From positions 1-64,000 of the forward strand of contig QOQA01000002.1 of NCBI GenBank assembly GCA_003331875.1: 64,000 nucleotides of DNA, read 5' to 3'. Made by a program: the position numbers and the translations under genes. Numbering within the stretch: the first letter of the stretch is position 1; the number at the start of each line of letters is the position of its first letter. Under the pieces are notes generated by a model. It did not search any database. It was not told the DNA's origin and saw only the letters and a list, made by a program, of their open reading frames with translations. Positions 1 to 64,000 of this stretch are shown piece by piece. Source of the DNA: Cryomorphaceae bacterium. GTDB taxonomy: Bacteria; Bacteroidota; Bacteroidia; Flavobacteriales; Flavobacteriaceae.

Positions 1-2
1 CT

Positions 3-824
3 CCACTTTTTGACTCGGTTAGGCTCTCTGCAGACAATGCCTCTGTGGCTATTACTGCAAGTGAAACATTGTATACAACAACAGGCGGCTCAGGTGCTCT
101 TGTGGCAGCAGATTTTGCTTTTTCAATTTCCGGTGGTACGGCTACGCTCTCTTCTACCACACCAGCCAGCATTTCTACTAGTGGTCTTGTCACTACCCTT
201 GGAATTGGACTTTCCGGAACGCCCGATGGAGATGAGATATTGAGGGTGAATCCAGCTAGTGCTACCTCTATTTATGATAGTGGAGATACAGCGCTTTCGG
301 CCACAAGTATTATGGCCACAACTGGACCAGGATTAAACCTGTTCCCCAATACCTTAGCTGCCGCTTCCTTAACAAGTAGTGGGGCAACTACTGCAGGCTC
401 ACTAACGGTGGATTCTGTAGTGATTGATGGAACCACCATTGGTCATAGTTCAGACAGTGATTTGATGACCCTTGCAAGTGGATCTCTAACAGTAGCGGGT
501 GATGTTACCATCTCCTCAGATGCTAGACTTAAGTCTAATATTGTAGCCCTTGGTCCTACACTCATTAGTCTTTTGCAATTAGAGGCAAAAAGCTATACCA
601 TGAAAAATGATATAGAGCAAAAACAAAAGATTGGGCTCCTCGCACAAGAAGTGCAAAAAGTATTTCCAGAGCTTGTCAGTGAAGATGAAAATGGAATGCT
701 CGCTGTGAATTATCAAGCCCTTGTGCCCGTGCTTATCAATGCGCTTAAAGAACAGGAAAACAACTACAATGAATTAGAAAAATCCTTAGAGATATTAGAA
801 AAAGAAATTTTAAAAAATAAATAA
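3..824 (+). CDS. Tail-fibre-like protein with C-terminal Peptidase_S74 intramolecular chaperone domain, 5'-truncated by window edge
   Basis: Frame is open from position 3 to the stop at 824; the called GTG at 45 is probably internal. The C-terminus SSDARLKSNI...KQKIGLLAQEVQKVFPELV...LAVNYQALVPVLINALKEQ is typical of S74. Confidence 0.85.
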   Translation, partial: PLFDSVRLSADNASVAITASETLYTTTGGSGALVAADFAFSISGGTATLSSTTPASISTSGLVTTLGIGLSGTPDGDEILRVNPASATSIYDSGDTALSATSIMATTGPGLNLFPNTLAAASLTSSGATTAGSLTVDSVVIDGTTIGHSSDSDLMTLASGSLTVAGDVTISSDARLKSNIVALGPTLISLLQLEAKSYTMKNDIEQKQKIGLLAQEVQKVFPELVSEDENGMLAVNYQALVPVLINALKEQENNYNELEKSLEILEKEILKNK

Positions 825-826
825 AT

Positions 827-1339
827 ATGAAAAAAATATTAGTAATCTTCCTATTCCCAGTTTTTGGTTTTGCACAAGACTATAGTTTTAACTCGGCTGA
901 TATTTCTGGTGCTTTAACTGCTGCATCACTAGCGGTTGACAATGTAGCTGTAGATAATGCAACAATTGGGCATAGTTCAGATACAGACCTGTTAACTGTT
1001 GCCAGTGGTTCACTAACTGTAGCAGGGGAAATTTTAACTTCTTCAGATAAAAAACTGAAGATTAACATATCAAATCTAGACCATACTCTTGCAAAATTAG
1101 TTTTATTAAATCCAAAAAAGTATACGATGAATAATGACCCGGAGCAAAAAGAAAAAATAGGTTTGCTTGCTCAGGAAGTTGAAAAGGTATTTCCTGAAAT
1201 TGTTAATACAAGTGATAAGTACCTGTCTGTCAATTATCAGGCTTTAATTCCTATTTTAATAAATGCTGTGAATGAACAAACAAAAAGAAATGAAAACTTA
1301 AAACAAAGAATTGTAACTTTAAAATCCAAAATAAAATGA
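827..1339 (+). CDS. Short secreted Peptidase_S74 domain protein (paralogue of the upstream gene)
   Basis: Signal peptide MKKILVIFLFPVFGFAQ; one TIGHSSDTDLLTVASGSLTVAG repeat; SSDKKLKINI...KEKIGLLAQEVEKVFPEIV...LSVNYQALIPILINAV. Confidence 0.85.
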   Translation: MKKILVIFLFPVFGFAQDYSFNSADISGALTAASLAVDNVAVDNATIGHSSDTDLLTVASGSLTVAGEILTSSDKKLKINISNLDHTLAKLVLLNPKKYTMNNDPEQKEKIGLLAQEVEKVFPEIVNTSDKYLSVNYQALIPILINAVNEQTKRNENLKQRIVTLKSKIK

Positions 1340-2877
1340 AAAAATTCATGAAGACTAAATTTTTAATTTTTTTCTCACTCATATCAACATTTGGTTTCTC
1401 ACAAAACTTAACCATTAACAATGGAGCCACTTTAACTATTTCAAAGGATGGAAAATTAACAGTTTCTGGGTCCTTAACAAATAGTGGTGATTTATTTATT
1501 GAACAAGATGCAGACGAATCTGGAAGTTTAATTGCAAAATCTGCAAGTACGCCAACAATAACCTTAAAAAAGTATTTAGTAGGCAATCAGTGGACTCTTA
1601 TTGGGATACCTGTGACAGGTGAAATAGTTAATGATATTGATGATAATCTAGCTACAAATTCTGGAAAGAGTGCAATTGGATATTGGGACAATGACAAGGC
1701 TGGCGGAGCTGGATGGGTAACTTTCAATACAGGTTCAACAGACGCTAATGAGCTTGTTCCAACAAGAGGGTATGAAATTATGAGAAGCTCATCAGGAACA
1801 GTCTCTATCTCAGGAACAATGCTAAATACCGATCAAACACAAGGAATTACCACAGAGACTGGAACTAATGGGAATTGGAATCTAGTTGGAAACCCTTTTC
1901 CATCTTATTTAAACATGACTGATGATTCAAGTGATGCCACCAATAATTTTTTAACAGCCAATGCATCTGCTCTGGGTAATGGAGCATATGTTGCTGTTTA
2001 CGCTTGGGATGGATCTAATTATGACACATACAATCAAAGCGATGGCGACAGCCAAGATAAAATGGCACCAGGTGATGGTTTTTTTGTGTATGCCTCATCA
2101 GATACAAATGTTTCATTTACTGAAGCAATGCAAGAACATGACGGAGGGATCGGTTTTGTTGGCAGTGTTGCTCCACCTAGTGATCCACTAAATGGACCAA
2201 ACAACTCTGAAGTTTTAAACAGAGAGGTTTATTACAAACTTAAAATGGATGATCAATCTGAAAACAAACACGTACTCATTTCATTTACCGATCAATCCAC
2301 AAAAGGATTAGACCCAGGTTACGATGCTGGTGTTTTTAGAATCGGAAATTCACACATTTACACAAAACTCCTAAAAGATGACAATGGCATTGGTTTTTCA
2401 ATTCAATCATTGCCCTACTCTGAAATCAATAATGTAGTTGTTCCTTTGGCAATAGACTCCAAATCATCAAAAATATCGATCGATGTTGTACAGAATACTT
2501 TGCCCCTTGGTACACTTGTTTACATGGAGGATCGATCTCTAAAAACATTTATTGAAATCGATAATGATTATACAGTAAATACGAATTCTGAGCTCAATGG
2601 CTATGGTAGATTTTATTTGCATTTCACCAATGATATAATTCCTGAATTACCAACAGATGGAGATTTTAGAATTTTCAAAATCTCTGAGAATGAAGTTCGA
2701 TTAATGGGTGATAGTGATAAAAATTACAATGCCAACATTTACGACTTTTCTGGTAGACTCATCAAGACACTAAATTTTGAACACAAGATTGATGTAAACA
2801 ATCTTAAAAAAGGAATTCATGTTTTGAAATTGTCAAGTGAGGGAGTCATTACAACAAAGAAGTTTGTGGTAGAATAG
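1336..2877 (+). CDS. Secreted protein with C-terminal T9SS type A sorting domain
   Basis: Signal peptide; C-terminus NANIYDFSGRLIKTLNFEHKIDVNNLKKGIHVLKLSSEGVITTKKFVVE matches T9SS type A signals. ATGA overlap with the upstream gene. Confidence 0.85.
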   Translation: MKKFMKTKFLIFFSLISTFGFSQNLTINNGATLTISKDGKLTVSGSLTNSGDLFIEQDADESGSLIAKSASTPTITLKKYLVGNQWTLIGIPVTGEIVNDIDDNLATNSGKSAIGYWDNDKAGGAGWVTFNTGSTDANELVPTRGYEIMRSSSGTVSISGTMLNTDQTQGITTETGTNGNWNLVGNPFPSYLNMTDDSSDATNNFLTANASALGNGAYVAVYAWDGSNYDTYNQSDGDSQDKMAPGDGFFVYASSDTNVSFTEAMQEHDGGIGFVGSVAPPSDPLNGPNNSEVLNREVYYKLKMDDQSENKHVLISFTDQSTKGLDPGYDAGVFRIGNSHIYTKLLKDDNGIGFSIQSLPYSEINNVVVPLAIDSKSSKISIDVVQNTLPLGTLVYMEDRSLKTFIEIDNDYTVNTNSELNGYGRFYLHFTNDIIPELPTDGDFRIFKISENEVRLMGDSDKNYNANIYDFSGRLIKTLNFEHKIDVNNLKKGIHVLKLSSEGVITTKKFVVE

Positions 2878-2891
2878 TGGTTTTTATTTGA

Positions 2892-4430
2892 TTATTCAAT
2901 GCCCGGTTGCTTGATTTTATAACCAGCTTCCTTTTTAGCCAAATCGACCATATTTTTGACCTCTTTCAAAAGTTTTTTGGCATCATATACAATTCCATCT
3001 TTGATTGTATACTTTACTCCACCTACTCTTGTAACATTATTGTCATCATCAAGTTTGATAGCACCCGTACCATACAAAACTTTTAAATTTTCTAGTGGGT
3101 TTTCGTCAATCACTATGAGATCGGCAAATTTTCCAATCTCTACCGAGCCAGTTAAATCCTCTATTCCCAAAGTTTCTGCGCCGTTAAGGGTGGCAGATTG
3201 TATCACCTCTAACGGATGGAAACCTGCTTCTCTCAATAGTTCAAGTTCTCTCACATAAGCAAAGCCATAAAGCTGGTAAATAAATCCTGAATCAGATCCT
3301 GCTGTTACACGTCCACCACGGTTTTTGAATTCATTTAAAAAAATCATCCAGAGTCGGTAATTTTCTTTCCATGCAACTTCCTGCTCCGTTCCCCAATAAT
3401 GCCAGTAAGAACCATGTGAAATTCTACTTGGAGCATAGAATCCCCACAAGCTGGGCAGAGTGTAGTCGTCGTGCCATTCAGCCCGTCTCGCCCTATGTAA
3501 ATCTCTGCTTGCTTCATAAATATTTAACGTTGGAGAAATTGTAAAGTCCAGAGAAATTAATTCATCCATTACATTATTCCAATGATCAGAAAAAGGTTCC
3601 GCTGCTTGGGCCCACAATTTTCCAGCTTCCTCAAATCTATCCTGTTCATTTTGATAATTATAATTGGGTGGATAATTTTGAATAATTCGATTATTGAACA
3701 ATGCTTCAGGTAATCCATACCAATGTTCCATTGAAGTTAGTCCAGCCCTAGCAGAATTTAATACATTCCATTTTACAACATTCAGCTGTGCATGGTGAGC
3801 TGTTGACCTTAATCCGATTTTTTTATTTTCCTTAATCGCTGCATCCATTATCTCAGGTGGTGCACCAAAAAATTTTATCCCATCTGAACCCTCTTTTGCA
3901 TTATTTCGAACCCACTCTTTAGCCTCATCAACTGATTTTACTCTTGAGTTAAAAGTTGAAAAGGAAATTATTCTAGGAGCAATTATCTCATTTTTTAAAC
4001 TCTTGTTTTTTAATTCTAATTTTAGATTTTGAGAAAGTGAACCACCAGGCTCTCTAATCGTGGTTATTCCATGAGCCATCCACAAGTTAAAAACATATTC
4101 AGGATTGGCACCCTGAGATCTTCCTCCAATATGACCATGAGTATCTATAAATCCTGGTAAAATATAGCTGCCCTCACAATTTATTTCAACACCACCCTTT
4201 AATAATTTTGGTCTTCTATTTTCATTGATTGGAATTCCTGGATAACCAACATTTTGGATTTTTGTAATAATATTTTTTTCAATAACAATATCAACCGGTC
4301 CAAGTGGTGGTGCTCCTGTACTATTAATTAGTGTTGCACCCCTCAGTATTAACTGCTGATGTTGTTTTTCAAAAATTTGAGATAGGGAAACAACGGGGAT
4401 TAAAACTAAAATTAAAATTATTTTTCTCAT
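2892..4430 (-). CDS. Exported amidohydrolase family protein
   Basis: HGHIGG, GSDSG and GKFADLIVIDENPL motifs; signal peptide MRKIILILVLIPVVSLSQ. Start moved from 4454 to 4430 because the extra N-terminus is encoded by a tRNA remnant. Confidence 0.85.
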   Translation of the reverse strand: MRKIILILVLIPVVSLSQIFEKQHQQLILRGATLINSTGAPPLGPVDIVIEKNIITKIQNVGYPGIPINENRRPKLLKGGVEINCEGSYILPGFIDTHGHIGGRSQGANPEYVFNLWMAHGITTIREPGGSLSQNLKLELKNKSLKNEIIAPRIISFSTFNSRVKSVDEAKEWVRNNAKEGSDGIKFFGAPPEIMDAAIKENKKIGLRSTAHHAQLNVVKWNVLNSARAGLTSMEHWYGLPEALFNNRIIQNYPPNYNYQNEQDRFEEAGKLWAQAAEPFSDHWNNVMDELISLDFTISPTLNIYEASRDLHRARRAEWHDDYTLPSLWGFYAPSRISHGSYWHYWGTEQEVAWKENYRLWMIFLNEFKNRGGRVTAGSDSGFIYQLYGFAYVRELELLREAGFHPLEVIQSATLNGAETLGIEDLTGSVEIGKFADLIVIDENPLENLKVLYGTGAIKLDDDNNVTRVGGVKYTIKDGIVYDAKKLLKEVKNMVDLAKKEAGYKIKQPGIE

Positions 4431-4432
4431 AA

Positions 4433-4460
4433 TTTTTTGTGGGTGATACTGCACTCGAAC
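4433..4460 (-). pseudogene. Displaced 3'-end fragment of tRNA-Val (direct repeat of 6665..6692)
   Basis: ttttttgtgggtgatactg[c/g]a[c/t]tcgaac: 26 of 28 bases identical to the 3' end and flank of tRNA-Val at 6672-6746. Confidence 0.75.
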
Positions 4461-4570
4461 TCACCTTTTAAGCCATTCATTATCAATAGCTTAATTTTTT
4501 TGGGTGTTCCCAAAGGGATCACTCTATGTTCCTAGTAGTATCACTCAAACTCATACAAAACTAATGAAAA

Positions 4571-4599
4571 TTAATGTGGACAGATTCTGTCTAGATTAA
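4571..4599. repeat. 29-bp near-palindrome TTAATGTGGACAGATTCTGTCTAGATTAA
   Basis: Arms TTAATGTGGACAGA / TCTGTCTAGATTAA around a central T: one mismatch and one G.U among 14 pairs. Confidence 0.6.
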
Positions 4600-4638
4600 T
4601 TTTTAAATTTTAACATTAACTTATTATTTAGAAAACAT

Positions 4639-5505
4639 TTGATTCACATTATTATCATAAAATATGATGTGTTTAAAAAAAGACAAATAGATTTAGTTGT
4701 TATCTCAGATATTCACCTAGGTACACGAGGGTGCAGAGCTGATGAATTAATTAATTATTTGAGAACTATCAAACCTAAAAAAATCATTCTAAATGGTGAT
4801 ATAATTGATATATGGCAGTTCAAAAAAAAGTACTTTCCAAAATCTCATTTGAAAGTAATAAGAATACTCTTAGATTTTTTATCTAATGGAACCAAGATTT
4901 ATTATTTACCAGGAAATCATGATGAAGTTCTTAGGAAATTTAATGGTTATGGAATGAAAAATTTTAAAATTAGTAATAAAGCAGTTTTAAAATTAAATGG
5001 TAAAAAAGCTTGGTTTTTTCATGGTGATGTATTTGATATAACAATGAAGTATTCTAAATGGGTCGCAAAATTAGGAGGAATAGGATATGATTTTTTGATT
5101 AGATTAAATTTTACTGTTAATCGTTTTAGGGAATGGAGGGGTAAAGGAAAAGTATCATTTTCTAAATACGTAAAATATAAGGTCAAGGAAGCTGTGAAGT
5201 ATGTCAATCAATTTGAAGAGATTGCTCTTGGTATAGCTCGTGAAAATAATTATGATTTTGTTGTCTGTGGACACATACATCAGCCAGTTATTAGGGATCA
5301 AATTATTAAGGGGAAAAAAATAACATATTTGAACTCTGGAGATTGGATAGAAAATTTAACTTCACTGGAATACAACAATGATAGTTGGAGTTTGTTCGAA
5401 TATGATCCTAATAATTTCAAAAATCTAAAAAAAGAAAGAAAATCAACAATTGATAAATCAACAAACGAACTTTTTGAATCAATGCTTAAAAATTTTAAAT
5501 CATGA
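4639..5505 (+). CDS. UDP-2,3-diacylglucosamine diphosphatase (LpxH)-like metallophosphoesterase
   Basis: Motifs SDIHLG, NGDIIDIW, GNHDE, HGDVFD, GHIHQP. TTG start; exact start uncertain. Confidence 0.85.
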   Translation: MIHIIIIKYDVFKKRQIDLVVISDIHLGTRGCRADELINYLRTIKPKKIILNGDIIDIWQFKKKYFPKSHLKVIRILLDFLSNGTKIYYLPGNHDEVLRKFNGYGMKNFKISNKAVLKLNGKKAWFFHGDVFDITMKYSKWVAKLGGIGYDFLIRLNFTVNRFREWRGKGKVSFSKYVKYKVKEAVKYVNQFEEIALGIARENNYDFVVCGHIHQPVIRDQIIKGKKITYLNSGDWIENLTSLEYNNDSWSLFEYDPNNFKNLKKERKSTIDKSTNELFESMLKNFKS

Positions 5506-6560
5506 AAATTTTATACGCAGTTCAATCAACTGGAAACGGACATATAATTAGAGCAAATGAATTAATTAAAATTTTTAAAAATCGAGCTGAGGTTGATGTG
5601 TTGATTAGTGGAACTCAATCTTCATTAAAATTAAAACATGATATAAAATTTCAATATAAAGGTTTGAGTTTTGTATTTGGAAAGAGAGGAGGAATTGATT
5701 TTTTCAAGACATTGAAATTATTCAATCCAATCACATTTATTAAAGAGATTTATAATTGTCCAGTTAACAAATACGATTTAATAATTAATGATTTTGAACC
5801 TATATCTGCTTGGGCATGTTTATTTAAAAGAAAAAAAAATTGTATTGCATTGAGTCATCAATTCTCTTTATTATCTCATAAAGTACCAAAAGGATCAAAA
5901 GTGAATCTGATTCAGTCATTTATTTTAAAATATTATTCTCCTGTTAAGAAAGGTTATGGATTTCATTTTAAAAAATATGATAAAAATATTTTTTTCCCAA
6001 TTATTAAATCCAACCTTAGAAATAAAGAAATTAAAAATGGTTCTCATATAACTACATATTTACCATCATATTCAGATGAGTATCTTTATGCTATATTTTC
6101 AAAAATATACAAGCAAAATTGGCATGTTTTTTCCCAACATGCAAAGCAGAAGTATAGGAGAGGAAATATTTCATTTTTTCCCACAGGATATGAGGAGTTT
6201 GAAGAAAGTTTATTATCGTGTTCAGGAGTAATATGTAATTCTGGTTTTGAAACTCCATCTGAAGCACTATTTCTTGGAAAAAAATTACTGGTTATTCCAA
6301 TGAAATATCAATTTGAACAATATATGAACGCAGTTGCCCTAGACAAAATGGGAGTTAAAGTTCTAAAAACACTTAATAAAAACTCAATTAGTAAGATTAG
6401 AAAATGGATTAAAAAAGTTAATCTAATTAGGATGACTTATCCTGATGAAAATAAGAAAATCATTGATAGAATTTTAATTGATTATATAAGAGAAAAATCA
6501 GATAAAAAAATATCTAAAAATTTAAAATACTTTACAAACCAAAGGGATACAATACTCTGA
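5502..6560 (+). CDS. MurG-like glycosyltransferase (GT28/TIGR00661-like)
   Basis: N-terminus MKILYAVQSTGNGHIIRANELIKIF; C-terminal GVICNSGFETPSEALFLGKKLLVIPMKYQFEQYMNA nucleotide-sugar binding region. Confidence 0.8.
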   Translation: MKILYAVQSTGNGHIIRANELIKIFKNRAEVDVLISGTQSSLKLKHDIKFQYKGLSFVFGKRGGIDFFKTLKLFNPITFIKEIYNCPVNKYDLIINDFEPISAWACLFKRKKNCIALSHQFSLLSHKVPKGSKVNLIQSFILKYYSPVKKGYGFHFKKYDKNIFFPIIKSNLRNKEIKNGSHITTYLPSYSDEYLYAIFSKIYKQNWHVFSQHAKQKYRRGNISFFPTGYEEFEESLLSCSGVICNSGFETPSEALFLGKKLLVIPMKYQFEQYMNAVALDKMGVKVLKTLNKNSISKIRKWIKKVNLIRMTYPDENKKIIDRILIDYIREKSDKKISKNLKYFTNQRDTIL

Positions 6561-6671
6561 GAAAATGTTAGGTTTCTAATTACAAAAATTAAATTTTCAC
6601 TAGTTCGAGTCAAAATTTGGGAACACTTTCTAATTTTGTAAAGCGTTGATTATCAGTACATATTTTTTTTG

Positions 6672-6746
6672 TGGGTGATACTGGATTCGAACCAGTGACC
6701 CCTACCCTGTCAAGGTAATGCTCTGAACCAACTGAGCTAATCACCC
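6672..6746 (-). tRNA. tRNA-Val(GAC)
   Basis: Reverse complement GGGTGATTAGCTCAGTTGGTTCAGAGCATTACCTTGACAGGGTAGGGGTCACTGGTTCGAATCCAGTATCACCC+A folds as a cloverleaf; loop TTGACAG. CCA not encoded. Confidence 0.95.
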
Positions 6747-6817
6747 TTAAATCTGTTGCACTTGAAATGCCAATATCCTAAAAAATAGTGATGTATACCT
6801 TTTAGGTTATTAAACTT

Positions 6818-7042
6818 TTACTTCCCGTTTTGAATTGGATCAGTTTCGGGCATCAATTTATTTAAAATAGTGTAAACAGGACAAAATTTAGTAATTGGGC
6901 TAACAACTTGTAATGCACCCACTGCAATAACTATCCATAAAAAACTGAGATTAGATGTTAAATAAGATAACCCAACACCAGAAAGATAAAGCAAACCGCA
7001 TATAGCATCGTGAGCTCTTATTTTTGAAATATTTTTCTTCAT
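6818..7042 (-). CDS. Small membrane protein, DUF2892/YgaP-like transmembrane domain
   Basis: IRAHDAICGLLYLSGVGLSYLTS...LQVVSPITKFCPVYTILN pattern. Confidence 0.7.
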   Translation of the reverse strand: MKKNISKIRAHDAICGLLYLSGVGLSYLTSNLSFLWIVIAVGALQVVSPITKFCPVYTILNKLMPETDPIQNGK

Positions 7043-7081
7043 ATTTAATGGTTTAATTTATTAATATCAAATATAATCAAT

Positions 7082-8752
7082 TCACTTAAAATTTCTTTTA
7101 AAACTTTTAGATTTTTTCTTTTTTTTGTTTTTATTGAATCTTCTTTCTTTATGAGATTTTGAAGATTCATCTCTTTGACCTCTTTTGTTTGTTATATTTA
7201 CATTTACTGTTCTATTTTCAATTTCAAAATTATTAAAAACTTTAAAGATCAAATCTTTATGCTCTGGCTTTGAATTAAAAAAAGATTTTGTTTTTTGTAC
7301 ATCAACATTATATATATCACCAGGACTTAATGAGCATATTTCAGTTAAAAATTCTTTAAGATTCTGCCAATTATAGTAGTCCTTTGTTCCTAAATTTATT
7401 TGGTACCTCAAATCCTTACCTTTTTTTCCCTTGCTAGCTTTAGTTTCTTCCTCATTAAATGAATTTAATTTTTTTTCGAATTCCAAAGAAGCAATTTTTC
7501 TAATTAATTCTTCTTTACTAATGCTTTCTAAATTATCATTGATTGATGACAAAAAAGGATTTAAATCGTCATTAATATTTGTATTGATTATTTTGTCAAA
7601 ATATCCTATTATTTGATTTGAAAATACTTCGTTTTTTGACGGCAACTGAGATGGCTTAATATTAATTTTAAGTTTGTTTTGAATTAATTTTACCTTTCTT
7701 TTTTCAGAATCGGAAAAAAACAAGACTGACAATCCCTTTTTAGAAGCCCTACCAGTTCTGCCACTTCTATGGTTATATATTTCAGCTTCATCAGGTATTT
7801 TATAATGGATAATATGAGTAATACTTTCAACGTCTATACCTCTTGAAGCAACATCTGTGGCAACTAGAATCTTAATTTGTCTTGTTCTAAATGCCCTCAT
7901 GACTGAATCACGCTGATTTTGACTTAAATCTCCATGCAGTGCACCTGAACTATATCCATCTCCTATTAATTTTTCGCAAACCTTTTGTGTTTCTCTTCTT
8001 GTTCGACAAAATATTATCGAGTAAATATCAGAACATGAATCAATAAATAATTTTAAAGAATTATACTTATTTCGATTATTAATTAAAAAGCTAATGTGTG
8101 AAACATTTTCTGATGTTGAGTTTTTTTCTCCTACAGTAATTTTATAGGGGTTTTTCATAAACTCCTCTGCTATCTTAGACACCTCATTGGGCATTGTAGC
8201 CGAAAAAAGCCAAGTTTTTTTTGTTTTTGGAGTTTTAGCTAAAATGGATTTTATATCAGTATAAAAACCCATATTTAACATTTCATCAGCTTCATCCAGA
8301 ACACAAAAATCAATTTTTGAAATATTGACGTATTTCCTTTTTAACATGTCAAGCATTCTCCCCGGGGTTGCGACTATTATTTGAGCGCCTCTTTTAATAG
8401 ATTTTGCTTGTTCTTGAATATTACTGCCTCCATATACAGCAACAATATTTAGTTTGTCTAAATTAATAGCATACTTTTTTAATTCCTGGGTGATCTGTAA
8501 ACATAGTTCTCTAGTTGGAGAAATAATGAGTGATTGTGTAAACTTGGAATTAGTATCTATGTGATGCAGAATTGGCAACCCAAAAGCTGCTGTTTTTCCT
8601 GTACCAGTCTGTGCTAATGAAATAATATCTTTCGGTTTATCAATTAATAATGGAATTGATTTTAATTGAACTTCAGTTGGGTTTTTAAAGCCTAGTTCTG
8701 TGATTGCTGAAATAATAGGTTTGTTTAAACCCATTGATGAAAAGTCACTCAT
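7082..8752 (-). CDS. DEAD/DEAH-box RNA helicase with C-terminal DbpA-like RNA-binding domain and basic tail
   Basis: AQTGTGKTAAF, VLDEADEML, FSATMP, ATDVASRGID, HRSGRTGRA motifs. The called TTG start at 8761 lies in the predicted -7 box; ATG at 8752 preferred. Confidence 0.95.
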   Translation of the reverse strand: MSDFSSMGLNKPIISAITELGFKNPTEVQLKSIPLLIDKPKDIISLAQTGTGKTAAFGLPILHHIDTNSKFTQSLIISPTRELCLQITQELKKYAINLDKLNIVAVYGGSNIQEQAKSIKRGAQIIVATPGRMLDMLKRKYVNISKIDFCVLDEADEMLNMGFYTDIKSILAKTPKTKKTWLFSATMPNEVSKIAEEFMKNPYKITVGEKNSTSENVSHISFLINNRNKYNSLKLFIDSCSDIYSIIFCRTRRETQKVCEKLIGDGYSSGALHGDLSQNQRDSVMRAFRTRQIKILVATDVASRGIDVESITHIIHYKIPDEAEIYNHRSGRTGRASKKGLSVLFFSDSEKRKVKLIQNKLKINIKPSQLPSKNEVFSNQIIGYFDKIINTNINDDLNPFLSSINDNLESISKEELIRKIASLEFEKKLNSFNEEETKASKGKKGKDLRYQINLGTKDYYNWQNLKEFLTEICSLSPGDIYNVDVQKTKSFFNSKPEHKDLIFKVFNNFEIENRTVNVNITNKRGQRDESSKSHKERRFNKNKKKKKSKSFKRNFK

Positions 8753-8758
8753 GCGCGG

Positions 8759-8766
8759 CAAAAGTA
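8759..8766 (-). promoter_or_regulatory. Putative Bacteroidota -7 box (TACTTTTG) directly upstream of the helicase ATG
   Basis: TAnnTTTG consensus ending 6 nt before ATG 8752; -33 element not clear. Confidence 0.4.
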
Positions 8767-8878
8767 ACTTATTAATGCAAGATTATAACATAAATTTCAC
8801 AAAGGTTAATTCCATATTTAAATAGTTGATAAACAATTGCTATAAACTACATTTTTAAAAATTCACAAGTTTGAGAAA

Positions 8879-9787
8879 TTAAATGATTTCTGCTATCATA
8901 CAACGTACGCTTCCTCCACCGCATTTCTGAATCAAGGGAATTGGAATATTAACTATTTTTGAATCAATTGATAGAATTTCTTTTTGATTTCTGTTTAGGG
9001 AGTTAAAAGCCAATTGACTTATCACAATTATTTTATTTCCTTTTTCACCAAGTTGAAGTAAATTTCCTGCAAATGATTCCATTTGATCTAAATCAATTTC
9101 AATTATATTCTTTGCTGTTTTTTTAATGGATTCTTTAACTCTTATTCTTTCCTCTTTGTCAATTATAGATTCAAGGCAGATTAATATAAAATCATCACCA
9201 ATACTCATCATTACATTTGTATGGTAAACAATTCCCCCTTTTGAATCATATGATTTGAATGTTATTGGGCTGTATCCAATATCTTGGCAAAACTTCTCAA
9301 ACAAATTAAAGTCTGATCTTTTTGAAATTGAACAATAAGCAACTTTATTTGTTCTATCCAAAACTACGCTACCTGTTCCCTCTAAGAAAACTTCATCTTC
9401 TTCATATATACTGTAGTCATTTAGAAGACTGTAGTTAAATCCATTATTTTTTAAAATTTCAATAAAAGACTTATTTTTTTCTTTTCTTCTTGACTCGGCA
9501 TACATTGAGTGAATCACATACTTGTCTTTATGAAAGCTGATCCAATTATTTGGAAATACATCATCAGATAATTTTTTATTCTTTTTGTTTTCACATAAAA
9601 TAATATTGATTCCATGATCTCTTAGAATAGAACACATATTTTCAAATTCATGAATTGCAGCCAATTGAATTTCATTGTCATTCATATTGTCAACTTTTGA
9701 TTGAAAAAAATTATCTTTTGATGTATCCTCATTGTATCCAAATGAAGAGGGTCTAATCATTAAAATATTTTTAGTTATTTGGTTCAC
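8879..9787 (-). CDS. ctlX: Arginine deiminase-related (amidinotransferase superfamily) protein, CtlX-type
   Basis: MIRPSSFGYNEDT N-terminus; C-terminal catalytic-Cys motif KCGGGSVRCMIAEI. GTG start, alternative ATG at 9760. Confidence 0.8.
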   Translation of the reverse strand: MNQITKNILMIRPSSFGYNEDTSKDNFFQSKVDNMNDNEIQLAAIHEFENMCSILRDHGINIILCENKKNKKLSDDVFPNNWISFHKDKYVIHSMYAESRRKEKNKSFIEILKNNGFNYSLLNDYSIYEEDEVFLEGTGSVVLDRTNKVAYCSISKRSDFNLFEKFCQDIGYSPITFKSYDSKGGIVYHTNVMMSIGDDFILICLESIIDKEERIRVKESIKKTAKNIIEIDLDQMESFAGNLLQLGEKGNKIIVISQLAFNSLNRNQKEILSIDSKIVNIPIPLIQKCGGGSVRCMIAEII

Positions 9788-9828
9788 TTATTGCAGATGT
9801 TAATCGAAATTAAAAATAATCTTTTTAA

Positions 9829-10251
9829 ATGCTAAGAAATGTTTCATACAAAAATGAAAAGCAAGAATTGGAAATTAATAATCTTGTTGGTAAACCATTT
9901 GGACTTTTTAAAAGAATTAGAGAGGGCGGCGTAGGATCTGGTAAACTTTTAATTACAAAAGCAGATAAGGATATTGAAAATCTACTCATATTAGATCATA
10001 ACCTAAACTACTGTAATATCGAAATGAGACCAAATGGAATAATTGTATACTTCAGAGTACTTTTAGAAACATATGCTCTTGTAATCCCTTACTATAAGTT
10101 GGTAATCTTTAAAGTAGACTCTGAAGAATACACTTTCAATATTGATCAAAAGTTTATAAAAATAAAAGTTAAAGGCAAAGGTGATCATGGGTTTTTTAGA
10201 AAAGTAATGGAACAAAAAGCAATTGACTATGAAAAGTATAAAATTAATTAA
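9829..10251 (+). CDS. Conserved hypothetical protein
   Basis: Intact 140-aa ORF in a divergent arrangement; no family recognised. Confidence 0.6.
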   Translation: MLRNVSYKNEKQELEINNLVGKPFGLFKRIREGGVGSGKLLITKADKDIENLLILDHNLNYCNIEMRPNGIIVYFRVLLETYALVIPYYKLVIFKVDSEEYTFNIDQKFIKIKVKGKGDHGFFRKVMEQKAIDYEKYKIN

Positions 10252-10260
10252 ATGAAAAAA

Positions 10261-10455
10261 TCATTTTTTTGTGATCGCAAAAAAAATATATAAAATCATA
10301 GAAACTAAAATCAATACCCAACCAATTGGAATCAAAAAAAATGGTTCACTTAATATTCCATCTTTATCCAGCGACGAACCTGCAAATTCAAACACGATAA
10401 AACAAATGATTCCCATAGAAAGAGTGAATGTTGCAATCTTAAATTTACTATCCAT
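10261..10455 (-). CDS. Small two-TM membrane protein (DUF3955-like)
   Basis: 64 aa with two hydrophobic segments, FFLIPIGWVLILVSMILYI. Confidence 0.5.
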   Translation of the reverse strand: MDSKFKIATFTLSMGIICFIVFEFAGSSLDKDGILSEPFFLIPIGWVLILVSMILYIFFAITKK

Positions 10456-10499
10456 ACAGTCTACAAAATTTCATAATTTTAAATTAATAAATATTTACA

Positions 10500-11117
10500 A
10501 TGTTAAAGTTCGATTTAGAAAAAATAAAAGGTTTAGAAAAAATATATAGATTAAACCTTATTAATAGCTGTACCGGATATAAATCTGCCAATTTAATTGG
10601 ATCCATTAATGAAGAAGGAAAAACAAATCTTGCAATCTTTAGTTCCATTACACATTTGGGAAGTGATCCTGCAATGATTGGTTTTGTCTTAAGACCAAGA
10701 ACAGTACCTAGAAATACCTACAATAATATTTTTAAAAATAAATTTTTTACCGTGAATCATGTTTTTGAGAAGGATATTGCAGATGCACATCACACCTCGG
10801 CAAAGTATCCAAAAGAAGTTTCTGAGTTTGATGTTACAAAACTTGAACCCGAATTCTTAGATGATTTTGAAGCTCCTTTTGTCAAAAGCTCAAAAGTAAA
10901 ATTTGCATGTAAGTATCTCAATGAGTATGATATTAAAGAAAATAGGACAGTTTTAGTTGTTGCAGCAATACAAACACTTTATGTTGATGAAAAATCTATT
11001 CATGAGGATGGTTGGATTCAACTAGATAAAGCAGGAACTGTTACAATAAATGGACTTGATGGATATGCAAAAACCTCACTGTTAGAACGTTTTGAATATG
11101 CTAGACCAAAAAAATGA
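10500..11117 (+). CDS. Flavin reductase family / FMN-binding split-barrel protein
   Basis: NLAIFSSITHLGSDPAMIGFVLRPR...RNTYNNI...FTVNHV typical of the flavin reductase-like domain. Confidence 0.8.
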   Translation: MLKFDLEKIKGLEKIYRLNLINSCTGYKSANLIGSINEEGKTNLAIFSSITHLGSDPAMIGFVLRPRTVPRNTYNNIFKNKFFTVNHVFEKDIADAHHTSAKYPKEVSEFDVTKLEPEFLDDFEAPFVKSSKVKFACKYLNEYDIKENRTVLVVAAIQTLYVDEKSIHEDGWIQLDKAGTVTINGLDGYAKTSLLERFEYARPKK

Positions 11118-11749
11118 ATGAATTTATAAGCGAGGAGTTATACGAATACTTAATTAAACACAGCTCTGAAGAGCCTGAACATCTAAAAAAATTAAATAAA
11201 GAAACACATTTAAAAATTCTCAATCCAAGAATGCTTAGCGGTCATATTCAAGGAAGGTTTCTTTCATTAATAGCCAAGATTCATAAACCAGAAAAAGTTT
11301 TAGAAATTGGAACTTATACGGGCTATTCTACTTTATGTTTTAGCGAAGGCATAAAAGAGAGTGGCGAAATTCATACCATTGATAAAAATAAGGAACTTTT
11401 AAAAATTCAAAGTGATTATTTTAAAAACATAAAAGTCTCGATAAAGCAATATTGTGGAGAAGCTTTAGAAATTATACCCTCTATTAATGACACGTTTGAT
11501 TTGATTTTTTTGGATGCTGACAAAGAAAACTATGTAAACTACTATAACCTGATTATTGATAAATTGAGAAAAGGTGGTTTGATTATCGCTGACAATGTGC
11601 TTTGGAGTGGCAAGGTGTTAAAAAGCAATTCTAATGATGAGGCAACAAGATCATTAATTGAATTTAATAAACTTATCAAAGAGGATGATAGAGTTCACAA
11701 TATAATTATCCCTGTTAGGGATGGATTAAATTTGATTTATAAAAATTAA
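11114..11749 (+). CDS. Class I SAM-dependent O-methyltransferase (COMT-like)
   Basis: VLEIGTYTGYSTLCFSEGI, DLIFLDADKENYVNYYNLI, GGLIIADNVLWSGKV motifs. Confidence 0.9.
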   Translation: MNEFISEELYEYLIKHSSEEPEHLKKLNKETHLKILNPRMLSGHIQGRFLSLIAKIHKPEKVLEIGTYTGYSTLCFSEGIKESGEIHTIDKNKELLKIQSDYFKNIKVSIKQYCGEALEIIPSINDTFDLIFLDADKENYVNYYNLIIDKLRKGGLIIADNVLWSGKVLKSNSNDEATRSLIEFNKLIKEDDRVHNIIIPVRDGLNLIYKN

Positions 11750-12009
11750 AGATCCCTTTTAATTGAATCTGTGATATCATTTAAATCTTCCTTCAATTCA
11801 TTTATATCATCTTTAATTTTATCATTCTGAACCCCATTATTTTTTGAACTCTTTTTTATCTCAGATTTAATTTCTTGAGTTGCATCACGAACTTGTCTAA
11901 TTCCTTTTCCCATTCCTCTTGCAATTTCTGGTATTTTATCTGCACCGAAAATCATCAGAATTATAAAAAAGACAAATATTATCTCACCTCCGCTAATAAA
12001 ATATAACAT
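11746..12009 (-). CDS. tatA: Twin-arginine translocase TatA/TatE family subunit
   Basis: GEIIFVFFIILMIFGADKIPEIARGMGKGIRQVRDATQEIKSEI. Confidence 0.9.
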   Translation of the reverse strand: MLYFISGGEIIFVFFIILMIFGADKIPEIARGMGKGIRQVRDATQEIKSEIKKSSKNNGVQNDKIKDDINELKEDLNDITDSIKRDL

Positions 12010-12011
12010 TT

Positions 12012-14306
12012 TTAACCTTTAACATTAGATTTAAATTTATCGAAATCCGTTTGGTCTTCTTTTTTGGGCCAACTATTATTTCTTTCATCAATATCAGCCG
12101 TTTCTTTATCTGGATCTAAAACTATTTCTGTAATTTTTTTATTTGAAGTAATAATTTTTTTTACTTCATTATCATTTTTTCTCCAAACCTGAGCCGGATA
12201 CCTTTTTCTTACAGTCTCACCGTCCTCATATTTAATATCAATTATTATAGGCATCACTAAACCACCAGGTTTGTTGAAAACAACTTCGTAAAAATATTTT
12301 GGTACATCAATAGCGTCTATTTCATCTTGGCCATAATTTTCATTTAAATAATTTTCAAGAAGCTTTGAATTCTCCATTGCTGATTTATCCTTAAGATCAC
12401 TTTTATCATTTTCGTATTTTTCAAAAAATATTAATGGACGAAGCCTGTTTCTTGGAATTCCTTGATCTTCCATAATTTTAAGCATTTCTTCACCTGGATC
12501 TGGTGAAACAAAATATTGATTAACCTCTTTTAATCCTATATCTACATAGTCTGTTGAATAAAACCAACCCCTCCAAAACCAATCTAAATCAACTGCAGAG
12601 GCGTCTTCCATTGTTCTGAAAAAATCTTCAGGGGTTGGATGTTTAAACATCCATCTTTGTGAATATGTTTTAAATGCATAGTCAAAGAGTTCTTTACCCA
12701 TAATCGTTTCCCTCAGAATATTAAGAGCAGCAGCAGGCTTTCCATATGCATTGGGACCTAAATAGTATACGTTTTCAGGGTTAGACATAATAGGAGCTAG
12801 AAAGTTTTGATCCACACTCATGTAATCAGTAATAAGTTGGGCTGGTCCTCGGTCAGAGGGAAAATTATCAAGTGGTGCTATAATTTCAGGGTATTTTTCA
12901 CCAAATTCTTGTTCTGCGAGATATTGAACAAAAGTTGTAAGACCTTCATCCATCCATGCCCATTGTCTTTCATCACTGTTTACAATCATAGGAAAAAAGT
13001 TATGACCAATTTCATGGATGATAACTCCAATCATTCCAAATTTTTCATCATCTGAATATGAGCCATCAATGTTAGGTCTTCCAAAATTGAAACAGATCAT
13101 TGGATATTCCATACCAATTTGATGTGCATGAACAGAAATTGCTTTATGATAAGGATAATCAAAAGTATATTTTGAAAATGATTTTAAGGCTTCAACAACC
13201 GTTATTGTTGAATAATCCTCCCAGAGCGGGTTTCCTTCTCTTGGATAAATTGAGACTGCCATAACATCATCTTCTCCAATTTTCACAGCCATCATATCTA
13301 GTATGTATTTTCTTGACGAGGCGAATGCAAAATCACGTACATTATTCGCAATAAACTTCCATGTTTTTTTCTCGGAAGAGAATGATTTTTCAGCGTCCAT
13401 TGCTTCTTGCTGATTTACAATTACCACAGGCTTGTCATATGATTTTTTTGCCTTGTTAAATCTTTTCATCATTTCTTTAGAGTAAACCTCTTTTCTATTT
13501 TGTAATTCACCTGTGGCTTCTAATACATGATCAGCTGGAACGGTGATATTAACTTCATAATTTCCAAATGGAAGAGCAAACTCTCCATCACCCCAGAATT
13601 GTTGATTTTGCCAGCCCTCGACCTCATTGTAAACACACATTCTAGGAAAGAATTGAGCAATTATATAAGCTCTATTTGTATCATTAGGAAAGGTTTCATA
13701 ACCAGACCTTCCATCTTGTTTAACATGATCATTTATGTTGTACCACCATTTAATTTTAAACGAAAACTGTTCACCAGTTGATAATGGTTTAGGTAAATTA
13801 ACCCTCATCATTGTTTGATTAATCATATAATCCAAAGGCTTATTATTGATATCATTCACATGTTCGACATTAAATCCTCCATCAAAAGAATCTTTTAAAA
13901 ACTCTTTATCAAATGAATCAGGCAGGTAATATGGTACAACGCTTTCAGAATCTCTGTCTAAACTTGGAGAATCTTTTTTTCTGACATTTTGATCTAATTG
14001 AACCCACAGATATTCAAGTTTTTGTGGTGAATTATTTGTGTATGTAATAGTTTCATCACCATAGATCATTTTATTTTGATCATCTAATTCAACATTAATC
14101 TTATAATCTGCCTGTTGTTGGTAATATGATGGACCAGGAGCGCCAGAAGCAGCTCTGTATATGTTAGGAGAAGAAAATTCCTGATATAATTGCCTAAATT
14201 TATTGTTATTTAAATGTCCTTGTTGTTTCTCATCAGCTTCTTGAGAAATTAATTGTGGAGCAAAAAATAAAAAAACAAAGCAATATGTTATGTTTTTTAG
14301 GTTCAT
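12012..14306 (-). CDS. M1 family metallopeptidase
   Basis: HEIGHNFFPMIVNSDERQWAWMDEGL zinc-binding motif; signal peptide. Confidence 0.92.
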   Translation of the reverse strand: MNLKNITYCFVFLFFAPQLISQEADEKQQGHLNNNKFRQLYQEFSSPNIYRAASGAPGPSYYQQQADYKINVELDDQNKMIYGDETITYTNNSPQKLEYLWVQLDQNVRKKDSPSLDRDSESVVPYYLPDSFDKEFLKDSFDGGFNVEHVNDINNKPLDYMINQTMMRVNLPKPLSTGEQFSFKIKWWYNINDHVKQDGRSGYETFPNDTNRAYIIAQFFPRMCVYNEVEGWQNQQFWGDGEFALPFGNYEVNITVPADHVLEATGELQNRKEVYSKEMMKRFNKAKKSYDKPVVIVNQQEAMDAEKSFSSEKKTWKFIANNVRDFAFASSRKYILDMMAVKIGEDDVMAVSIYPREGNPLWEDYSTITVVEALKSFSKYTFDYPYHKAISVHAHQIGMEYPMICFNFGRPNIDGSYSDDEKFGMIGVIIHEIGHNFFPMIVNSDERQWAWMDEGLTTFVQYLAEQEFGEKYPEIIAPLDNFPSDRGPAQLITDYMSVDQNFLAPIMSNPENVYYLGPNAYGKPAAALNILRETIMGKELFDYAFKTYSQRWMFKHPTPEDFFRTMEDASAVDLDWFWRGWFYSTDYVDIGLKEVNQYFVSPDPGEEMLKIMEDQGIPRNRLRPLIFFEKYENDKSDLKDKSAMENSKLLENYLNENYGQDEIDAIDVPKYFYEVVFNKPGGLVMPIIIDIKYEDGETVRKRYPAQVWRKNDNEVKKIITSNKKITEIVLDPDKETADIDERNNSWPKKEDQTDFDKFKSNVKG

Positions 14307-14345
14307 AATGAAATTTTATATTCATTAAAAATAATAAATCTATAT

Positions 14346-14828
14346 CTAAAAACTAATTTGATTTGTGTGTTTATTTCTTGACTGAATAAAACTTTTTCGT
14401 GTAAATTCGGACCTGAACAAAATCAAGTTTTTTTGGTTACTAAATGAACTAAATAATATTTTATTTGAAACACTGAGCTTTTTTGTTTCATCATTTAATG
14501 AAAAATCTATGTAAAACTGAAGCAAATCATTCCTTTTTTCAAACCCAATAAAATTGTAGTTAATTTTTTTCTTGTCAGCAATCAAAATAAAATTATCAAT
14601 TAAATAGGTTTTGAAAAGGTCATTTAAATTTGAGTACTCATCATCATAGTTTACCACTCTTTCATCCAAACCTAACTCAAGTTCAATATCATCGTAGAAA
14701 GCTTTAACTGTAACTTTGTAATAATTGTTTTGATTTTTATCAATTAGTGTTGTACTAACATAATATTTATGAGCACTAGATGTAAATGCTAGCACTAATG
14801 AAAGAAAAATAGATTTAAAGTTCCTCAT
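14346..14828 (-). CDS. DUF6702 family exported protein
   Basis: MRNFKSIFLSLVLAFTSSAHKYYVSTTLIDKNQ...ELGLDERVVNYDDEY pattern; start trimmed from 14882. Confidence 0.7.
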   Translation of the reverse strand: MRNFKSIFLSLVLAFTSSAHKYYVSTTLIDKNQNNYYKVTVKAFYDDIELELGLDERVVNYDDEYSNLNDLFKTYLIDNFILIADKKKINYNFIGFEKRNDLLQFYIDFSLNDETKKLSVSNKILFSSFSNQKNLILFRSEFTRKSFIQSRNKHTNQISF

Positions 14829-15627
14829 TAATAGATTTATAAAAACTTGATAAGTCTTGCAGAACAAGACCGTGATTGCCATAAATGAAATTTTGTTCCA
14901 TTTCTGAGTTTTCTAGTGCTCCAATAACGAATTCATACAAATTATTTTCATTTAGATTAAATTCATTTTTAAAAAAATTTAGACCGTAGAATTGAATAAT
15001 ATCAACTGCAACTTTGTTTCTTACGTCAAGAGCCCTAGACTTTCGTAAAGTGTCATAATAACCACTTAATTGTTTATAAACTGCTTCAATATTAAGGGGC
15101 ATTCCAAGTGGTATAAGTAAGGTGCTCAACAGTACATTTGAATTATTTCGAAATACAATTTTCTCTTCTCTGTTTCCTTTATATCCTGGAACACCAACAT
15201 CGTCAAAATTTAAAATATCATTTTTATCAACTAAGGCTAAATCAGATTTGATATTACCTGATAGATTGTGTGGTCGAACTGTCACATTTTCTAAAATATT
15301 AACCAAAGGTTCTAAGTATACTTTAATACTGTCCGAGCTGTAAATCTGTTCAGTAATAACAATAAGTTGTTTTTTTATCTGAACTGATGAAAAATAAATA
15401 GAATCTGTTTTTCGAATACCAATTTTGAAGGTACCTTTTTGATCAGTGATTGTTTTACCACCAGAGCTTGCATTAATGACATGAATTCCACTAATATCAA
15501 TACTGTCGTTAGCAACTTCTCCAAAAAGTGTTTTAAATTCGGCTGTTTGTGCACTGTGATTGAGTGGAATTAAACTGAAAATAATTACTGGTAAAAAACT
15601 AATTAAGTATTTTTTGATATTTTTCAC
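14815..15627 (-). CDS. Carboxypeptidase-like regulatory domain-containing protein
   Basis: GEVANDSIDISGIHVINASSGGKTITDQKGTFKIGIRKTDSIYFSSVQIKKQ. Confidence 0.8.
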   Translation of the reverse strand: MKNIKKYLISFLPVIIFSLIPLNHSAQTAEFKTLFGEVANDSIDISGIHVINASSGGKTITDQKGTFKIGIRKTDSIYFSSVQIKKQLIVITEQIYSSDSIKVYLEPLVNILENVTVRPHNLSGNIKSDLALVDKNDILNFDDVGVPGYKGNREEKIVFRNNSNVLLSTLLIPLGMPLNIEAVYKQLSGYYDTLRKSRALDVRNKVAVDIIQFYGLNFFKNEFNLNENNLYEFVIGALENSEMEQNFIYGNHGLVLQDLSSFYKSINEEL

Positions 15628-16339
15628 TTTGTTTAACTAAAAAATCTATTAATTCAAATTCATTATCTTTTTTCAACAAAATTCTAGATGGAAAATTATC
15701 ATCACAAAAGATTAAAAATTCTTCGATTTTTTCCTTTGGAATGTTAAGATTAGATGTAAAAAATATATCATCATAAAATTCCCTAATCAAATTACTAGGC
15801 TTGTAAGAACTCACCACATTTTCTTCTTCTTTATTCTGCTTCAAGTTTTCACGGATAAGTTTAAATAAATTGATGAAATTTATTCCATCTTGCAGCTTAC
15901 CTTGTTCATTAATTACATTTGAAACTCTTGTAGATTTATCAAAAGTGTAATCATATCTTTTAAACTCTTCCTCTTTTAAATCCAAAAATTTCTCTGTATT
16001 TTCAGGAGTTACGACAACTTCGTCTAACTCGGTAATTTTATCATTAACATCAATTACTATTCTGTTTTTTTGTAATATATCCTTGGTAATATTTATTTCT
16101 CTTATTTGGTACTGAACAGATGAAAATAAAAGTTTATCATTAAGTTTAACTTCAATTTCAAACTCTCCGTCATTGTTGGTTGTCGTGGCTGCTTGAGAGG
16201 TATTATTAATCACATTAGCAGATGGGACACTAACGTTTTTATATAAAACTTTTCCTTTAATCCATGTTCGGTAATCAACTTGAGAAAAGGAAGGATTTAT
16301 AAATAAAATTATTAATAATAAACTAAATAAAAATCTCAT
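15599..16339 (-). CDS. Carboxypeptidase-like regulatory domain-containing protein (tandem paralogue)
   Basis: GKVLYKNVSVPSANVINNTSQAATTTNNDGEFEIEVKLNDKLLFSSVQYQ. Confidence 0.8.
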   Translation of the reverse strand: MRFLFSLLLIILFINPSFSQVDYRTWIKGKVLYKNVSVPSANVINNTSQAATTTNNDGEFEIEVKLNDKLLFSSVQYQIREINITKDILQKNRIVIDVNDKITELDEVVVTPENTEKFLDLKEEEFKRYDYTFDKSTRVSNVINEQGKLQDGINFINLFKLIRENLKQNKEEENVVSSYKPSNLIREFYDDIFFTSNLNIPKEKIEEFLIFCDDNFPSRILLKKDNEFELIDFLVKQSEKYQKILN

Positions 16340-16340
16340 A

Positions 16341-17102
16341 TTAATCCAATGATTTGATTTGAATATTTTTGAATTTTATTGGATGACTCTCAGATTGTAA
16401 AGATATGTATCCCTCGGATAACTTTTTATCTTTCATATTAAGCATATTTTCAGGCAATCTTCCATCATCACCATATCTCATATTTGTATATGTTAAAACC
16501 GTTTCTCCATTTATAATATGAGTAGCAATTGAATCATTATAAACAATGATTTCCGCTTTTACCCAATCATCAGAGTGGTATGTTTTAGATGAAGATTGTG
16601 TACAATGATTTTTTAATTTTTTAAAATCTATATCTACATCTGTACCAGGCGTACACAAGTTTCCAGTTGGTCTTTTTCCATCACCAAGACCACCTAAAAA
16701 CTGGGCTTCTAGGCTTACAGGGAATGATTGGTCAATCAACATGGTTTCAGGATGTTGACTGTGAAACATTATACCACTATTTTTGGTTGCCCAACCTTCC
16801 CCTCCTATGGCTTGAACTCCAAAAAATTTATATTCTAATTTTAAGTGATAATTTTTATATTTTTTATCGGTGTAATAAATATGACCGAATTTAAAATCAA
16901 AGTTGTCATAATTTTCATATGAAACTTGAATCGCTTCATCAACAACCTTAAAGGTATTTCCAAAATTCTCTCCACTTGGGTAACCCTTGACTTTTACGGT
17001 CCATCCATCTAAATTTTTTCCATTAAATATGGTTTCCCATTCACTCTGTTCATTTTTGACTGAACATTGACTGAGGACTAAAAGTATTAGTATTATTCTC
17101 AT
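16341..17102 (-). CDS. DUF1080 (3-keto-disaccharide hydrolase-like) lipoprotein
   Basis: WETIFNGKNLDGW..., NSGIMFHSQ, lipobox LVLSQC; start moved from 17141 to 17102 because the ORF otherwise reads into tRNA-Gly. Confidence 0.88.
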   Translation of the reverse strand: MRIILILLVLSQCSVKNEQSEWETIFNGKNLDGWTVKVKGYPSGENFGNTFKVVDEAIQVSYENYDNFDFKFGHIYYTDKKYKNYHLKLEYKFFGVQAIGGEGWATKNSGIMFHSQHPETMLIDQSFPVSLEAQFLGGLGDGKRPTGNLCTPGTDVDIDFKKLKNHCTQSSSKTYHSDDWVKAEIIVYNDSIATHIINGETVLTYTNMRYGDDGRLPENMLNMKDKKLSEGYISLQSESHPIKFKNIQIKSLD

Positions 17103-17111
17103 ATATTGTTG

Positions 17112-17184
17112 AGCGGAAGACCGGGTTCGAACCGGCGACATTCAGCTTGGAAGGCTGACGCTCTACCAGCTGAGCTACTTCCGC
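17112..17184 (-). tRNA. tRNA-Gly(TCC)
   Basis: Reverse complement GCGGAAGTAGCTCAGCTGGTAGAGCGTCAGCCTTCCAAGCTGAATGTCGCCGGTTCGAACCCGGTCTTCCGC+T, cloverleaf intact, loop CTTCCAA. Confidence 0.95.
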
Positions 17185-17221
17185 ATTATTTTTTTAATTA
17201 TTTTAACAAATAAAACTTACT

Positions 17222-17662
17222 TTGAAAATACGAATAAAAATTATTAATTCTTATGAATTACATGATATAAGGAGTAAAGTACTTCGAAACGGATTAGATC
17301 CTAAAATGTGTAGATTCGAGGGTGATACACGAATAAACTCTATTCATATCGGAGCCTTTAATAATAATAAGATTTTGGGAGGAGTATCTTTAATTAAGAA
17401 TATTTGTAATGAAAATAGTGAAGTTGATTGTTTTCAGCTAAGAGGCCTATGTGTTTATAATGAGTTTCAAAATTATGGTATTGGTACAAAAATCATACAT
17501 AAAATTGAAAATATAATTTCTGAGGTGAATATTAATTATGTATGGATGAACGCCCGTGAAAGTGCTGTTAAATTCTATTTAAATTTAGGCTATACTAATT
17601 CAAACAAATCAAAAATTATTGGAAATATTGGTTTACATTACATGTTGTACAAATACCTATGA
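17222..17662 (+). CDS. GNAT family N-acetyltransferase
   Basis: QLRGLCVYNEFQNYGIGTKIIHKIE and AVKFYLNLGY motifs; TTG start. Confidence 0.8.
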   Translation: MKIRIKIINSYELHDIRSKVLRNGLDPKMCRFEGDTRINSIHIGAFNNNKILGGVSLIKNICNENSEVDCFQLRGLCVYNEFQNYGIGTKIIHKIENIISEVNINYVWMNARESAVKFYLNLGYTNSNKSKIIGNIGLHYMLYKYL

Positions 17663-18372
17663 ATAAAAGAAATTTGTTATGTATCTTGATGCTATTATTG
17701 GCTAATAAGCTGATGCACACGCAGGAAATAAATACCGAAATTTTGATTGGAATGGACAATTCTAGGATTGTTAGTGACACAATTCTCCTTGAAAAAGAAA
17801 CCTACAGTGCATTTATAAAAATGAAAGATGCAGCTGAAAAAGATGGAATTGTAATAAAACTTGTTTCAGGATTTAGAGATTTTTACAGACAACAAATGAT
17901 TTGGAATAATAAATACAAAAAATTTACAAATGAATTTTCATTAGATGGTCCCACGGCAATTAAAGAAATTATTAGATTTTCTACAATTCCTGGAACTTCA
18001 AGACACCATTGGGGAACTGAAATTGATATTATAGATAAAAATTTTGAAAATGAGAAAGATTTACTGATTTCAAAAAAATATGAAGAGGGTGGAATCTTTA
18101 ATTCTTTAAAAAAGTGGATGGATAAAAATTCAAAAAGATTCGGTTTTTACATTGTTTATGATGATGATAGCAAAAGGCCAGGATTTGAATATGAACCATG
18201 GCATTACACGTACAAACCAGTTTCCAATTTATACCAGAGAGAATTTCTTAAACTTGATTTAAAATCAATAATTTCAAAAACGAAGGTTGAGGGAAAAGAA
18301 TTTATTAATGATGAATTTATCAAAAAATATATTGATGAAAATATCATGGGGATAAGTTCCCATTTAAAATGA
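17659..18372 (+). CDS. M15 family D-Ala-D-Ala carboxypeptidase (VanY-like)
   Basis: LVSGFRDFYRQQMIW, SRHHWGTEIDI, EPWHYTY zinc ligands. Confidence 0.9.
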   Translation: MNKRNLLCILMLLLANKLMHTQEINTEILIGMDNSRIVSDTILLEKETYSAFIKMKDAAEKDGIVIKLVSGFRDFYRQQMIWNNKYKKFTNEFSLDGPTAIKEIIRFSTIPGTSRHHWGTEIDIIDKNFENEKDLLISKKYEEGGIFNSLKKWMDKNSKRFGFYIVYDDDSKRPGFEYEPWHYTYKPVSNLYQREFLKLDLKSIISKTKVEGKEFINDEFIKKYIDENIMGISSHLK

Positions 18373-18384
18373 TTTTTTTATGTC

Positions 18385-18392
18385 TAAATTTG
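18385..18392 (+). promoter_or_regulatory. Putative -7 box (TAAATTTG) upstream of gpmI
   Basis: TAnnTTTG consensus 16 nt before the TTG start. Confidence 0.3.
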
Positions 18393-18408
18393 AATTTAAA
18401 ATAGATTC

Positions 18409-19929
18409 TTGAAAATTAATAAAAAAGTTCTTCTCATGATTCTGGATGGTTGGGGAATTGCTGATCACCCAGAAAAATCTGCAATTTCAAAAGCACAAAC
18501 ACCTAATTACGATAATTATCTAAAAAAATTTCCAAATGCAAAATTATTAACTCATGGAGAACATGTAGGTTTACCTGAGGGACAAATGGGAAATAGTGAG
18601 GTTGGTCACATGAACATAGGAAGCGGAAGGGTTGTCATGCAAGAATTAGCAAAAATTAATTTTGACATTAAAAATAATAGCTTCGATAAAGATAAAGTTT
18701 TGTCAAAAAAAATCAAAAAATCAATTCGAAATAATAAGAACATTCATATTATTGGTTTGGTCTCAGACGGTGGAGTTCACTCACATATTGATCATCTAAA
18801 ACACATAATCAATATGACAGATCAAATGAATGCAAAAAATGTATTTATACATGCATTCACCGACGGTAGAGATGTCGATCCAAAATCAGGAATAAATTTT
18901 ATTACTGAGTTAATTGAATTTACAAAAAACAAATCGGCCGAATTAGCAACTCTGTGTGGAAGGTATTACTCAATGGACAGAGATCAAAGGTGGGAGCGAA
19001 TAAAAAAAGCTTATGAGCTTCTAGTAAATGGTGTTGGAGAACCGACTAAAGATGTATTAAACACTATTAAGATGTCTTATGAAAAAGGGATAACTGATGA
19101 GTTCATAAATCCAATAGTTTTAGAAAAAAACGGAAAGCCAATTACACAAGTTTTAAATGGGGATTTGGTAGTATTTTTTAATTTTAGAACAGATAGAGGA
19201 AGGCAATTAACCGAGGCTTTAACTCAAAAAAATATTCCAGATTATGGAATGGTAAAGGTTGATATTGATTTGGTTACAATGACTGTCTATAACGATGATT
19301 TTGTAAATATCGATAGTATTTACCATAAGGAAATATTAGAAGAAACCCTTGGTCAAGTGCTTTCAATGAATAATAAAAAGCAAATTAGAATTGCTGAGAC
19401 TGAAAAATATCCTCATGTTACATTTTTCTTTAATGGAGGAAATGAAAAAATTTTGAAAGATGAAAAAAGAATTATGTGCAATTCACCAAAAGTTGCAACA
19501 TATGATCTAAAACCAGAGATGAGCGCCCATGAAATTGTCTCTAAAATTATACCTGAGATTGAAACATGGTCAGCTGAATTCATTTGTCTTAATTTTGCAA
19601 ATCCAGACATGGTTGGGCATACAGGTAATTTTAATGCAGCAGTAAGTGCATGTGAAGTAGTTGATGATTGTATGGGTAAGGTAGTAGATAAATGCATTAA
19701 AAATAATTACTCAATAATCATAATTGCAGACCACGGGAATAGTGATGTTATGATTAATATTGATGGCTCTGCAAATACAGCTCACACGACAAATCCCGTT
19801 CCAATAATAGTAATAGACAAAAAAGTTGAAAAAGTTGAGGATGGAATTTTAGCAGATATTGCCCCAACAGTATTAAAACTGTTGGATATTAAGCAACCTA
19901 AACTAATGACAGGAAAAATATTAATATGA
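18409..19929 (+). CDS. gpmI: 2,3-bisphosphoglycerate-independent phosphoglycerate mutase
   Basis: LMILDGWGIAD, GQMGNSEVGHMNIGSGR, RYYSMDRDQRWER, ADHGNSD. Confidence 0.97.
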   Translation: MKINKKVLLMILDGWGIADHPEKSAISKAQTPNYDNYLKKFPNAKLLTHGEHVGLPEGQMGNSEVGHMNIGSGRVVMQELAKINFDIKNNSFDKDKVLSKKIKKSIRNNKNIHIIGLVSDGGVHSHIDHLKHIINMTDQMNAKNVFIHAFTDGRDVDPKSGINFITELIEFTKNKSAELATLCGRYYSMDRDQRWERIKKAYELLVNGVGEPTKDVLNTIKMSYEKGITDEFINPIVLEKNGKPITQVLNGDLVVFFNFRTDRGRQLTEALTQKNIPDYGMVKVDIDLVTMTVYNDDFVNIDSIYHKEILEETLGQVLSMNNKKQIRIAETEKYPHVTFFFNGGNEKILKDEKRIMCNSPKVATYDLKPEMSAHEIVSKIIPEIETWSAEFICLNFANPDMVGHTGNFNAAVSACEVVDDCMGKVVDKCIKNNYSIIIIADHGNSDVMINIDGSANTAHTTNPVPIIVIDKKVEKVEDGILADIAPTVLKLLDIKQPKLMTGKILI

Positions 19930-20468
19930 AGAAATTTATAATCATTCTCATAATTACTTTTTTTTCATGTGATAACATGAAAAAAAATAAACAGGTAGGC
20001 ATTGATCCAAATGAGTTGGAATATGTTGATTTAATTGGTGAGTTTTCAAGAAAAGATTTATCACATATTTTGTATAGCACCTGGTTTAATAAAAATTACG
20101 AAAGCTATAGCGTTGATGAAGAAAGTGCAGATAAAATAAAAAAATACATAACTAGAGATCTTAAAATAAAAATTATTATGGGAACATGGTGCTCTGATAG
20201 CCGTGAAAATGTTCCTTCATTTTTTAAGTTAATGGATTATTTAAATATTAATAAAAGAAATATTGATTTAATCGGATTAGACCTGAATAAAGAAAACCCA
20301 AGCGGCGATGAGAAAACATATGAAATTATCAATGTTCCAACATTTATTTTTTACAAAGAAAATGTCGAGATAAATAGAATTGTTGAAATAACACTTGAAT
20401 CTTTTGAAAAAGATATTTTAAAAATTTTAGACGGATCTGGTTACGAAAATGCCTATTATGGATTCTAA
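19926..20468 (+). CDS. Thioredoxin family protein (lipoprotein-like, WCSDS site)
   Basis: IIMGTWCSDSRENVPSFFKL...INVPTFIFY thioredoxin fold signatures. Confidence 0.8.
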   Translation: MKKFIIILIITFFSCDNMKKNKQVGIDPNELEYVDLIGEFSRKDLSHILYSTWFNKNYESYSVDEESADKIKKYITRDLKIKIIMGTWCSDSRENVPSFFKLMDYLNINKRNIDLIGLDLNKENPSGDEKTYEIINVPTFIFYKENVEINRIVEITLESFEKDILKILDGSGYENAYYGF

Positions 20469-21288
20469 AAAGGTTGTTTTAAAAAGTTTAGAGGAAATTT
20501 ATTTAATACAAAAAAGTGCTCAACTAGTATCAAAAACTTTGGGTATGCTTACAAAAGAGATTAAACCTGGCGTTGATACCATATACCTAGACAAAATTGC
20601 TGAAGAATTCATTAGGGATTATAATGGTGTTCCAGGGTTTTTAGGTATGTATGGTTTTCCCAATACATTATGTGTAAGTACAAACCATGAAGTTGTTCAC
20701 GGTATACCAAATGATAAGCCCCTACAAGAAGGAGATATTGTTTCAATTGATTGTGGGGTATTAATGAACGATTTTTATGGAGACCATGCATATACTTTTG
20801 AGGTTGGTGAAGTAAGTAATGATATAAAAAAACTACTAAAAACTGCTAAGGAGTCTCTCTACATTGGAATAGATAATTTCAGGGTTGGAAATAGAGTTGG
20901 TGACATTAGTTACTCAGTACAAAAACATAACGAATCAAAAGGGTATGGTGTTGTCAAAGAGCTTGTTGGTCATGGTTTGGGAAAGAATTTACACGAAAAG
21001 CCAGAAGTTCCAAATTTTGGAAAAAGAGGAAGTGGAAAAAAATTTATGAATGGTATGGTACTAGCGATTGAGCCGATGATTAATATGGGCACTGACCAAG
21101 TAGTTCACTCATCGGATGGGTGGACTGTGGAGACTAAAGATGGAATGCCAAGCGCTCATTATGAGCATAATATAGCTCTAATAAATGGTAAACCTAAGTT
21201 ATTATCAACATTTGATTTTATTTACAATAACTTAGGAATTAAATCTGACGAAGAAAAACAGTTTAAGTGGAATGCAGAGATTAGTTAA
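20449..21288 (+). CDS. map: Type I methionyl aminopeptidase
   Basis: VHGIPNDKPLQEGDIVSIDCGVLMNDFYGDHAYTF, GHGLGKNLHEKPEVPNFG, AIEPM. Confidence 0.96.
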   Translation: MPIMDSKKVVLKSLEEIYLIQKSAQLVSKTLGMLTKEIKPGVDTIYLDKIAEEFIRDYNGVPGFLGMYGFPNTLCVSTNHEVVHGIPNDKPLQEGDIVSIDCGVLMNDFYGDHAYTFEVGEVSNDIKKLLKTAKESLYIGIDNFRVGNRVGDISYSVQKHNESKGYGVVKELVGHGLGKNLHEKPEVPNFGKRGSGKKFMNGMVLAIEPMINMGTDQVVHSSDGWTVETKDGMPSAHYEHNIALINGKPKLLSTFDFIYNNLGIKSDEEKQFKWNAEIS

Positions 21289-22036
21289 ACTTATTTTAAA
21301 TCTTTTTTCAAGAAAATTTCTAATAAAAACTAGCCTATTATTAAAACCTTTTCTTGAACTAATTTTAACTGGCAACAAATTTCATGATCCAATTAATAAC
21401 AAATCTTACTCTTATTTTTTCCCATATGGATACAATAAACTTAGAAAAAATGCATTATCACCCGGAACATTATCTTTAGAGAGACACAGACTTCTTTGGG
21501 TCTTTTTAGAAAATGAGACTGATTTTTTTAATAAAAGCAATAAAATATTGCATATAGCTCCAGAACAATGTTTCCATAAGAATTTTAAAAAAAATTTTAT
21601 TTCATATATAACTTGTGATCTCAATTCTCCGTTAGCGGAAATCAAGGCTGATGTTTGTGATCTTCCCTTTAAAGAAAATGAATTTGACTACGTTTTGTGT
21701 AACCACGTCTTAGAACATGTTTATGACGATAATAAAGCAATGAGAGAAATATATAGGGTTCTGAAATTTGAAGGAAAAGCAATACTACAAGTTCCAATTA
21801 ATAATAAATTAGAGAAGACTATTGATGGAAGGAATACACTAGATGTGAATTTAAGAAACAAACTTTTTGGTCAATATGACCATTTAAGAGCATATGGGCT
21901 GGACTATTATGATAAATTAACTCAAGTGGGTTTCAAGGTCGAAAAAATTGATCAAACAAAAAAGATGGATGAATCACTAATTAGGAAATATAGTCTTGTA
22001 AAAGGGGAAATTATACCTTATTGTACAAAGATTTAG
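21272..22036 (+). CDS. Class I SAM-dependent methyltransferase
   Basis: ILHIAPEQCFHK, DVCDLPFKENEFDYVLCNHVLEHVYDDNKAMREIYRVLK. Confidence 0.88.
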   Translation: MQRLVKLILNLFSRKFLIKTSLLLKPFLELILTGNKFHDPINNKSYSYFFPYGYNKLRKNALSPGTLSLERHRLLWVFLENETDFFNKSNKILHIAPEQCFHKNFKKNFISYITCDLNSPLAEIKADVCDLPFKENEFDYVLCNHVLEHVYDDNKAMREIYRVLKFEGKAILQVPINNKLEKTIDGRNTLDVNLRNKLFGQYDHLRAYGLDYYDKLTQVGFKVEKIDQTKKMDESLIRKYSLVKGEIIPYCTKI

Positions 22037-23055
22037 AAAATAAATTCCTGAAATCCCTCAGAGCTAAAACTTTTAATTTCATCATTATTATCCAAATAAA
22101 TTATCAAACTCTCAATTTCATCATTTTTTTGGGTCAACTTTTGTGCATTATCTAGGCTTCCAGCCATCATGGCAGTTGCAAAAGCATCGGAGACAAAACA
22201 AGATTTTGATAACACAGAAACACTAAAAATTTTTGTTTGTTCAAATTGTCCACTTATTGGATTAATTATATGAACATATTTTTTTCCTGTTGCACTATCA
22301 ACCCTGAAGTTTCTATAATTTCCAGAGGTTGCAATTGCAGCATTCTGAAGTTTTATTCTTGTATAAAACTTATCATCTACTCTATCTGGAAGAGGATTAT
22401 CGATCGCTATAGACCAAGACATATCTTTGAAATGATTTTTACCTGATGATCTGATCTCACCTCCAATGTCAACCATGTAATCATTAATCGATTTAGAATT
22501 TAAAAATTCGGATATTACATCAACAGCATAACCTTTTGCAATTGCATTAAAATCAAGCTTAGTCCTATAATTTAGTTTTTTGATTTGTCTATCTACAATT
22601 TCAACCTTATCAAAACCAACTGTGCTGAGAATTATATTTAACGAATCTTGGGAAATTATATTTTCATTTTTTTTGGGTCCAAAACCAGCATAATCTAACA
22701 ATATTCCAATAGATGGGTCAAAATGACCACTTGTTTTTTCGTGTATTATCTTAGATTTATTGAAAACATCAATAAATAAATCATCCAAAAGAACTTTTTC
22801 ATTTCTATTTACCTTGGAAATTATAGATGATGAAATATATGTTGATAATGAACTATTAAAGTGATCAAAAATGGAGTCAATTTCCTTATCAATGATTGGA
22901 TTTTTTTCATCATACTCAAAAAATTTTATTTGATAATATGTACCGAAGGTAGAACCTTTTAAAACCGTATAATTAGGCTCAATATCACAAGAAAAATTTA
23001 AGATTATAAGAATTATTAAAAAGAATTTTTTAATTCTAGCCCCCGAAATCATCAA
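22033..23055 (-). CDS. apbE: FAD:protein FMN transferase
   Basis: [41 protein letters not shown]; lipobox NFSC; follows nqrF. Confidence 0.93.
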
Positions 23056-24334
23056 ATCTTATATTTTCTGGCGGAACTCCAAAATCAAGAGCCATTTTCT
23101 CTACAGCTAAATTCATTAATGGTGGACCACAATAATACACCTCGATATCCTCAGGTGAATCATGATGTTCTAGGTAATTGTCAATAACAGCTTGATGTAT
23201 AAAACCAGTGAAGCCGTCACCCTCACCTTCAAGACTATCTTTTACTTTCCAATTATCCTCTTCTAACGGTTCAGAAAGTGCAATGTAAAACTTGAAATTT
23301 GGATAATCTTTTTCTAATGCTCTAAAGTGATCGACATAAAATAATTCTCTTTTAGATCTACCACCATACCAAAAATTTACTTTTCTTCCAGTTTTGATTG
23401 TTCTGAACAATTGGTACAAATGAGATCTCATAGGAGCCATCCCAGCACCCCCTCCAACATATAACATTTCAGCATCAGATTCATTTATAAAGAATTCACC
23501 GTATGGGCCAGATATAGTAACTGTGTCACCCGGTTTTTTGGAAAAGATATAGGAGGAGGCTATACCAGGATTAACATCCATCCATTTATTAATTTTTCTA
23601 TCCCAAGGTGGGGTAGCAATTCTTACGTTAAGCATAACTTCTTTGCCCTCTGCTGGGTATGATGCCATTGAGTAAGCTCTTTCTACATCATCATCATTTT
23701 TCATTTTCAAGTCCCATAATCCAAAATTATCCCACTCCAATTTAAACTTTTCAGGATTATCTGGATGTTCTTTTGGATGTGAAGTTATATCAATCTCATT
23801 ATAATTCACCTCACACTTCGGTATTTCAATTTGTATGTAGCCTCCTGCCTTGTAATTCATTTCTTCGGGAAGTTCAACAACAAACTCTTTTATGAACGAG
23901 GCAACATTATAGTTTCTAACAACTTTAGCCTCAAACTTTTTTATTCCAAAAACTTCCTCTGGAACATGAATATTCATATTTTCCTTAACCTTGACCTGGC
24001 AACCCAGTCTCCACCCATCTTTTATTTCTTTTCTTGAAAAATGCGGTTTTTCTGTAGGTAATATTTCACCACCACCATCATTAACAATACATTTGCATTG
24101 AACACAAGTTCCTCCACCACCACATGCAGATGGAAGGAAAACTTTGTTGTCACCTAATGTTGACAATAAAGTACTACCAGAGCTAACCTCAATCTCTTTT
24201 TCATCATTTATCAGAATCTTAACTGGGCCAGAGGGCAACAACTTAGCTTTAACACCCAATAGCATTGATACTAGTAGAAAAATAATTACTATAAATATTA
24301 ATGTACTAAATAAAATATATGTTGTAATATCCAT
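23036..24334 (-). CDS. nqrF: Na+-translocating NADH:quinone reductase subunit F
   Basis: [13 protein letters not shown] 2Fe-2S ligands; RAYSMASYP flavin-binding; [14 protein letters not shown]. Confidence 0.97.
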
Positions 24335-24335
24335 T

Positions 24336-24956
24336 TTATAATTTAATTCCCATAAAACTCATGAATCCAAGAGCCATTAAACCTGTTATGATAAAAGTTA
24401 TGCCTAAACCTTTTAGTGGAGCTGGGACATTTGAATATGCAATCTTTTCTCTTATTGCAGCAATTGCTACTATTGCTAAAAACCATCCAACACCAGAACC
24501 AAACCCATAAACTGCTGCTTCTGAAATACCAGAAAAATCTTTTATTTGCATGAAAAGCGAACCACCTAATATGGCACAATTCACAGCGATAAGTGGAAGA
24601 AAAATACCTAATGATCCATACAAAGCAGGTGAAAATTTTTCAACTATCATTTCTACTAGCTGAACCATGGAAGCGATAACAGCTATGAACATTATCAGAC
24701 TCAAAAAACTTAAATCTAACTCAGCATACTCAGGTCCAATCCAAGAAAGTGCACCATCTACTAAAAGATAATCGTATATAAGATAATTTAATGGGACTGT
24801 TATAGTTAGTACGAAAATAACAGCAAGCCCCATCCCTACTCCATTTTTAAGAGTTTTTGAAATTGCTAAATATGAACACATACCAAGAAAATATGCAAAA
24901 ACCATATTTTCAATGAAAATACTTTTGATAAATAAATTAGCGTAATCTTCCCACAT
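24336..24956 (-). CDS. nqrE: Na+-NQR subunit E
   Basis: [25 protein letters not shown]...[16 protein letters not shown]. Confidence 0.97.
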
Positions 24957-24962
24957 AATTTT

Positions 24963-25652
24963 TTAACCTTTTTCTATTAGTTTTTTGTTGAATGACCTCT
25001 GAATCCAAATTATAACACCTACTGTAATTAAGGCCATTGGAGATAAAAGCATTAATCCATTATTCACATACCATGATTCATATAAAAAGTCTGGAACAAC
25101 TTGCATTCCCCATAAGTTTCCTGAACCAAGAAGTTCTCTAAAAAAAGCAACTAAAATAAGTATTACACCATAGCCAATGGCATTTCCTATTCCATCTAAA
25201 AATGATTTCCAAACACCATTTCCCAAAGCAAATGCCTCTAATCTTCCCATCACAATGCAATTGGTAACAATCAATCCTATAAATATTGAAAGTTCTTTAC
25301 TCACATCATAAGCATATGCTTTTAAAAACTGATCAACCAAAGCAACTAGAGATGATATTACAACTAAAAAGACAATTATTCGAATTCTATTTGGAATAAG
25401 ATTTCTTAATATTGAGATAATAACATTACTGCAGGCCATTACGAAAATAACAGATGCAGTCATAACAACGGCAGGCTTTAATTGGACAGTTATGGCAAGA
25501 GCAGAACATATTCCTAAAACCTGAACAGTTATTGGATTATTATCATCTAGTGGATCAGATAATAATTTCTTATTTTTTTTTGAAAAAATCCCCTCAGCTG
25601 AATTTCTACCAATGAACAAAAAAGATGGTTTTTTAATATTTTCTTTTTTCAT
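24963..25652 (-). CDS. nqrD: Na+-NQR subunit D
   Basis: VQVLGICSALAITVQLKPAVVM...IGLIVTNCIVMGRLEAFA. Confidence 0.97.
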   Translation of the reverse strand: MKKENIKKPSFLFIGRNSAEGIFSKKNKKLLSDPLDDNNPITVQVLGICSALAITVQLKPAVVMTASVIFVMACSNVIISILRNLIPNRIRIIVFLVVISSLVALVDQFLKAYAYDVSKELSIFIGLIVTNCIVMGRLEAFALGNGVWKSFLDGIGNAIGYGVILILVAFFRELLGSGNLWGMQVVPDFLYESWYVNNGLMLLSPMALITVGVIIWIQRSFNKKLIEKG

Positions 25653-26380
25653 CTCATTGAAACTTTTTCATTAATTATTGTTAAATAGGGTAAATAATTG
25701 TTAATCCTTTCATATATCATGTCAGTCACTCCATCTCCCGTTATTGTTGATCCCGAAATAGCATCAACCTCATGATCACCCTTGTCATTATTGTTTGGAT
25801 CATTATTCCCTTTCAAAACAGTAATACCAACTAACCTACCTTCATTATTAAATATTTTTTCATCCTTAAAGCTTTCTTTAAACCACTCTTTTGTTATCTC
25901 TGCACCCAATCCTGCAGTCTCGCCCTTATGATCAAAAGACACACCGTTAACAGTATTGAAATCAGACTTCAGTGAGATGTAACCCCAAATTGCATCCCAA
26001 AGTCCAGTTCCGCGTAGTTCAATTATGTAATATTTCTCAGAATCTATTTCTGCAACATATAAAGGAAAGTGTTGATCTTCATAGTCTTTTTTCAATTCCT
26101 TGGCTAAATTTAAATCGGAAAATGGGTTAATCTTTTCATTTACAGATCCATCCATCTTTAATGCAAGTTCCTGAGTTATAAATCTTTTATATGATACCTC
26201 TGCTTCATCTCTTGAGACGTTAATACCAACTGTAGAGAGAATGTTTTGCATTTTTTCATTTTTTACATTTTCGTCCTGCATTGGTTTTAGTGTTTGAGAA
26301 GTAAATGCTAAAATAGACGCAATTCCAACTATCATAATACCAACAAACAAAAAGGTGTAAAAATTTGAGTCTCTATTCAT
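25649..26380 (-). CDS. nqrC: Na+-NQR subunit C
   Basis: GLWDAIWGYISL, ETAGLGAEI, VDAISGSTITGDGV flavinylation motif. Confidence 0.96.
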   Translation of the reverse strand: MNRDSNFYTFLFVGIMIVGIASILAFTSQTLKPMQDENVKNEKMQNILSTVGINVSRDEAEVSYKRFITQELALKMDGSVNEKINPFSDLNLAKELKKDYEDQHFPLYVAEIDSEKYYIIELRGTGLWDAIWGYISLKSDFNTVNGVSFDHKGETAGLGAEITKEWFKESFKDEKIFNNEGRLVGITVLKGNNDPNNNDKGDHEVDAISGSTITGDGVTDMIYERINNYLPYLTIINEKVSMR

Positions 26381-27534
26381 TAGGCTGTTTTTAATTGTGT
26401 TTTTAATCTATTTTCTCTTCTTTTGACATTGGCTTCAATGACGTAATGGTCAATGGTTGGGGCAAAAACATTCATCAACAGTATTGCTAGCATAACTCCT
26501 TCGGGATATGCTGGGTTGAAGACTCTAATAAGAATACATAAAATACCAACCAATATTCCATATATCCATTTCCCCTTTATAGTTTGTGCAGCTGATACTG
26601 GATCAGTTGCCATAAAAACAATACCAAAAGCAAAGCCACCAACAATTAGGTGGTTTTGCCAATCAAAACTCATTAACTCATTTGCTCCCCAAAGGTTAAA
26701 AAGCAAACCGGTAATAGCAGCACCAATAACACCACCTAACATAATCCTCCAACTACCAATTCCAGTATATATGAGAATGAATGCACCAATTAATACCATC
26801 AAAGTTGATGTTTCAGCAATAGATCCTGGTATTGATCCAACAAACATTTCAAGGACACCGAATTGTTCAGGTGAGTTACCTGCAGCCAGCATTCCAAGAA
26901 TTGTTTCACCCGAAACCCCATCAACATTGGAGGCCTCAGAAACCCATACTTGGTTACCTGACATGTAAGTTGGATATGCAAAAAAGGCAAAAGCCCTTGC
27001 TGTTAATGCAGGATTTAAAATATTCATACCTGTTCCGCCAAATGCTTCCTTACCAATAATCACTGCAAATGCAACAGAAACACCAACCATCCAAAGTGGA
27101 ATATCAACTGGCATGATCATAGGAATTAATAGTCCTGTAACTAAGTAACCCTCGTTAACCTGATGACCTCTTAAAATCGCAAATAAAAACTCAATAGATA
27201 AACCAACAATATATGAAACTGCTATCATGGGCATTATTTTATAAGACCCGTGAATAATAGCATCTAATGTTGTAAAAGAATCATTTGTTTGAACAAGATA
27301 CTGATATCCTGTATTGTAAATTCCATAAAACAAAGCTGGTAACAGTGCAATTATTACTGTTATCATAACTCTTTTTAGATCAATAGCATCTCTGATATGA
27401 GCGCCTTTTTTGGCCGTATGATTTGGTACAAACAAAAATGTTTCAAAAGCATCAAATGCTGGGTAAAATTTTTCTAATTTTTCACCTTTTTCAAAAGGTT
27501 TTTTTAAATTATCAACTATACTTCTAATATTCAT
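26380..27534 (-). CDS. nqrB: Na+-NQR subunit B
   Basis: FVPNHTAKKGAHIRDAIDLKRVM, DGVSGETILG flavinylation motif, multiple TM segments. Confidence 0.97.
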   Translation of the reverse strand: MNIRSIVDNLKKPFEKGEKLEKFYPAFDAFETFLFVPNHTAKKGAHIRDAIDLKRVMITVIIALLPALFYGIYNTGYQYLVQTNDSFTTLDAIIHGSYKIMPMIAVSYIVGLSIEFLFAILRGHQVNEGYLVTGLLIPMIMPVDIPLWMVGVSVAFAVIIGKEAFGGTGMNILNPALTARAFAFFAYPTYMSGNQVWVSEASNVDGVSGETILGMLAAGNSPEQFGVLEMFVGSIPGSIAETSTLMVLIGAFILIYTGIGSWRIMLGGVIGAAITGLLFNLWGANELMSFDWQNHLIVGGFAFGIVFMATDPVSAAQTIKGKWIYGILVGILCILIRVFNPAYPEGVMLAILLMNVFAPTIDHYVIEANVKRRENRLKTQLKTA

Positions 27535-27535
27535 A

Positions 27536-28891
27536 TTATTGTGTTTCTTTAAATAAATAATCCAAACCCTCCCTTATTATTGATTGGGCTTCAATTTTTG
27601 AAGAAGATGAATAATCTATCAATCCAAAATCTTCAGGTGAGACTTCGTAAATACCAAGCTTTTCCATTTTTTCAATATCACCAATTAAACATTCCTTAAT
27701 TAGTTGCATGGGGTAAATATCCATAGGAAAAACATTTTCCATTTCTCCGGTTGCTACAAAAGCTCTCTCCTCTCCGTTCAAGTTTGTATCATAATCTTTT
27801 GGTTTTCCATTGCTAAGCCAAGAGAAAGAAGTTTTGTAAATACTTGGAGCCTTATTATTTATAAATGGTATCCAACCAAAAAGTTTGTAGTTATTTCCTT
27901 CTTTTAGAATGGATAGGTTATTGTTGTAAAAGCCTAAGAATCCATTGGGACTAACAGTTTTACCTGTTAAAACATTACCGTTGATATACCTTAGTTCAGA
28001 ATCTTCAACTAACTCAACATTTGATAATACTGATTTTAGTTGTGCACCAATAATTGTCCTAAAGTATTTCGGACTTTTTACAGGTGGTCCTGAAACTGCA
28101 AGAGTCCTAGTTGGATTAAATTCACCAGTATTAAAAAACTCACCTATTATAGCAACATCTTCGGGATTTAGCACCCATACAACATCGCCCAAATTTATTG
28201 GATCAATGTGATGGATTTGAACACCAACATTTCCACTTGGGTGTGGACCATTAAAAAAATTGACATTAAAATCTACTAGCTCAGCTGCTAAAACTTTCTG
28301 AGAGCTATTTAGACCTAGATATAAATTTCCTGACGCTAACTTTTTTAAAATTGATAGTCCATATTTAAAATGATCTAAACGATCATTTAAAATAAAACTG
28401 TAATCAACAGATAACGGTGCAGAATCAAAACACGAAATAAAGATTGATTTGGGAGTTCTAGCTGGATCAGCGATTATATCAAAAGGTCTTTGTTTTACAA
28501 ATGGCCAACATCCAGAACTTAATAAGGATTTTATAATAATATCTGAATCTAACTTAGATAGTGGAAGAATATTATTTTTTTGTACTGAATCCTTTTTATC
28601 ACGCTCAATAACAATATTTAAGATTTTTCTTCTCTCTCCCCTGACTATGTCTTTAACATATCCAGAAACGTTTGAAACAAACTTTATTGACTCATTTAGT
28701 TTTGAATAAAACAATGGTTGTCCTCTTTTAACATAGTCACCGACCTTGACTTCAAGTTTTGGGATTAGTAAGTGAAAATCATCTAAATTATGCCCGTAAA
28801 GTTTTGTTAAGGGAATTTTTTTTATCTCTTTTTTAGCAACACCTTTTATATTTATGGATAAACCTCTTTTGATTGAAATGTCTTGTGACAT
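27536..28891 (-). CDS. nqrA: Na+-NQR subunit A
   Basis: Position upstream of nqrB; SINIKGVAKKEI, GDYVKRGQPLFYSK, KQRPFDIIADPARTPKSIFISCFDSAPL. Confidence 0.96.
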   Translation of the reverse strand: MSQDISIKRGLSINIKGVAKKEIKKIPLTKLYGHNLDDFHLLIPKLEVKVGDYVKRGQPLFYSKLNESIKFVSNVSGYVKDIVRGERRKILNIVIERDKKDSVQKNNILPLSKLDSDIIIKSLLSSGCWPFVKQRPFDIIADPARTPKSIFISCFDSAPLSVDYSFILNDRLDHFKYGLSILKKLASGNLYLGLNSSQKVLAAELVDFNVNFFNGPHPSGNVGVQIHHIDPINLGDVVWVLNPEDVAIIGEFFNTGEFNPTRTLAVSGPPVKSPKYFRTIIGAQLKSVLSNVELVEDSELRYINGNVLTGKTVSPNGFLGFYNNNLSILKEGNNYKLFGWIPFINNKAPSIYKTSFSWLSNGKPKDYDTNLNGEERAFVATGEMENVFPMDIYPMQLIKECLIGDIEKMEKLGIYEVSPEDFGLIDYSSSSKIEAQSIIREGLDYLFKETQ

Positions 28892-28914
28892 AAATCCACT
28901 AAATTTTTAGATTA

Positions 28915-28941
28915 CAAAGTTATTAATTTAATGGCATTCAA
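28915..28941 (-). promoter_or_regulatory. Putative nqr operon promoter (TTG-N16-TAACTTTG)
   Basis: Reverse strand TTGAATGCCATTAAATTAATAACTTTG, 23 nt upstream of the nqrA start. Confidence 0.45.
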
Positions 28942-28985
28942 TAAAATAATTATTACTATTATTATATAGTTTTTTTTTAAAATAA

Positions 28986-30179
28986 ATGATTGAAAAAATT
29001 GTATCCATAATTATATTTTTTTTTATTGTTAATCCTGTTTTTACTCAGTTAAATAATGTAAAGAGCATTAAAGTTGAATCTAATGGAAATTTGAATTCCA
29101 ACATCGTATTTTATAAAAATGATATTATTAACATAAGCTTCGATATTTTAGGTGAAAAAAAAAGTGATTATTATTATCAAGTAACGCATTGTGATTACCA
29201 ATGGAATCCATCCAAAATATCAAAACTTGAATATATTGATGGTTTTGATGATATTAGAATTACCAATTATGTTTTTTCAAAAAATACGTTTCAGTCTTTC
29301 ACAAATTTTAGTTTCCAAATACCTAATGAAAATTTGAAAATTAAAATTGATGGAAATTATGTAATAAAAATTTTTGATGAAAATTATAATGAAATTTACG
29401 AGAGAAAAATTATAATATTAAATAATCTTACTAATGGTCTAGTTAATATTACGAGATCTAAGGAAATATTGGATTCATCTTACTCTCAAAATATTCAAGC
29501 TTTATTTTCAAATACAAATAATATTATATTTAATAATAATAGCGATTACAAGCTTGCGGTTATTAAAAATAACAATCTAAATTCCTCTAAATATTTTTCT
29601 TCACCAAGATTACAAACTGGATCCAAGATAATTTATGATAACATAAAATTTAAAGGTGGTTCCGAATATTTGTATTTTGACTCTAAAAATATCCTTTCAA
29701 CATCAAACGAAATTAAACAAGTTAATTTCAAAAATATATATAACACTATTTTATATGATGATTATGAAGAACCTATATATACGCTACAACCTGATATTAA
29801 CGGAACTTATATTATCAATGCTAATTGCAGTGAAAAAAAAACCTGTGCAGACTACACAAACGTAAAATTTAATCTCAGAACAAACAAAAACTATGCGTCT
29901 GATATTTATATAATTGGTGAGTTTAATGGTCATGAAATAAGTGAACAATATAAAATGAAAAAGAATGATGGAAATTATTACTCCGCAAACTTAATTTTGA
30001 AGCAAGGAATTTACAATTATAAATATGTATTTAAAACTAATAATGGTTTTGAAGATTTATCTAATTTTTGGCAAACTGAAAATAATTATAAAGCTATTTT
30101 ATATGAAAAAAAAATTACTGATAGATATTACAAAATAATAGGCTACGGAGAAAAAAATTCAAATAATATTGTAAATTAG
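28986..30179 (+). CDS. DUF5103 / type IX secretion system plug domain protein
   Basis: YYYQVTHCDYQWNPSKISKLEYIDGFDDIRITNYVFSKNTFQSFTNFSFQIPNENLKIKIDGNYVIKIF. Confidence 0.85.
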   Translation: MIEKIVSIIIFFFIVNPVFTQLNNVKSIKVESNGNLNSNIVFYKNDIINISFDILGEKKSDYYYQVTHCDYQWNPSKISKLEYIDGFDDIRITNYVFSKNTFQSFTNFSFQIPNENLKIKIDGNYVIKIFDENYNEIYERKIIILNNLTNGLVNITRSKEILDSSYSQNIQALFSNTNNIIFNNNSDYKLAVIKNNNLNSSKYFSSPRLQTGSKIIYDNIKFKGGSEYLYFDSKNILSTSNEIKQVNFKNIYNTILYDDYEEPIYTLQPDINGTYIINANCSEKKTCADYTNVKFNLRTNKNYASDIYIIGEFNGHEISEQYKMKKNDGNYYSANLILKQGIYNYKYVFKTNNGFEDLSNFWQTENNYKAILYEKKITDRYYKIIGYGEKNSNNIVN

Positions 30180-30181
30180 AA

Positions 30182-30583
30182 ATGCATATTTTCATGAAAA
30201 AAGTTTTAGATATAAATAATATAAAAGGAATTAGGATTTCTGTTAAATCTAAATTTAAAGGAAGTTTTCAAAAAAAAAATAAAATTCTTCATTCATTTAG
30301 ATCTTCAATTACGATACATAACTCTGGTAAATCATATATTCAAATATTATCAAATTCTAAAAGCATATTGGAACCATTTCTTAAAGAAAATACTCTTTTA
30401 AAATTTTCAAGTAAACCTTTAATAAAACCTGGAAAAAAAATTAAAATTTATTTAGATCATTTTCTGAAATCTAAAGCAGCAATGGTTAATGGATATTTTT
30501 CGATGATTAGTTTAGATAATTCTAAAAAATTCAAAGCCTACATTCCTTCAATAAGACTAACACACCCAGAAATTTTAAATTAA
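30182..30583 (+). CDS. apaG: Divergent ApaG domain protein
   Basis: GIRISVKSKFKGSF...SITIHNSGKSYIQILS...AMVNGYFSMISLDNSKKFKAYIPSIRL aligns by eye with ApaG; neighbours DUF5103 and pruA fit. Confidence 0.7.
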   Translation: MHIFMKKVLDINNIKGIRISVKSKFKGSFQKKNKILHSFRSSITIHNSGKSYIQILSNSKSILEPFLKENTLLKFSSKPLIKPGKKIKIYLDHFLKSKAAMVNGYFSMISLDNSKKFKAYIPSIRLTHPEILN

Positions 30584-32202
30584 TGGAAGAAATTAAAATA
30601 TACAAAGCACAAAATGAACCCGTACTTTCCTACATGAAAAACTCTAAAGAAAGGGTAAATGTCGAGTCAACATATAATAATATGTTTAACTCAAAAGTTG
30701 ACATTCCACTTTACATTGGAAGTGAAAAAATATTAACCTCTGAAAGAAAGAACATTCTTCCTCCACACGATCATAAAAATATAGTAGGGACATTTAGCTT
30801 AGCAAATAAAAAACATGTTGATGATGCAATTGATAATCTTTTAGATTTTAAAGAATCGTGGTCAACAATGCACTGGAAAAAAAGGTGTGATATTTTTTTG
30901 TTAGCAGCAGACCTAGTTGCTGGTAAATACAGAGCAAAAATAACAGCTGGTACAATGATTGGACAATCCAAAAATATTTTTCAAGCAGAGATTGATGCTG
31001 CCTGTGAATTTGCGGATTTTTTAAGATTTAATGTTTCATATTTAACAGAAATATATAATGAGCAACCTATTGATGGTCCTGGAAAAACAAATATTCTAGA
31101 GTACAGACCTTTAGAAGGTTTTGTTTACTCTGTAACACCTTTTAATTTTACTGCAATAGGAGGGAATTTATGTGCAAGTGCTGCTTTAATGGGTAATGTA
31201 ATTTTATGGAAACCTAGTGATAACCAAATGTACACTGCTAAAATAATAATGGATATTTTTGAAGAAGCTGGTTTACCACCAGGGGTTATAAATTTGGTTT
31301 CAGGAGATCCAATTTTAATTTCTGATATTGCATTGAGTCATCCTGAGTTTTCAGGACTTCATTTTACAGGATCAACAACTGTATTCAAAGAACTTTGGAA
31401 AAAAATTGGTAATAATATTCACAATTATCGTGATTACCCAAGAATTGTTGGTGAAACAGGAGGAAAAGATTTCATATTTTGCCACCCTTCTGCTAAAATT
31501 GATTCAGCTAGAACTGCAATTATTAGAGGTGGTTTTGAGTATCAAGGTCAAAAATGTTCAGCTGCATCAAGAGTATATATTCCTAAATCAATCTCAAAGG
31601 AATTAATTTCAGAGTTAATTGAAAAAACTAAAAAAATTAAAATGGGATCGCCTATTGACTTCAATAATTTCATGAACGCAGTAATTCATAAAAATGCATT
31701 TGATCGTATTTCTAATTACATTAGTTATGCTAGAGAAAGTCAGGATTGTGATATTGTTTGTGGTGGAGAATGTGATGATTCAGTTGGATATTTTGTTGAT
31801 CCTACAATCATAATAACAAGAAATAAACAATTTAAAACTATGCAAGAAGAAATTTTTGGACCAGTCATAACAATATATGTTTATGACGATAATGAATGGA
31901 AAGAAATGTTAAATACAGTAGATTCCACTTCTCATTATGCCCTTACAGGAGCCTTTATTTCTGAAGATGAAGACAGTATTGATTTTGCAACAAAAAAACT
32001 TATTTACAGCGCTGGTAATTTTTATATAAACGATAAGTGCTCAGGTGCAGTTGTTGGCCAACAACCTTTTGGAGGATCAAGAGCATCGGGAACAGATGAT
32101 AAAGCAGGATCAAAGCTAAATTTACTAAGGTGGGTTAGTCCACGACTAATCAGTACAACTCATAATCCACCTACTGAATTTAAGTACGATTATATGGATT
32201 AG
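30583..32202 (+). CDS. pruA: L-glutamate gamma-semialdehyde dehydrogenase (P5C dehydrogenase)
   Basis: VTPFNFTAIGGNLCASAALMGNVILWKPSD, GETGGKDFIF, FEYQGQKCSAASR, DKCSGAVVGQQPFGGSRASGTDDKAGS. Confidence 0.96.
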   Translation: MEEIKIYKAQNEPVLSYMKNSKERVNVESTYNNMFNSKVDIPLYIGSEKILTSERKNILPPHDHKNIVGTFSLANKKHVDDAIDNLLDFKESWSTMHWKKRCDIFLLAADLVAGKYRAKITAGTMIGQSKNIFQAEIDAACEFADFLRFNVSYLTEIYNEQPIDGPGKTNILEYRPLEGFVYSVTPFNFTAIGGNLCASAALMGNVILWKPSDNQMYTAKIIMDIFEEAGLPPGVINLVSGDPILISDIALSHPEFSGLHFTGSTTVFKELWKKIGNNIHNYRDYPRIVGETGGKDFIFCHPSAKIDSARTAIIRGGFEYQGQKCSAASRVYIPKSISKELISELIEKTKKIKMGSPIDFNNFMNAVIHKNAFDRISNYISYARESQDCDIVCGGECDDSVGYFVDPTIIITRNKQFKTMQEEIFGPVITIYVYDDNEWKEMLNTVDSTSHYALTGAFISEDEDSIDFATKKLIYSAGNFYINDKCSGAVVGQQPFGGSRASGTDDKAGSKLNLLRWVSPRLISTTHNPPTEFKYDYMD

Positions 32203-32812
32203 GTATGTAAACTAATTTTTTTTCGTTAAAAAAATCAAAATTTATTTTTTTAAATATCTCGTAGATTAAGAAGGTATTTGCATCTTTAAATTCATTTCTT
32301 ATGTCACCTCCTTTAAATAAAATAAAACCATTTTCAAATTCGTTTTTATTAACACTTAAAAAAATACTTTCACAATTTTTGAAAATTTTATCATAAGAGG
32401 CTACTGATCTTGAAATAACAAAGTCATAACGATTATTTATTTTTTCAACATTAATCCAGTTGGTTTTAACATTTTTTAATTTAAGAGTCCTAACAATATT
32501 TGCAACAACATTGATTTTTTTTCCAACTTTATCAATCAAATGAAAATTTACATTGGGAAAAATTATAGCAAGTGGTATTCCTGGTAACCCGCCACCTGTT
32601 CCTAAATCTAAAATTTCTGTACCGTTCTTAAACTTAAAATAAAGAGAAATTGATAATGAATGGGCTATGTGATTTATTTTGAAATTATCTATGTCTTTTC
32701 TTGAAACCAAATTTATTTTTTTGTTCCACTCACAAATTAATTCTTCAAATCTTATCAATAAATTATATTGTTTTTTTGATAGACCAAATAATTTCACTAA
32801 ATCGATACTCAT
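32180..32812 (-). CDS. rsmG: 16S rRNA (guanine527-N7)-methyltransferase RsmG
   Basis: EILDLGTGGGLPGIPLAIIFPNVNFHLIDKVGKKI; start at ATG 32812 instead of TTG 32827. Confidence 0.93.
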   Translation of the reverse strand: MSIDLVKLFGLSKKQYNLLIRFEELICEWNKKINLVSRKDIDNFKINHIAHSLSISLYFKFKNGTEILDLGTGGGLPGIPLAIIFPNVNFHLIDKVGKKINVVANIVRTLKLKNVKTNWINVEKINNRYDFVISRSVASYDKIFKNCESIFLSVNKNEFENGFILFKGGDIRNEFKDANTFLIYEIFKKINFDFFNEKKLVYIPNPYNRT

Positions 32813-32850
32813 TTTCTTAACAATCAATATCTAAAATACTCTATTTTAAA

Positions 32851-32858
32851 TATCTTTG
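32851..32858 (+). promoter_or_regulatory. Putative -7 box (TATCTTTG) abutting the aminotransferase start
   Basis: TAnnTTTG consensus, 6 nt before ATG 32865. Confidence 0.45.
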
Positions 32859-32864
32859 ACATGA

Positions 32865-34049
32865 ATGAATAAGTTTCTCACTCATAAGGTAAATAACCTA
32901 ACCGCATCTGCAACCCTTGCAATGGCTGCAAAGGCTAGAGAAATGAAAAGTAAAGGTATAGACATAATAGGCCTAAGTTTGGGAGAGCCAGATTTCAACG
33001 TTCCTGAATTTATTAAAAAAGCAGCTGTAAAAGCCATTAACGATAATTATAATTCTTATACTCCGGTTGATGGTTATTCAGATTTAAAAAATGCAATTTC
33101 AAGGAAATTCTTACGTGATAATAATTTAAATTATAAATCAAGTCAAATTGTTGTTTCAACAGGTGCAAAACAATCAATTGCTAACGTTATTGAAGCAATG
33201 ATTAATCATGGGGATGAGGTTATTTTATTAGCCCCTTTCTGGGTCAGTTATTCAGCAATGATTGAAATTTGTGGAGGTGTTCCTGTCGTAGTTCAAAGTG
33301 ATATTGATTCAAATTTTAAAGTTCCTGCATCCAAAATAAAAGATAATATTTCACCTAAAACTAAAATGATTATTGTAAACTCCCCAAATAATCCAAGTGG
33401 ATCATTATATAATGAAATGGAATTGAAGGCAATTGCTGAGATGCTTAAAGATCATCCAAGAATTTTTATTTTGTCAGATGAAATTTATGAACATATTAAC
33501 TATGGCATAAAACATTTTAGTTTTGCATCAATTCCAGAGATGTATGAAAGAACAATAACTGTGAATGGTGTTGCCAAGGCATTTGCAATGACTGGTTGGA
33601 GAATTGGATACCTAGGGGCACCTGAATGGCTTGCAAAGGCTTGTACAAAACTTCAAGGTCAATCAACAAGTGGAGCAAACTGTATTGCTCAAAAAGCCAC
33701 TGTAGCTGCTTTAGATGCGAATATTGATCAAATAAAGTATATGATTGATGAATTCAGTGAACGAAAAAAAATTATAATCAATTTACTTTCTGACATTAAA
33801 GGTTTTAAATTAAATGAACCCGACGGTGCATTTTATATTTTTCCAGATATTTCCTATTTTTTTGGTAAAACTATTGATGGATTTGAAATAAAAGACTCAA
33901 CAGATTTTTCTTTATTTCTTCTCGAGAAAGCACATGTCGCAACAGTCACTGGTGAAGCTTTTGGTTCACCTAAAAACATAAGGATAAGTTATGCAGCTTC
34001 GAGAGAGAACATAAAAAAAGCTGTTAATAGAATAAAAAATATTTTCTAA
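32865..34049 (+). CDS. Pyridoxal phosphate-dependent aminotransferase (aspartate aminotransferase-like)
   Basis: IGLSLGEPDFNVPEFIKKAA, NSPNNPSGSLY, LSDEIYEHI, KAFAMTGWRIGYLGAP. Confidence 0.94.
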   Translation: MNKFLTHKVNNLTASATLAMAAKAREMKSKGIDIIGLSLGEPDFNVPEFIKKAAVKAINDNYNSYTPVDGYSDLKNAISRKFLRDNNLNYKSSQIVVSTGAKQSIANVIEAMINHGDEVILLAPFWVSYSAMIEICGGVPVVVQSDIDSNFKVPASKIKDNISPKTKMIIVNSPNNPSGSLYNEMELKAIAEMLKDHPRIFILSDEIYEHINYGIKHFSFASIPEMYERTITVNGVAKAFAMTGWRIGYLGAPEWLAKACTKLQGQSTSGANCIAQKATVAALDANIDQIKYMIDEFSERKKIIINLLSDIKGFKLNEPDGAFYIFPDISYFFGKTIDGFEIKDSTDFSLFLLEKAHVATVTGEAFGSPKNIRISYAASRENIKKAVNRIKNIF

Positions 34050-35545
34050 ATTTTTTGCCAAAAATATGGCGAAAAAATTATCAAAAATGTAAATAGCTCT
34101 AGCCTACCAACCAACATTAAAAAGGAACACCAAATTTTAGCAAAAGGTGTTAAGTCAGTATATGTAAATGCAGGTCCGACAGTCCCGAGAGCAGGACCAA
34201 CATTTCCTATTGACGCAGCAGAGCCTCCTATTGCAGAAATAAAATCTAGACCTTGGATACTTAATACTCCAGCACCAATTATAAAAAGAATTAGATATAG
34301 CATAAAAAACCCGAGGATATTGATAATAACTTCTTTTTTGACTACATTATGATTGTATCTCAATGGTAATACTGCATTTGGATGAAGAGCTTTTTTAAAC
34401 TCTAAAAATCCGTTTTTAATTAGTATTAAGAATCTAGAAATTTTTATTCCACCCGATGTAGATCCAGATGATGCACCCAAAAACATTAATCCGAAAAATA
34501 ACATAGTTAGAAATGGTGTCCATCCTGCAAAATCTGCAGTAACAAAACCTGTTGTTGTAATTATAGCAACAATTTGAAAAAAAGCGTGTCTGAAACTTGA
34601 TTCAAACTTTCCAAAAATTTCAGGATGTTTAAAACTTGTTTGTTGTAAATCAACATAGTTATAAATACTAAAAGATGTGATTAATACAAAAACTAATATA
34701 AATGTGATATACCATGAAAATTCAGTATTTGAAAATAGTTTTTTAAAATTACCAATCAGTGCAGAATAAATCAATAAATAATTTGTTCCAGCTAAAATCA
34801 TAAAAAAGATTACTATATATTGGATTGCGGGTGTAGAGTTCCAATATGCTAAACTTTCATTTTTGGTAGAGAAACCACCTGTTGCAATATTACTCATTGA
34901 ATGATTCAATGCATCAAAAAAACTCATTCCAGCAATACTCAAAGCTAAGGTTTCAAAAATTGTAAGTCCAAAGTAGATAAACCAAAGTCTTTTTGCTGTA
35001 GCACTAATTCTTGGATGAATTTTATCACCACTTATACCTGAACCAGGTGCTTCAGCTGAAAATAATTGCATACCACCTATTCCCAACAACGGTAAAATTG
35101 CAATTGCCAATACTATAATTCCCATACCACCTAGCCAATGTGTCATACTTCTCCAAAAAATAATACTCTTTGGAAGTGATTCAACATCATCTAAAATTGT
35201 TGAACCAGTAGCTGTATATCCTGACATTGTTTCAAAAAATATGTTTGAAAAAGAAGTGATTGAGTTAGTCAAATAATAAGGAATCATCCCTGATAATATC
35301 ATAGTTAACCAGCCTACAGTAACGATTAAATAACCATCTCTTTTATTTATTTGTCTTACACTATTTTTATTAAAATGCATCAAAATAATACCAAATGAGA
35401 TTAATAAAATTGAGGATGTAACAATTTCGTTAATAACACCATCATCAAATATTAAACTAACAACAGCAGTGATTAGCATAGCACTCCCATTGAATATTAG
35501 TAATAACCCTATTATGTATAATATTAATTTAAAATTTAGTCTCAT
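34046..35545 (-). CDS. trkH: TrkH family potassium uptake protein
   Basis: FFETMSGYTATGSTIL, MTHWLGGMGIIVLAIAILP, ATGGFST, SGSTSGGIKISR, GNVGPALGTVGP. Confidence 0.95.
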   Translation of the reverse strand: MRLNFKLILYIIGLLLIFNGSAMLITAVVSLIFDDGVINEIVTSSILLISFGIILMHFNKNSVRQINKRDGYLIVTVGWLTMILSGMIPYYLTNSITSFSNIFFETMSGYTATGSTILDDVESLPKSIIFWRSMTHWLGGMGIIVLAIAILPLLGIGGMQLFSAEAPGSGISGDKIHPRISATAKRLWFIYFGLTIFETLALSIAGMSFFDALNHSMSNIATGGFSTKNESLAYWNSTPAIQYIVIFFMILAGTNYLLIYSALIGNFKKLFSNTEFSWYITFILVFVLITSFSIYNYVDLQQTSFKHPEIFGKFESSFRHAFFQIVAIITTTGFVTADFAGWTPFLTMLFFGLMFLGASSGSTSGGIKISRFLILIKNGFLEFKKALHPNAVLPLRYNHNVVKKEVIINILGFFMLYLILFIIGAGVLSIQGLDFISAIGGSAASIGNVGPALGTVGPAFTYTDLTPFAKIWCSFLMLVGRLELFTFLIIFSPYFWQKI

Positions 35546-35547
35546 GA

Positions 35548-36897
35548 CTAACGGAAAAGTTTCTCAACTTTATTAATTGCTCTATAAAGGGAACAAACTA
35601 AAATTTTATCCCCCTTAAGTATTTTAAAATCTCCCAATGCAATCATACCAACCCCGTCCCTAATAACACCACCAACAATCGCAGACCTTGGAAAATCTAA
35701 ATCTTTTATTTTTTTGCCTTTCACTTTTGAGTCTTTTGATATTAAAAACTCTAAAACTTCTGCATTCATATTATTTAACTTATTAAGCTCTAAAACATTT
35801 CCCTTTCTAATAAACCTAAAAATCTCATTTGCGGCCAAAAGTTTCTTATTGACTAGAGTGTCTACTCCAATGGACTCAGATAATTCAAAATAATCTGTAT
35901 TATCAACAATCGCTATTGTTCTTTTAATATTCTTTGACTTTGCCATTAAACAAGACATTATATTTTTTTGAGAATCCCCTGTAGTCGCAATAAATGCGTC
36001 CATATCCTCAAGACTTTCCTCACTTAATAAGTCAACTCGGGTTCCATCAATATTGAGCACTAAAACTTCAGGAAGTAAATCGGCAATTCTTTCAGCTTTT
36101 AACTTATCAGATTCAACCAATTTCACACTTAATCCTTGCGCTCCCAATTCCTTTGCAACTTTAAATCCAACTCTGCCTCCTCCTAAAATCATTATTTTCT
36201 GTATTTTGCCTTTTTCAGTACCCATAAGCTTGTAAAGCTCATCCACGCCATCCTCAATTGTGACAAAATAAACGTGGTCGTCAGTTTTAAAAATTGTATT
36301 TCCTCTAGGGATAATGGCATTGTGAGTGCCACTTCTTTCAATGGCTATAGGCATAAATTTAATTCCAGGGTATACCATTGCTGCATCCATTACAGTTTTA
36401 CCAACAAAAGGGGCATCACTTTGTATTTTTGCAGCCATCATTTTTAAAGCACCATCCGCGAAGTCGTGACTGTTAGTAAAACCTGACTCGTTAACCAATA
36501 ATTTTACTTCTTCAGAAGCTAAGTTTTCGGGGGAAATCATTGCATCAATTCCTAATGACTGAAGATCAAATTCACTAGAGTCTTCAATAAATTCTGCATT
36601 ATTAATTCTTGCAATTGTTCTCTTGGCCCCTAATTTTTTTGATAAAAAACAAGTCAATAAATTAACGGATTCACTCGCTGTTACTCCTATAACCAAGTCT
36701 GCGTTAGAAACACCAGATTTTTTTAATGTTTTTGGTGATGATGAATCGCCATTTATGACATAAATATCAAGATAGTTTTCACCATCTTTTAGATTAATCT
36801 GATTATTGTCAATTAATGTAATATCGTGTGACTCTGAAGAAAGTAATTTCGATAAATGCAATCCAACCTCACCAGCACCCGCAATAATAATTCTCAT
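35548..36897 (-). CDS. trkA: Trk system potassium transporter TrkA
   Basis: MRIIIAGAGEVGLHLSKLLS; second Rossmann domain IMILGGGRVGFKVAKELG; two TrkA-C regions. Confidence 0.95.
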   Translation of the reverse strand: MRIIIAGAGEVGLHLSKLLSSESHDITLIDNNQINLKDGENYLDIYVINGDSSSPKTLKKSGVSNADLVIGVTASESVNLLTCFLSKKLGAKRTIARINNAEFIEDSSEFDLQSLGIDAMISPENLASEEVKLLVNESGFTNSHDFADGALKMMAAKIQSDAPFVGKTVMDAAMVYPGIKFMPIAIERSGTHNAIIPRGNTIFKTDDHVYFVTIEDGVDELYKLMGTEKGKIQKIMILGGGRVGFKVAKELGAQGLSVKLVESDKLKAERIADLLPEVLVLNIDGTRVDLLSEESLEDMDAFIATTGDSQKNIMSCLMAKSKNIKRTIAIVDNTDYFELSESIGVDTLVNKKLLAANEIFRFIRKGNVLELNKLNNMNAEVLEFLISKDSKVKGKKIKDLDFPRSAIVGGVIRDGVGMIALGDFKILKGDKILVCSLYRAINKVEKLFR

Positions 36898-36920
36898 TAT
36901 TGTAAGTTTGATAACAAGTA

Positions 36921-36928
36921 CAAATATA
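36921..36928 (-). promoter_or_regulatory. Putative -7 box (TATATTTG) for trkA-trkH
   Basis: TAnnTTTG consensus 23 nt upstream of the trkA ATG. Confidence 0.4.
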
Positions 36929-36971
36929 CTTGATTTTAAAGATTTAATTAAAAAATTATTTACTTCCTTTG

Positions 36972-36987
36972 TTTATTGATCAATAAA
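36972..36987. repeat. Perfect 16-bp palindrome TTTATTGATCAATAAA upstream of porT
   Basis: Read directly; ends 5 nt before the porT ATG. Confidence 0.7.
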
Positions 36988-36992
36988 ATAAT

Positions 36993-37676
36993 ATGTTAAA
37001 GTATACTATACCATGTTTATTTCTTTTTGTTCAGTTATCAAGCTCTCAGTTCACTAATCTACCCAGCTTTGACGAAAAAAAAATTAGATTTGGTTACTAC
37101 ATTGGCTTTAATCAATATGATTTTAAAATAAACTATAATGTAAATCCAGAATACTCAATTAAAGTTAACAGAGGAACTGGAATTAATGTAGGTTTAATTG
37201 GTGAGTTAAGAATAAATGATAATATTAGACTTAGCGTAGAGCCAGGATTATTCTCTAACAATAAAGAATTAATCTTCAATGAAAGAAGTCAATTTACAAG
37301 TTACAATGACACTATATGGAATGTTAAATCAAATAATATTCATTTACCAATATTAATTAAATATAGTTCCAAAAGAATTGGTAATGTGAGACCATACTTA
37401 AAAGGAGGTGTTTCAACTTCTTTGAATCTGGGTAATATTGAAAATAACTTAGAGAGCTATGGTATAGTAAATAATCACTTTAATAAGGTTAACTTCTACT
37501 ATGAGCTATCATTTGGTATAGATTTTTATATGAGATATTTTAAATTTTCTCCCTCTGTTAGAGGTGTTTTCTCTATAAAAAATGAGAAAAAGAAAAATAT
37601 TCCAGATAATCCTTGGACCGGTTACGTTAACAAATTTTTTACTAGGGCAATTTTTATAAACTTTAGCTTCTATTAA
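36993..37676 (+). CDS. porT: PorT family outer-membrane beta-barrel protein (T9SS)
   Basis: KKIRFGYYIGFNQYDFKINYN...INVGLIGELRINDNIRLSVEPGL. Confidence 0.8.
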   Translation: MLKYTIPCLFLFVQLSSSQFTNLPSFDEKKIRFGYYIGFNQYDFKINYNVNPEYSIKVNRGTGINVGLIGELRINDNIRLSVEPGLFSNNKELIFNERSQFTSYNDTIWNVKSNNIHLPILIKYSSKRIGNVRPYLKGGVSTSLNLGNIENNLESYGIVNNHFNKVNFYYELSFGIDFYMRYFKFSPSVRGVFSIKNEKKKNIPDNPWTGYVNKFFTRAIFINFSFY

Positions 37677-38392
37677 ATTCCTGTAATTTTACTTAAAAAA
37701 ATAGAAACAGAAATTGACAAGTTTAGACTTTCAGGAGACGAATTCTGATTGATTTTGGGAATTGAAATATAATTACTTATTTCATTCTTGATATTTTCTG
37801 AGATTCCATTTGATTCTGATCCAAAAACTAAAATTCCATCAAAATTTTGAAAACTAAAATCACTAATCGATTTACTATTTATAGATGTTCCAAATGTTTT
37901 TTTATTACTTTTTTTTATAAATTGAATCAAGTCAGTGTATATAACATTTACATGAGATAAGGAACCCATCGAGGATTGAACAACTTTATTGTTGTAACAA
38001 TCTACAGAATCGATACTACATATGATTTGATCAATTCCGAACCAATGACATGTTCTTATGATGGTTCCTAAATTGCCAGGATCATTAATTCGATCAAATA
38101 GTATGTAGAAATTTGTCTTTTTTAATATTTGTTTTTTTTGATGAAAAATGGCAATATGTTTGTTTGGTTTTTTTAATGAGCTTAGCTTATTTAATTCATT
38201 AATACTAATTTCTATTACATTATCTAAATGTATTTCTTTGGGATTTATTGAATATATTTCATAAAGTTCATAATCAGATTTTAAAAATTCATCAATTGAT
38301 TTTTTTCCTTCTACCATGAATAATTTTTTTTCTTTCCTATTTCTTTTTCTTTTAATTTGTCTAATGAGATTTATTTGATTTTTGGTAACCAT
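37673..38392 (-). CDS. TrmH/SpoU family RNA methyltransferase
   Basis: FDRINDPGNLGTIIRTCHWFGIDQII, VFGSESNGIS, IPKINQNSSPESLNLSISVSIFLS. Confidence 0.93.
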   Translation of the reverse strand: MVTKNQINLIRQIKRKRNRKEKKLFMVEGKKSIDEFLKSDYELYEIYSINPKEIHLDNVIEISINELNKLSSLKKPNKHIAIFHQKKQILKKTNFYILFDRINDPGNLGTIIRTCHWFGIDQIICSIDSVDCYNNKVVQSSMGSLSHVNVIYTDLIQFIKKSNKKTFGTSINSKSISDFSFQNFDGILVFGSESNGISENIKNEISNYISIPKINQNSSPESLNLSISVSIFLSKITGI

Positions 38393-38403
38393 TTAATTAG
38401 GTG

Positions 38404-38411
38404 TATTTTTG
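38404..38411 (+). promoter_or_regulatory. Putative -7 box (TATTTTTG) for tamL-like gene
   Basis: TAnnTTTG consensus 9 nt before ATG 38421; the caller's TTG start is the end of this box. Confidence 0.4.
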
Positions 38412-38420
38412 AAAATATAT

Positions 38421-40820
38421 ATGAAAATAAATTTTTTAAAAATAATAATCATTTTTTTTCTGATCATATTTTTCGGTTCTTGCTCAATAACCAAAAACTT
38501 AGACCCTAATGATTATGTTCTTGAAAAAAATAAATTAACAGTTAATGGTAAGCTTATTCAAAGTGATTCACTCAGTAGATTAATTGTTCAAGAACAAAGT
38601 AAAAAGTTTTTTGGGATCCCAATTCAATCAATGATTTATCAATCAGCTAAGAAAAACTCGGATAGTATATTTAGTCTTTGGGAACAAAATAAAAATAAAA
38701 GAAAAGGACTAAAACAATTCTTATCGGAAAAACAATTTTTACAATTGAAAAATTATTACAAAAACTGGAATGAGTGGAAATTTAAAAATGGTAAACCTAT
38801 TGCTCTAATTGATTCATTAAAAATTAATCAAAGCTTAAATAATTTTAAGTCTTATTTCCAAAATATAGGTTACTTAGAAAACATAGTTGAGTTTAAATTA
38901 TTAAAAAATAATTTGAAGGAAAAATATGCAACTGTTGATTACATTATCAAAACAGGTCCTCAATACTACATGGGAGATGTTAGTCTCATTACAAATTCAA
39001 AAATTATAGATTCTATTTTTAACAATGACATTAAAAAATCATTTTTAAAAAAAAATGGAGTATTTAAAACAATGAATTTTCAAAAGGAGCGAGACAGAAT
39101 TAATAGCTTAATGAAAAATAATGGAATTTATAATTTCCAAATCAATTCGATTTTTTTTGATGTTGAAATTGACTCAACAAGAGAAGTTTATTCACTACCT
39201 GTAAAGATTATTGTAGAGGGAGATAATTACAAAAAACATAATATAAAAGAGATAAATTTTATAAATGTTAAAAACAGTAAAGAGTATATAGAAAAAAGTT
39301 TTTTAACAAATCAAATTGAATTTAGAGAGAATGAACCTTTCAATGATTCGCTTAGATCAAAGACTATTCAAAATTTAAATAATTTAGACTTATTCTCATT
39401 TCCCTCAATCGGATATGAATACCTAAGTGAATCAGACCATGAACTTTCCGCAAATATTTTTCTAAACCCAAAAAAAAAGTATGGTTTAGGTTTTGGTTTT
39501 GATTTAAAACAGTCTGATATTGAGGATATTGGTATTTCTTTTGAAAACAGATTTAAATCTAGAAATATCTTTAAAAATGGAGAAAATTTAGAACTATCAG
39601 CCGTAGGATCAATAGGTAAATCAAATGATGTTACAATTTCACAAGTTTATTTTGATGCTACCCTAAGGCTTCCCAAATTTATTTTTTTTGAAAGCTTAAA
39701 TAAAAGATTTGGATCTGATATCCAATCTTTTGTTAGTATTGGATCCACCAACCAAAAAAATATTGGTTTGGATAGAACAAGTTTTAGATTCAACCTCAAC
39801 TACGCATGGGAAAAAAAGAATAATTTTTTTAATTTTTCTTTGTCAGATGTAGAATTAATTAATAATAGAAATATTAACAATTATTTCAATATCTACTCAA
39901 ACTCATATCATCAATTAAACCAAATAGCACAAAACAATACCTCTGATCCAAAGTATTTTTTAGACGATAATTTATCAATACCAACAGGTATCAATAGTTT
40001 TATAAATGACGTTTTGAATGGATCTTTATCTACAATTGAACAAAATGATGTGCAAAGAATTCAGTACATTGAAAATAGAAGGAACAGGCTCACAAGCAAC
40101 AACCTAATAATTGGCTCTACGTTTACAGTTTCAAACAATTATGATAATAGATACGATAAGGGAGATTTCAAACAGTGGCGGTTTAAATTAAAAACAGCTG
40201 GTAACTTGACTAGCCTATTTATAAAAAAAAATTTGGATGGATATAGAAGAATTTCTGACCTAAAATTTTCTCAATTTATTAAAACTGAGTTTAGTTATAT
40301 AAAACACTGGAATATCTCTGATAATTCACAATTTGCATTTAGATATTTTTCAGGAATTGCAATTCCATTTGGAAATTCTGATAATATTCCTTTTTCAGAA
40401 TCATTTTTTGGCGGTGGATCTAATGATAACCGTGCTTGGCAAGTGTATCGCTTAGGTCCAGGAAGTAGTGGTGGTTCAAATGAATTTAATGAGGCAAATT
40501 TTAAATTAGCTTTAAATTTTGAATATAGATTTAATATTTTAGGAAGGTTTAATGGAGCATTGTTTAGTGATTTTGGAAATATTTGGAATGTTTTAGATGA
40601 CAACAAGGACAAAAGAAGAACACTTGAAAGTTTTAAGGATTTAAGTGAAATTGCAATAGGCTCAGGATTTGGACTGAGGTATGATTCGAATTTGTTTATT
40701 TTTAGATTGGATATGGGGTTAAAGACCTATAATCCAGCAGAGTTAAAAAATAGACGTTGGTTCAAAGATTTTACACTTAAAAAAGCTGTTTTTAATATTG
40801 GTCTAAATTATCCTTTCTAA
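38421..40820 (+). CDS. BamA/TamA-family outer-membrane lipoprotein (TamL-like)
   Basis: Lipobox FFGSCSITKNL; POTRA-like region; C-terminal barrel FFGGGSNDNRAWQVYRLGPGSSGG...; start moved from TTG 38409. Confidence 0.88.
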   Translation: MKINFLKIIIIFFLIIFFGSCSITKNLDPNDYVLEKNKLTVNGKLIQSDSLSRLIVQEQSKKFFGIPIQSMIYQSAKKNSDSIFSLWEQNKNKRKGLKQFLSEKQFLQLKNYYKNWNEWKFKNGKPIALIDSLKINQSLNNFKSYFQNIGYLENIVEFKLLKNNLKEKYATVDYIIKTGPQYYMGDVSLITNSKIIDSIFNNDIKKSFLKKNGVFKTMNFQKERDRINSLMKNNGIYNFQINSIFFDVEIDSTREVYSLPVKIIVEGDNYKKHNIKEINFINVKNSKEYIEKSFLTNQIEFRENEPFNDSLRSKTIQNLNNLDLFSFPSIGYEYLSESDHELSANIFLNPKKKYGLGFGFDLKQSDIEDIGISFENRFKSRNIFKNGENLELSAVGSIGKSNDVTISQVYFDATLRLPKFIFFESLNKRFGSDIQSFVSIGSTNQKNIGLDRTSFRFNLNYAWEKKNNFFNFSLSDVELINNRNINNYFNIYSNSYHQLNQIAQNNTSDPKYFLDDNLSIPTGINSFINDVLNGSLSTIEQNDVQRIQYIENRRNRLTSNNLIIGSTFTVSNNYDNRYDKGDFKQWRFKLKTAGNLTSLFIKKNLDGYRRISDLKFSQFIKTEFSYIKHWNISDNSQFAFRYFSGIAIPFGNSDNIPFSESFFGGGSNDNRAWQVYRLGPGSSGGSNEFNEANFKLALNFEYRFNILGRFNGALFSDFGNIWNVLDDNKDKRRTLESFKDLSEIAIGSGFGLRYDSNLFIFRLDMGLKTYNPAELKNRRWFKDFTLKKAVFNIGLNYPF

Positions 40821-40856
40821 CTTACATATTTCTTACTACTTTAGCCTTGATTCTTT

Positions 40857-41906
40857 ATGGGAGTATTAACAGGAAGTGATGTTCAAAAACTATTTGATTT
40901 AGCAAAGAAAAAGAACTTTGCAATTCCAGCAGTAAATGTTGTTGGTTCAAATTCAATTAATGCCACTCTTGAGACTGCAAAAAAACTAAATGCACCTGTT
41001 ATAATTCAATTTTCAAATGGAGGCGCATTGTTTAATGCTGGAAAAAGCCTTCCAAATGAAAATCAAAAAGCAGCAATAGCAGGTGCAATTTCTGGTGCTA
41101 AACATGTTCATGAAATCAGCAAATTATACGGTGTTAAAGTGATATTACATACCGATCACGCAGCAAGAAAACTTTTGCCATGGATTGATGGAATAATGAT
41201 AGAAAATGAAAAAAATTTTAAAAATTATGGTTTCCCTCTCTTCAGCTCACACATGATAGATCTTTCAGAGGAAGATATTGAGAAAAATATTGGAACGTGC
41301 GAAGAGTATCTGAAAAGAATGTCAAAAATAGGAATTACACTTGAGATTGAACTTGGAGTAACTGGAGGTGAAGAGGACGGTGTTGATAACACAGACATTG
41401 ATAGTTCAAAATTATATACTCAGCCCGAGGAAGTAGCTTATGCCTATGAACGTTTAATTAAAATAAGTGATAAGTTCACTGTTGCTGCAGCTTTTGGAAA
41501 TGTTCATGGTGTTTACAGCCCCGGCAATGTAAAATTGACTCCAAAAATTTTAAAAAATTCTCAGGAATACATCTCAGATAAATTTAAAGTACCCAACAAC
41601 TCAATAAACTTTGTTTTTCATGGCGGGTCTGGTTCCTCAGTTGAAGAAATTCGTGAGGCAATTTCATATGGAGCTGTAAAAATGAATATCGATACTGATA
41701 TGCAATATGCATTTATGGCAGGTAGTAGAGATTATTTCACTAAAAATATTGACTATTTAAAATCCCAGATAGGAAACCCGGAAGGAAATGATACACCTAA
41801 CAAAAAATATTATGACCCGAGAGTCTGGCTAAGAAAATCTGAAGAATCTTTCGTACAAAGGTTAGAAAAAGCTTTTAAAGATTTAAATAATGTTAATACT
41901 TTATAA
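40857..41906 (+). CDS. fbaA: Class II fructose-bisphosphate aldolase
   Basis: FAIPAVNVVGSNSINATLE, VILHTDHAARKLLPW, AFGNVHGVYSPGNVKL, FVFHGGSGSS. Confidence 0.97.
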   Translation: MGVLTGSDVQKLFDLAKKKNFAIPAVNVVGSNSINATLETAKKLNAPVIIQFSNGGALFNAGKSLPNENQKAAIAGAISGAKHVHEISKLYGVKVILHTDHAARKLLPWIDGIMIENEKNFKNYGFPLFSSHMIDLSEEDIEKNIGTCEEYLKRMSKIGITLEIELGVTGGEEDGVDNTDIDSSKLYTQPEEVAYAYERLIKISDKFTVAAAFGNVHGVYSPGNVKLTPKILKNSQEYISDKFKVPNNSINFVFHGGSGSSVEEIREAISYGAVKMNIDTDMQYAFMAGSRDYFTKNIDYLKSQIGNPEGNDTPNKKYYDPRVWLRKSEESFVQRLEKAFKDLNNVNTL

Positions 41907-42773
41907 ATGGCTTGGTTTCGTCGAAAATTAAAAGGAATTAGGACTGAGACCAAAGAAAAAAAAGATACTCCTGAGGGGCTCTGGCATAAGACACCATCTG
42001 GGAACATAGTTGATAACGATGAGCTAATTAAGAATAATTTTGTTTCTACAGCTGACAACTTCCACTTAAGAATTGGTTCAGATGAATATTTTAAAATTAT
42101 TTTTGATAGCGATTATGAAATTCTTTTCGAAAATCTAAAAAGTACTGACCCTTTAAATTTTAAAGACTCCAAAAGCTACAAGGATAGAATTGAACAAGCA
42201 AAGAATAAAAGTGGCTTAAATGAAGCAATTAAAGTTGGATATGGTAAATCATTTTCAAAAAACGTAACAATCGCAGCCATGGATTTTAAATATATCGGAG
42301 GTTCAATGGGTTCAGTTGTAGGTGAAAAGATTGCTAGAGCTATAGATCATTCTATAAAAAATAAAAGTCCTCTTTTGATAATTTCAAAATCTGGTGGAGC
42401 AAGAATGATGGAAGGTGCAATATCTTTAATGCAAATGGCAAAGACTTCTGCAAAATTAACACAATTATCAGACAAGAAAATTCCTTACATATCATTATGT
42501 ACAGATCCAACAACTGGAGGTACAACTGCATCTTTTGCAATGCTTGGTGATATTATTATTTCTGAACCTGGTGCTTTAATAGGGTTTGCTGGTCCTAGAG
42601 TTGTGAAGGATACAACTGGTCAAGATTTACCATCAGGTTTTCAAAGTGCAGAATTTTTATTAGAGCATGGTTTTATAGATTTTATTTCCAACAGAAATGA
42701 GCTAAAATATAAGATAAATTTTTTTATAGACTTGATTCAAAATAAACCGCTTAGAAATTATAATTATAACTAA
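41907..42773 (+). CDS. accD: Acetyl-CoA carboxylase carboxyltransferase subunit beta
   Basis: [11 protein letters not shown]...; [57 protein letters not shown]. Confidence 0.95.
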
Positions 42774-42783
42774 AAAAAAATTT

Positions 42784-42791
42784 TATATTTG
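42784..42791 (+). promoter_or_regulatory. Putative -7 box (TATATTTG) for rpsO
   Basis: TAnnTTTG followed by CGCC, 16 nt before ATG; upstream gene accD is on the same strand. Confidence 0.4.
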
Positions 42792-42807
42792 CGCCACAAA
42801 ATAAGTA

Positions 42808-43077
42808 ATGTATTTAACTAGTAAAATAAAAGAAGATATTTTCAAAGATAACGGTAAGTCAGAAAAAGATTCTGGGTCTGTCGAAGGTCAAGTTGCTCTT
42901 TTTACAAGCAGAATCAATCATCTCACGATTCATTTAAAGAAAAATAAAAAAGATTTTAACACTGAAAGAGCTCTTTTAAAAATGGTTGGTAAGCGAAAAA
43001 GCCTCCTAACTTATTTAAAAAATAAAAATATCGAAAGATACAGGGCAATTATAAAAAAGTTAAGCCTTAGAAAGTAA
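42808..43077 (+). CDS. rpsO: 30S ribosomal protein S15
   Basis: DSGSVEGQVALFTSRINHLTIHLKKNKKDFNTERALLKMVGKRKSLLTYL; upstream of pnp. Confidence 0.98.
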   Translation: MYLTSKIKEDIFKDNGKSEKDSGSVEGQVALFTSRINHLTIHLKKNKKDFNTERALLKMVGKRKSLLTYLKNKNIERYRAIIKKLSLRK

Positions 43078-43135
43078 TTTAAGAATATAGGTTTTCATTG
43101 GTTCTACTCTCACAACAATTAATTAATGAAAACAA

Positions 43136-45250
43136 ATGAACTACAAACTATATAAAAAAGAAATAAAACTACCTGATGGTAGAACAATTACAATTGAAAC
43201 AGGAAAATTAGCAAAACAAGCCGATGGATCTGCTGTGATACAAATGGGAAATGCTATGCTACTAGCAACCGTTGTCTCATCAAAAACAAAAAGTCCTGTT
43301 GACTTTCTACCATTAACCGTAGATTACAGGGAAAAATTTGCTGCAGCGGGAAAATTTCCAGGTGGTTTCTTTAAAAGAGAGGCAAGACCCTCAACTGAAG
43401 AAATTTTAACAATGAGATTGGTTGACAGAGTTCTGAGACCTCTTTTTCCAAAAAATTATCATTATGAGACACAAGTTATGATTCAATTAATGTCTCACGA
43501 TGAAAATGTAATGCCTGATTCATTAGCAGGACTGGCTGCTTCAACAGTCATACAACTTTCAGATATTCCGTTTGAGTATCCAATATCAGAAGTTAGGGTT
43601 GCAAGAATTGATGATGAATTTGTTATCAATCCTAGCAGATCTCAACTTGAAGAATCTGACATTGATATTATAGTTGGTGCAAGTTATGATTCAGTTTCTA
43701 TGGTTGAAGGAGAATTTGATGAAATCTCTGAAGAAGAAATGACCAACGCAATCAAATTTGGACACGAAGCTATAAAGGATCAAATTGAAGCCCAAAATGA
43801 ATTAGTTAATGAAATTGGTAAAAAAGATACAAGAGATTATGACTCAGGCTTAGAGAATGATGATTTGTTAAAAACTATTCATGATAAATGTTATGCAGAT
43901 TGCTACGAGATTGCAAAAAAAGGACTAAGTAAAAAAGATAGATCTCATGAGTTTTCAACCATCAAGGAAAAACTTTTAGACTCATTTAGTGAAGAGGAAA
44001 TAGATGAATATGGAATTTTAATTAAAAGCTATTTTTCAAAAGTTGAAAAAGATGCGGTAAGAGAATTAGTTTTAAGTGAAGGTATCAGGTTAGATGGTAG
44101 AAAAACAGATGATATAAGACCTATTTGGTGTGAAATAAATTACTTACCATCAACTCATGGCTCATCAATATTTACCAGAGGTGAAACCCAAGCATTAGCA
44201 ACAGTAACATTAGGTACTTCGAGAGATGCAAACATAATTGACTCACCATCAAATCAAGGTGAAGAAAATTTTTATTTACATTATAATTTCCCTCCATTTT
44301 CGACTGGTGAAGCTAGACCATTAAGAGGTACTTCTAGACGTGAAGTCGGTCATGGAAACTTAGCCCAAAGAGCATTAAAAAAAGTTTTTCCAAGCAACTG
44401 CCCATACACTGTAAGAGTTGTTGCGGAAGTATTGGAATCTAATGGTTCATCATCTATGGCTACGGTTTGCTCTGGAACTATGGCTCTTATGGATGCAGGA
44501 GTAAAAATAAGTAAGCCTGTTTCGGGAATTGCAATGGGATTAATCTCAGATGGAAAAAGATATTCAGTTCTGTCTGATATATTAGGTGATGAGGACTATT
44601 TAGGCGATATGGATTTCAAAGTTACTGGTACACCGGATGGAATTACGGCCTGTCAAATGGACATTAAAATTAAAGGGCTTTCCTATGAAATCCTTGAAAA
44701 AGCATTGAAACAGGCAAAAGAAGGCAGATTATCAATTCTTAAAGAAATGATAAACACTATCGATAAACCTGCTGATTCTGTTAAAGAGCATTCTCCTAAA
44801 ATGGTTAAAGTTGAAATTGATGGTGCATTTATTGGTGCAGTCATCGGACCTGGTGGAAAGGTAATTCAGGAAATGCAAAAAGAAACTGGTACAACCATTG
44901 TAATTGAGGAAGAAAATGAAAAAGGAATAATTGAAATTTTGGGTACTGATCAGAATATGATTGACTCTGTAATTCAAAAAATTGAAGATATTACCTTCAA
45001 ACCAGAGGTTGGTAGTATTTACAATGTTAAGGTTGTAAAGATTTTAGATTTTGGAGCTGTTGTAGAATTTAGACCTGGGAAAGAAGTTTTACTTCATGTT
45101 TCTGAAATAGACTGGAAACGTGTAGAAAAAGTTGGTGATTATTTAAAAATTGGTGATAAAATAGACGTTAAGTATATAGGTATTGATCCAAGGACAAGAA
45201 AACAAAAAGTTTCAAGGAAAGTTTTAATAGAAAAGCCTGAAAAAAAATAA
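43136..45250 (+). CDS. pnp: Polyribonucleotide nucleotidyltransferase
   Basis: Two RNase PH domains, KH ([19 protein letters not shown]) and S1 domains. Confidence 0.98.
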
Positions 45251-45304
45251 TAATTTTTTGAAACCTTTTTTGATTTTATGCGTATAACATAGTAAAATGA
45301 TATA

Positions 45305-46168
45305 GTGAGACAATTAAAAATTACAAAACAGGTTACTAACAGAGAAACCGCTTCTCTGGATAAATATCTACAAGAAATTGGTAAAGTTGATTTAATAACA
45401 GCTGAAGAAGAGGTAGAATTAGCACAAAGAATTAAAGCAGGTGATGAGATTGCTTTAGATAAATTAACAAAAGCCAATCTAAGATTTGTTGTTTCTGTTG
45501 CAAAACAATATCAAAATCAAGGGTTAACTTTACCAGATTTAATTAATGAAGGTAATTTAGGTTTAATTAAAGCTGCTAAAAGATTCGATGAAACTAGAGG
45601 TTTTAAGTTTATTTCATACGCCGTATGGTGGATAAGACAATCCATTCTCCAAGCCCTAGCTGAACAATCTAGAATTGTTAGGTTACCTTTAAATAAAATT
45701 GGCTCTATAAATAAAATTAATAAAATGTATGCCATTCTTGAACAAGCAAATGAAAGAGTCCCATCTGCCGAAGAAATAGCTAAAGAACTTGATATGACCG
45801 TTTCGGATGTTAAGGAATCAATGAAAAACTCTGGTAGACATGTTTCAATGGATGCTCCTTTAGTTGAAGGTGAAGACTCCAATTTATATGATGTATTAAA
45901 AAGCGGGGAATCTCCTAATCCAGATAAAAAACTATTGCATGAATCATTAAAAACGGAGATTGAAAGATCGTTAGAAACTTTAACACCAAGAGAGGCTGAT
46001 GTTGTAAGATTATATTTTGGTTTAGGTGATCAACATGCTATGACTTTAGAAGAAATAGGTGAAACATTTGACCTCACAAGAGAAAGAGTTAGACAAATTA
46101 AAGAAAAAGCTATTAGGAGGCTAAAGCATACATCAAGAAGCAAGATTCTCAAAACATATTTAGGATAG
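45305..46168 (+). CDS. rpoD: Primary RNA polymerase sigma-70 factor (short Bacteroidota type)
   Basis: [51 protein letters not shown]; region 4.2 [31 protein letters not shown] start. Confidence 0.97.
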
Positions 46169-46173
46169 AAATA

Positions 46174-46830
46174 ATGAAAATTATAGCTCCCTCAATGCTC
46201 TCCTCTGACTTTGGAAAGTTAGTTGATGAAATTGAGCTAATTAATGATAGTAATGCTGACTGGTTTCATCTTGATGTTATGGATGGTGTTTTTGTCCCAA
46301 ATATTTCCTTTGGATCACCCATCTTGAAAATATTTAAAAAATTTGCAAAAAAACCTTTAGATATACATCTTATGATTGTTGAGCCTGAAAATTTTATAGA
46401 TAAATTTTCTGATTATAAGCCTCAAACATTAACTATACATTTTGAGGCAGTCAAAAATTTAAAATCAGTATTACAGAAAATTAAAAAACTCAATATACAA
46501 GCAGGTTTAGCAATTAATCCTGACACTCCAATTAAGGACTTAAAGCCATATATAAATGATATTAATATGGTTTGTTTAATGGGTGTTTTTCCAGGTTTTT
46601 CTGGACAAAAATTTGTTAAAAATACAATTCCAAGATTAAAAGAATTGAAAAAACTAATAGCAAATAATCGGTCAAATGCTTTAATACAAATTGATGGTGG
46701 TGTTGATTTAAGTAATGTAAAAGAATTAGCGTCAGCCGGCGCTGACATTTTAGTTTCAGGAAGTTGTATTTTTAATTCTGAAAACCCTAACTCTATAATC
46801 GATTCTTTAAAAGAGGAGTCTAATACTTAA
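46174..46830 (+). CDS. rpe: Ribulose-phosphate 3-epimerase
   Basis: IAPSMLSSDFGKL, WFHLDVMDGVFVPNISFG, VFPGFSGQKFV, IQIDGGVD. Confidence 0.97.
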   Translation: MKIIAPSMLSSDFGKLVDEIELINDSNADWFHLDVMDGVFVPNISFGSPILKIFKKFAKKPLDIHLMIVEPENFIDKFSDYKPQTLTIHFEAVKNLKSVLQKIKKLNIQAGLAINPDTPIKDLKPYINDINMVCLMGVFPGFSGQKFVKNTIPRLKELKKLIANNRSNALIQIDGGVDLSNVKELASAGADILVSGSCIFNSENPNSIIDSLKEESNT

Positions 46831-46836
46831 ATTTAT

Positions 46837-47925
46837 ATGTCATCTGGTTTATTGTACGGATTAGGTATAATGAGCGGAACTTCCCTTGATGGATTAGATA
46901 TTTGCTATGCAGAATTTAAAAGAAATGATGATAATTATTTCAAAATAATAAATTCTGAAACATTCAAATATAATAGCAAATGGAAAAAAAAATTAAGTAA
47001 TATTCATTTAAAAAGTAATACTGAAATTGAAAAAATAGATTTGGAGTATGGTAAATTGATTTCAGCAAAAATTATAAAATTTAAAAATGAAAATAATATT
47101 TCAAATTTAGATTTTATTTCATCGCATGGACATACTGTAAAACATAAACCTCCTGAATACAGTATACAAATTGGGAATGGTAAACTTATACATGAATTAA
47201 CTAATATAACAACCATCAATGATTTTAGAAGCCAGGATATAAAACTTAATGGCCAAGGTGCGCCTTTGGTACCAATTGGTGACAAATATTTATTTGGCAA
47301 CTATGATTCTTGTTTGAATTTAGGTGGTATTGCTAATATTTCGTTTGAATACAGTGGCAATACTAAAGCTTTTGATATATGTGGATGTAATATTTTATTA
47401 AATAAGTATTCTAAAATTTATGACAAAGAATTTGACAAATCTGGCATTTTATCTTCAAAAGGGGAAATTATTCCTGAATTGATTGAAAGTTTAGATTCCA
47501 TTAATTTTGACTCAGTTGAGGGGCCAAGGTCATTGGATAAGGAAAAATTATTGAAAGATAATTACAGATTAATTGATGAGTATTTAACTAATAAAAATGG
47601 CATCAATTTGAAAAAGACAGGGTATAATATTTTAGCAACAATTGTGGAGCATATTTCCAATGAAATTACTAAGGTCATAAATAAACAAAATAATTTAAAA
47701 AATATTTTAATAACAGGCGGTGGAGCAAAAAATGGTTTTCTGATTGATCAAATAAAAAGAAAACTAAAATGTTCTGTGATAATTCCAGATGAAATAATAG
47801 TGGACTACAAAGAGGCTTTAATCTTTGCTTTTATGGGTAAACTTCGTTTACAAAACAAAATTAATTGTTTAAAATCTGTAACTGGCGCAAAAATGGACCA
47901 TTCATCGGGAAATATTTTTAAATAA
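46837..47925 (+). CDS. anmK: Anhydro-N-acetylmuramic acid kinase
   Basis: GIMSGTSLDGLDICYAEF, SHGHTVKHKP, NLGGIANIS, TGGGAKNGFL. Confidence 0.95.
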   Translation: MSSGLLYGLGIMSGTSLDGLDICYAEFKRNDDNYFKIINSETFKYNSKWKKKLSNIHLKSNTEIEKIDLEYGKLISAKIIKFKNENNISNLDFISSHGHTVKHKPPEYSIQIGNGKLIHELTNITTINDFRSQDIKLNGQGAPLVPIGDKYLFGNYDSCLNLGGIANISFEYSGNTKAFDICGCNILLNKYSKIYDKEFDKSGILSSKGEIIPELIESLDSINFDSVEGPRSLDKEKLLKDNYRLIDEYLTNKNGINLKKTGYNILATIVEHISNEITKVINKQNNLKNILITGGGAKNGFLIDQIKRKLKCSVIIPDEIIVDYKEALIFAFMGKLRLQNKINCLKSVTGAKMDHSSGNIFK

Positions 47926-48051
47926 GAAACTTTAAAAAAATTATTTTCCGATGTGATAATATTTTTAATAATTATAATGATTTTAAAATCAAACACTATA
48001 TATTCATTATAAAGTAGAAAAATTAAAAATTAATAAAAAATAAAAACATAA

Positions 48052-50523
48052 ATGAAAAATTATATTTTATTGGCCTTTGTGCTTACCTGCTCATTAAATT
48101 TATATTCTCAAGAAGTTAAATTAAGTTATTATCTACCAAACTCAGACAACTATAATCAAGACATTCCAAAGCCAAGTGAAATAATTGGTCATGAGGTTGG
48201 TGAGTGGCATGTTACGCATGATAAACTAGTTCAATATATGTATGCTGTAGCCAACTCGTCGGATAGAATTATAATTGAAGAAACAGGTAGAACTTATGAA
48301 AATAGACCTTTACTAATTTTAAAAGTTTCATCTGAGAAAAATATCAAAAGTTTAAATTCAATTAGGAAAAATCATTTAGAAATATCAAATGGAATTAAAA
48401 TATCTGATTTTAAAAATATGCCATCAATTGTCTACCAAGGTTATTCAGTTCACGGAAATGAAGCAAGTGCATCTAATTCTGCTTTATTAGGTATATATTA
48501 TTTGGCAGCATCTAATGAACCTGAAACCATAGAAATCTTGAATAATAGTGTTGTTTTATTTGATCCATGTTTAAATCCAGATGGATTGCAAAGATTTGCA
48601 AATTGGGTTAATTCAAATAAAAACTTGGTACCTAATCCCGATAATAATGATAGAGAGTTTAGCGAGGTTTGGCCAGGTGGAAGGACAAATCACTATTGGT
48701 TCGATTTAAATCGTGACTGGCTACCGGTTCAACTTCCAGAATCCAAGGCTAGAGTTAAAACATATACAGATTGGTTACCAAATATCATAACCGATCATCA
48801 CGAAATGGGTACAAATTCTACATTCTTTTTCCAGCCTGGTATTCCCTCAAGAGTAAATCCATTGATACCAAATATGAATCAAAAACTAACTGAAAAAGTT
48901 GCAAAATACCATGCTGATTATTTAGATCAGATTGGAAGCTTATACTACAGTAAGGAAGATTATGATGATTTTTATTTTGGAAAAGGTTCTACCTATCCTG
49001 ATGCTAATGGAGGTATTGGAATCTTATTTGAACAAGGTAGCTCAAGAGGGCATATTCAAAATAGTCAAAATGGTGTTCTCACATTTGCTTTTACAATAAG
49101 AAATCAATTAACTACAACATTATCCACATTGAAAGCTGCAAGTTCACTTAGGATTGAACTTCTTTCTTACATGAATGACTTCTACATTAAGAATTTTATT
49201 GATACTCAGAAATCAAAATTTAAGGGAATTGGATTTGGTAATAATCACGATAATACAAGTAGTTATGAATTAGCTAGTGTTCTTAAAGCTCATAAAATTA
49301 AAGTTTTTGAAACCGATGGAAAAAAATTTAAATACTTTGTGCCGTTACAACAAAAGAAGTCAAAGCTCATAAAAGCAATATTTGATACACAAATAAAATT
49401 TGAAGATAGTCTATTTTATGATGTTTCTTCATGGACTTTTCCTCTAGCTTTTAATTTAGATTATGAATTTCTAAAAGAAAATTTAAATGGGAATGAATTG
49501 TTTGATAAACCTGTAGGTAAAGTCAGTGGTTTTTCAAATTATGGATATTTAATAAAACCCTATGATTATAATATCCCAAGATTTATTAATTTTTTACAAG
49601 AAAATGGTATAAGATTAAAATCAAGTAGTAAAATATTTAAAATAAAAGATAATTATTTTGATTATGGAAGTTTACTAATTCCTATTGTTGGACAATCAAA
49701 AAGACCTCAAAAAATCTTTGAGTTGCTGACTGAAATTTCTCAAAAAACAGGTATTGATGTTTATTCGTTGTCCAGTGGATATGAGGATAATATCGGTTTT
49801 GGTTCCAATTCTTTCACAGCGATAAAAAAACCAATGATAGGATTAATAGTAGGAAATGGTATAAGATCCTATGATGCTGGTGAAATATGGCATCTTTTCG
49901 ATACAAGGTATAAGATTCCAATAACTAAAATCGATATTAAAAATTTGAATCGAACTAAACTGTCATTGTATTCTCACATTATTTTACCAAGTTATTCTGG
50001 AAATAGTATAGACATTGAGATAATTAAAAACTATTTAAAAAGTGGTGGAAATATAGTCGCTTATAGAAATTCAATTAATTGGCTAGAAAAAAATAAAATT
50101 ATCAATATTGATTTTATGAAAAATGAAAGATATGCATCAAATATCTCGTTCGAGGACAGAGGAAAATTTACAGGATCACAGGTTATTGGTGGAACAATTT
50201 TTAATACAAAAATTGATAAAAGCCATCCCATTAATTTTGGTGTAAAAAATGATGATCTCCCCACCTTTAAAAACAATACAATTTTTATGAAACCAGATAA
50301 AAATAGTTACAATAATCCTATTACATACTCAAAAAATCCACTACTAAGTGGGTATATCTCAGACGAAAATTTAGAATTATTAAAAAAGAGTGTTCCTTTC
50401 AAAATTAAAAGATACTCCTCTGGTAAAATTTTCTTGTTTGCCGATAATACCAACTTTAGAGCCTTTTGGTATGGAACAAATAGATTATTGATGAATTCTA
50501 TTTATTTATCAAATAAAATGTAA
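48052..50523 (+). CDS. M14 family zinc carboxypeptidase-like metallopeptidase
   Basis: YQGYSVHGNEASASNSAL, FDPCLNPDGLQRFANW, TDHHEMGTNSTFFFQPG; signal peptide. Confidence 0.92.
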   Translation: MKNYILLAFVLTCSLNLYSQEVKLSYYLPNSDNYNQDIPKPSEIIGHEVGEWHVTHDKLVQYMYAVANSSDRIIIEETGRTYENRPLLILKVSSEKNIKSLNSIRKNHLEISNGIKISDFKNMPSIVYQGYSVHGNEASASNSALLGIYYLAASNEPETIEILNNSVVLFDPCLNPDGLQRFANWVNSNKNLVPNPDNNDREFSEVWPGGRTNHYWFDLNRDWLPVQLPESKARVKTYTDWLPNIITDHHEMGTNSTFFFQPGIPSRVNPLIPNMNQKLTEKVAKYHADYLDQIGSLYYSKEDYDDFYFGKGSTYPDANGGIGILFEQGSSRGHIQNSQNGVLTFAFTIRNQLTTTLSTLKAASSLRIELLSYMNDFYIKNFIDTQKSKFKGIGFGNNHDNTSSYELASVLKAHKIKVFETDGKKFKYFVPLQQKKSKLIKAIFDTQIKFEDSLFYDVSSWTFPLAFNLDYEFLKENLNGNELFDKPVGKVSGFSNYGYLIKPYDYNIPRFINFLQENGIRLKSSSKIFKIKDNYFDYGSLLIPIVGQSKRPQKIFELLTEISQKTGIDVYSLSSGYEDNIGFGSNSFTAIKKPMIGLIVGNGIRSYDAGEIWHLFDTRYKIPITKIDIKNLNRTKLSLYSHIILPSYSGNSIDIEIIKNYLKSGGNIVAYRNSINWLEKNKIINIDFMKNERYASNISFEDRGKFTGSQVIGGTIFNTKIDKSHPINFGVKNDDLPTFKNNTIFMKPDKNSYNNPITYSKNPLLSGYISDENLELLKKSVPFKIKRYSSGKIFLFADNTNFRAFWYGTNRLLMNSIYLSNKM

Positions 50524-50525
50524 TA

Positions 50526-51896
50526 TTGAATTTTTTAAAGCCTTACACGAAAGAGTTTTCTTATAATTTAAAACTAGCATATCCTATTATCATAGGTATG
50601 ATAGGTCATACATTGGTAGGATTTGTTGACAATGCAATGGTGGGCCAATTAGGAACATCTGAACTGGCCGCCATTTCTCTAGGTAATAGTTTTGTGTTTT
50701 TAGCTATGTCTTTTGGTATAGGATTTTCAACTGCAATTACACCGTTAATTGCTGAAAGTGATGCTCGAAATGATAAAAAAAAAACAAAATCTATTCTTTC
50801 AAACGGAATAATAATCTGTTGTATTTTAGGACTTATTTTGACTGCCCTGGTTTTATTTTTAAAACCAATAATATATTACATGGGCCAACCAGAAATAGTA
50901 GTTGGTTTAGCATACCCTTATATTACACTGGTAGCAATTTCATTATTTCCTTTAATTATTTTTCAATCATTCAAACAATTTTCTGATGGATTATCTTTTA
51001 CAAAAATTGCAATGATTTCTACTGTAATTGCAAATATCATTAATATTGTCTTAAACTATATCCTAATATATGGTGAGTTTGGTTTTCCGCGGTTAGAATT
51101 AATTGGTGCTGGGATAGGAACACTAGTTTCAAGATTTATAATGGTAATTATAATTATTTATTTGATTAAATCCAACGTAAAAATAAATAAGTATTTAAAC
51201 AACATATTTAGTTTTGAATATTCTTCAAAAATTATAAAAAAAATATTTAATCTTGGATATCCATCTGCTTTACAAATGATGTTTGAAGTTGGGTTTTTTA
51301 TTTCAGGTATATGGGTTTGTGGAATTATTGGGGTAAATTATCAAGCAGCAAACCAAATTGCACTAAATCTGTCTTCATTAACCTTTATGGTTGCATTAGG
51401 GTTAAGTGTTGCTGCTACGATCAGGGTTGGAAATCAAAAAGGATTAAATGATTATAAAAATCTAAAACGTATTGCTATATCAATTTTCTTAATAACAATT
51501 TTTATTGAATTTGTCTTTGCTCTAATTTTCATTATTTTCTCTGACTTGTTGCCGTGGCTTTATTTAGATAATAATGGTAGTTCTGAAGTTCTTGAGACTG
51601 TCACTCTAGCCTCAAAATTATTAATAGTTGTAGCTCTATTTCAAATTTTTGATGGAATACAAATTGTTGCACAGGGTGCACTGCGTGGAATTCAAGATGT
51701 AAAAATACCCTCAATTATTTGTTTTTTATCTTATGTAGCTTTTGGAATACCAATAATGATTTATCTTGGATTATATACCGAACTTGAAGCAACGGGTGTT
51801 TGGATTGGTTTTTTAATTGGTTTATTAATTGCGTCTATTCTACTTTCTATAAGATTTTTTAAAAAATGTAATTTTGAAATTAATCGAATTATTTAG
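50526..51896 (+). CDS. MATE family efflux transporter
   Basis: PIIIGMIGHTLVGFVDNAMVGQLGTSELAAISLGNSF; repeated TM halves. Confidence 0.94.
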   Translation: MNFLKPYTKEFSYNLKLAYPIIIGMIGHTLVGFVDNAMVGQLGTSELAAISLGNSFVFLAMSFGIGFSTAITPLIAESDARNDKKKTKSILSNGIIICCILGLILTALVLFLKPIIYYMGQPEIVVGLAYPYITLVAISLFPLIIFQSFKQFSDGLSFTKIAMISTVIANIINIVLNYILIYGEFGFPRLELIGAGIGTLVSRFIMVIIIIYLIKSNVKINKYLNNIFSFEYSSKIIKKIFNLGYPSALQMMFEVGFFISGIWVCGIIGVNYQAANQIALNLSSLTFMVALGLSVAATIRVGNQKGLNDYKNLKRIAISIFLITIFIEFVFALIFIIFSDLLPWLYLDNNGSSEVLETVTLASKLLIVVALFQIFDGIQIVAQGALRGIQDVKIPSIICFLSYVAFGIPIMIYLGLYTELEATGVWIGFLIGLLIASILLSIRFFKKCNFEINRII

Positions 51897-51905
51897 AAGA
51901 TCTAA

Positions 51906-52592
51906 TCATAAATTAAATTTCTTGGATAAAGAAATTGACTCAATAAGTTGAACAAAAAAATATATCAAAATACTTATCACAATCATTTTTTGGAACAATA
52001 CCTGAATTAATAATGATCGATTATCTAGAAATGGATTTGGACCATACTCCATCACAATGATAAAAAGGATCAGGATAACACAAAACAGTAGGGAACTTAC
52101 AAGCATTCTTTTGCTAAGCTTGCTCTTATAAACAATGAATAATTGAATAAAACAATGAAGCAATAAAAGTCTAAATGCTACTTTAACAAAGAAAACATGT
52201 ATATCAAACGTAGAATTATCAGCAGAAAATACTGCCACTAAAACAAAGGAAATTAATGATATAAGAATTGTGGTTAAAGAAAGAAAATTTAAAATTTTAT
52301 CTCTATTAAATTTTAATTGAATTCTTAAATAAGAAACGTAAAATAAAAAGTACGATAAGGCTAAAATTAGCATTGAAGAGTTGAATAGATATGCTGAAAC
52401 TGTATTATCTTCACCATTTTTTGCTGTTGACTCACCAAGATTACTCAAAAAATTATAGAAAAAGGAATATCCTCTTGTATCAGGTTCAATAATAGTACCA
52501 CCAGGATAAATTACCATTGATATAAAATTCAAAATAATAAATAAGAAAATACCTAAATAGCCTTGTTTTATGGATAAATTTTTCATGTTCAT
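51906..52592 (-). CDS. Hypothetical membrane protein (DUF998-like)
   Basis: Several TM segments; YNFLSNLGESTAKNGEDNTVSAYLFNSSM resembles DUF998. Confidence 0.6.
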   Translation of the reverse strand: MNMKNLSIKQGYLGIFLFIILNFISMVIYPGGTIIEPDTRGYSFFYNFLSNLGESTAKNGEDNTVSAYLFNSSMLILALSYFLFYVSYLRIQLKFNRDKILNFLSLTTILISLISFVLVAVFSADNSTFDIHVFFVKVAFRLLLLHCFIQLFIVYKSKLSKRMLVSSLLFCVILILFIIVMEYGPNPFLDNRSLLIQVLFQKMIVISILIYFFVQLIESISLSKKFNL

Positions 52593-52664
52593 ACCCGAAT
52601 ATTTATTTAAACTGAATTTAATGAAAAGTGACCCATTTAATAAATTATTTTTGGGAATAATTTG

Positions 52665-52738
52665 TGAGGGAGAGAGGATTCGAACCCCTAACCAACAGAG
52701 CCGAAATCTGTCATTCTATCCAGTTGAACTACTCCCCC
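52665..52738 (-). tRNA. tRNA-Arg(TCG)
   Basis: Reverse complement GGGGGAGTAGTTCAACTGGATAGAATGACAGATTTCGGCTCTGTTGGTTAGGGGTTCGAATCCTCTCTCCCTC+A; anticodon stem ACAGA/TCTGT, loop TTTCGGC. Confidence 0.93.
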
Positions 52739-52760
52739 AATAATAAATTATCTAATTGTT

Positions 52761-53213
52761 TTAATTACTTAAATTTTTTCTAATAATTTCTGATATTGTT
52801 TTTCCATCCGCCTTTCCTAATAGCTCTTTAGATGCCATACCCATAACCTTTCCCATATCTTTAATTCCATTTGAGTTAGTTTGCTCAATAATTTTCAAAA
52901 CAATATCCTCAATCTCTTTTATATTCATTTGTTTGGGTAAATATTTAGAAATAAACTCTGATTGAATAATTTCTGTTTCTGCCAAATCATTTCTTTTTTG
53001 ACTTTCAAAAATTTGTGCACTTTCTTTTCTCTGCTTAACAAGCTTTTGCAAAATTTTAATCTCATCTGATTTTTCTAATTCATATGAGCTGGAGTCTTTT
53101 GTTTCAAATAATATAATTGCAGATTTTATAGCTCTTAGTGACTCTAATTTAATAGAATCTTTTTCCTTCATTGCTGATTTTATATCTAGGTTAATTTTAT
53201 CTTTTAATGACAT
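52761..53213 (-). CDS. GatB/YqeY domain-containing protein
   Basis: LKDKINLDIKSAMKEKDSIKLESLRAIKSAI...DMGKVMGMASKELLGKADGKTISEII. Confidence 0.93.
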   Translation of the reverse strand: MSLKDKINLDIKSAMKEKDSIKLESLRAIKSAIILFETKDSSSYELEKSDEIKILQKLVKQRKESAQIFESQKRNDLAETEIIQSEFISKYLPKQMNIKEIEDIVLKIIEQTNSNGIKDMGKVMGMASKELLGKADGKTISEIIRKNLSN

Positions 53214-53224
53214 CTTTATAAAAC

Positions 53225-54982
53225 TTAATCAACATTATCATGTAGAAATGTATTATTAGACTTTACATCTATTTTTCCACTTTCTTCATGATTTAGGGTG
53301 GATGATGATATTGAATTTTTAATTTCATCGTCCAAACTAATTCCAGCTCTTTTATATGCTGGTTCACTTTCCAAATCACCCATTGTTTTGGGTTTGGTAA
53401 ATTTATAATTAAATTTTTTAAGTTTAATTCTTCTTTGCTCTGTTCTTTTGGCTAATCCTTGTACAATTGGACTATCAACAGGGTTAATTATGGGTTTACT
53501 ACCATTTACTAAATTATCATCAGCATTTTTTTGAAATGAATTGTTTTCAATAGTAACATATGGGATTATATGCATAGGGTCTATGACCTCAATTTCTTTG
53601 ATATCACTCTTTAAATAGTATTTTAATTCATTATTTTGATTAGAATAGTTTTTTTCTTGATCCTTTAAAACTTGAATTGGTTCAACAACTTGAATTTCCT
53701 CTAATTTGCTTAGTAATATATCTTTGTCAATTCTGCTATCAATTGAGTTATTTATATTTTCCTTAATTACTTCAAAGTCTACATCAATATCTAAAATTTC
53801 TTCTTTTTTAATTTCATGATTTTGATTAGTTTCAAGATTTGAAATGTCAAAATCAATATTTTTAAAATCAATTGATTGGGACGCATTGTCAAACTGAAAA
53901 GGTTTTTGATTTTTTTCAGTCTTTTCTGTGATTTCATTTTCATCCTCTAAATTAAATATAGTTTTTTTGGGTTCTATGTGTAAAATCTCATCTTGTTGTT
54001 TCATATCAAATCCTGTAGCAATTACAGTTACAGCAATTTCTTCACTTAGTGTTTGATCCTCTCCAATCCCCATTATAATATTAGCCTTATTTCCTGCTTT
54101 TTCCTGTATATAATCATTAATAATTCCAATTTCATCAATTGTAATTTCACTCGAACCAGAAACAATTAATAAAAGAACGTTCTGTGCCCCACTAATTCGA
54201 TTATCATTTAAGAGAGGGGAATCAAGTGCATTTGTAACAGCTTTGAGTGCTCTTTTTTCACCTGATGCACTGAATGAACCCATTATTGCATTACCACTTT
54301 TAGATAAAACTGTTTTAGCATCCTTTAAATCAATATTTTGAGTGTAATGATTCGTGATTACCTCTGCAATTCCTTTTGCTGCTGTAGCAAGAACTTCATC
54401 AGCTTTGGTAAAACCTTCCTTAACACCCAGGTTGCCATACATCTCTCTCAATTTATTATTATTGATTACAACTAACGAATCAACACTTCGTCTAAGTTTT
54501 TCTAAACCTAAATTAGCTTGTTCTGTTCTAATTTTTCCTTCGAAAATAAATGGCATAGTAACTATCCCAACAGTTAAAATACCCATTTCCATTGCTAGAT
54601 TCGATATGATAGGAGCAGCACCTGTTCCCGTACCACCACCCATTCCGGCTGTTATAAAAACCATCTTAGTATTTTTATCAAGCATTTTTTTAATTACATC
54701 TAAACTCTCAATTGCTGCTTTTTCACCAATTTTTGGATCAGCACCAGCACCCATTCCCTCTGTTAAATTAATACCAAGTTGTACTTTATTTGGAACTGGA
54801 CTATTTTCTAGTGCCTGAGCATCAGTATTACAAATCACATAATCAACTCCATTAATCCCTTTATCATACATGTAATTAATAGCATTACTTCCTCCACCAC
54901 CAACTCCAATTACTTTAATGACATTACTTTGGTTCTTGGGCATATCCCAAGATAAATTCTCATGTTGATTTTCCATATTCAT
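53225..54982 (-). CDS. ftsZ: Cell division protein FtsZ with long C-terminal linker
   Basis: IKVIGVGGGGSNAINYM, ITAGMGGGTGTGAAPII, KIRTEQANLGLEKLR; C-terminal EPAYKRAGISLDD. Confidence 0.98.
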   Translation of the reverse strand: MNMENQHENLSWDMPKNQSNVIKVIGVGGGGSNAINYMYDKGINGVDYVICNTDAQALENSPVPNKVQLGINLTEGMGAGADPKIGEKAAIESLDVIKKMLDKNTKMVFITAGMGGGTGTGAAPIISNLAMEMGILTVGIVTMPFIFEGKIRTEQANLGLEKLRRSVDSLVVINNNKLREMYGNLGVKEGFTKADEVLATAAKGIAEVITNHYTQNIDLKDAKTVLSKSGNAIMGSFSASGEKRALKAVTNALDSPLLNDNRISGAQNVLLLIVSGSSEITIDEIGIINDYIQEKAGNKANIIMGIGEDQTLSEEIAVTVIATGFDMKQQDEILHIEPKKTIFNLEDENEITEKTEKNQKPFQFDNASQSIDFKNIDFDISNLETNQNHEIKKEEILDIDVDFEVIKENINNSIDSRIDKDILLSKLEEIQVVEPIQVLKDQEKNYSNQNNELKYYLKSDIKEIEVIDPMHIIPYVTIENNSFQKNADDNLVNGSKPIINPVDSPIVQGLAKRTEQRRIKLKKFNYKFTKPKTMGDLESEPAYKRAGISLDDEIKNSISSSTLNHEESGKIDVKSNNTFLHDNVD

Positions 54983-54989
54983 ATTTTTA

Positions 54990-56315
54990 TTATTCTGCGT
55001 TCTCTAAAAATGTTTTTAGTTTTTCTGTAAATTTTTCAAAAATTGATTTCTGTTTTGAAATCTCATCACCATTATTGACCTGATCATCATTATCAATCTT
55101 ATCAGTTTCATTTTCACGTTTAATTTTTATTTCTAATTCTTTATCATTGTTAAAGAAATTATCCCTTGCATTCATAACAAGACCTACAGCAGTTGCATAT
55201 GTGGGGTTTGAAATTTCTATTAAATTATTGCCTGCTAAATGTTCATTTGGAGACCCAAGTCTGGTATCCATACCAGTAATGTATTCAACTAATTGCTTTA
55301 AATGCTTTAGTTGACTTCCACCGCCTGTCAAAACAATTCCTGCAATTAGTTTCTTTTTTTGTTCCTCATGTCCATAATTTTTAATCTCTAAATAAACTTG
55401 CTCAATAATTTCTACAACTCTTGCGTGAATGACTTTTGAAAGGTTTTTTAATGTTATTTCTTTTGGTTCTCTTCCTCTAAGGCCTGGAATTGAAACAATC
55501 TCATTTTCTTTATTTTCACCAGGCCAGGCAGAACCAAACTTTACTTTAAGCAATTCAGCTTGTTTCTCAATTATTGAACAACCATCTTTAATATCTTCAG
55601 TAATTATATTACCTCCAAACGGTATAACTGAAGTATGTCTTATAATTCCATCTTTAAAAATTGCAAGGTCTGTTGTTCCACCTCCAATATCAATAAGTGC
55701 AACCCCTGCTTCCTTTTCTTCTATGCTCAAAACAGCATCTGCTGATGCCAAAGGTTCTAAAGTTATACCATGAAAATCAATTCCTGAACTTTTTACACAT
55801 CTAGCAATATTTTTTATTGAACTAACTTGACCAACAACAACATGGAAATTTGCCTCTAATCTTCCACCAAACATCCCTTTAGGTTCTTTTATTTCACCTT
55901 GGCCATCTACTTTGTATTCTTGTGGAAGAACATGGATAATTTCTTCGCCTGGGAGCATAACAAGTTTGTACACTTGATTTATTACATTATTGATATCTTT
56001 TTCCTCAATAACATGATCTGAATTCTGTCTTGTAATATAATCACTGTGTTGCAAGCTTCTTATATGTTGTCCAGCGATACCAACAACAACCTTATCTATT
56101 TTATATCCAGATGTTTTCTCTGCTTCATTAATTGCAGCTTGAATAGATTGAATTGTTTGAGTAATATTATTGACAACTCCTCTGTGCACGCCTAAGCTTT
56201 CAGACTTTCCTAAACCAACGATTTTTAGCTTACCATATTCATTAACATGTCCAATCATTGCAACAATCTTAGTTGTCCCAATATCCAAACCTATAAAAAG
56301 CTCATTATTTTTCAT
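54990..56315 (-). CDS. ftsA: Cell division protein FtsA
   Basis: ELFIGLDIGTTKIVAMIG, ALIDIGGGTTDLAIF, IVLTGGGSQLKHL. Confidence 0.97.
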   Translation of the reverse strand: MKNNELFIGLDIGTTKIVAMIGHVNEYGKLKIVGLGKSESLGVHRGVVNNITQTIQSIQAAINEAEKTSGYKIDKVVVGIAGQHIRSLQHSDYITRQNSDHVIEEKDINNVINQVYKLVMLPGEEIIHVLPQEYKVDGQGEIKEPKGMFGGRLEANFHVVVGQVSSIKNIARCVKSSGIDFHGITLEPLASADAVLSIEEKEAGVALIDIGGGTTDLAIFKDGIIRHTSVIPFGGNIITEDIKDGCSIIEKQAELLKVKFGSAWPGENKENEIVSIPGLRGREPKEITLKNLSKVIHARVVEIIEQVYLEIKNYGHEEQKKKLIAGIVLTGGGSQLKHLKQLVEYITGMDTRLGSPNEHLAGNNLIEISNPTYATAVGLVMNARDNFFNNDKELEIKIKRENETDKIDNDDQVNNGDEISKQKSIFEKFTEKLKTFLENAE

Positions 56316-57021
56316 TTTTATTATTTTCGATTACCACTTGATTTTTAAAACTTAAATTGATATTATCTATTTCGGACAAAAGGTCTAACTGAGCTTTAGC
56401 CCCATAAAAAATCTTATATTTTTTAAGCTTCTCCTGGATACTATTAAGGTCTCCAAATTTTATTAAATAATTTTGATTGACTGTTTTTAAATACATATTT
56501 GTTTGATCCATAAAAATATAGTCGATATGAGAAAATAAGAACTCGTCATTTTTTATTTGAGAACTAATTTTTATGGCTTTCATTAAATTAATTGAATCTA
56601 TTTTACCAACAAAAAATATTGTTTCTGGTTTATAAATTTTTGATAATGGAATAATGTCACCATTCAAATCGACATACTTGTTTTGATGTTCCAGGAACAT
56701 AACAGGATCTTTTTCATTAATTGTTATTTTAATTTTTGAATCGACACTCCTGAATACATTTGAATTATAAAAGAAATCAATATTATTAATATGTTTTTCT
56801 AGACTATAAAAACTAAATTCTTGATTTAACAGCGAATCATTTATAAATTTATTTTCAACCAAATTTCTTTTTAGAGAGTCTAATTCTATATAGTTTAGTT
56901 TTAAATAATTTAAATCCTGGTAAATTAAATCATTTCTTTTACTGTTAATGAAATTTGCCCAAATAGTTACACAAACAGTGAGTATCAGAAGAATAGAAAA
57001 AATTAGTTTTTTATATAGCAT
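56305..57021 (-). CDS. ftsQ: Cell division protein FtsQ
   Basis: Single N-terminal TM, FtsQ/DivIB-like KITINEKDPVMFLEHQNKYVDLNGDIIPL; located between murC and ftsA. Confidence 0.88.
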   Translation of the reverse strand: MLYKKLIFSILLILTVCVTIWANFINSKRNDLIYQDLNYLKLNYIELDSLKRNLVENKFINDSLLNQEFSFYSLEKHINNIDFFYNSNVFRSVDSKIKITINEKDPVMFLEHQNKYVDLNGDIIPLSKIYKPETIFFVGKIDSINLMKAIKISSQIKNDEFLFSHIDYIFMDQTNMYLKTVNQNYLIKFGDLNSIQEKLKKYKIFYGAKAQLDLLSEIDNINLSFKNQVVIENNKNEK

Positions 57022-58363
57022 TTTGTAAGATCAATTTTTTTATACTTTCAACTTTTTCAGAAATATCACCAGCACCTAAGGTGATAATTATATCTGAATC
57101 ATCAATTTCTAGGTTTTCAATTAACTCCCCATCATTAATGATTTTTTTATTATCATTTTCTATTATTTTTAACAACTTAGTTGAATCAATTCCAGGTATT
57201 GGCTTCTCCCTTGCTGGATATATATTTAATAAAAATATTTTATCAAATTTTTCTAAAGCTCTTGCAAACTCAATCATAAAATCTTTAGTTCTTGAAAAAA
57301 GATGAGGTTGAAAAATTACTAGATTAGATTTTTTTGGATACATTATTTTTACTGAATCAACAATTGATTTGATTTCATTTGGATGATGTGCATAGTCATC
57401 AATTAATATTTTAGGAGATTTTGTAATAATTGAAAATCTACGTTCAATACCACTAAATGATTCAATAGCATTAATAATTTTTTTTGGATTTAAATTAAGT
57501 TTGACGGCTATTGAAAAGGCAGCTAAAGCATTAAGTGCATTGTGTTTACCAGGCATTCCAAAAACTACCTTGCCAAAGTTGTTTTTTTCAGATTTAATTT
57601 CAAAATCCGTTTCAAATGGTCCATGAAATAACTCATCAATATAATAATCAGATTTATCACTTAAACCATACTTATATCCTCCAAATTCTAAATTTTCGTT
57701 GTGAAAAATAATTCCGTCCCTCTTTAAATTTCCTGTAAAAGCTTTAAATGTATTTTTAAGATTTTGATAATTTTCATAAATATCTAGATGATCACTGTCT
57801 ATATTATTTATACATATCATATTTGGTTTGAGTTCTAAAAAGGATTTATCAAATTCATCAGCTTCAACTATAAAAAATTTATTTCCATTGACTATTAAAT
57901 TAGAGCCGTAATCATTCATAATTCCACCTACAAAAGATGTGAACTCTAAATTAAATTGAAATAAAATATGAGAAAGTATGGAGCTAATAGTTGTTTTTCC
58001 GTGCGTGCCTGATATTGCAATGCAATATCCATTGTTTACAATTTCTGAAAGAAATTTAGCTCTTTTAATTACTGTGAATTTTTTATCATAGCAGTATTCT
58101 AGTATTTTGTTATCATTACTTATAGCTGGTGTATAAATAATAATAGTATTTTTTGGATTTAACCTGATGAGGTCACTCATTGATTCTTTTAATGTGTAGG
58201 AAACTCCAATTCCTGAGTTAACTAACTTTTTAGTTAAGTTCGTTTGAACTTTGTCATAACCTAAAATATTTTTTTTGTAGTAATGTAAATATTTGGCTAA
58301 AGCCGACATTCCTATGCCACCAATTCCAACAAAAAAATAATTTTTATATTCTAAAGATTTCAT
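57011..58363 (-). CDS. murC: UDP-N-acetylmuramate--L-alanine ligase
   Basis: FFVGIGGIGMSALAKYL, ISGTHGKTTISSIL, VEADEFDKSFL, DDYAHHPNEI. Confidence 0.97.
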   Translation of the reverse strand: MKSLEYKNYFFVGIGGIGMSALAKYLHYYKKNILGYDKVQTNLTKKLVNSGIGVSYTLKESMSDLIRLNPKNTIIIYTPAISNDNKILEYCYDKKFTVIKRAKFLSEIVNNGYCIAISGTHGKTTISSILSHILFQFNLEFTSFVGGIMNDYGSNLIVNGNKFFIVEADEFDKSFLELKPNMICINNIDSDHLDIYENYQNLKNTFKAFTGNLKRDGIIFHNENLEFGGYKYGLSDKSDYYIDELFHGPFETDFEIKSEKNNFGKVVFGMPGKHNALNALAAFSIAVKLNLNPKKIINAIESFSGIERRFSIITKSPKILIDDYAHHPNEIKSIVDSVKIMYPKKSNLVIFQPHLFSRTKDFMIEFARALEKFDKIFLLNIYPAREKPIPGIDSTKLLKIIENDNKKIINDGELIENLEIDDSDIIITLGAGDISEKVESIKKLILQNAI

Positions 58364-59460
58364 TTTAAAAAAGATTCAATTTCACTTAAAATTATTTTAA
58401 CCGCATTTTTTTTTGAAATTGCTTTAATTTTTTCAGAAAGATTAATTCGGTATATATCACTCACAATTAGTTTATTAATTATAGGTGTTAATTTAAAATC
58501 TAGCTCATCCTCGTTTATAAATTCACAAGCCCCATTGTCATAAATTGATCTAGCATTTTTTGTTTGATGATCATCAACCACATTGGGAGATGGGACAAAT
58601 ATGACAGGCTTTCCTACTATACACAGCTCAGATATAATGCTTGCACCTGATCTTGAAACGATTAAATCCGTAATTGAATACAACTCTTCAATTTTATCTA
58701 CAAAAGGAACAATAATTAAGTTTTTATTTTTAAATTTTTTATAGGTTTCATAATATCTTGTTCCAGTTTGCAAAATAACTTGTAGATCATTTTTGATAAA
58801 AAAATCGATTGAGTCAGTTATAGATTTATTAAGCTTATCTGCTCCTTGACTACCTCCTAGCACTAGGATTATTTTTTTATTACTTTTCAGATTTAACTTT
58901 TTATAAACTTGTTGGTTCTTAACAGTTTTAAATAATCTAATTGATTCTCTGACAGGATTTCCAGAATATATTATTTTTTTTGAATCAAAAAATTTATCCA
59001 TGCCAGCATATGCAACAAAAATTTTCTTTGAATACTTACCCAAAATTTTATTTGTAATTCCCGGATAGGAATTTTGCTCTTGTATGAAAGTTGGAATTTT
59101 TATCAAACTAGAAACAAATAAAATTGGACCACTTGCAAAACCCCCTGTTCCAATTACTAGATTTGGTCTAAATTTTATGAGAATAATTAAAGATTGAAAT
59201 AAACTTATAATTAACTCAAAAGGGAGTAAGAGATTGGAAATTGAAACCTTTCTGTTAAAGCCTGATATATTTAATCCTCTAATTTTATAGCCACGATCGG
59301 GAATGATTTTCATTTCCATTCTGTTTTTTGAACCCACAAATAATAACTCACTATTTATAAATTTATTTTTTAAACTATCAGCAATGCTTAAAGCAGGGTA
59401 GATGTGCCCCCCCGAACCACCACCTGAAATAATAAACTTATATTTTTTTTTATTAGACAT
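58360..59460 (-). CDS. murG: UDP-N-acetylglucosamine transferase MurG
   Basis: ISGGGSGGHIYPALSIADSL, GTGGFASGPIL, QEQNSYPGITNKIL, LGGSQGADKLN. Confidence 0.97.
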   Translation of the reverse strand: MSNKKKYKFIISGGGSGGHIYPALSIADSLKNKFINSELLFVGSKNRMEMKIIPDRGYKIRGLNISGFNRKVSISNLLLPFELIISLFQSLIILIKFRPNLVIGTGGFASGPILFVSSLIKIPTFIQEQNSYPGITNKILGKYSKKIFVAYAGMDKFFDSKKIIYSGNPVRESIRLFKTVKNQQVYKKLNLKSNKKIILVLGGSQGADKLNKSITDSIDFFIKNDLQVILQTGTRYYETYKKFKNKNLIIVPFVDKIEELYSITDLIVSRSGASIISELCIVGKPVIFVPSPNVVDDHQTKNARSIYDNGACEFINEDELDFKLTPIINKLIVSDIYRINLSEKIKAISKKNAVKIILSEIESFLK

Positions 59461-60601
59461 CTAACTCAACTGTATTATAATTTATGTTGTTTTTACTTAC
59501 ACTTAACAGAATTCCCATGGCTAAAAAAGTTATCCAAATTGAAGTTCCACCAGTGCTAACTAATGGAAGTGGCTGTCCCGTAACTGGAATTAATTGGACA
59601 GCAACTGCCATATTTGTAAAAGCTTGAAAAACTACGGGAATACCTACACCAACAGATACTAATTGTCCAAATTTTGTTTGTGATTTATAGGATATTATTA
59701 TAATCCTAAACAATAATACTATATATAAAAGTAATATTATGAAGGCAACGATGACACCATACTCCTCAGCAATTATGGAGTAAATAAAATCTGATGTGCT
59801 CTGTGGTAAAATATACTTCATCGAACTTTTACCAGCTCCAACACCAAATATTTTTCCATTTGCTATTGCTGCCTTAGCTCTGTTTATTTGATAATTTGAT
59901 GTGTCATCGAGATCATTTTTTACGAAATTTTCAATTCTGTTAGTCCATGTATCAACTCTGTTAGGAATTATTTCAGGGAACTTATTAACCGCAAACAAAA
60001 ATGATGACAATAGTAAAACAAATAAAAAAAATAGTATAGTAAGATGCTTTAGTTTATATCCTGCAATAAATATTATCATTGTTGACATGATAAAAATTAA
60101 CAGTGCAGTTGAAAAGTTTGATGGAAGAATTAATGCAACTGTTAATATTATTGGTAGCCACATTAATAAAAATGTTTTGATGAAACTAAGACTCTTATTT
60201 TTTTCCTTGGATAAAAAATTTGATAAGTAAATTAACAAGAAAATTGAAGCTAAAGTTGATGGTTGAAACGAGATTTCCAATATGGGTATATTTAACCATC
60301 TATTTGCATTTGCACCATCAATCACATTTCCTTGAAAAGATGCAAAAAACAATAAAAAAATTCCCAATGGTAGTATAATTAAGGAAAGGCCTTTGAAATA
60401 TTTATACTCAACTAGATGTGTTGAATACATTATCAAAATACCAATAAAAATGATAGATATATGTTTTATAATATTTGAAAAAATTAAATTAGCTCCAAAA
60501 TTTGAACTAGCACTATACACAGGTAAGAATGAAAATATTGCTAAAGCTATAACTACAATCCAAATAGCCTTATCCCCACGTATATTTTTGAGTATACTCA
60601 T
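59453..60601 (-). CDS. ftsW: FtsW/RodA/SpoVE family peptidoglycan glycosyltransferase
   Basis: GANANRWLNIPILEISFQPST, VGAGKSSMKYILPQSTSDFIYSIIAEEYG, GQPLPLVSTGGTS. Confidence 0.95.
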   Translation of the reverse strand: MSILKNIRGDKAIWIVVIALAIFSFLPVYSASSNFGANLIFSNIIKHISIIFIGILIMYSTHLVEYKYFKGLSLIILPLGIFLLFFASFQGNVIDGANANRWLNIPILEISFQPSTLASIFLLIYLSNFLSKEKNKSLSFIKTFLLMWLPIILTVALILPSNFSTALLIFIMSTMIIFIAGYKLKHLTILFFLFVLLLSSFLFAVNKFPEIIPNRVDTWTNRIENFVKNDLDDTSNYQINRAKAAIANGKIFGVGAGKSSMKYILPQSTSDFIYSIIAEEYGVIVAFIILLLYIVLLFRIIIISYKSQTKFGQLVSVGVGIPVVFQAFTNMAVAVQLIPVTGQPLPLVSTGGTSIWITFLAMGILLSVSKNNINYNTVELDV

Positions 60602-61950
60602 AATTTTCTTACCTGATTTTTAAATTCGTTACCCCTCTCCTCATAATTTTTAAATAAATCAAAACTTGCACATGCAGGAGATAATAAAACGATATCACCC
60701 TGTTTTGAGATATTATATGCACTTTTAACTGCATCAACCATTTTATTAGTGGAAACTACAAGATTACAGTGCTGAGAAAATGTTGAGATTATTTTTTCAT
60801 TATCTGTACCTAAACAAACAATTGCTTTAACATTTCTCTTAACTAAAGGAATTAACTGGTCATAATCATTTCCCTTATCTACTCCCCCAACTATCCAAAC
60901 TATTGGTTTTTTATATGAATTTAAGGCGTAAAAGGCTGCGTTTACATTTGTTGCTTTAGAATCGTTTACATATTTAACTTTATGTATTGTTAGAAAATGC
61001 TCCAATCTGTGTGAAACATTTTGAAAAGTTTTAAGACTTTCAATAATTTTTTTATTTGAAATATTTAAAATTTCTGCGACAGCAATTGCTGCCATTGAAT
61101 TTTTTACATTATGTAACCCAACCAATGAGGTCTTACTAATATCTATCATATTTTCGTTTTTATTAATTGATAATTTGATTTTGTTTTTGAGCTTTAATAA
61201 ATAGTTATTTGGCAGATTTTTATTGTTTCCTGTAAGAAACGGAATAGATAAAACCTGACTTTTTAAATCATTAATTTTGTTTGTTGTATTTGTACAATCG
61301 CCGCTGTAAATAAGATAATCTGAGCTTTTCTGATTGTTTATTATATTGAACTTTGCATTTATGTAATTTTCTATTTTATTATCATATCTATCGAGGTGGT
61401 CTGGTGTTATGTTGGTTATAACAGCTATATCAGGCTTAAAGTTCAAAATATGATCAAGTTGAAAACTACTAACTTCCAAAACATAATAATCAAATTGATT
61501 TTCTGCTATTGATCTAGAAAAACTGTATCCAATATTTCCTGCTAATCCAACATTAAATCCACTATTTTTTAATATGTGGTAAATTAATTTTGATGTTGTT
61601 GTTTTTCCATTTGTTCCAGTTACCGCAATAATAAAAGCATTAGTGTGTCTACTAGCGAATTCAATTTCTGAAATAATATTCTTATTTAGAAGTAATGGTT
61701 TGGACTTAATTAATGATTCAAGATCAATCCCAGGACTAATCACTATTTCATTTGAATCCTTTATTAAATTTTCAGTGTGCCCAGACTCTTCATATGTCAC
61801 CCCTAAGTCTGACAAGATTTTTTTTGTTTCTGGTTTAATATTTTTTGAGTCCGAAAGAAAAACATCCAAACCTTTTTTTTGAGCTAATTTTGCAACTCCA
61901 ACTCCACTAATACCAGAACCAAGAATAACTGTTTTACTTTTACCCATCAT
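60598..61950 (-). CDS. murD: UDP-N-acetylmuramoyl-L-alanine--D-glutamate ligase
   Basis: [67 protein letters not shown]; start trimmed from 62004 to 61950. Confidence 0.96.
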
Positions 61951-63140
61951 CTTAATTTCAGTGTTATCAGAGTTAATATTGCTAGTAAAATTGAAACGAT
62001 CCAAAATCTTGTAACAATTTTAGTTTCACTTAATCCTTTTTTTTGAAAATGATGGTGAAGAGGACTCATTAAAAAAATTCTTTTTCCAATTCCATATTTT
62101 CTTTTTGTGTATTTAAAAAAACTCACTTGCATTATTACAGACATTGTCTCAATAAGAAATACACCACATAAAATAGGTAACATTAATTCTTTCCTGACAA
62201 GAATTGCAATGACCGCTATTATGCCCCCAACAGATAAGCTACCCGTATCACCCATGAAAACTTGCGCAGGATGGGTATTATACCATAAAAAACCTATCAA
62301 TCCACCAAGTAGAGCAGAGACAAAAACAACTATCTCACCTATTCCCGGTATGTATATTATATTTAGATAATCTGAAAAAATAAAATTACCAGATATCCAA
62401 GCTAGAATTCCAAGAACAAAAACAACTATTGCTGAAGTTCCAGCTGCTAAACCGTCAAGACCATCTGTAAGGTTAGACCCGTTTGAAACCGCAATTATTA
62501 TAAATGCTATTACAAAAACATAAAAAATCCAATTTTGGTTATTCTTTGAAATTTTAAATATTTCAACATAATCTAACTCGTTATTTTTAAAAAAAGGAAT
62601 AGTTGTTTTTAAAGACTTTTGAGTCGTGATTTTATTTTGCTTATCATTTAAATCCTTATTTTGCTTAACCTCAATACCAGGGTGAAAGTAAATTGTAAAG
62701 CCAATAAATAAACCTAAAATAGTCTGACCAATAATTTTTACCCAACTATTAATTCCTGATTTTCTGTTCTTGAAAACTTTAATATAATCATCAACAAAAC
62801 CGATCAGAGCTAACCAAATAAAAGATACTAATAGAATAACAATATAAATATTCCTAAAATCAGTAAACAATAAAATGGGTATTATGGTTGATACTAATAT
62901 TATAACACCACCCATTGTTGGTGTTCCTTCTTTAGCCTTTTCACCTGGTAAATTGAGATTTCTAATATTTTCACCTATTTGTTTTTGTCTTAGATAGTTT
63001 ATTATTTTTTTTCCAAAAATTGTTGAAATTAAAAGAGCTAGGATAAAACTTATCGCAGATCTAAAAGAAATGTATTGAAATAAACTAGCCCCCATTAACT
63101 GAAACTCTTTCTCTAATATTTCAAATAAATAATATAACAT
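61947..63140 (-). CDS. mraY: Phospho-N-acetylmuramoyl-pentapeptide transferase
   Basis: [60 protein letters not shown]. Confidence 0.97.
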
Positions 63141-64000
63141 CAGACAGCAATTTTTAATGATTCTTTGACAATATTTACATCACTAAACTCGATTTTTTTT
63201 GATTTTATAATTTGATATTTTTCATGTCCCTTACCAGCTACCAGAATGATACATTTTTCATTTAACATTGTTAAAGCAAGTTTTATTGCTATTTCTCTAT
63301 CTAACTCAATCATTACTTTTTTTAATTGGATTTTTTCAATACCGGATATCATATCTTCAATTATTTTTTCAGGATCCTCGTCTCGAGGATTATCAGATGT
63401 AAAAACAGAAAATGAACTGTTATTCACTGCAATTAAACCCATTTTTTTTCTTTTATCTTTATCTCTTCCACCACCACATCCAATTACCGTAATTACTTTT
63501 AAATTATTAATGTTTATACTATGAATTGTATTCAAAATATTTAATAATGCATCTGGTGTATGTGCGTAATCTACAATTGCAGTTATATTTTTTTTGGTAA
63601 TAATTTCAAATCTTCCATTGGGTGATTTCAATAGAGTTAGATTTTCATAGATATTTTTTTCATTTAGATTAAGGAGCTTAGCTATTGATGTTACTGAAAG
63701 TATATTGTAAGCGTTAAAATTTCCGATTAATGAAGTTTGAATTTCTAGATTATCAATTTTTAATTTCATCCCTTCAAAAGAATTTTCTAGTACACGCAAT
63801 TTAAAATCTGCTGGTTTTTTTAAGGACATTGTATAAGTTCTGGATCTTGTATTCTGAGTCATATACGTTCCGTTTTTATCGTCAATATTTACCAAAGATT
63901 TTTGAGTATTTCTTAAATTGTCAAATAGTCTTTTTTTAGTATTTAAATAACTTTTGAAATCTCCATGATAATTCAAATGATCATGAGTAATATTTGTAAA
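63140..64000 (-). CDS. murE: UDP-N-acetylmuramyl-tripeptide synthetase MurE, 5' end beyond window
   Basis: Frame continues to the window edge ([15 protein letters not shown]); [29 protein letters not shown]. Confidence 0.95.

Follow-up and report, generated by a model that had tools for sequence, protein, structure and literature searches.

The window, a 64,000-nucleotide stretch from an assembly of 1.08 Mb estimated to be 75% complete, contains an intact tRNA-Val(GAC) gene at 6671–6746 on the minus strand, identified by ARAGORN and Rfam, and an amidohydrolase gene (PF01979) at 2892–4430, also on the minus strand. Between them lie two plus-strand genes. The first (4663–5505) encodes an LpxH-like, calcineurin-like metallophosphoesterase (PF00149, 1.2e-13) whose closest relatives of solved structure are UDP-2,3-diacylglucosamine hydrolases; at 49.7 bits, it falls short of the 134 required by the UDP-2,3-diacylglucosamine diphosphatase equivalog cut-off, and we therefore regard it as a relative of LpxH, not as a certified LpxH. 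The second (5502–6560) encodes a glycosyltransferase of the MJ1255/VC2487 type (PF13528, Glyco_trans_1_3, 1.1e-27; TIGR00661, 1e-40, below cut-off). These domain matches agree with an earlier sequence-only reading of this DNA, which had placed a metallophosphatase and a glycosyltransferase here.

The two genes are bracketed by a 28-bp repeat of the tRNA-Val 3' end, with copies at 4433–4460 and 6665–6692, both on the plus strand and identical at 26 of 28 positions, as had been noted from the letters. A scan of the window found no third copy at up to 3 mismatches, and 0 of 100 dinucleotide shuffles of the window gave matches. The right copy is the end of the intact tRNA gene, and the left copy is a fragment only, as the same reading held, with nothing tRNA-like detected there by ARAGORN or Rfam. 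The window's other two tRNAs have no displaced 3' copy. The amidohydrolase ATG (4430, minus strand) lies 8 nt past the tRNA-derived part of the left copy, and the minus strand behind the intact tRNA reads CAAAAAAAATATGTACTGA, i.e., ATG-TAC-TGA; the ATG proposed at this position is present, but the stop said to follow it immediately is preceded by one codon (TAC).

We compared the locus among 23 genomes of the genus, with completeness of 55–87%. In G009, the amidohydrolase (100% amino acid identity) lies directly behind tRNA-Val, with the junction ...TTTTTTTCATAATTTTTGTGGGTGATACTGGATTCGAACC... and the same flank, CATAATTTTT, as in the window, and thus represents the empty site, free of the intervening pair. 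In the window, this shared flank runs into the tRNA fragment, and the tRNA itself lies 2.2 kb away. The suggestion that the amidohydrolase once stood directly behind tRNA-Val is borne out by this gene order. In G009 (L099, 8950–8975), about 10 nt separate the tRNA gene from the amidohydrolase start codon that follows it, so the tRNA and the mRNA may share a transcript, and cassette insertion would uncouple the two if they do. Four other genomes (G013, G017, G019, and G020) have no cassette end adjoining tRNA-Val. Seven other genomes of the genus encode the glycosyltransferase at 95–97% amino acid identity, and a further two at 84–87%; it was not detected in the remaining, incomplete assemblies.

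The left neighbor of the LpxH-like/glycosyltransferase pair at tRNA-Val differs among its carriers, being the amidohydrolase in the window, G007, and G021, a cl10 gene in G003 and G001, a cl18 gene in G016, and another cassette in G012. G021 and G012 each have a tandem of two cassettes, both of which end in a tRNA 3' fragment, in the orders amidohydrolase, pair, 621-aa protein, tRNA (G021) and amidohydrolase, 888-aa caspase-TPR protein, pair, tRNA (G012). The tRNA-proximal cassette of such an array should be the youngest, because only the intact tRNA offers the full target; in G012, the core of the distal fragment is the most altered (GTGGGGCATACTGG). In G014, a gene pair encoding a 70-aa protein and an RNaseH-like protein (PF04308) lies left of the LpxH/glycosyltransferase cassette (L088, 12616–13276), with no recognizable left end.

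Cassettes with unrelated cargo share a left end of ∼170 bp and a right end of ∼75 bp. The left ends (n = 10, 91% mean column identity) then diverge into different genes; the left-end alignments took in 10–13 ends and the right-end alignment 20 ends. In the window, the conserved left end spans 4439–4605 (plus strand) and comprises, from the outside in, the core formed by the left copy of the tRNA 3' end, an IHF-consensus-like site (TATCAATAGCTTA, 4481–4493, plus strand) within the dyad TTAAGC/GCTTAA, an arm-like dyad (GTGTTCCC AAA GGGATCAC, 4504–4522), an inverted part-copy of the core (GTGATACT) that reads AGTATCAC (4537–4544) and is conserved in the aligned left ends, and a 31-bp near-palindrome (ATTAATGTGGACAGATTCTGTCTAGATTAAT, 4570–4600) that matches itself on the other strand. 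The right end (6595–6670, plus strand) adjoins the tRNA and contains CACTAGTTCGAGTC and a T-run, the motif GGGAACAC at 6619–6626, and an IHF-like site at 6639–6651 on the minus strand, located by a motif scan. The IHF-like sites are predicted from sequence and are short motifs in AT-rich DNA, for which the WATCAANNNNTTR scan that located the left-end site gave a background of 0.25 per kb in the window. Within the genus, the left end was found only at the tRNA-Val site or, in G004, close to the end of a contig, the cassette of that genome being divided between contigs. The left end is lost or altered in G007, G008, G014, and G022, so part of the cassette family may now be immobile.

These shared ends bear on a simple alternative, that the left fragment is the remnant of a decayed duplicate tRNA-Val. 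The left copy does consist of tRNA 3' sequence alone, with the remainder of the gene missing, but the DNA that continues from the 28 bp belongs to the conserved part of the element and is not decayed tRNA, and no relative has a second full tRNA-Val at this place. The four-gene order of the window is also not universal among the relatives. Together with the empty site, the tandem elements with shared ends make tRNA decay untenable, and we reject it as having a negligible probability. The same observations support the original proposal of an integration footprint at a tRNA 3' end that lacks an integrase. The insert in the window is one member of a cassette family, and the lack of an integrase is common to all of that family.

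A lambda-type attP site follows the plan arm–IHF–core–IHF–arm. An excised cassette circle would join the right and left ends, with a predicted junction of ...ATAATCAGTGTATATTTTTTT from the right end to GTGGGTSATACTGGACTCGAACTCAC... from the left end, and the joined ends would match this phage plan. The left end also folds well (z = −4.55), which raised the possibility of an integron-like folded attC. However, 5 of the 10 elements have a broken outer stem, the dyads are largely invariant, and compensatory change occurs in two pairs only. With covariation this slight, we read the dyads as probable protein-binding sites rather than as a folded substrate; such predicted sites explain the folding equally well, and covariation does not support the attC reading.

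To follow the family beyond the genus, a blind scan of 84,980 species was run with a short right-end pattern and returned 27 stretches. Full right ends were found only at tRNA-Val(GAC), either in the genus of the window or in a second marine lineage, and the relatives recovered are labeled as uncultured Bacteroidetes, Flavobacteriaceae, or Cryomorphaceae bacteria. The tRNA-Val(GAC) of the second lineage reads GTGGGTCATACTGG, and at this site the lineage carries a 1.0-kb element with a DUF2927 protein (L177), a 1.4-kb element whose 368-aa protein is homologous to a cargo protein of G008 (L167), a 2.9-kb element with a GmrSD-type restriction enzyme (L181), and the right end of the LpxH/glycosyltransferase cassette itself, located at the edge of a contig (L182). 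Its base at core position 7 also occurs in the G001 fragment and in the distal fragment of G012, as if these two cassettes had come from the second lineage. The genus of G113 is represented by a single genome with its tRNA at a contig edge, from which nothing was recovered. In MED603, 31 bp of the right end (TCACTAGTTCGAATCGAACATTTGGGAACAC; L186, around 4615–4645) are found some 110 bp away from a tRNA-Val(TAC), with no other part of that end present; this may possibly mark a relative using another tRNA.

Between G001 and G021, the LpxH/glycosyltransferase genes are 99.8–99.9% identical in DNA, whereas three core genes across the tRNA are only 67–71% identical; in the reverse case, G003 versus G022, two of three core genes are 98% identical and the cassette genes 87–91%. 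The core tree and the cassette tree conflict, and AU tests on the cassette data reject the host clades (p = 0.0016 and 0.0002). These comparisons indicate that cassettes have recently been transferred between species. Such transfer need not involve a recombinase today: an ancient integrase could have placed the cassettes, which would since have spread as transformed DNA by homologous recombination through their ends, the tRNA, and the flanks. No integrase is resident, some left ends are degraded, and the shared 75–170-bp ends could serve as homology once one cassette is present, all of which suit this account. Set against it, a 99%-identical cassette lies precisely at the tRNA beside different left neighbors (G003/G001, G016, G021, G012), the outer homology at those loci extends little beyond the tRNA, and the adjoining core genes were not co-transferred. 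We therefore consider homologous spread an unlikely explanation, though the most substantial of the rivals.

Where, then, is the recombinase? No cassette ORF examined encodes one, there is no PF00589 match at the tRNA-Val loci examined, and no integrase-bearing member of the family was seen at these loci in genomes that are 55–87% complete. Tyrosine-recombinase genes number one to three per genome in the genus and are mostly Xer-like by length, and seven further carriers have a similar content; integrases are few and tied to other sites, the exceptions to Xer-like length including the tRNA-Asn-adjacent integrases of G003 and G016. Serine recombinases were rejected as the mover, as none was found in the 23 genomes. 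The G003 and G016 integrases (346 aa) belong to ordinary tRNA-Asn islands (L155, 1462–9574, and L156, 794–10817, respectively) bounded by tRNA-Asn 3'-end repeats, that of G003 holding type I restriction genes; these islands provide a contrast, within the same genus, to the integrase-less cassettes. We rejected their integrases as the helper, since neither the GGGAACAC nor the ACTCGAACT motif is present at these loci, where the repeated sequence is the tRNA-Asn 3' end.

The prevalence of Xer-like enzymes, the sole recombinases found in most carriers, raises the possibility that host XerC/XerD move the cassettes, as they do IMEX-type elements. The target, on the other hand, is a tRNA 3' end, which is typical for dedicated integrases and not for Xer sites, and the cassette ends have long arm-like flanks that are absent from the Xer sites of integrating elements. 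Mobilization by Xer is thus quite improbable.

Searches of mobile elements gave no donor of the ends. The core matched 19 viral contigs, and all but one of these matches are phage tRNA-Val genes (one cut at a contig end); the exception, L208, is a GC-rich and apparently unrelated phage in which the match lies beside the phage's own integrase. The cassette ends are absent from the viral contigs searched save for 22 bp of the right end in an intergenic region of the phage contig L230, which has no other element motif and was taken as a chance match. No viral contig searched encodes the glycosyltransferase, and the phage and plasmid collections match the tRNA only. A helper recombinase was found in none of the genomes, viral contigs, phages, or plasmids searched. 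That a resident helper was overlooked in every carrier seems improbable, even at 55–87% completeness, and a visiting helper, such as a phage or an ICE, fits best, with homologous recombination and Xer as its rivals.

Insertion occurs precisely where the tRNA ends on its 3' side, an empty site exists, the cassettes form tandem arrays, and common ends enclose different cargo. The explanation that we favor, and think probably correct, is that these are small non-autonomous integrative cassettes that insert site-specifically at tRNA-Val by means of a tyrosine recombinase supplied in trans. A cassette opens with a ∼170-bp left end, the first part of which is a copy of the tRNA-Val 3' end, continues with one or two cargo genes, and closes with a ∼75-bp right end against the intact tRNA; 4433–6670 of the window is one such unit. 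The tyrosine recombinase of a helper (a phage, an ICE, or another element non-resident in most carriers) would recombine the attP-like site of the circle with the tRNA 3' end. As the tRNA would be re-formed at each insertion, new cassettes would enter beside it and arrays would grow from there.

The cargo was probably selected for surface modification or phage defense, themes that likely hold across the family, judging from family names. Besides the LpxH-like/glycosyltransferase pair, cassettes contain the caspase-TPR protein (PADLOC caspase, 9.3e-14), the GmrSD-type restriction enzyme, a fatty-acid hydroxylase, a DUF2927 lipoprotein, and a weakly DUF4344-like protein. The LpxH-like and glycosyltransferase genes are also chromosomal neighbors elsewhere in the family and order (L014, L017–L020), so the cassette has taken up an ordinary operon. 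A protein without family assignment (379 and 368 aa, 47% identical) is cargo of two elements in two lineages (L096, 9348–10487, and L167, 3660–4766), in one case accompanied by the fatty-acid hydroxylase gene and in the other as the sole gene.

Small tRNA-marked cassettes of additive flexible genomic islands in pelagic bacteria are already known, having been described for Ca. Actinomarinales (PMC7771536) and for the tRNA-Lys island of Methylophilaceae (PMC10872708). Like those, as far as they are described in these sources, the present cassettes insert at a tRNA in streamlined pelagic bacteria, have direct repeats of the tRNA end, stand in tandem, and are exchanged between species or genera; our loci likewise show tRNA insertion with a far-edge repeat, and variable content, empty sites, and stacking among relatives. 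In contrast, the open-access text of those descriptions, as searched, gives no common attP-like ends around unrelated cargo, and the present cassettes are all 1–3 kb, at one tRNA, integrase-free, and from Bacteroidota. What is new is that tiny, interchangeable cargo is enclosed by attP-like ends common to the family, with the integrase entirely absent. CIMEs and the ssrA islands of Dehalococcoides (PMC3146451) are similarly arranged in tandem at the 3' end of an RNA gene, and some of these islands lack integration genes yet keep att sites, much as our cassettes have att-like sites at both ends and no integration or transfer genes. Unlike the present family, for which none was found at tRNA-Val, the Dehalococcoides arrays include integrase-bearing members (DsiB, 16 islands). 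Tycheposons, also tRNA-bordered cargo elements of marine bacteria, differ by their description in PMC10872708, being 4–200 kb and tyrosine recombinase-bearing; our cassettes are 1.0–2.9 kb and recombinase-free. Nor is there an integrase gene inside the element beside the tRNA, as in a classical genomic island.

Integron cassettes are comparable in outline, with small swappable cargo between common sites, growth beside a fixed platform, and a recombinase acting in trans. The platform here, however, is a tRNA gene, the cassettes have two distinct ends with a phage-like core instead of one attC, and no integron integrase stands beside the array (no PF00589 match at the tRNA-Val loci). It is tempting to view the system as a tRNA-based analogue of the integron, in which minimal cassettes with attP-like ends bring one or two adaptive genes to a tRNA-Val platform in pelagic flavobacteria and move between genera through a non-resident helper recombinase of viral or other origin, but we hold this broader view tentatively, at somewhat less than even odds.

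Streamlined ocean bacteria exchange flexible genes with little visible machinery, as illustrated by near-identical cassette copies in species whose neighboring core genes are only about 70% identical. The defined ends, known target, empty site, and tandem arrays make the movement of single genes between pelagic genomes testable, and the recombinase to be sought is one that recognizes the GGGAACAC arms. With the GmrSD restriction enzyme, the caspase-TPR protein, and surface glycosylation among the cargo, phage pressure may be what drives the exchange.

The upstream side of tRNA-Val is variable as well. In the window, a YgaP-like membrane gene and a DEAD-box helicase gene (6818–8761) lie between tRNA-Val and CtlX; CtlX is almost directly next to the tRNA in G009, G012, and G008, and the YgaP-like gene alone intervenes in G007 and G021.
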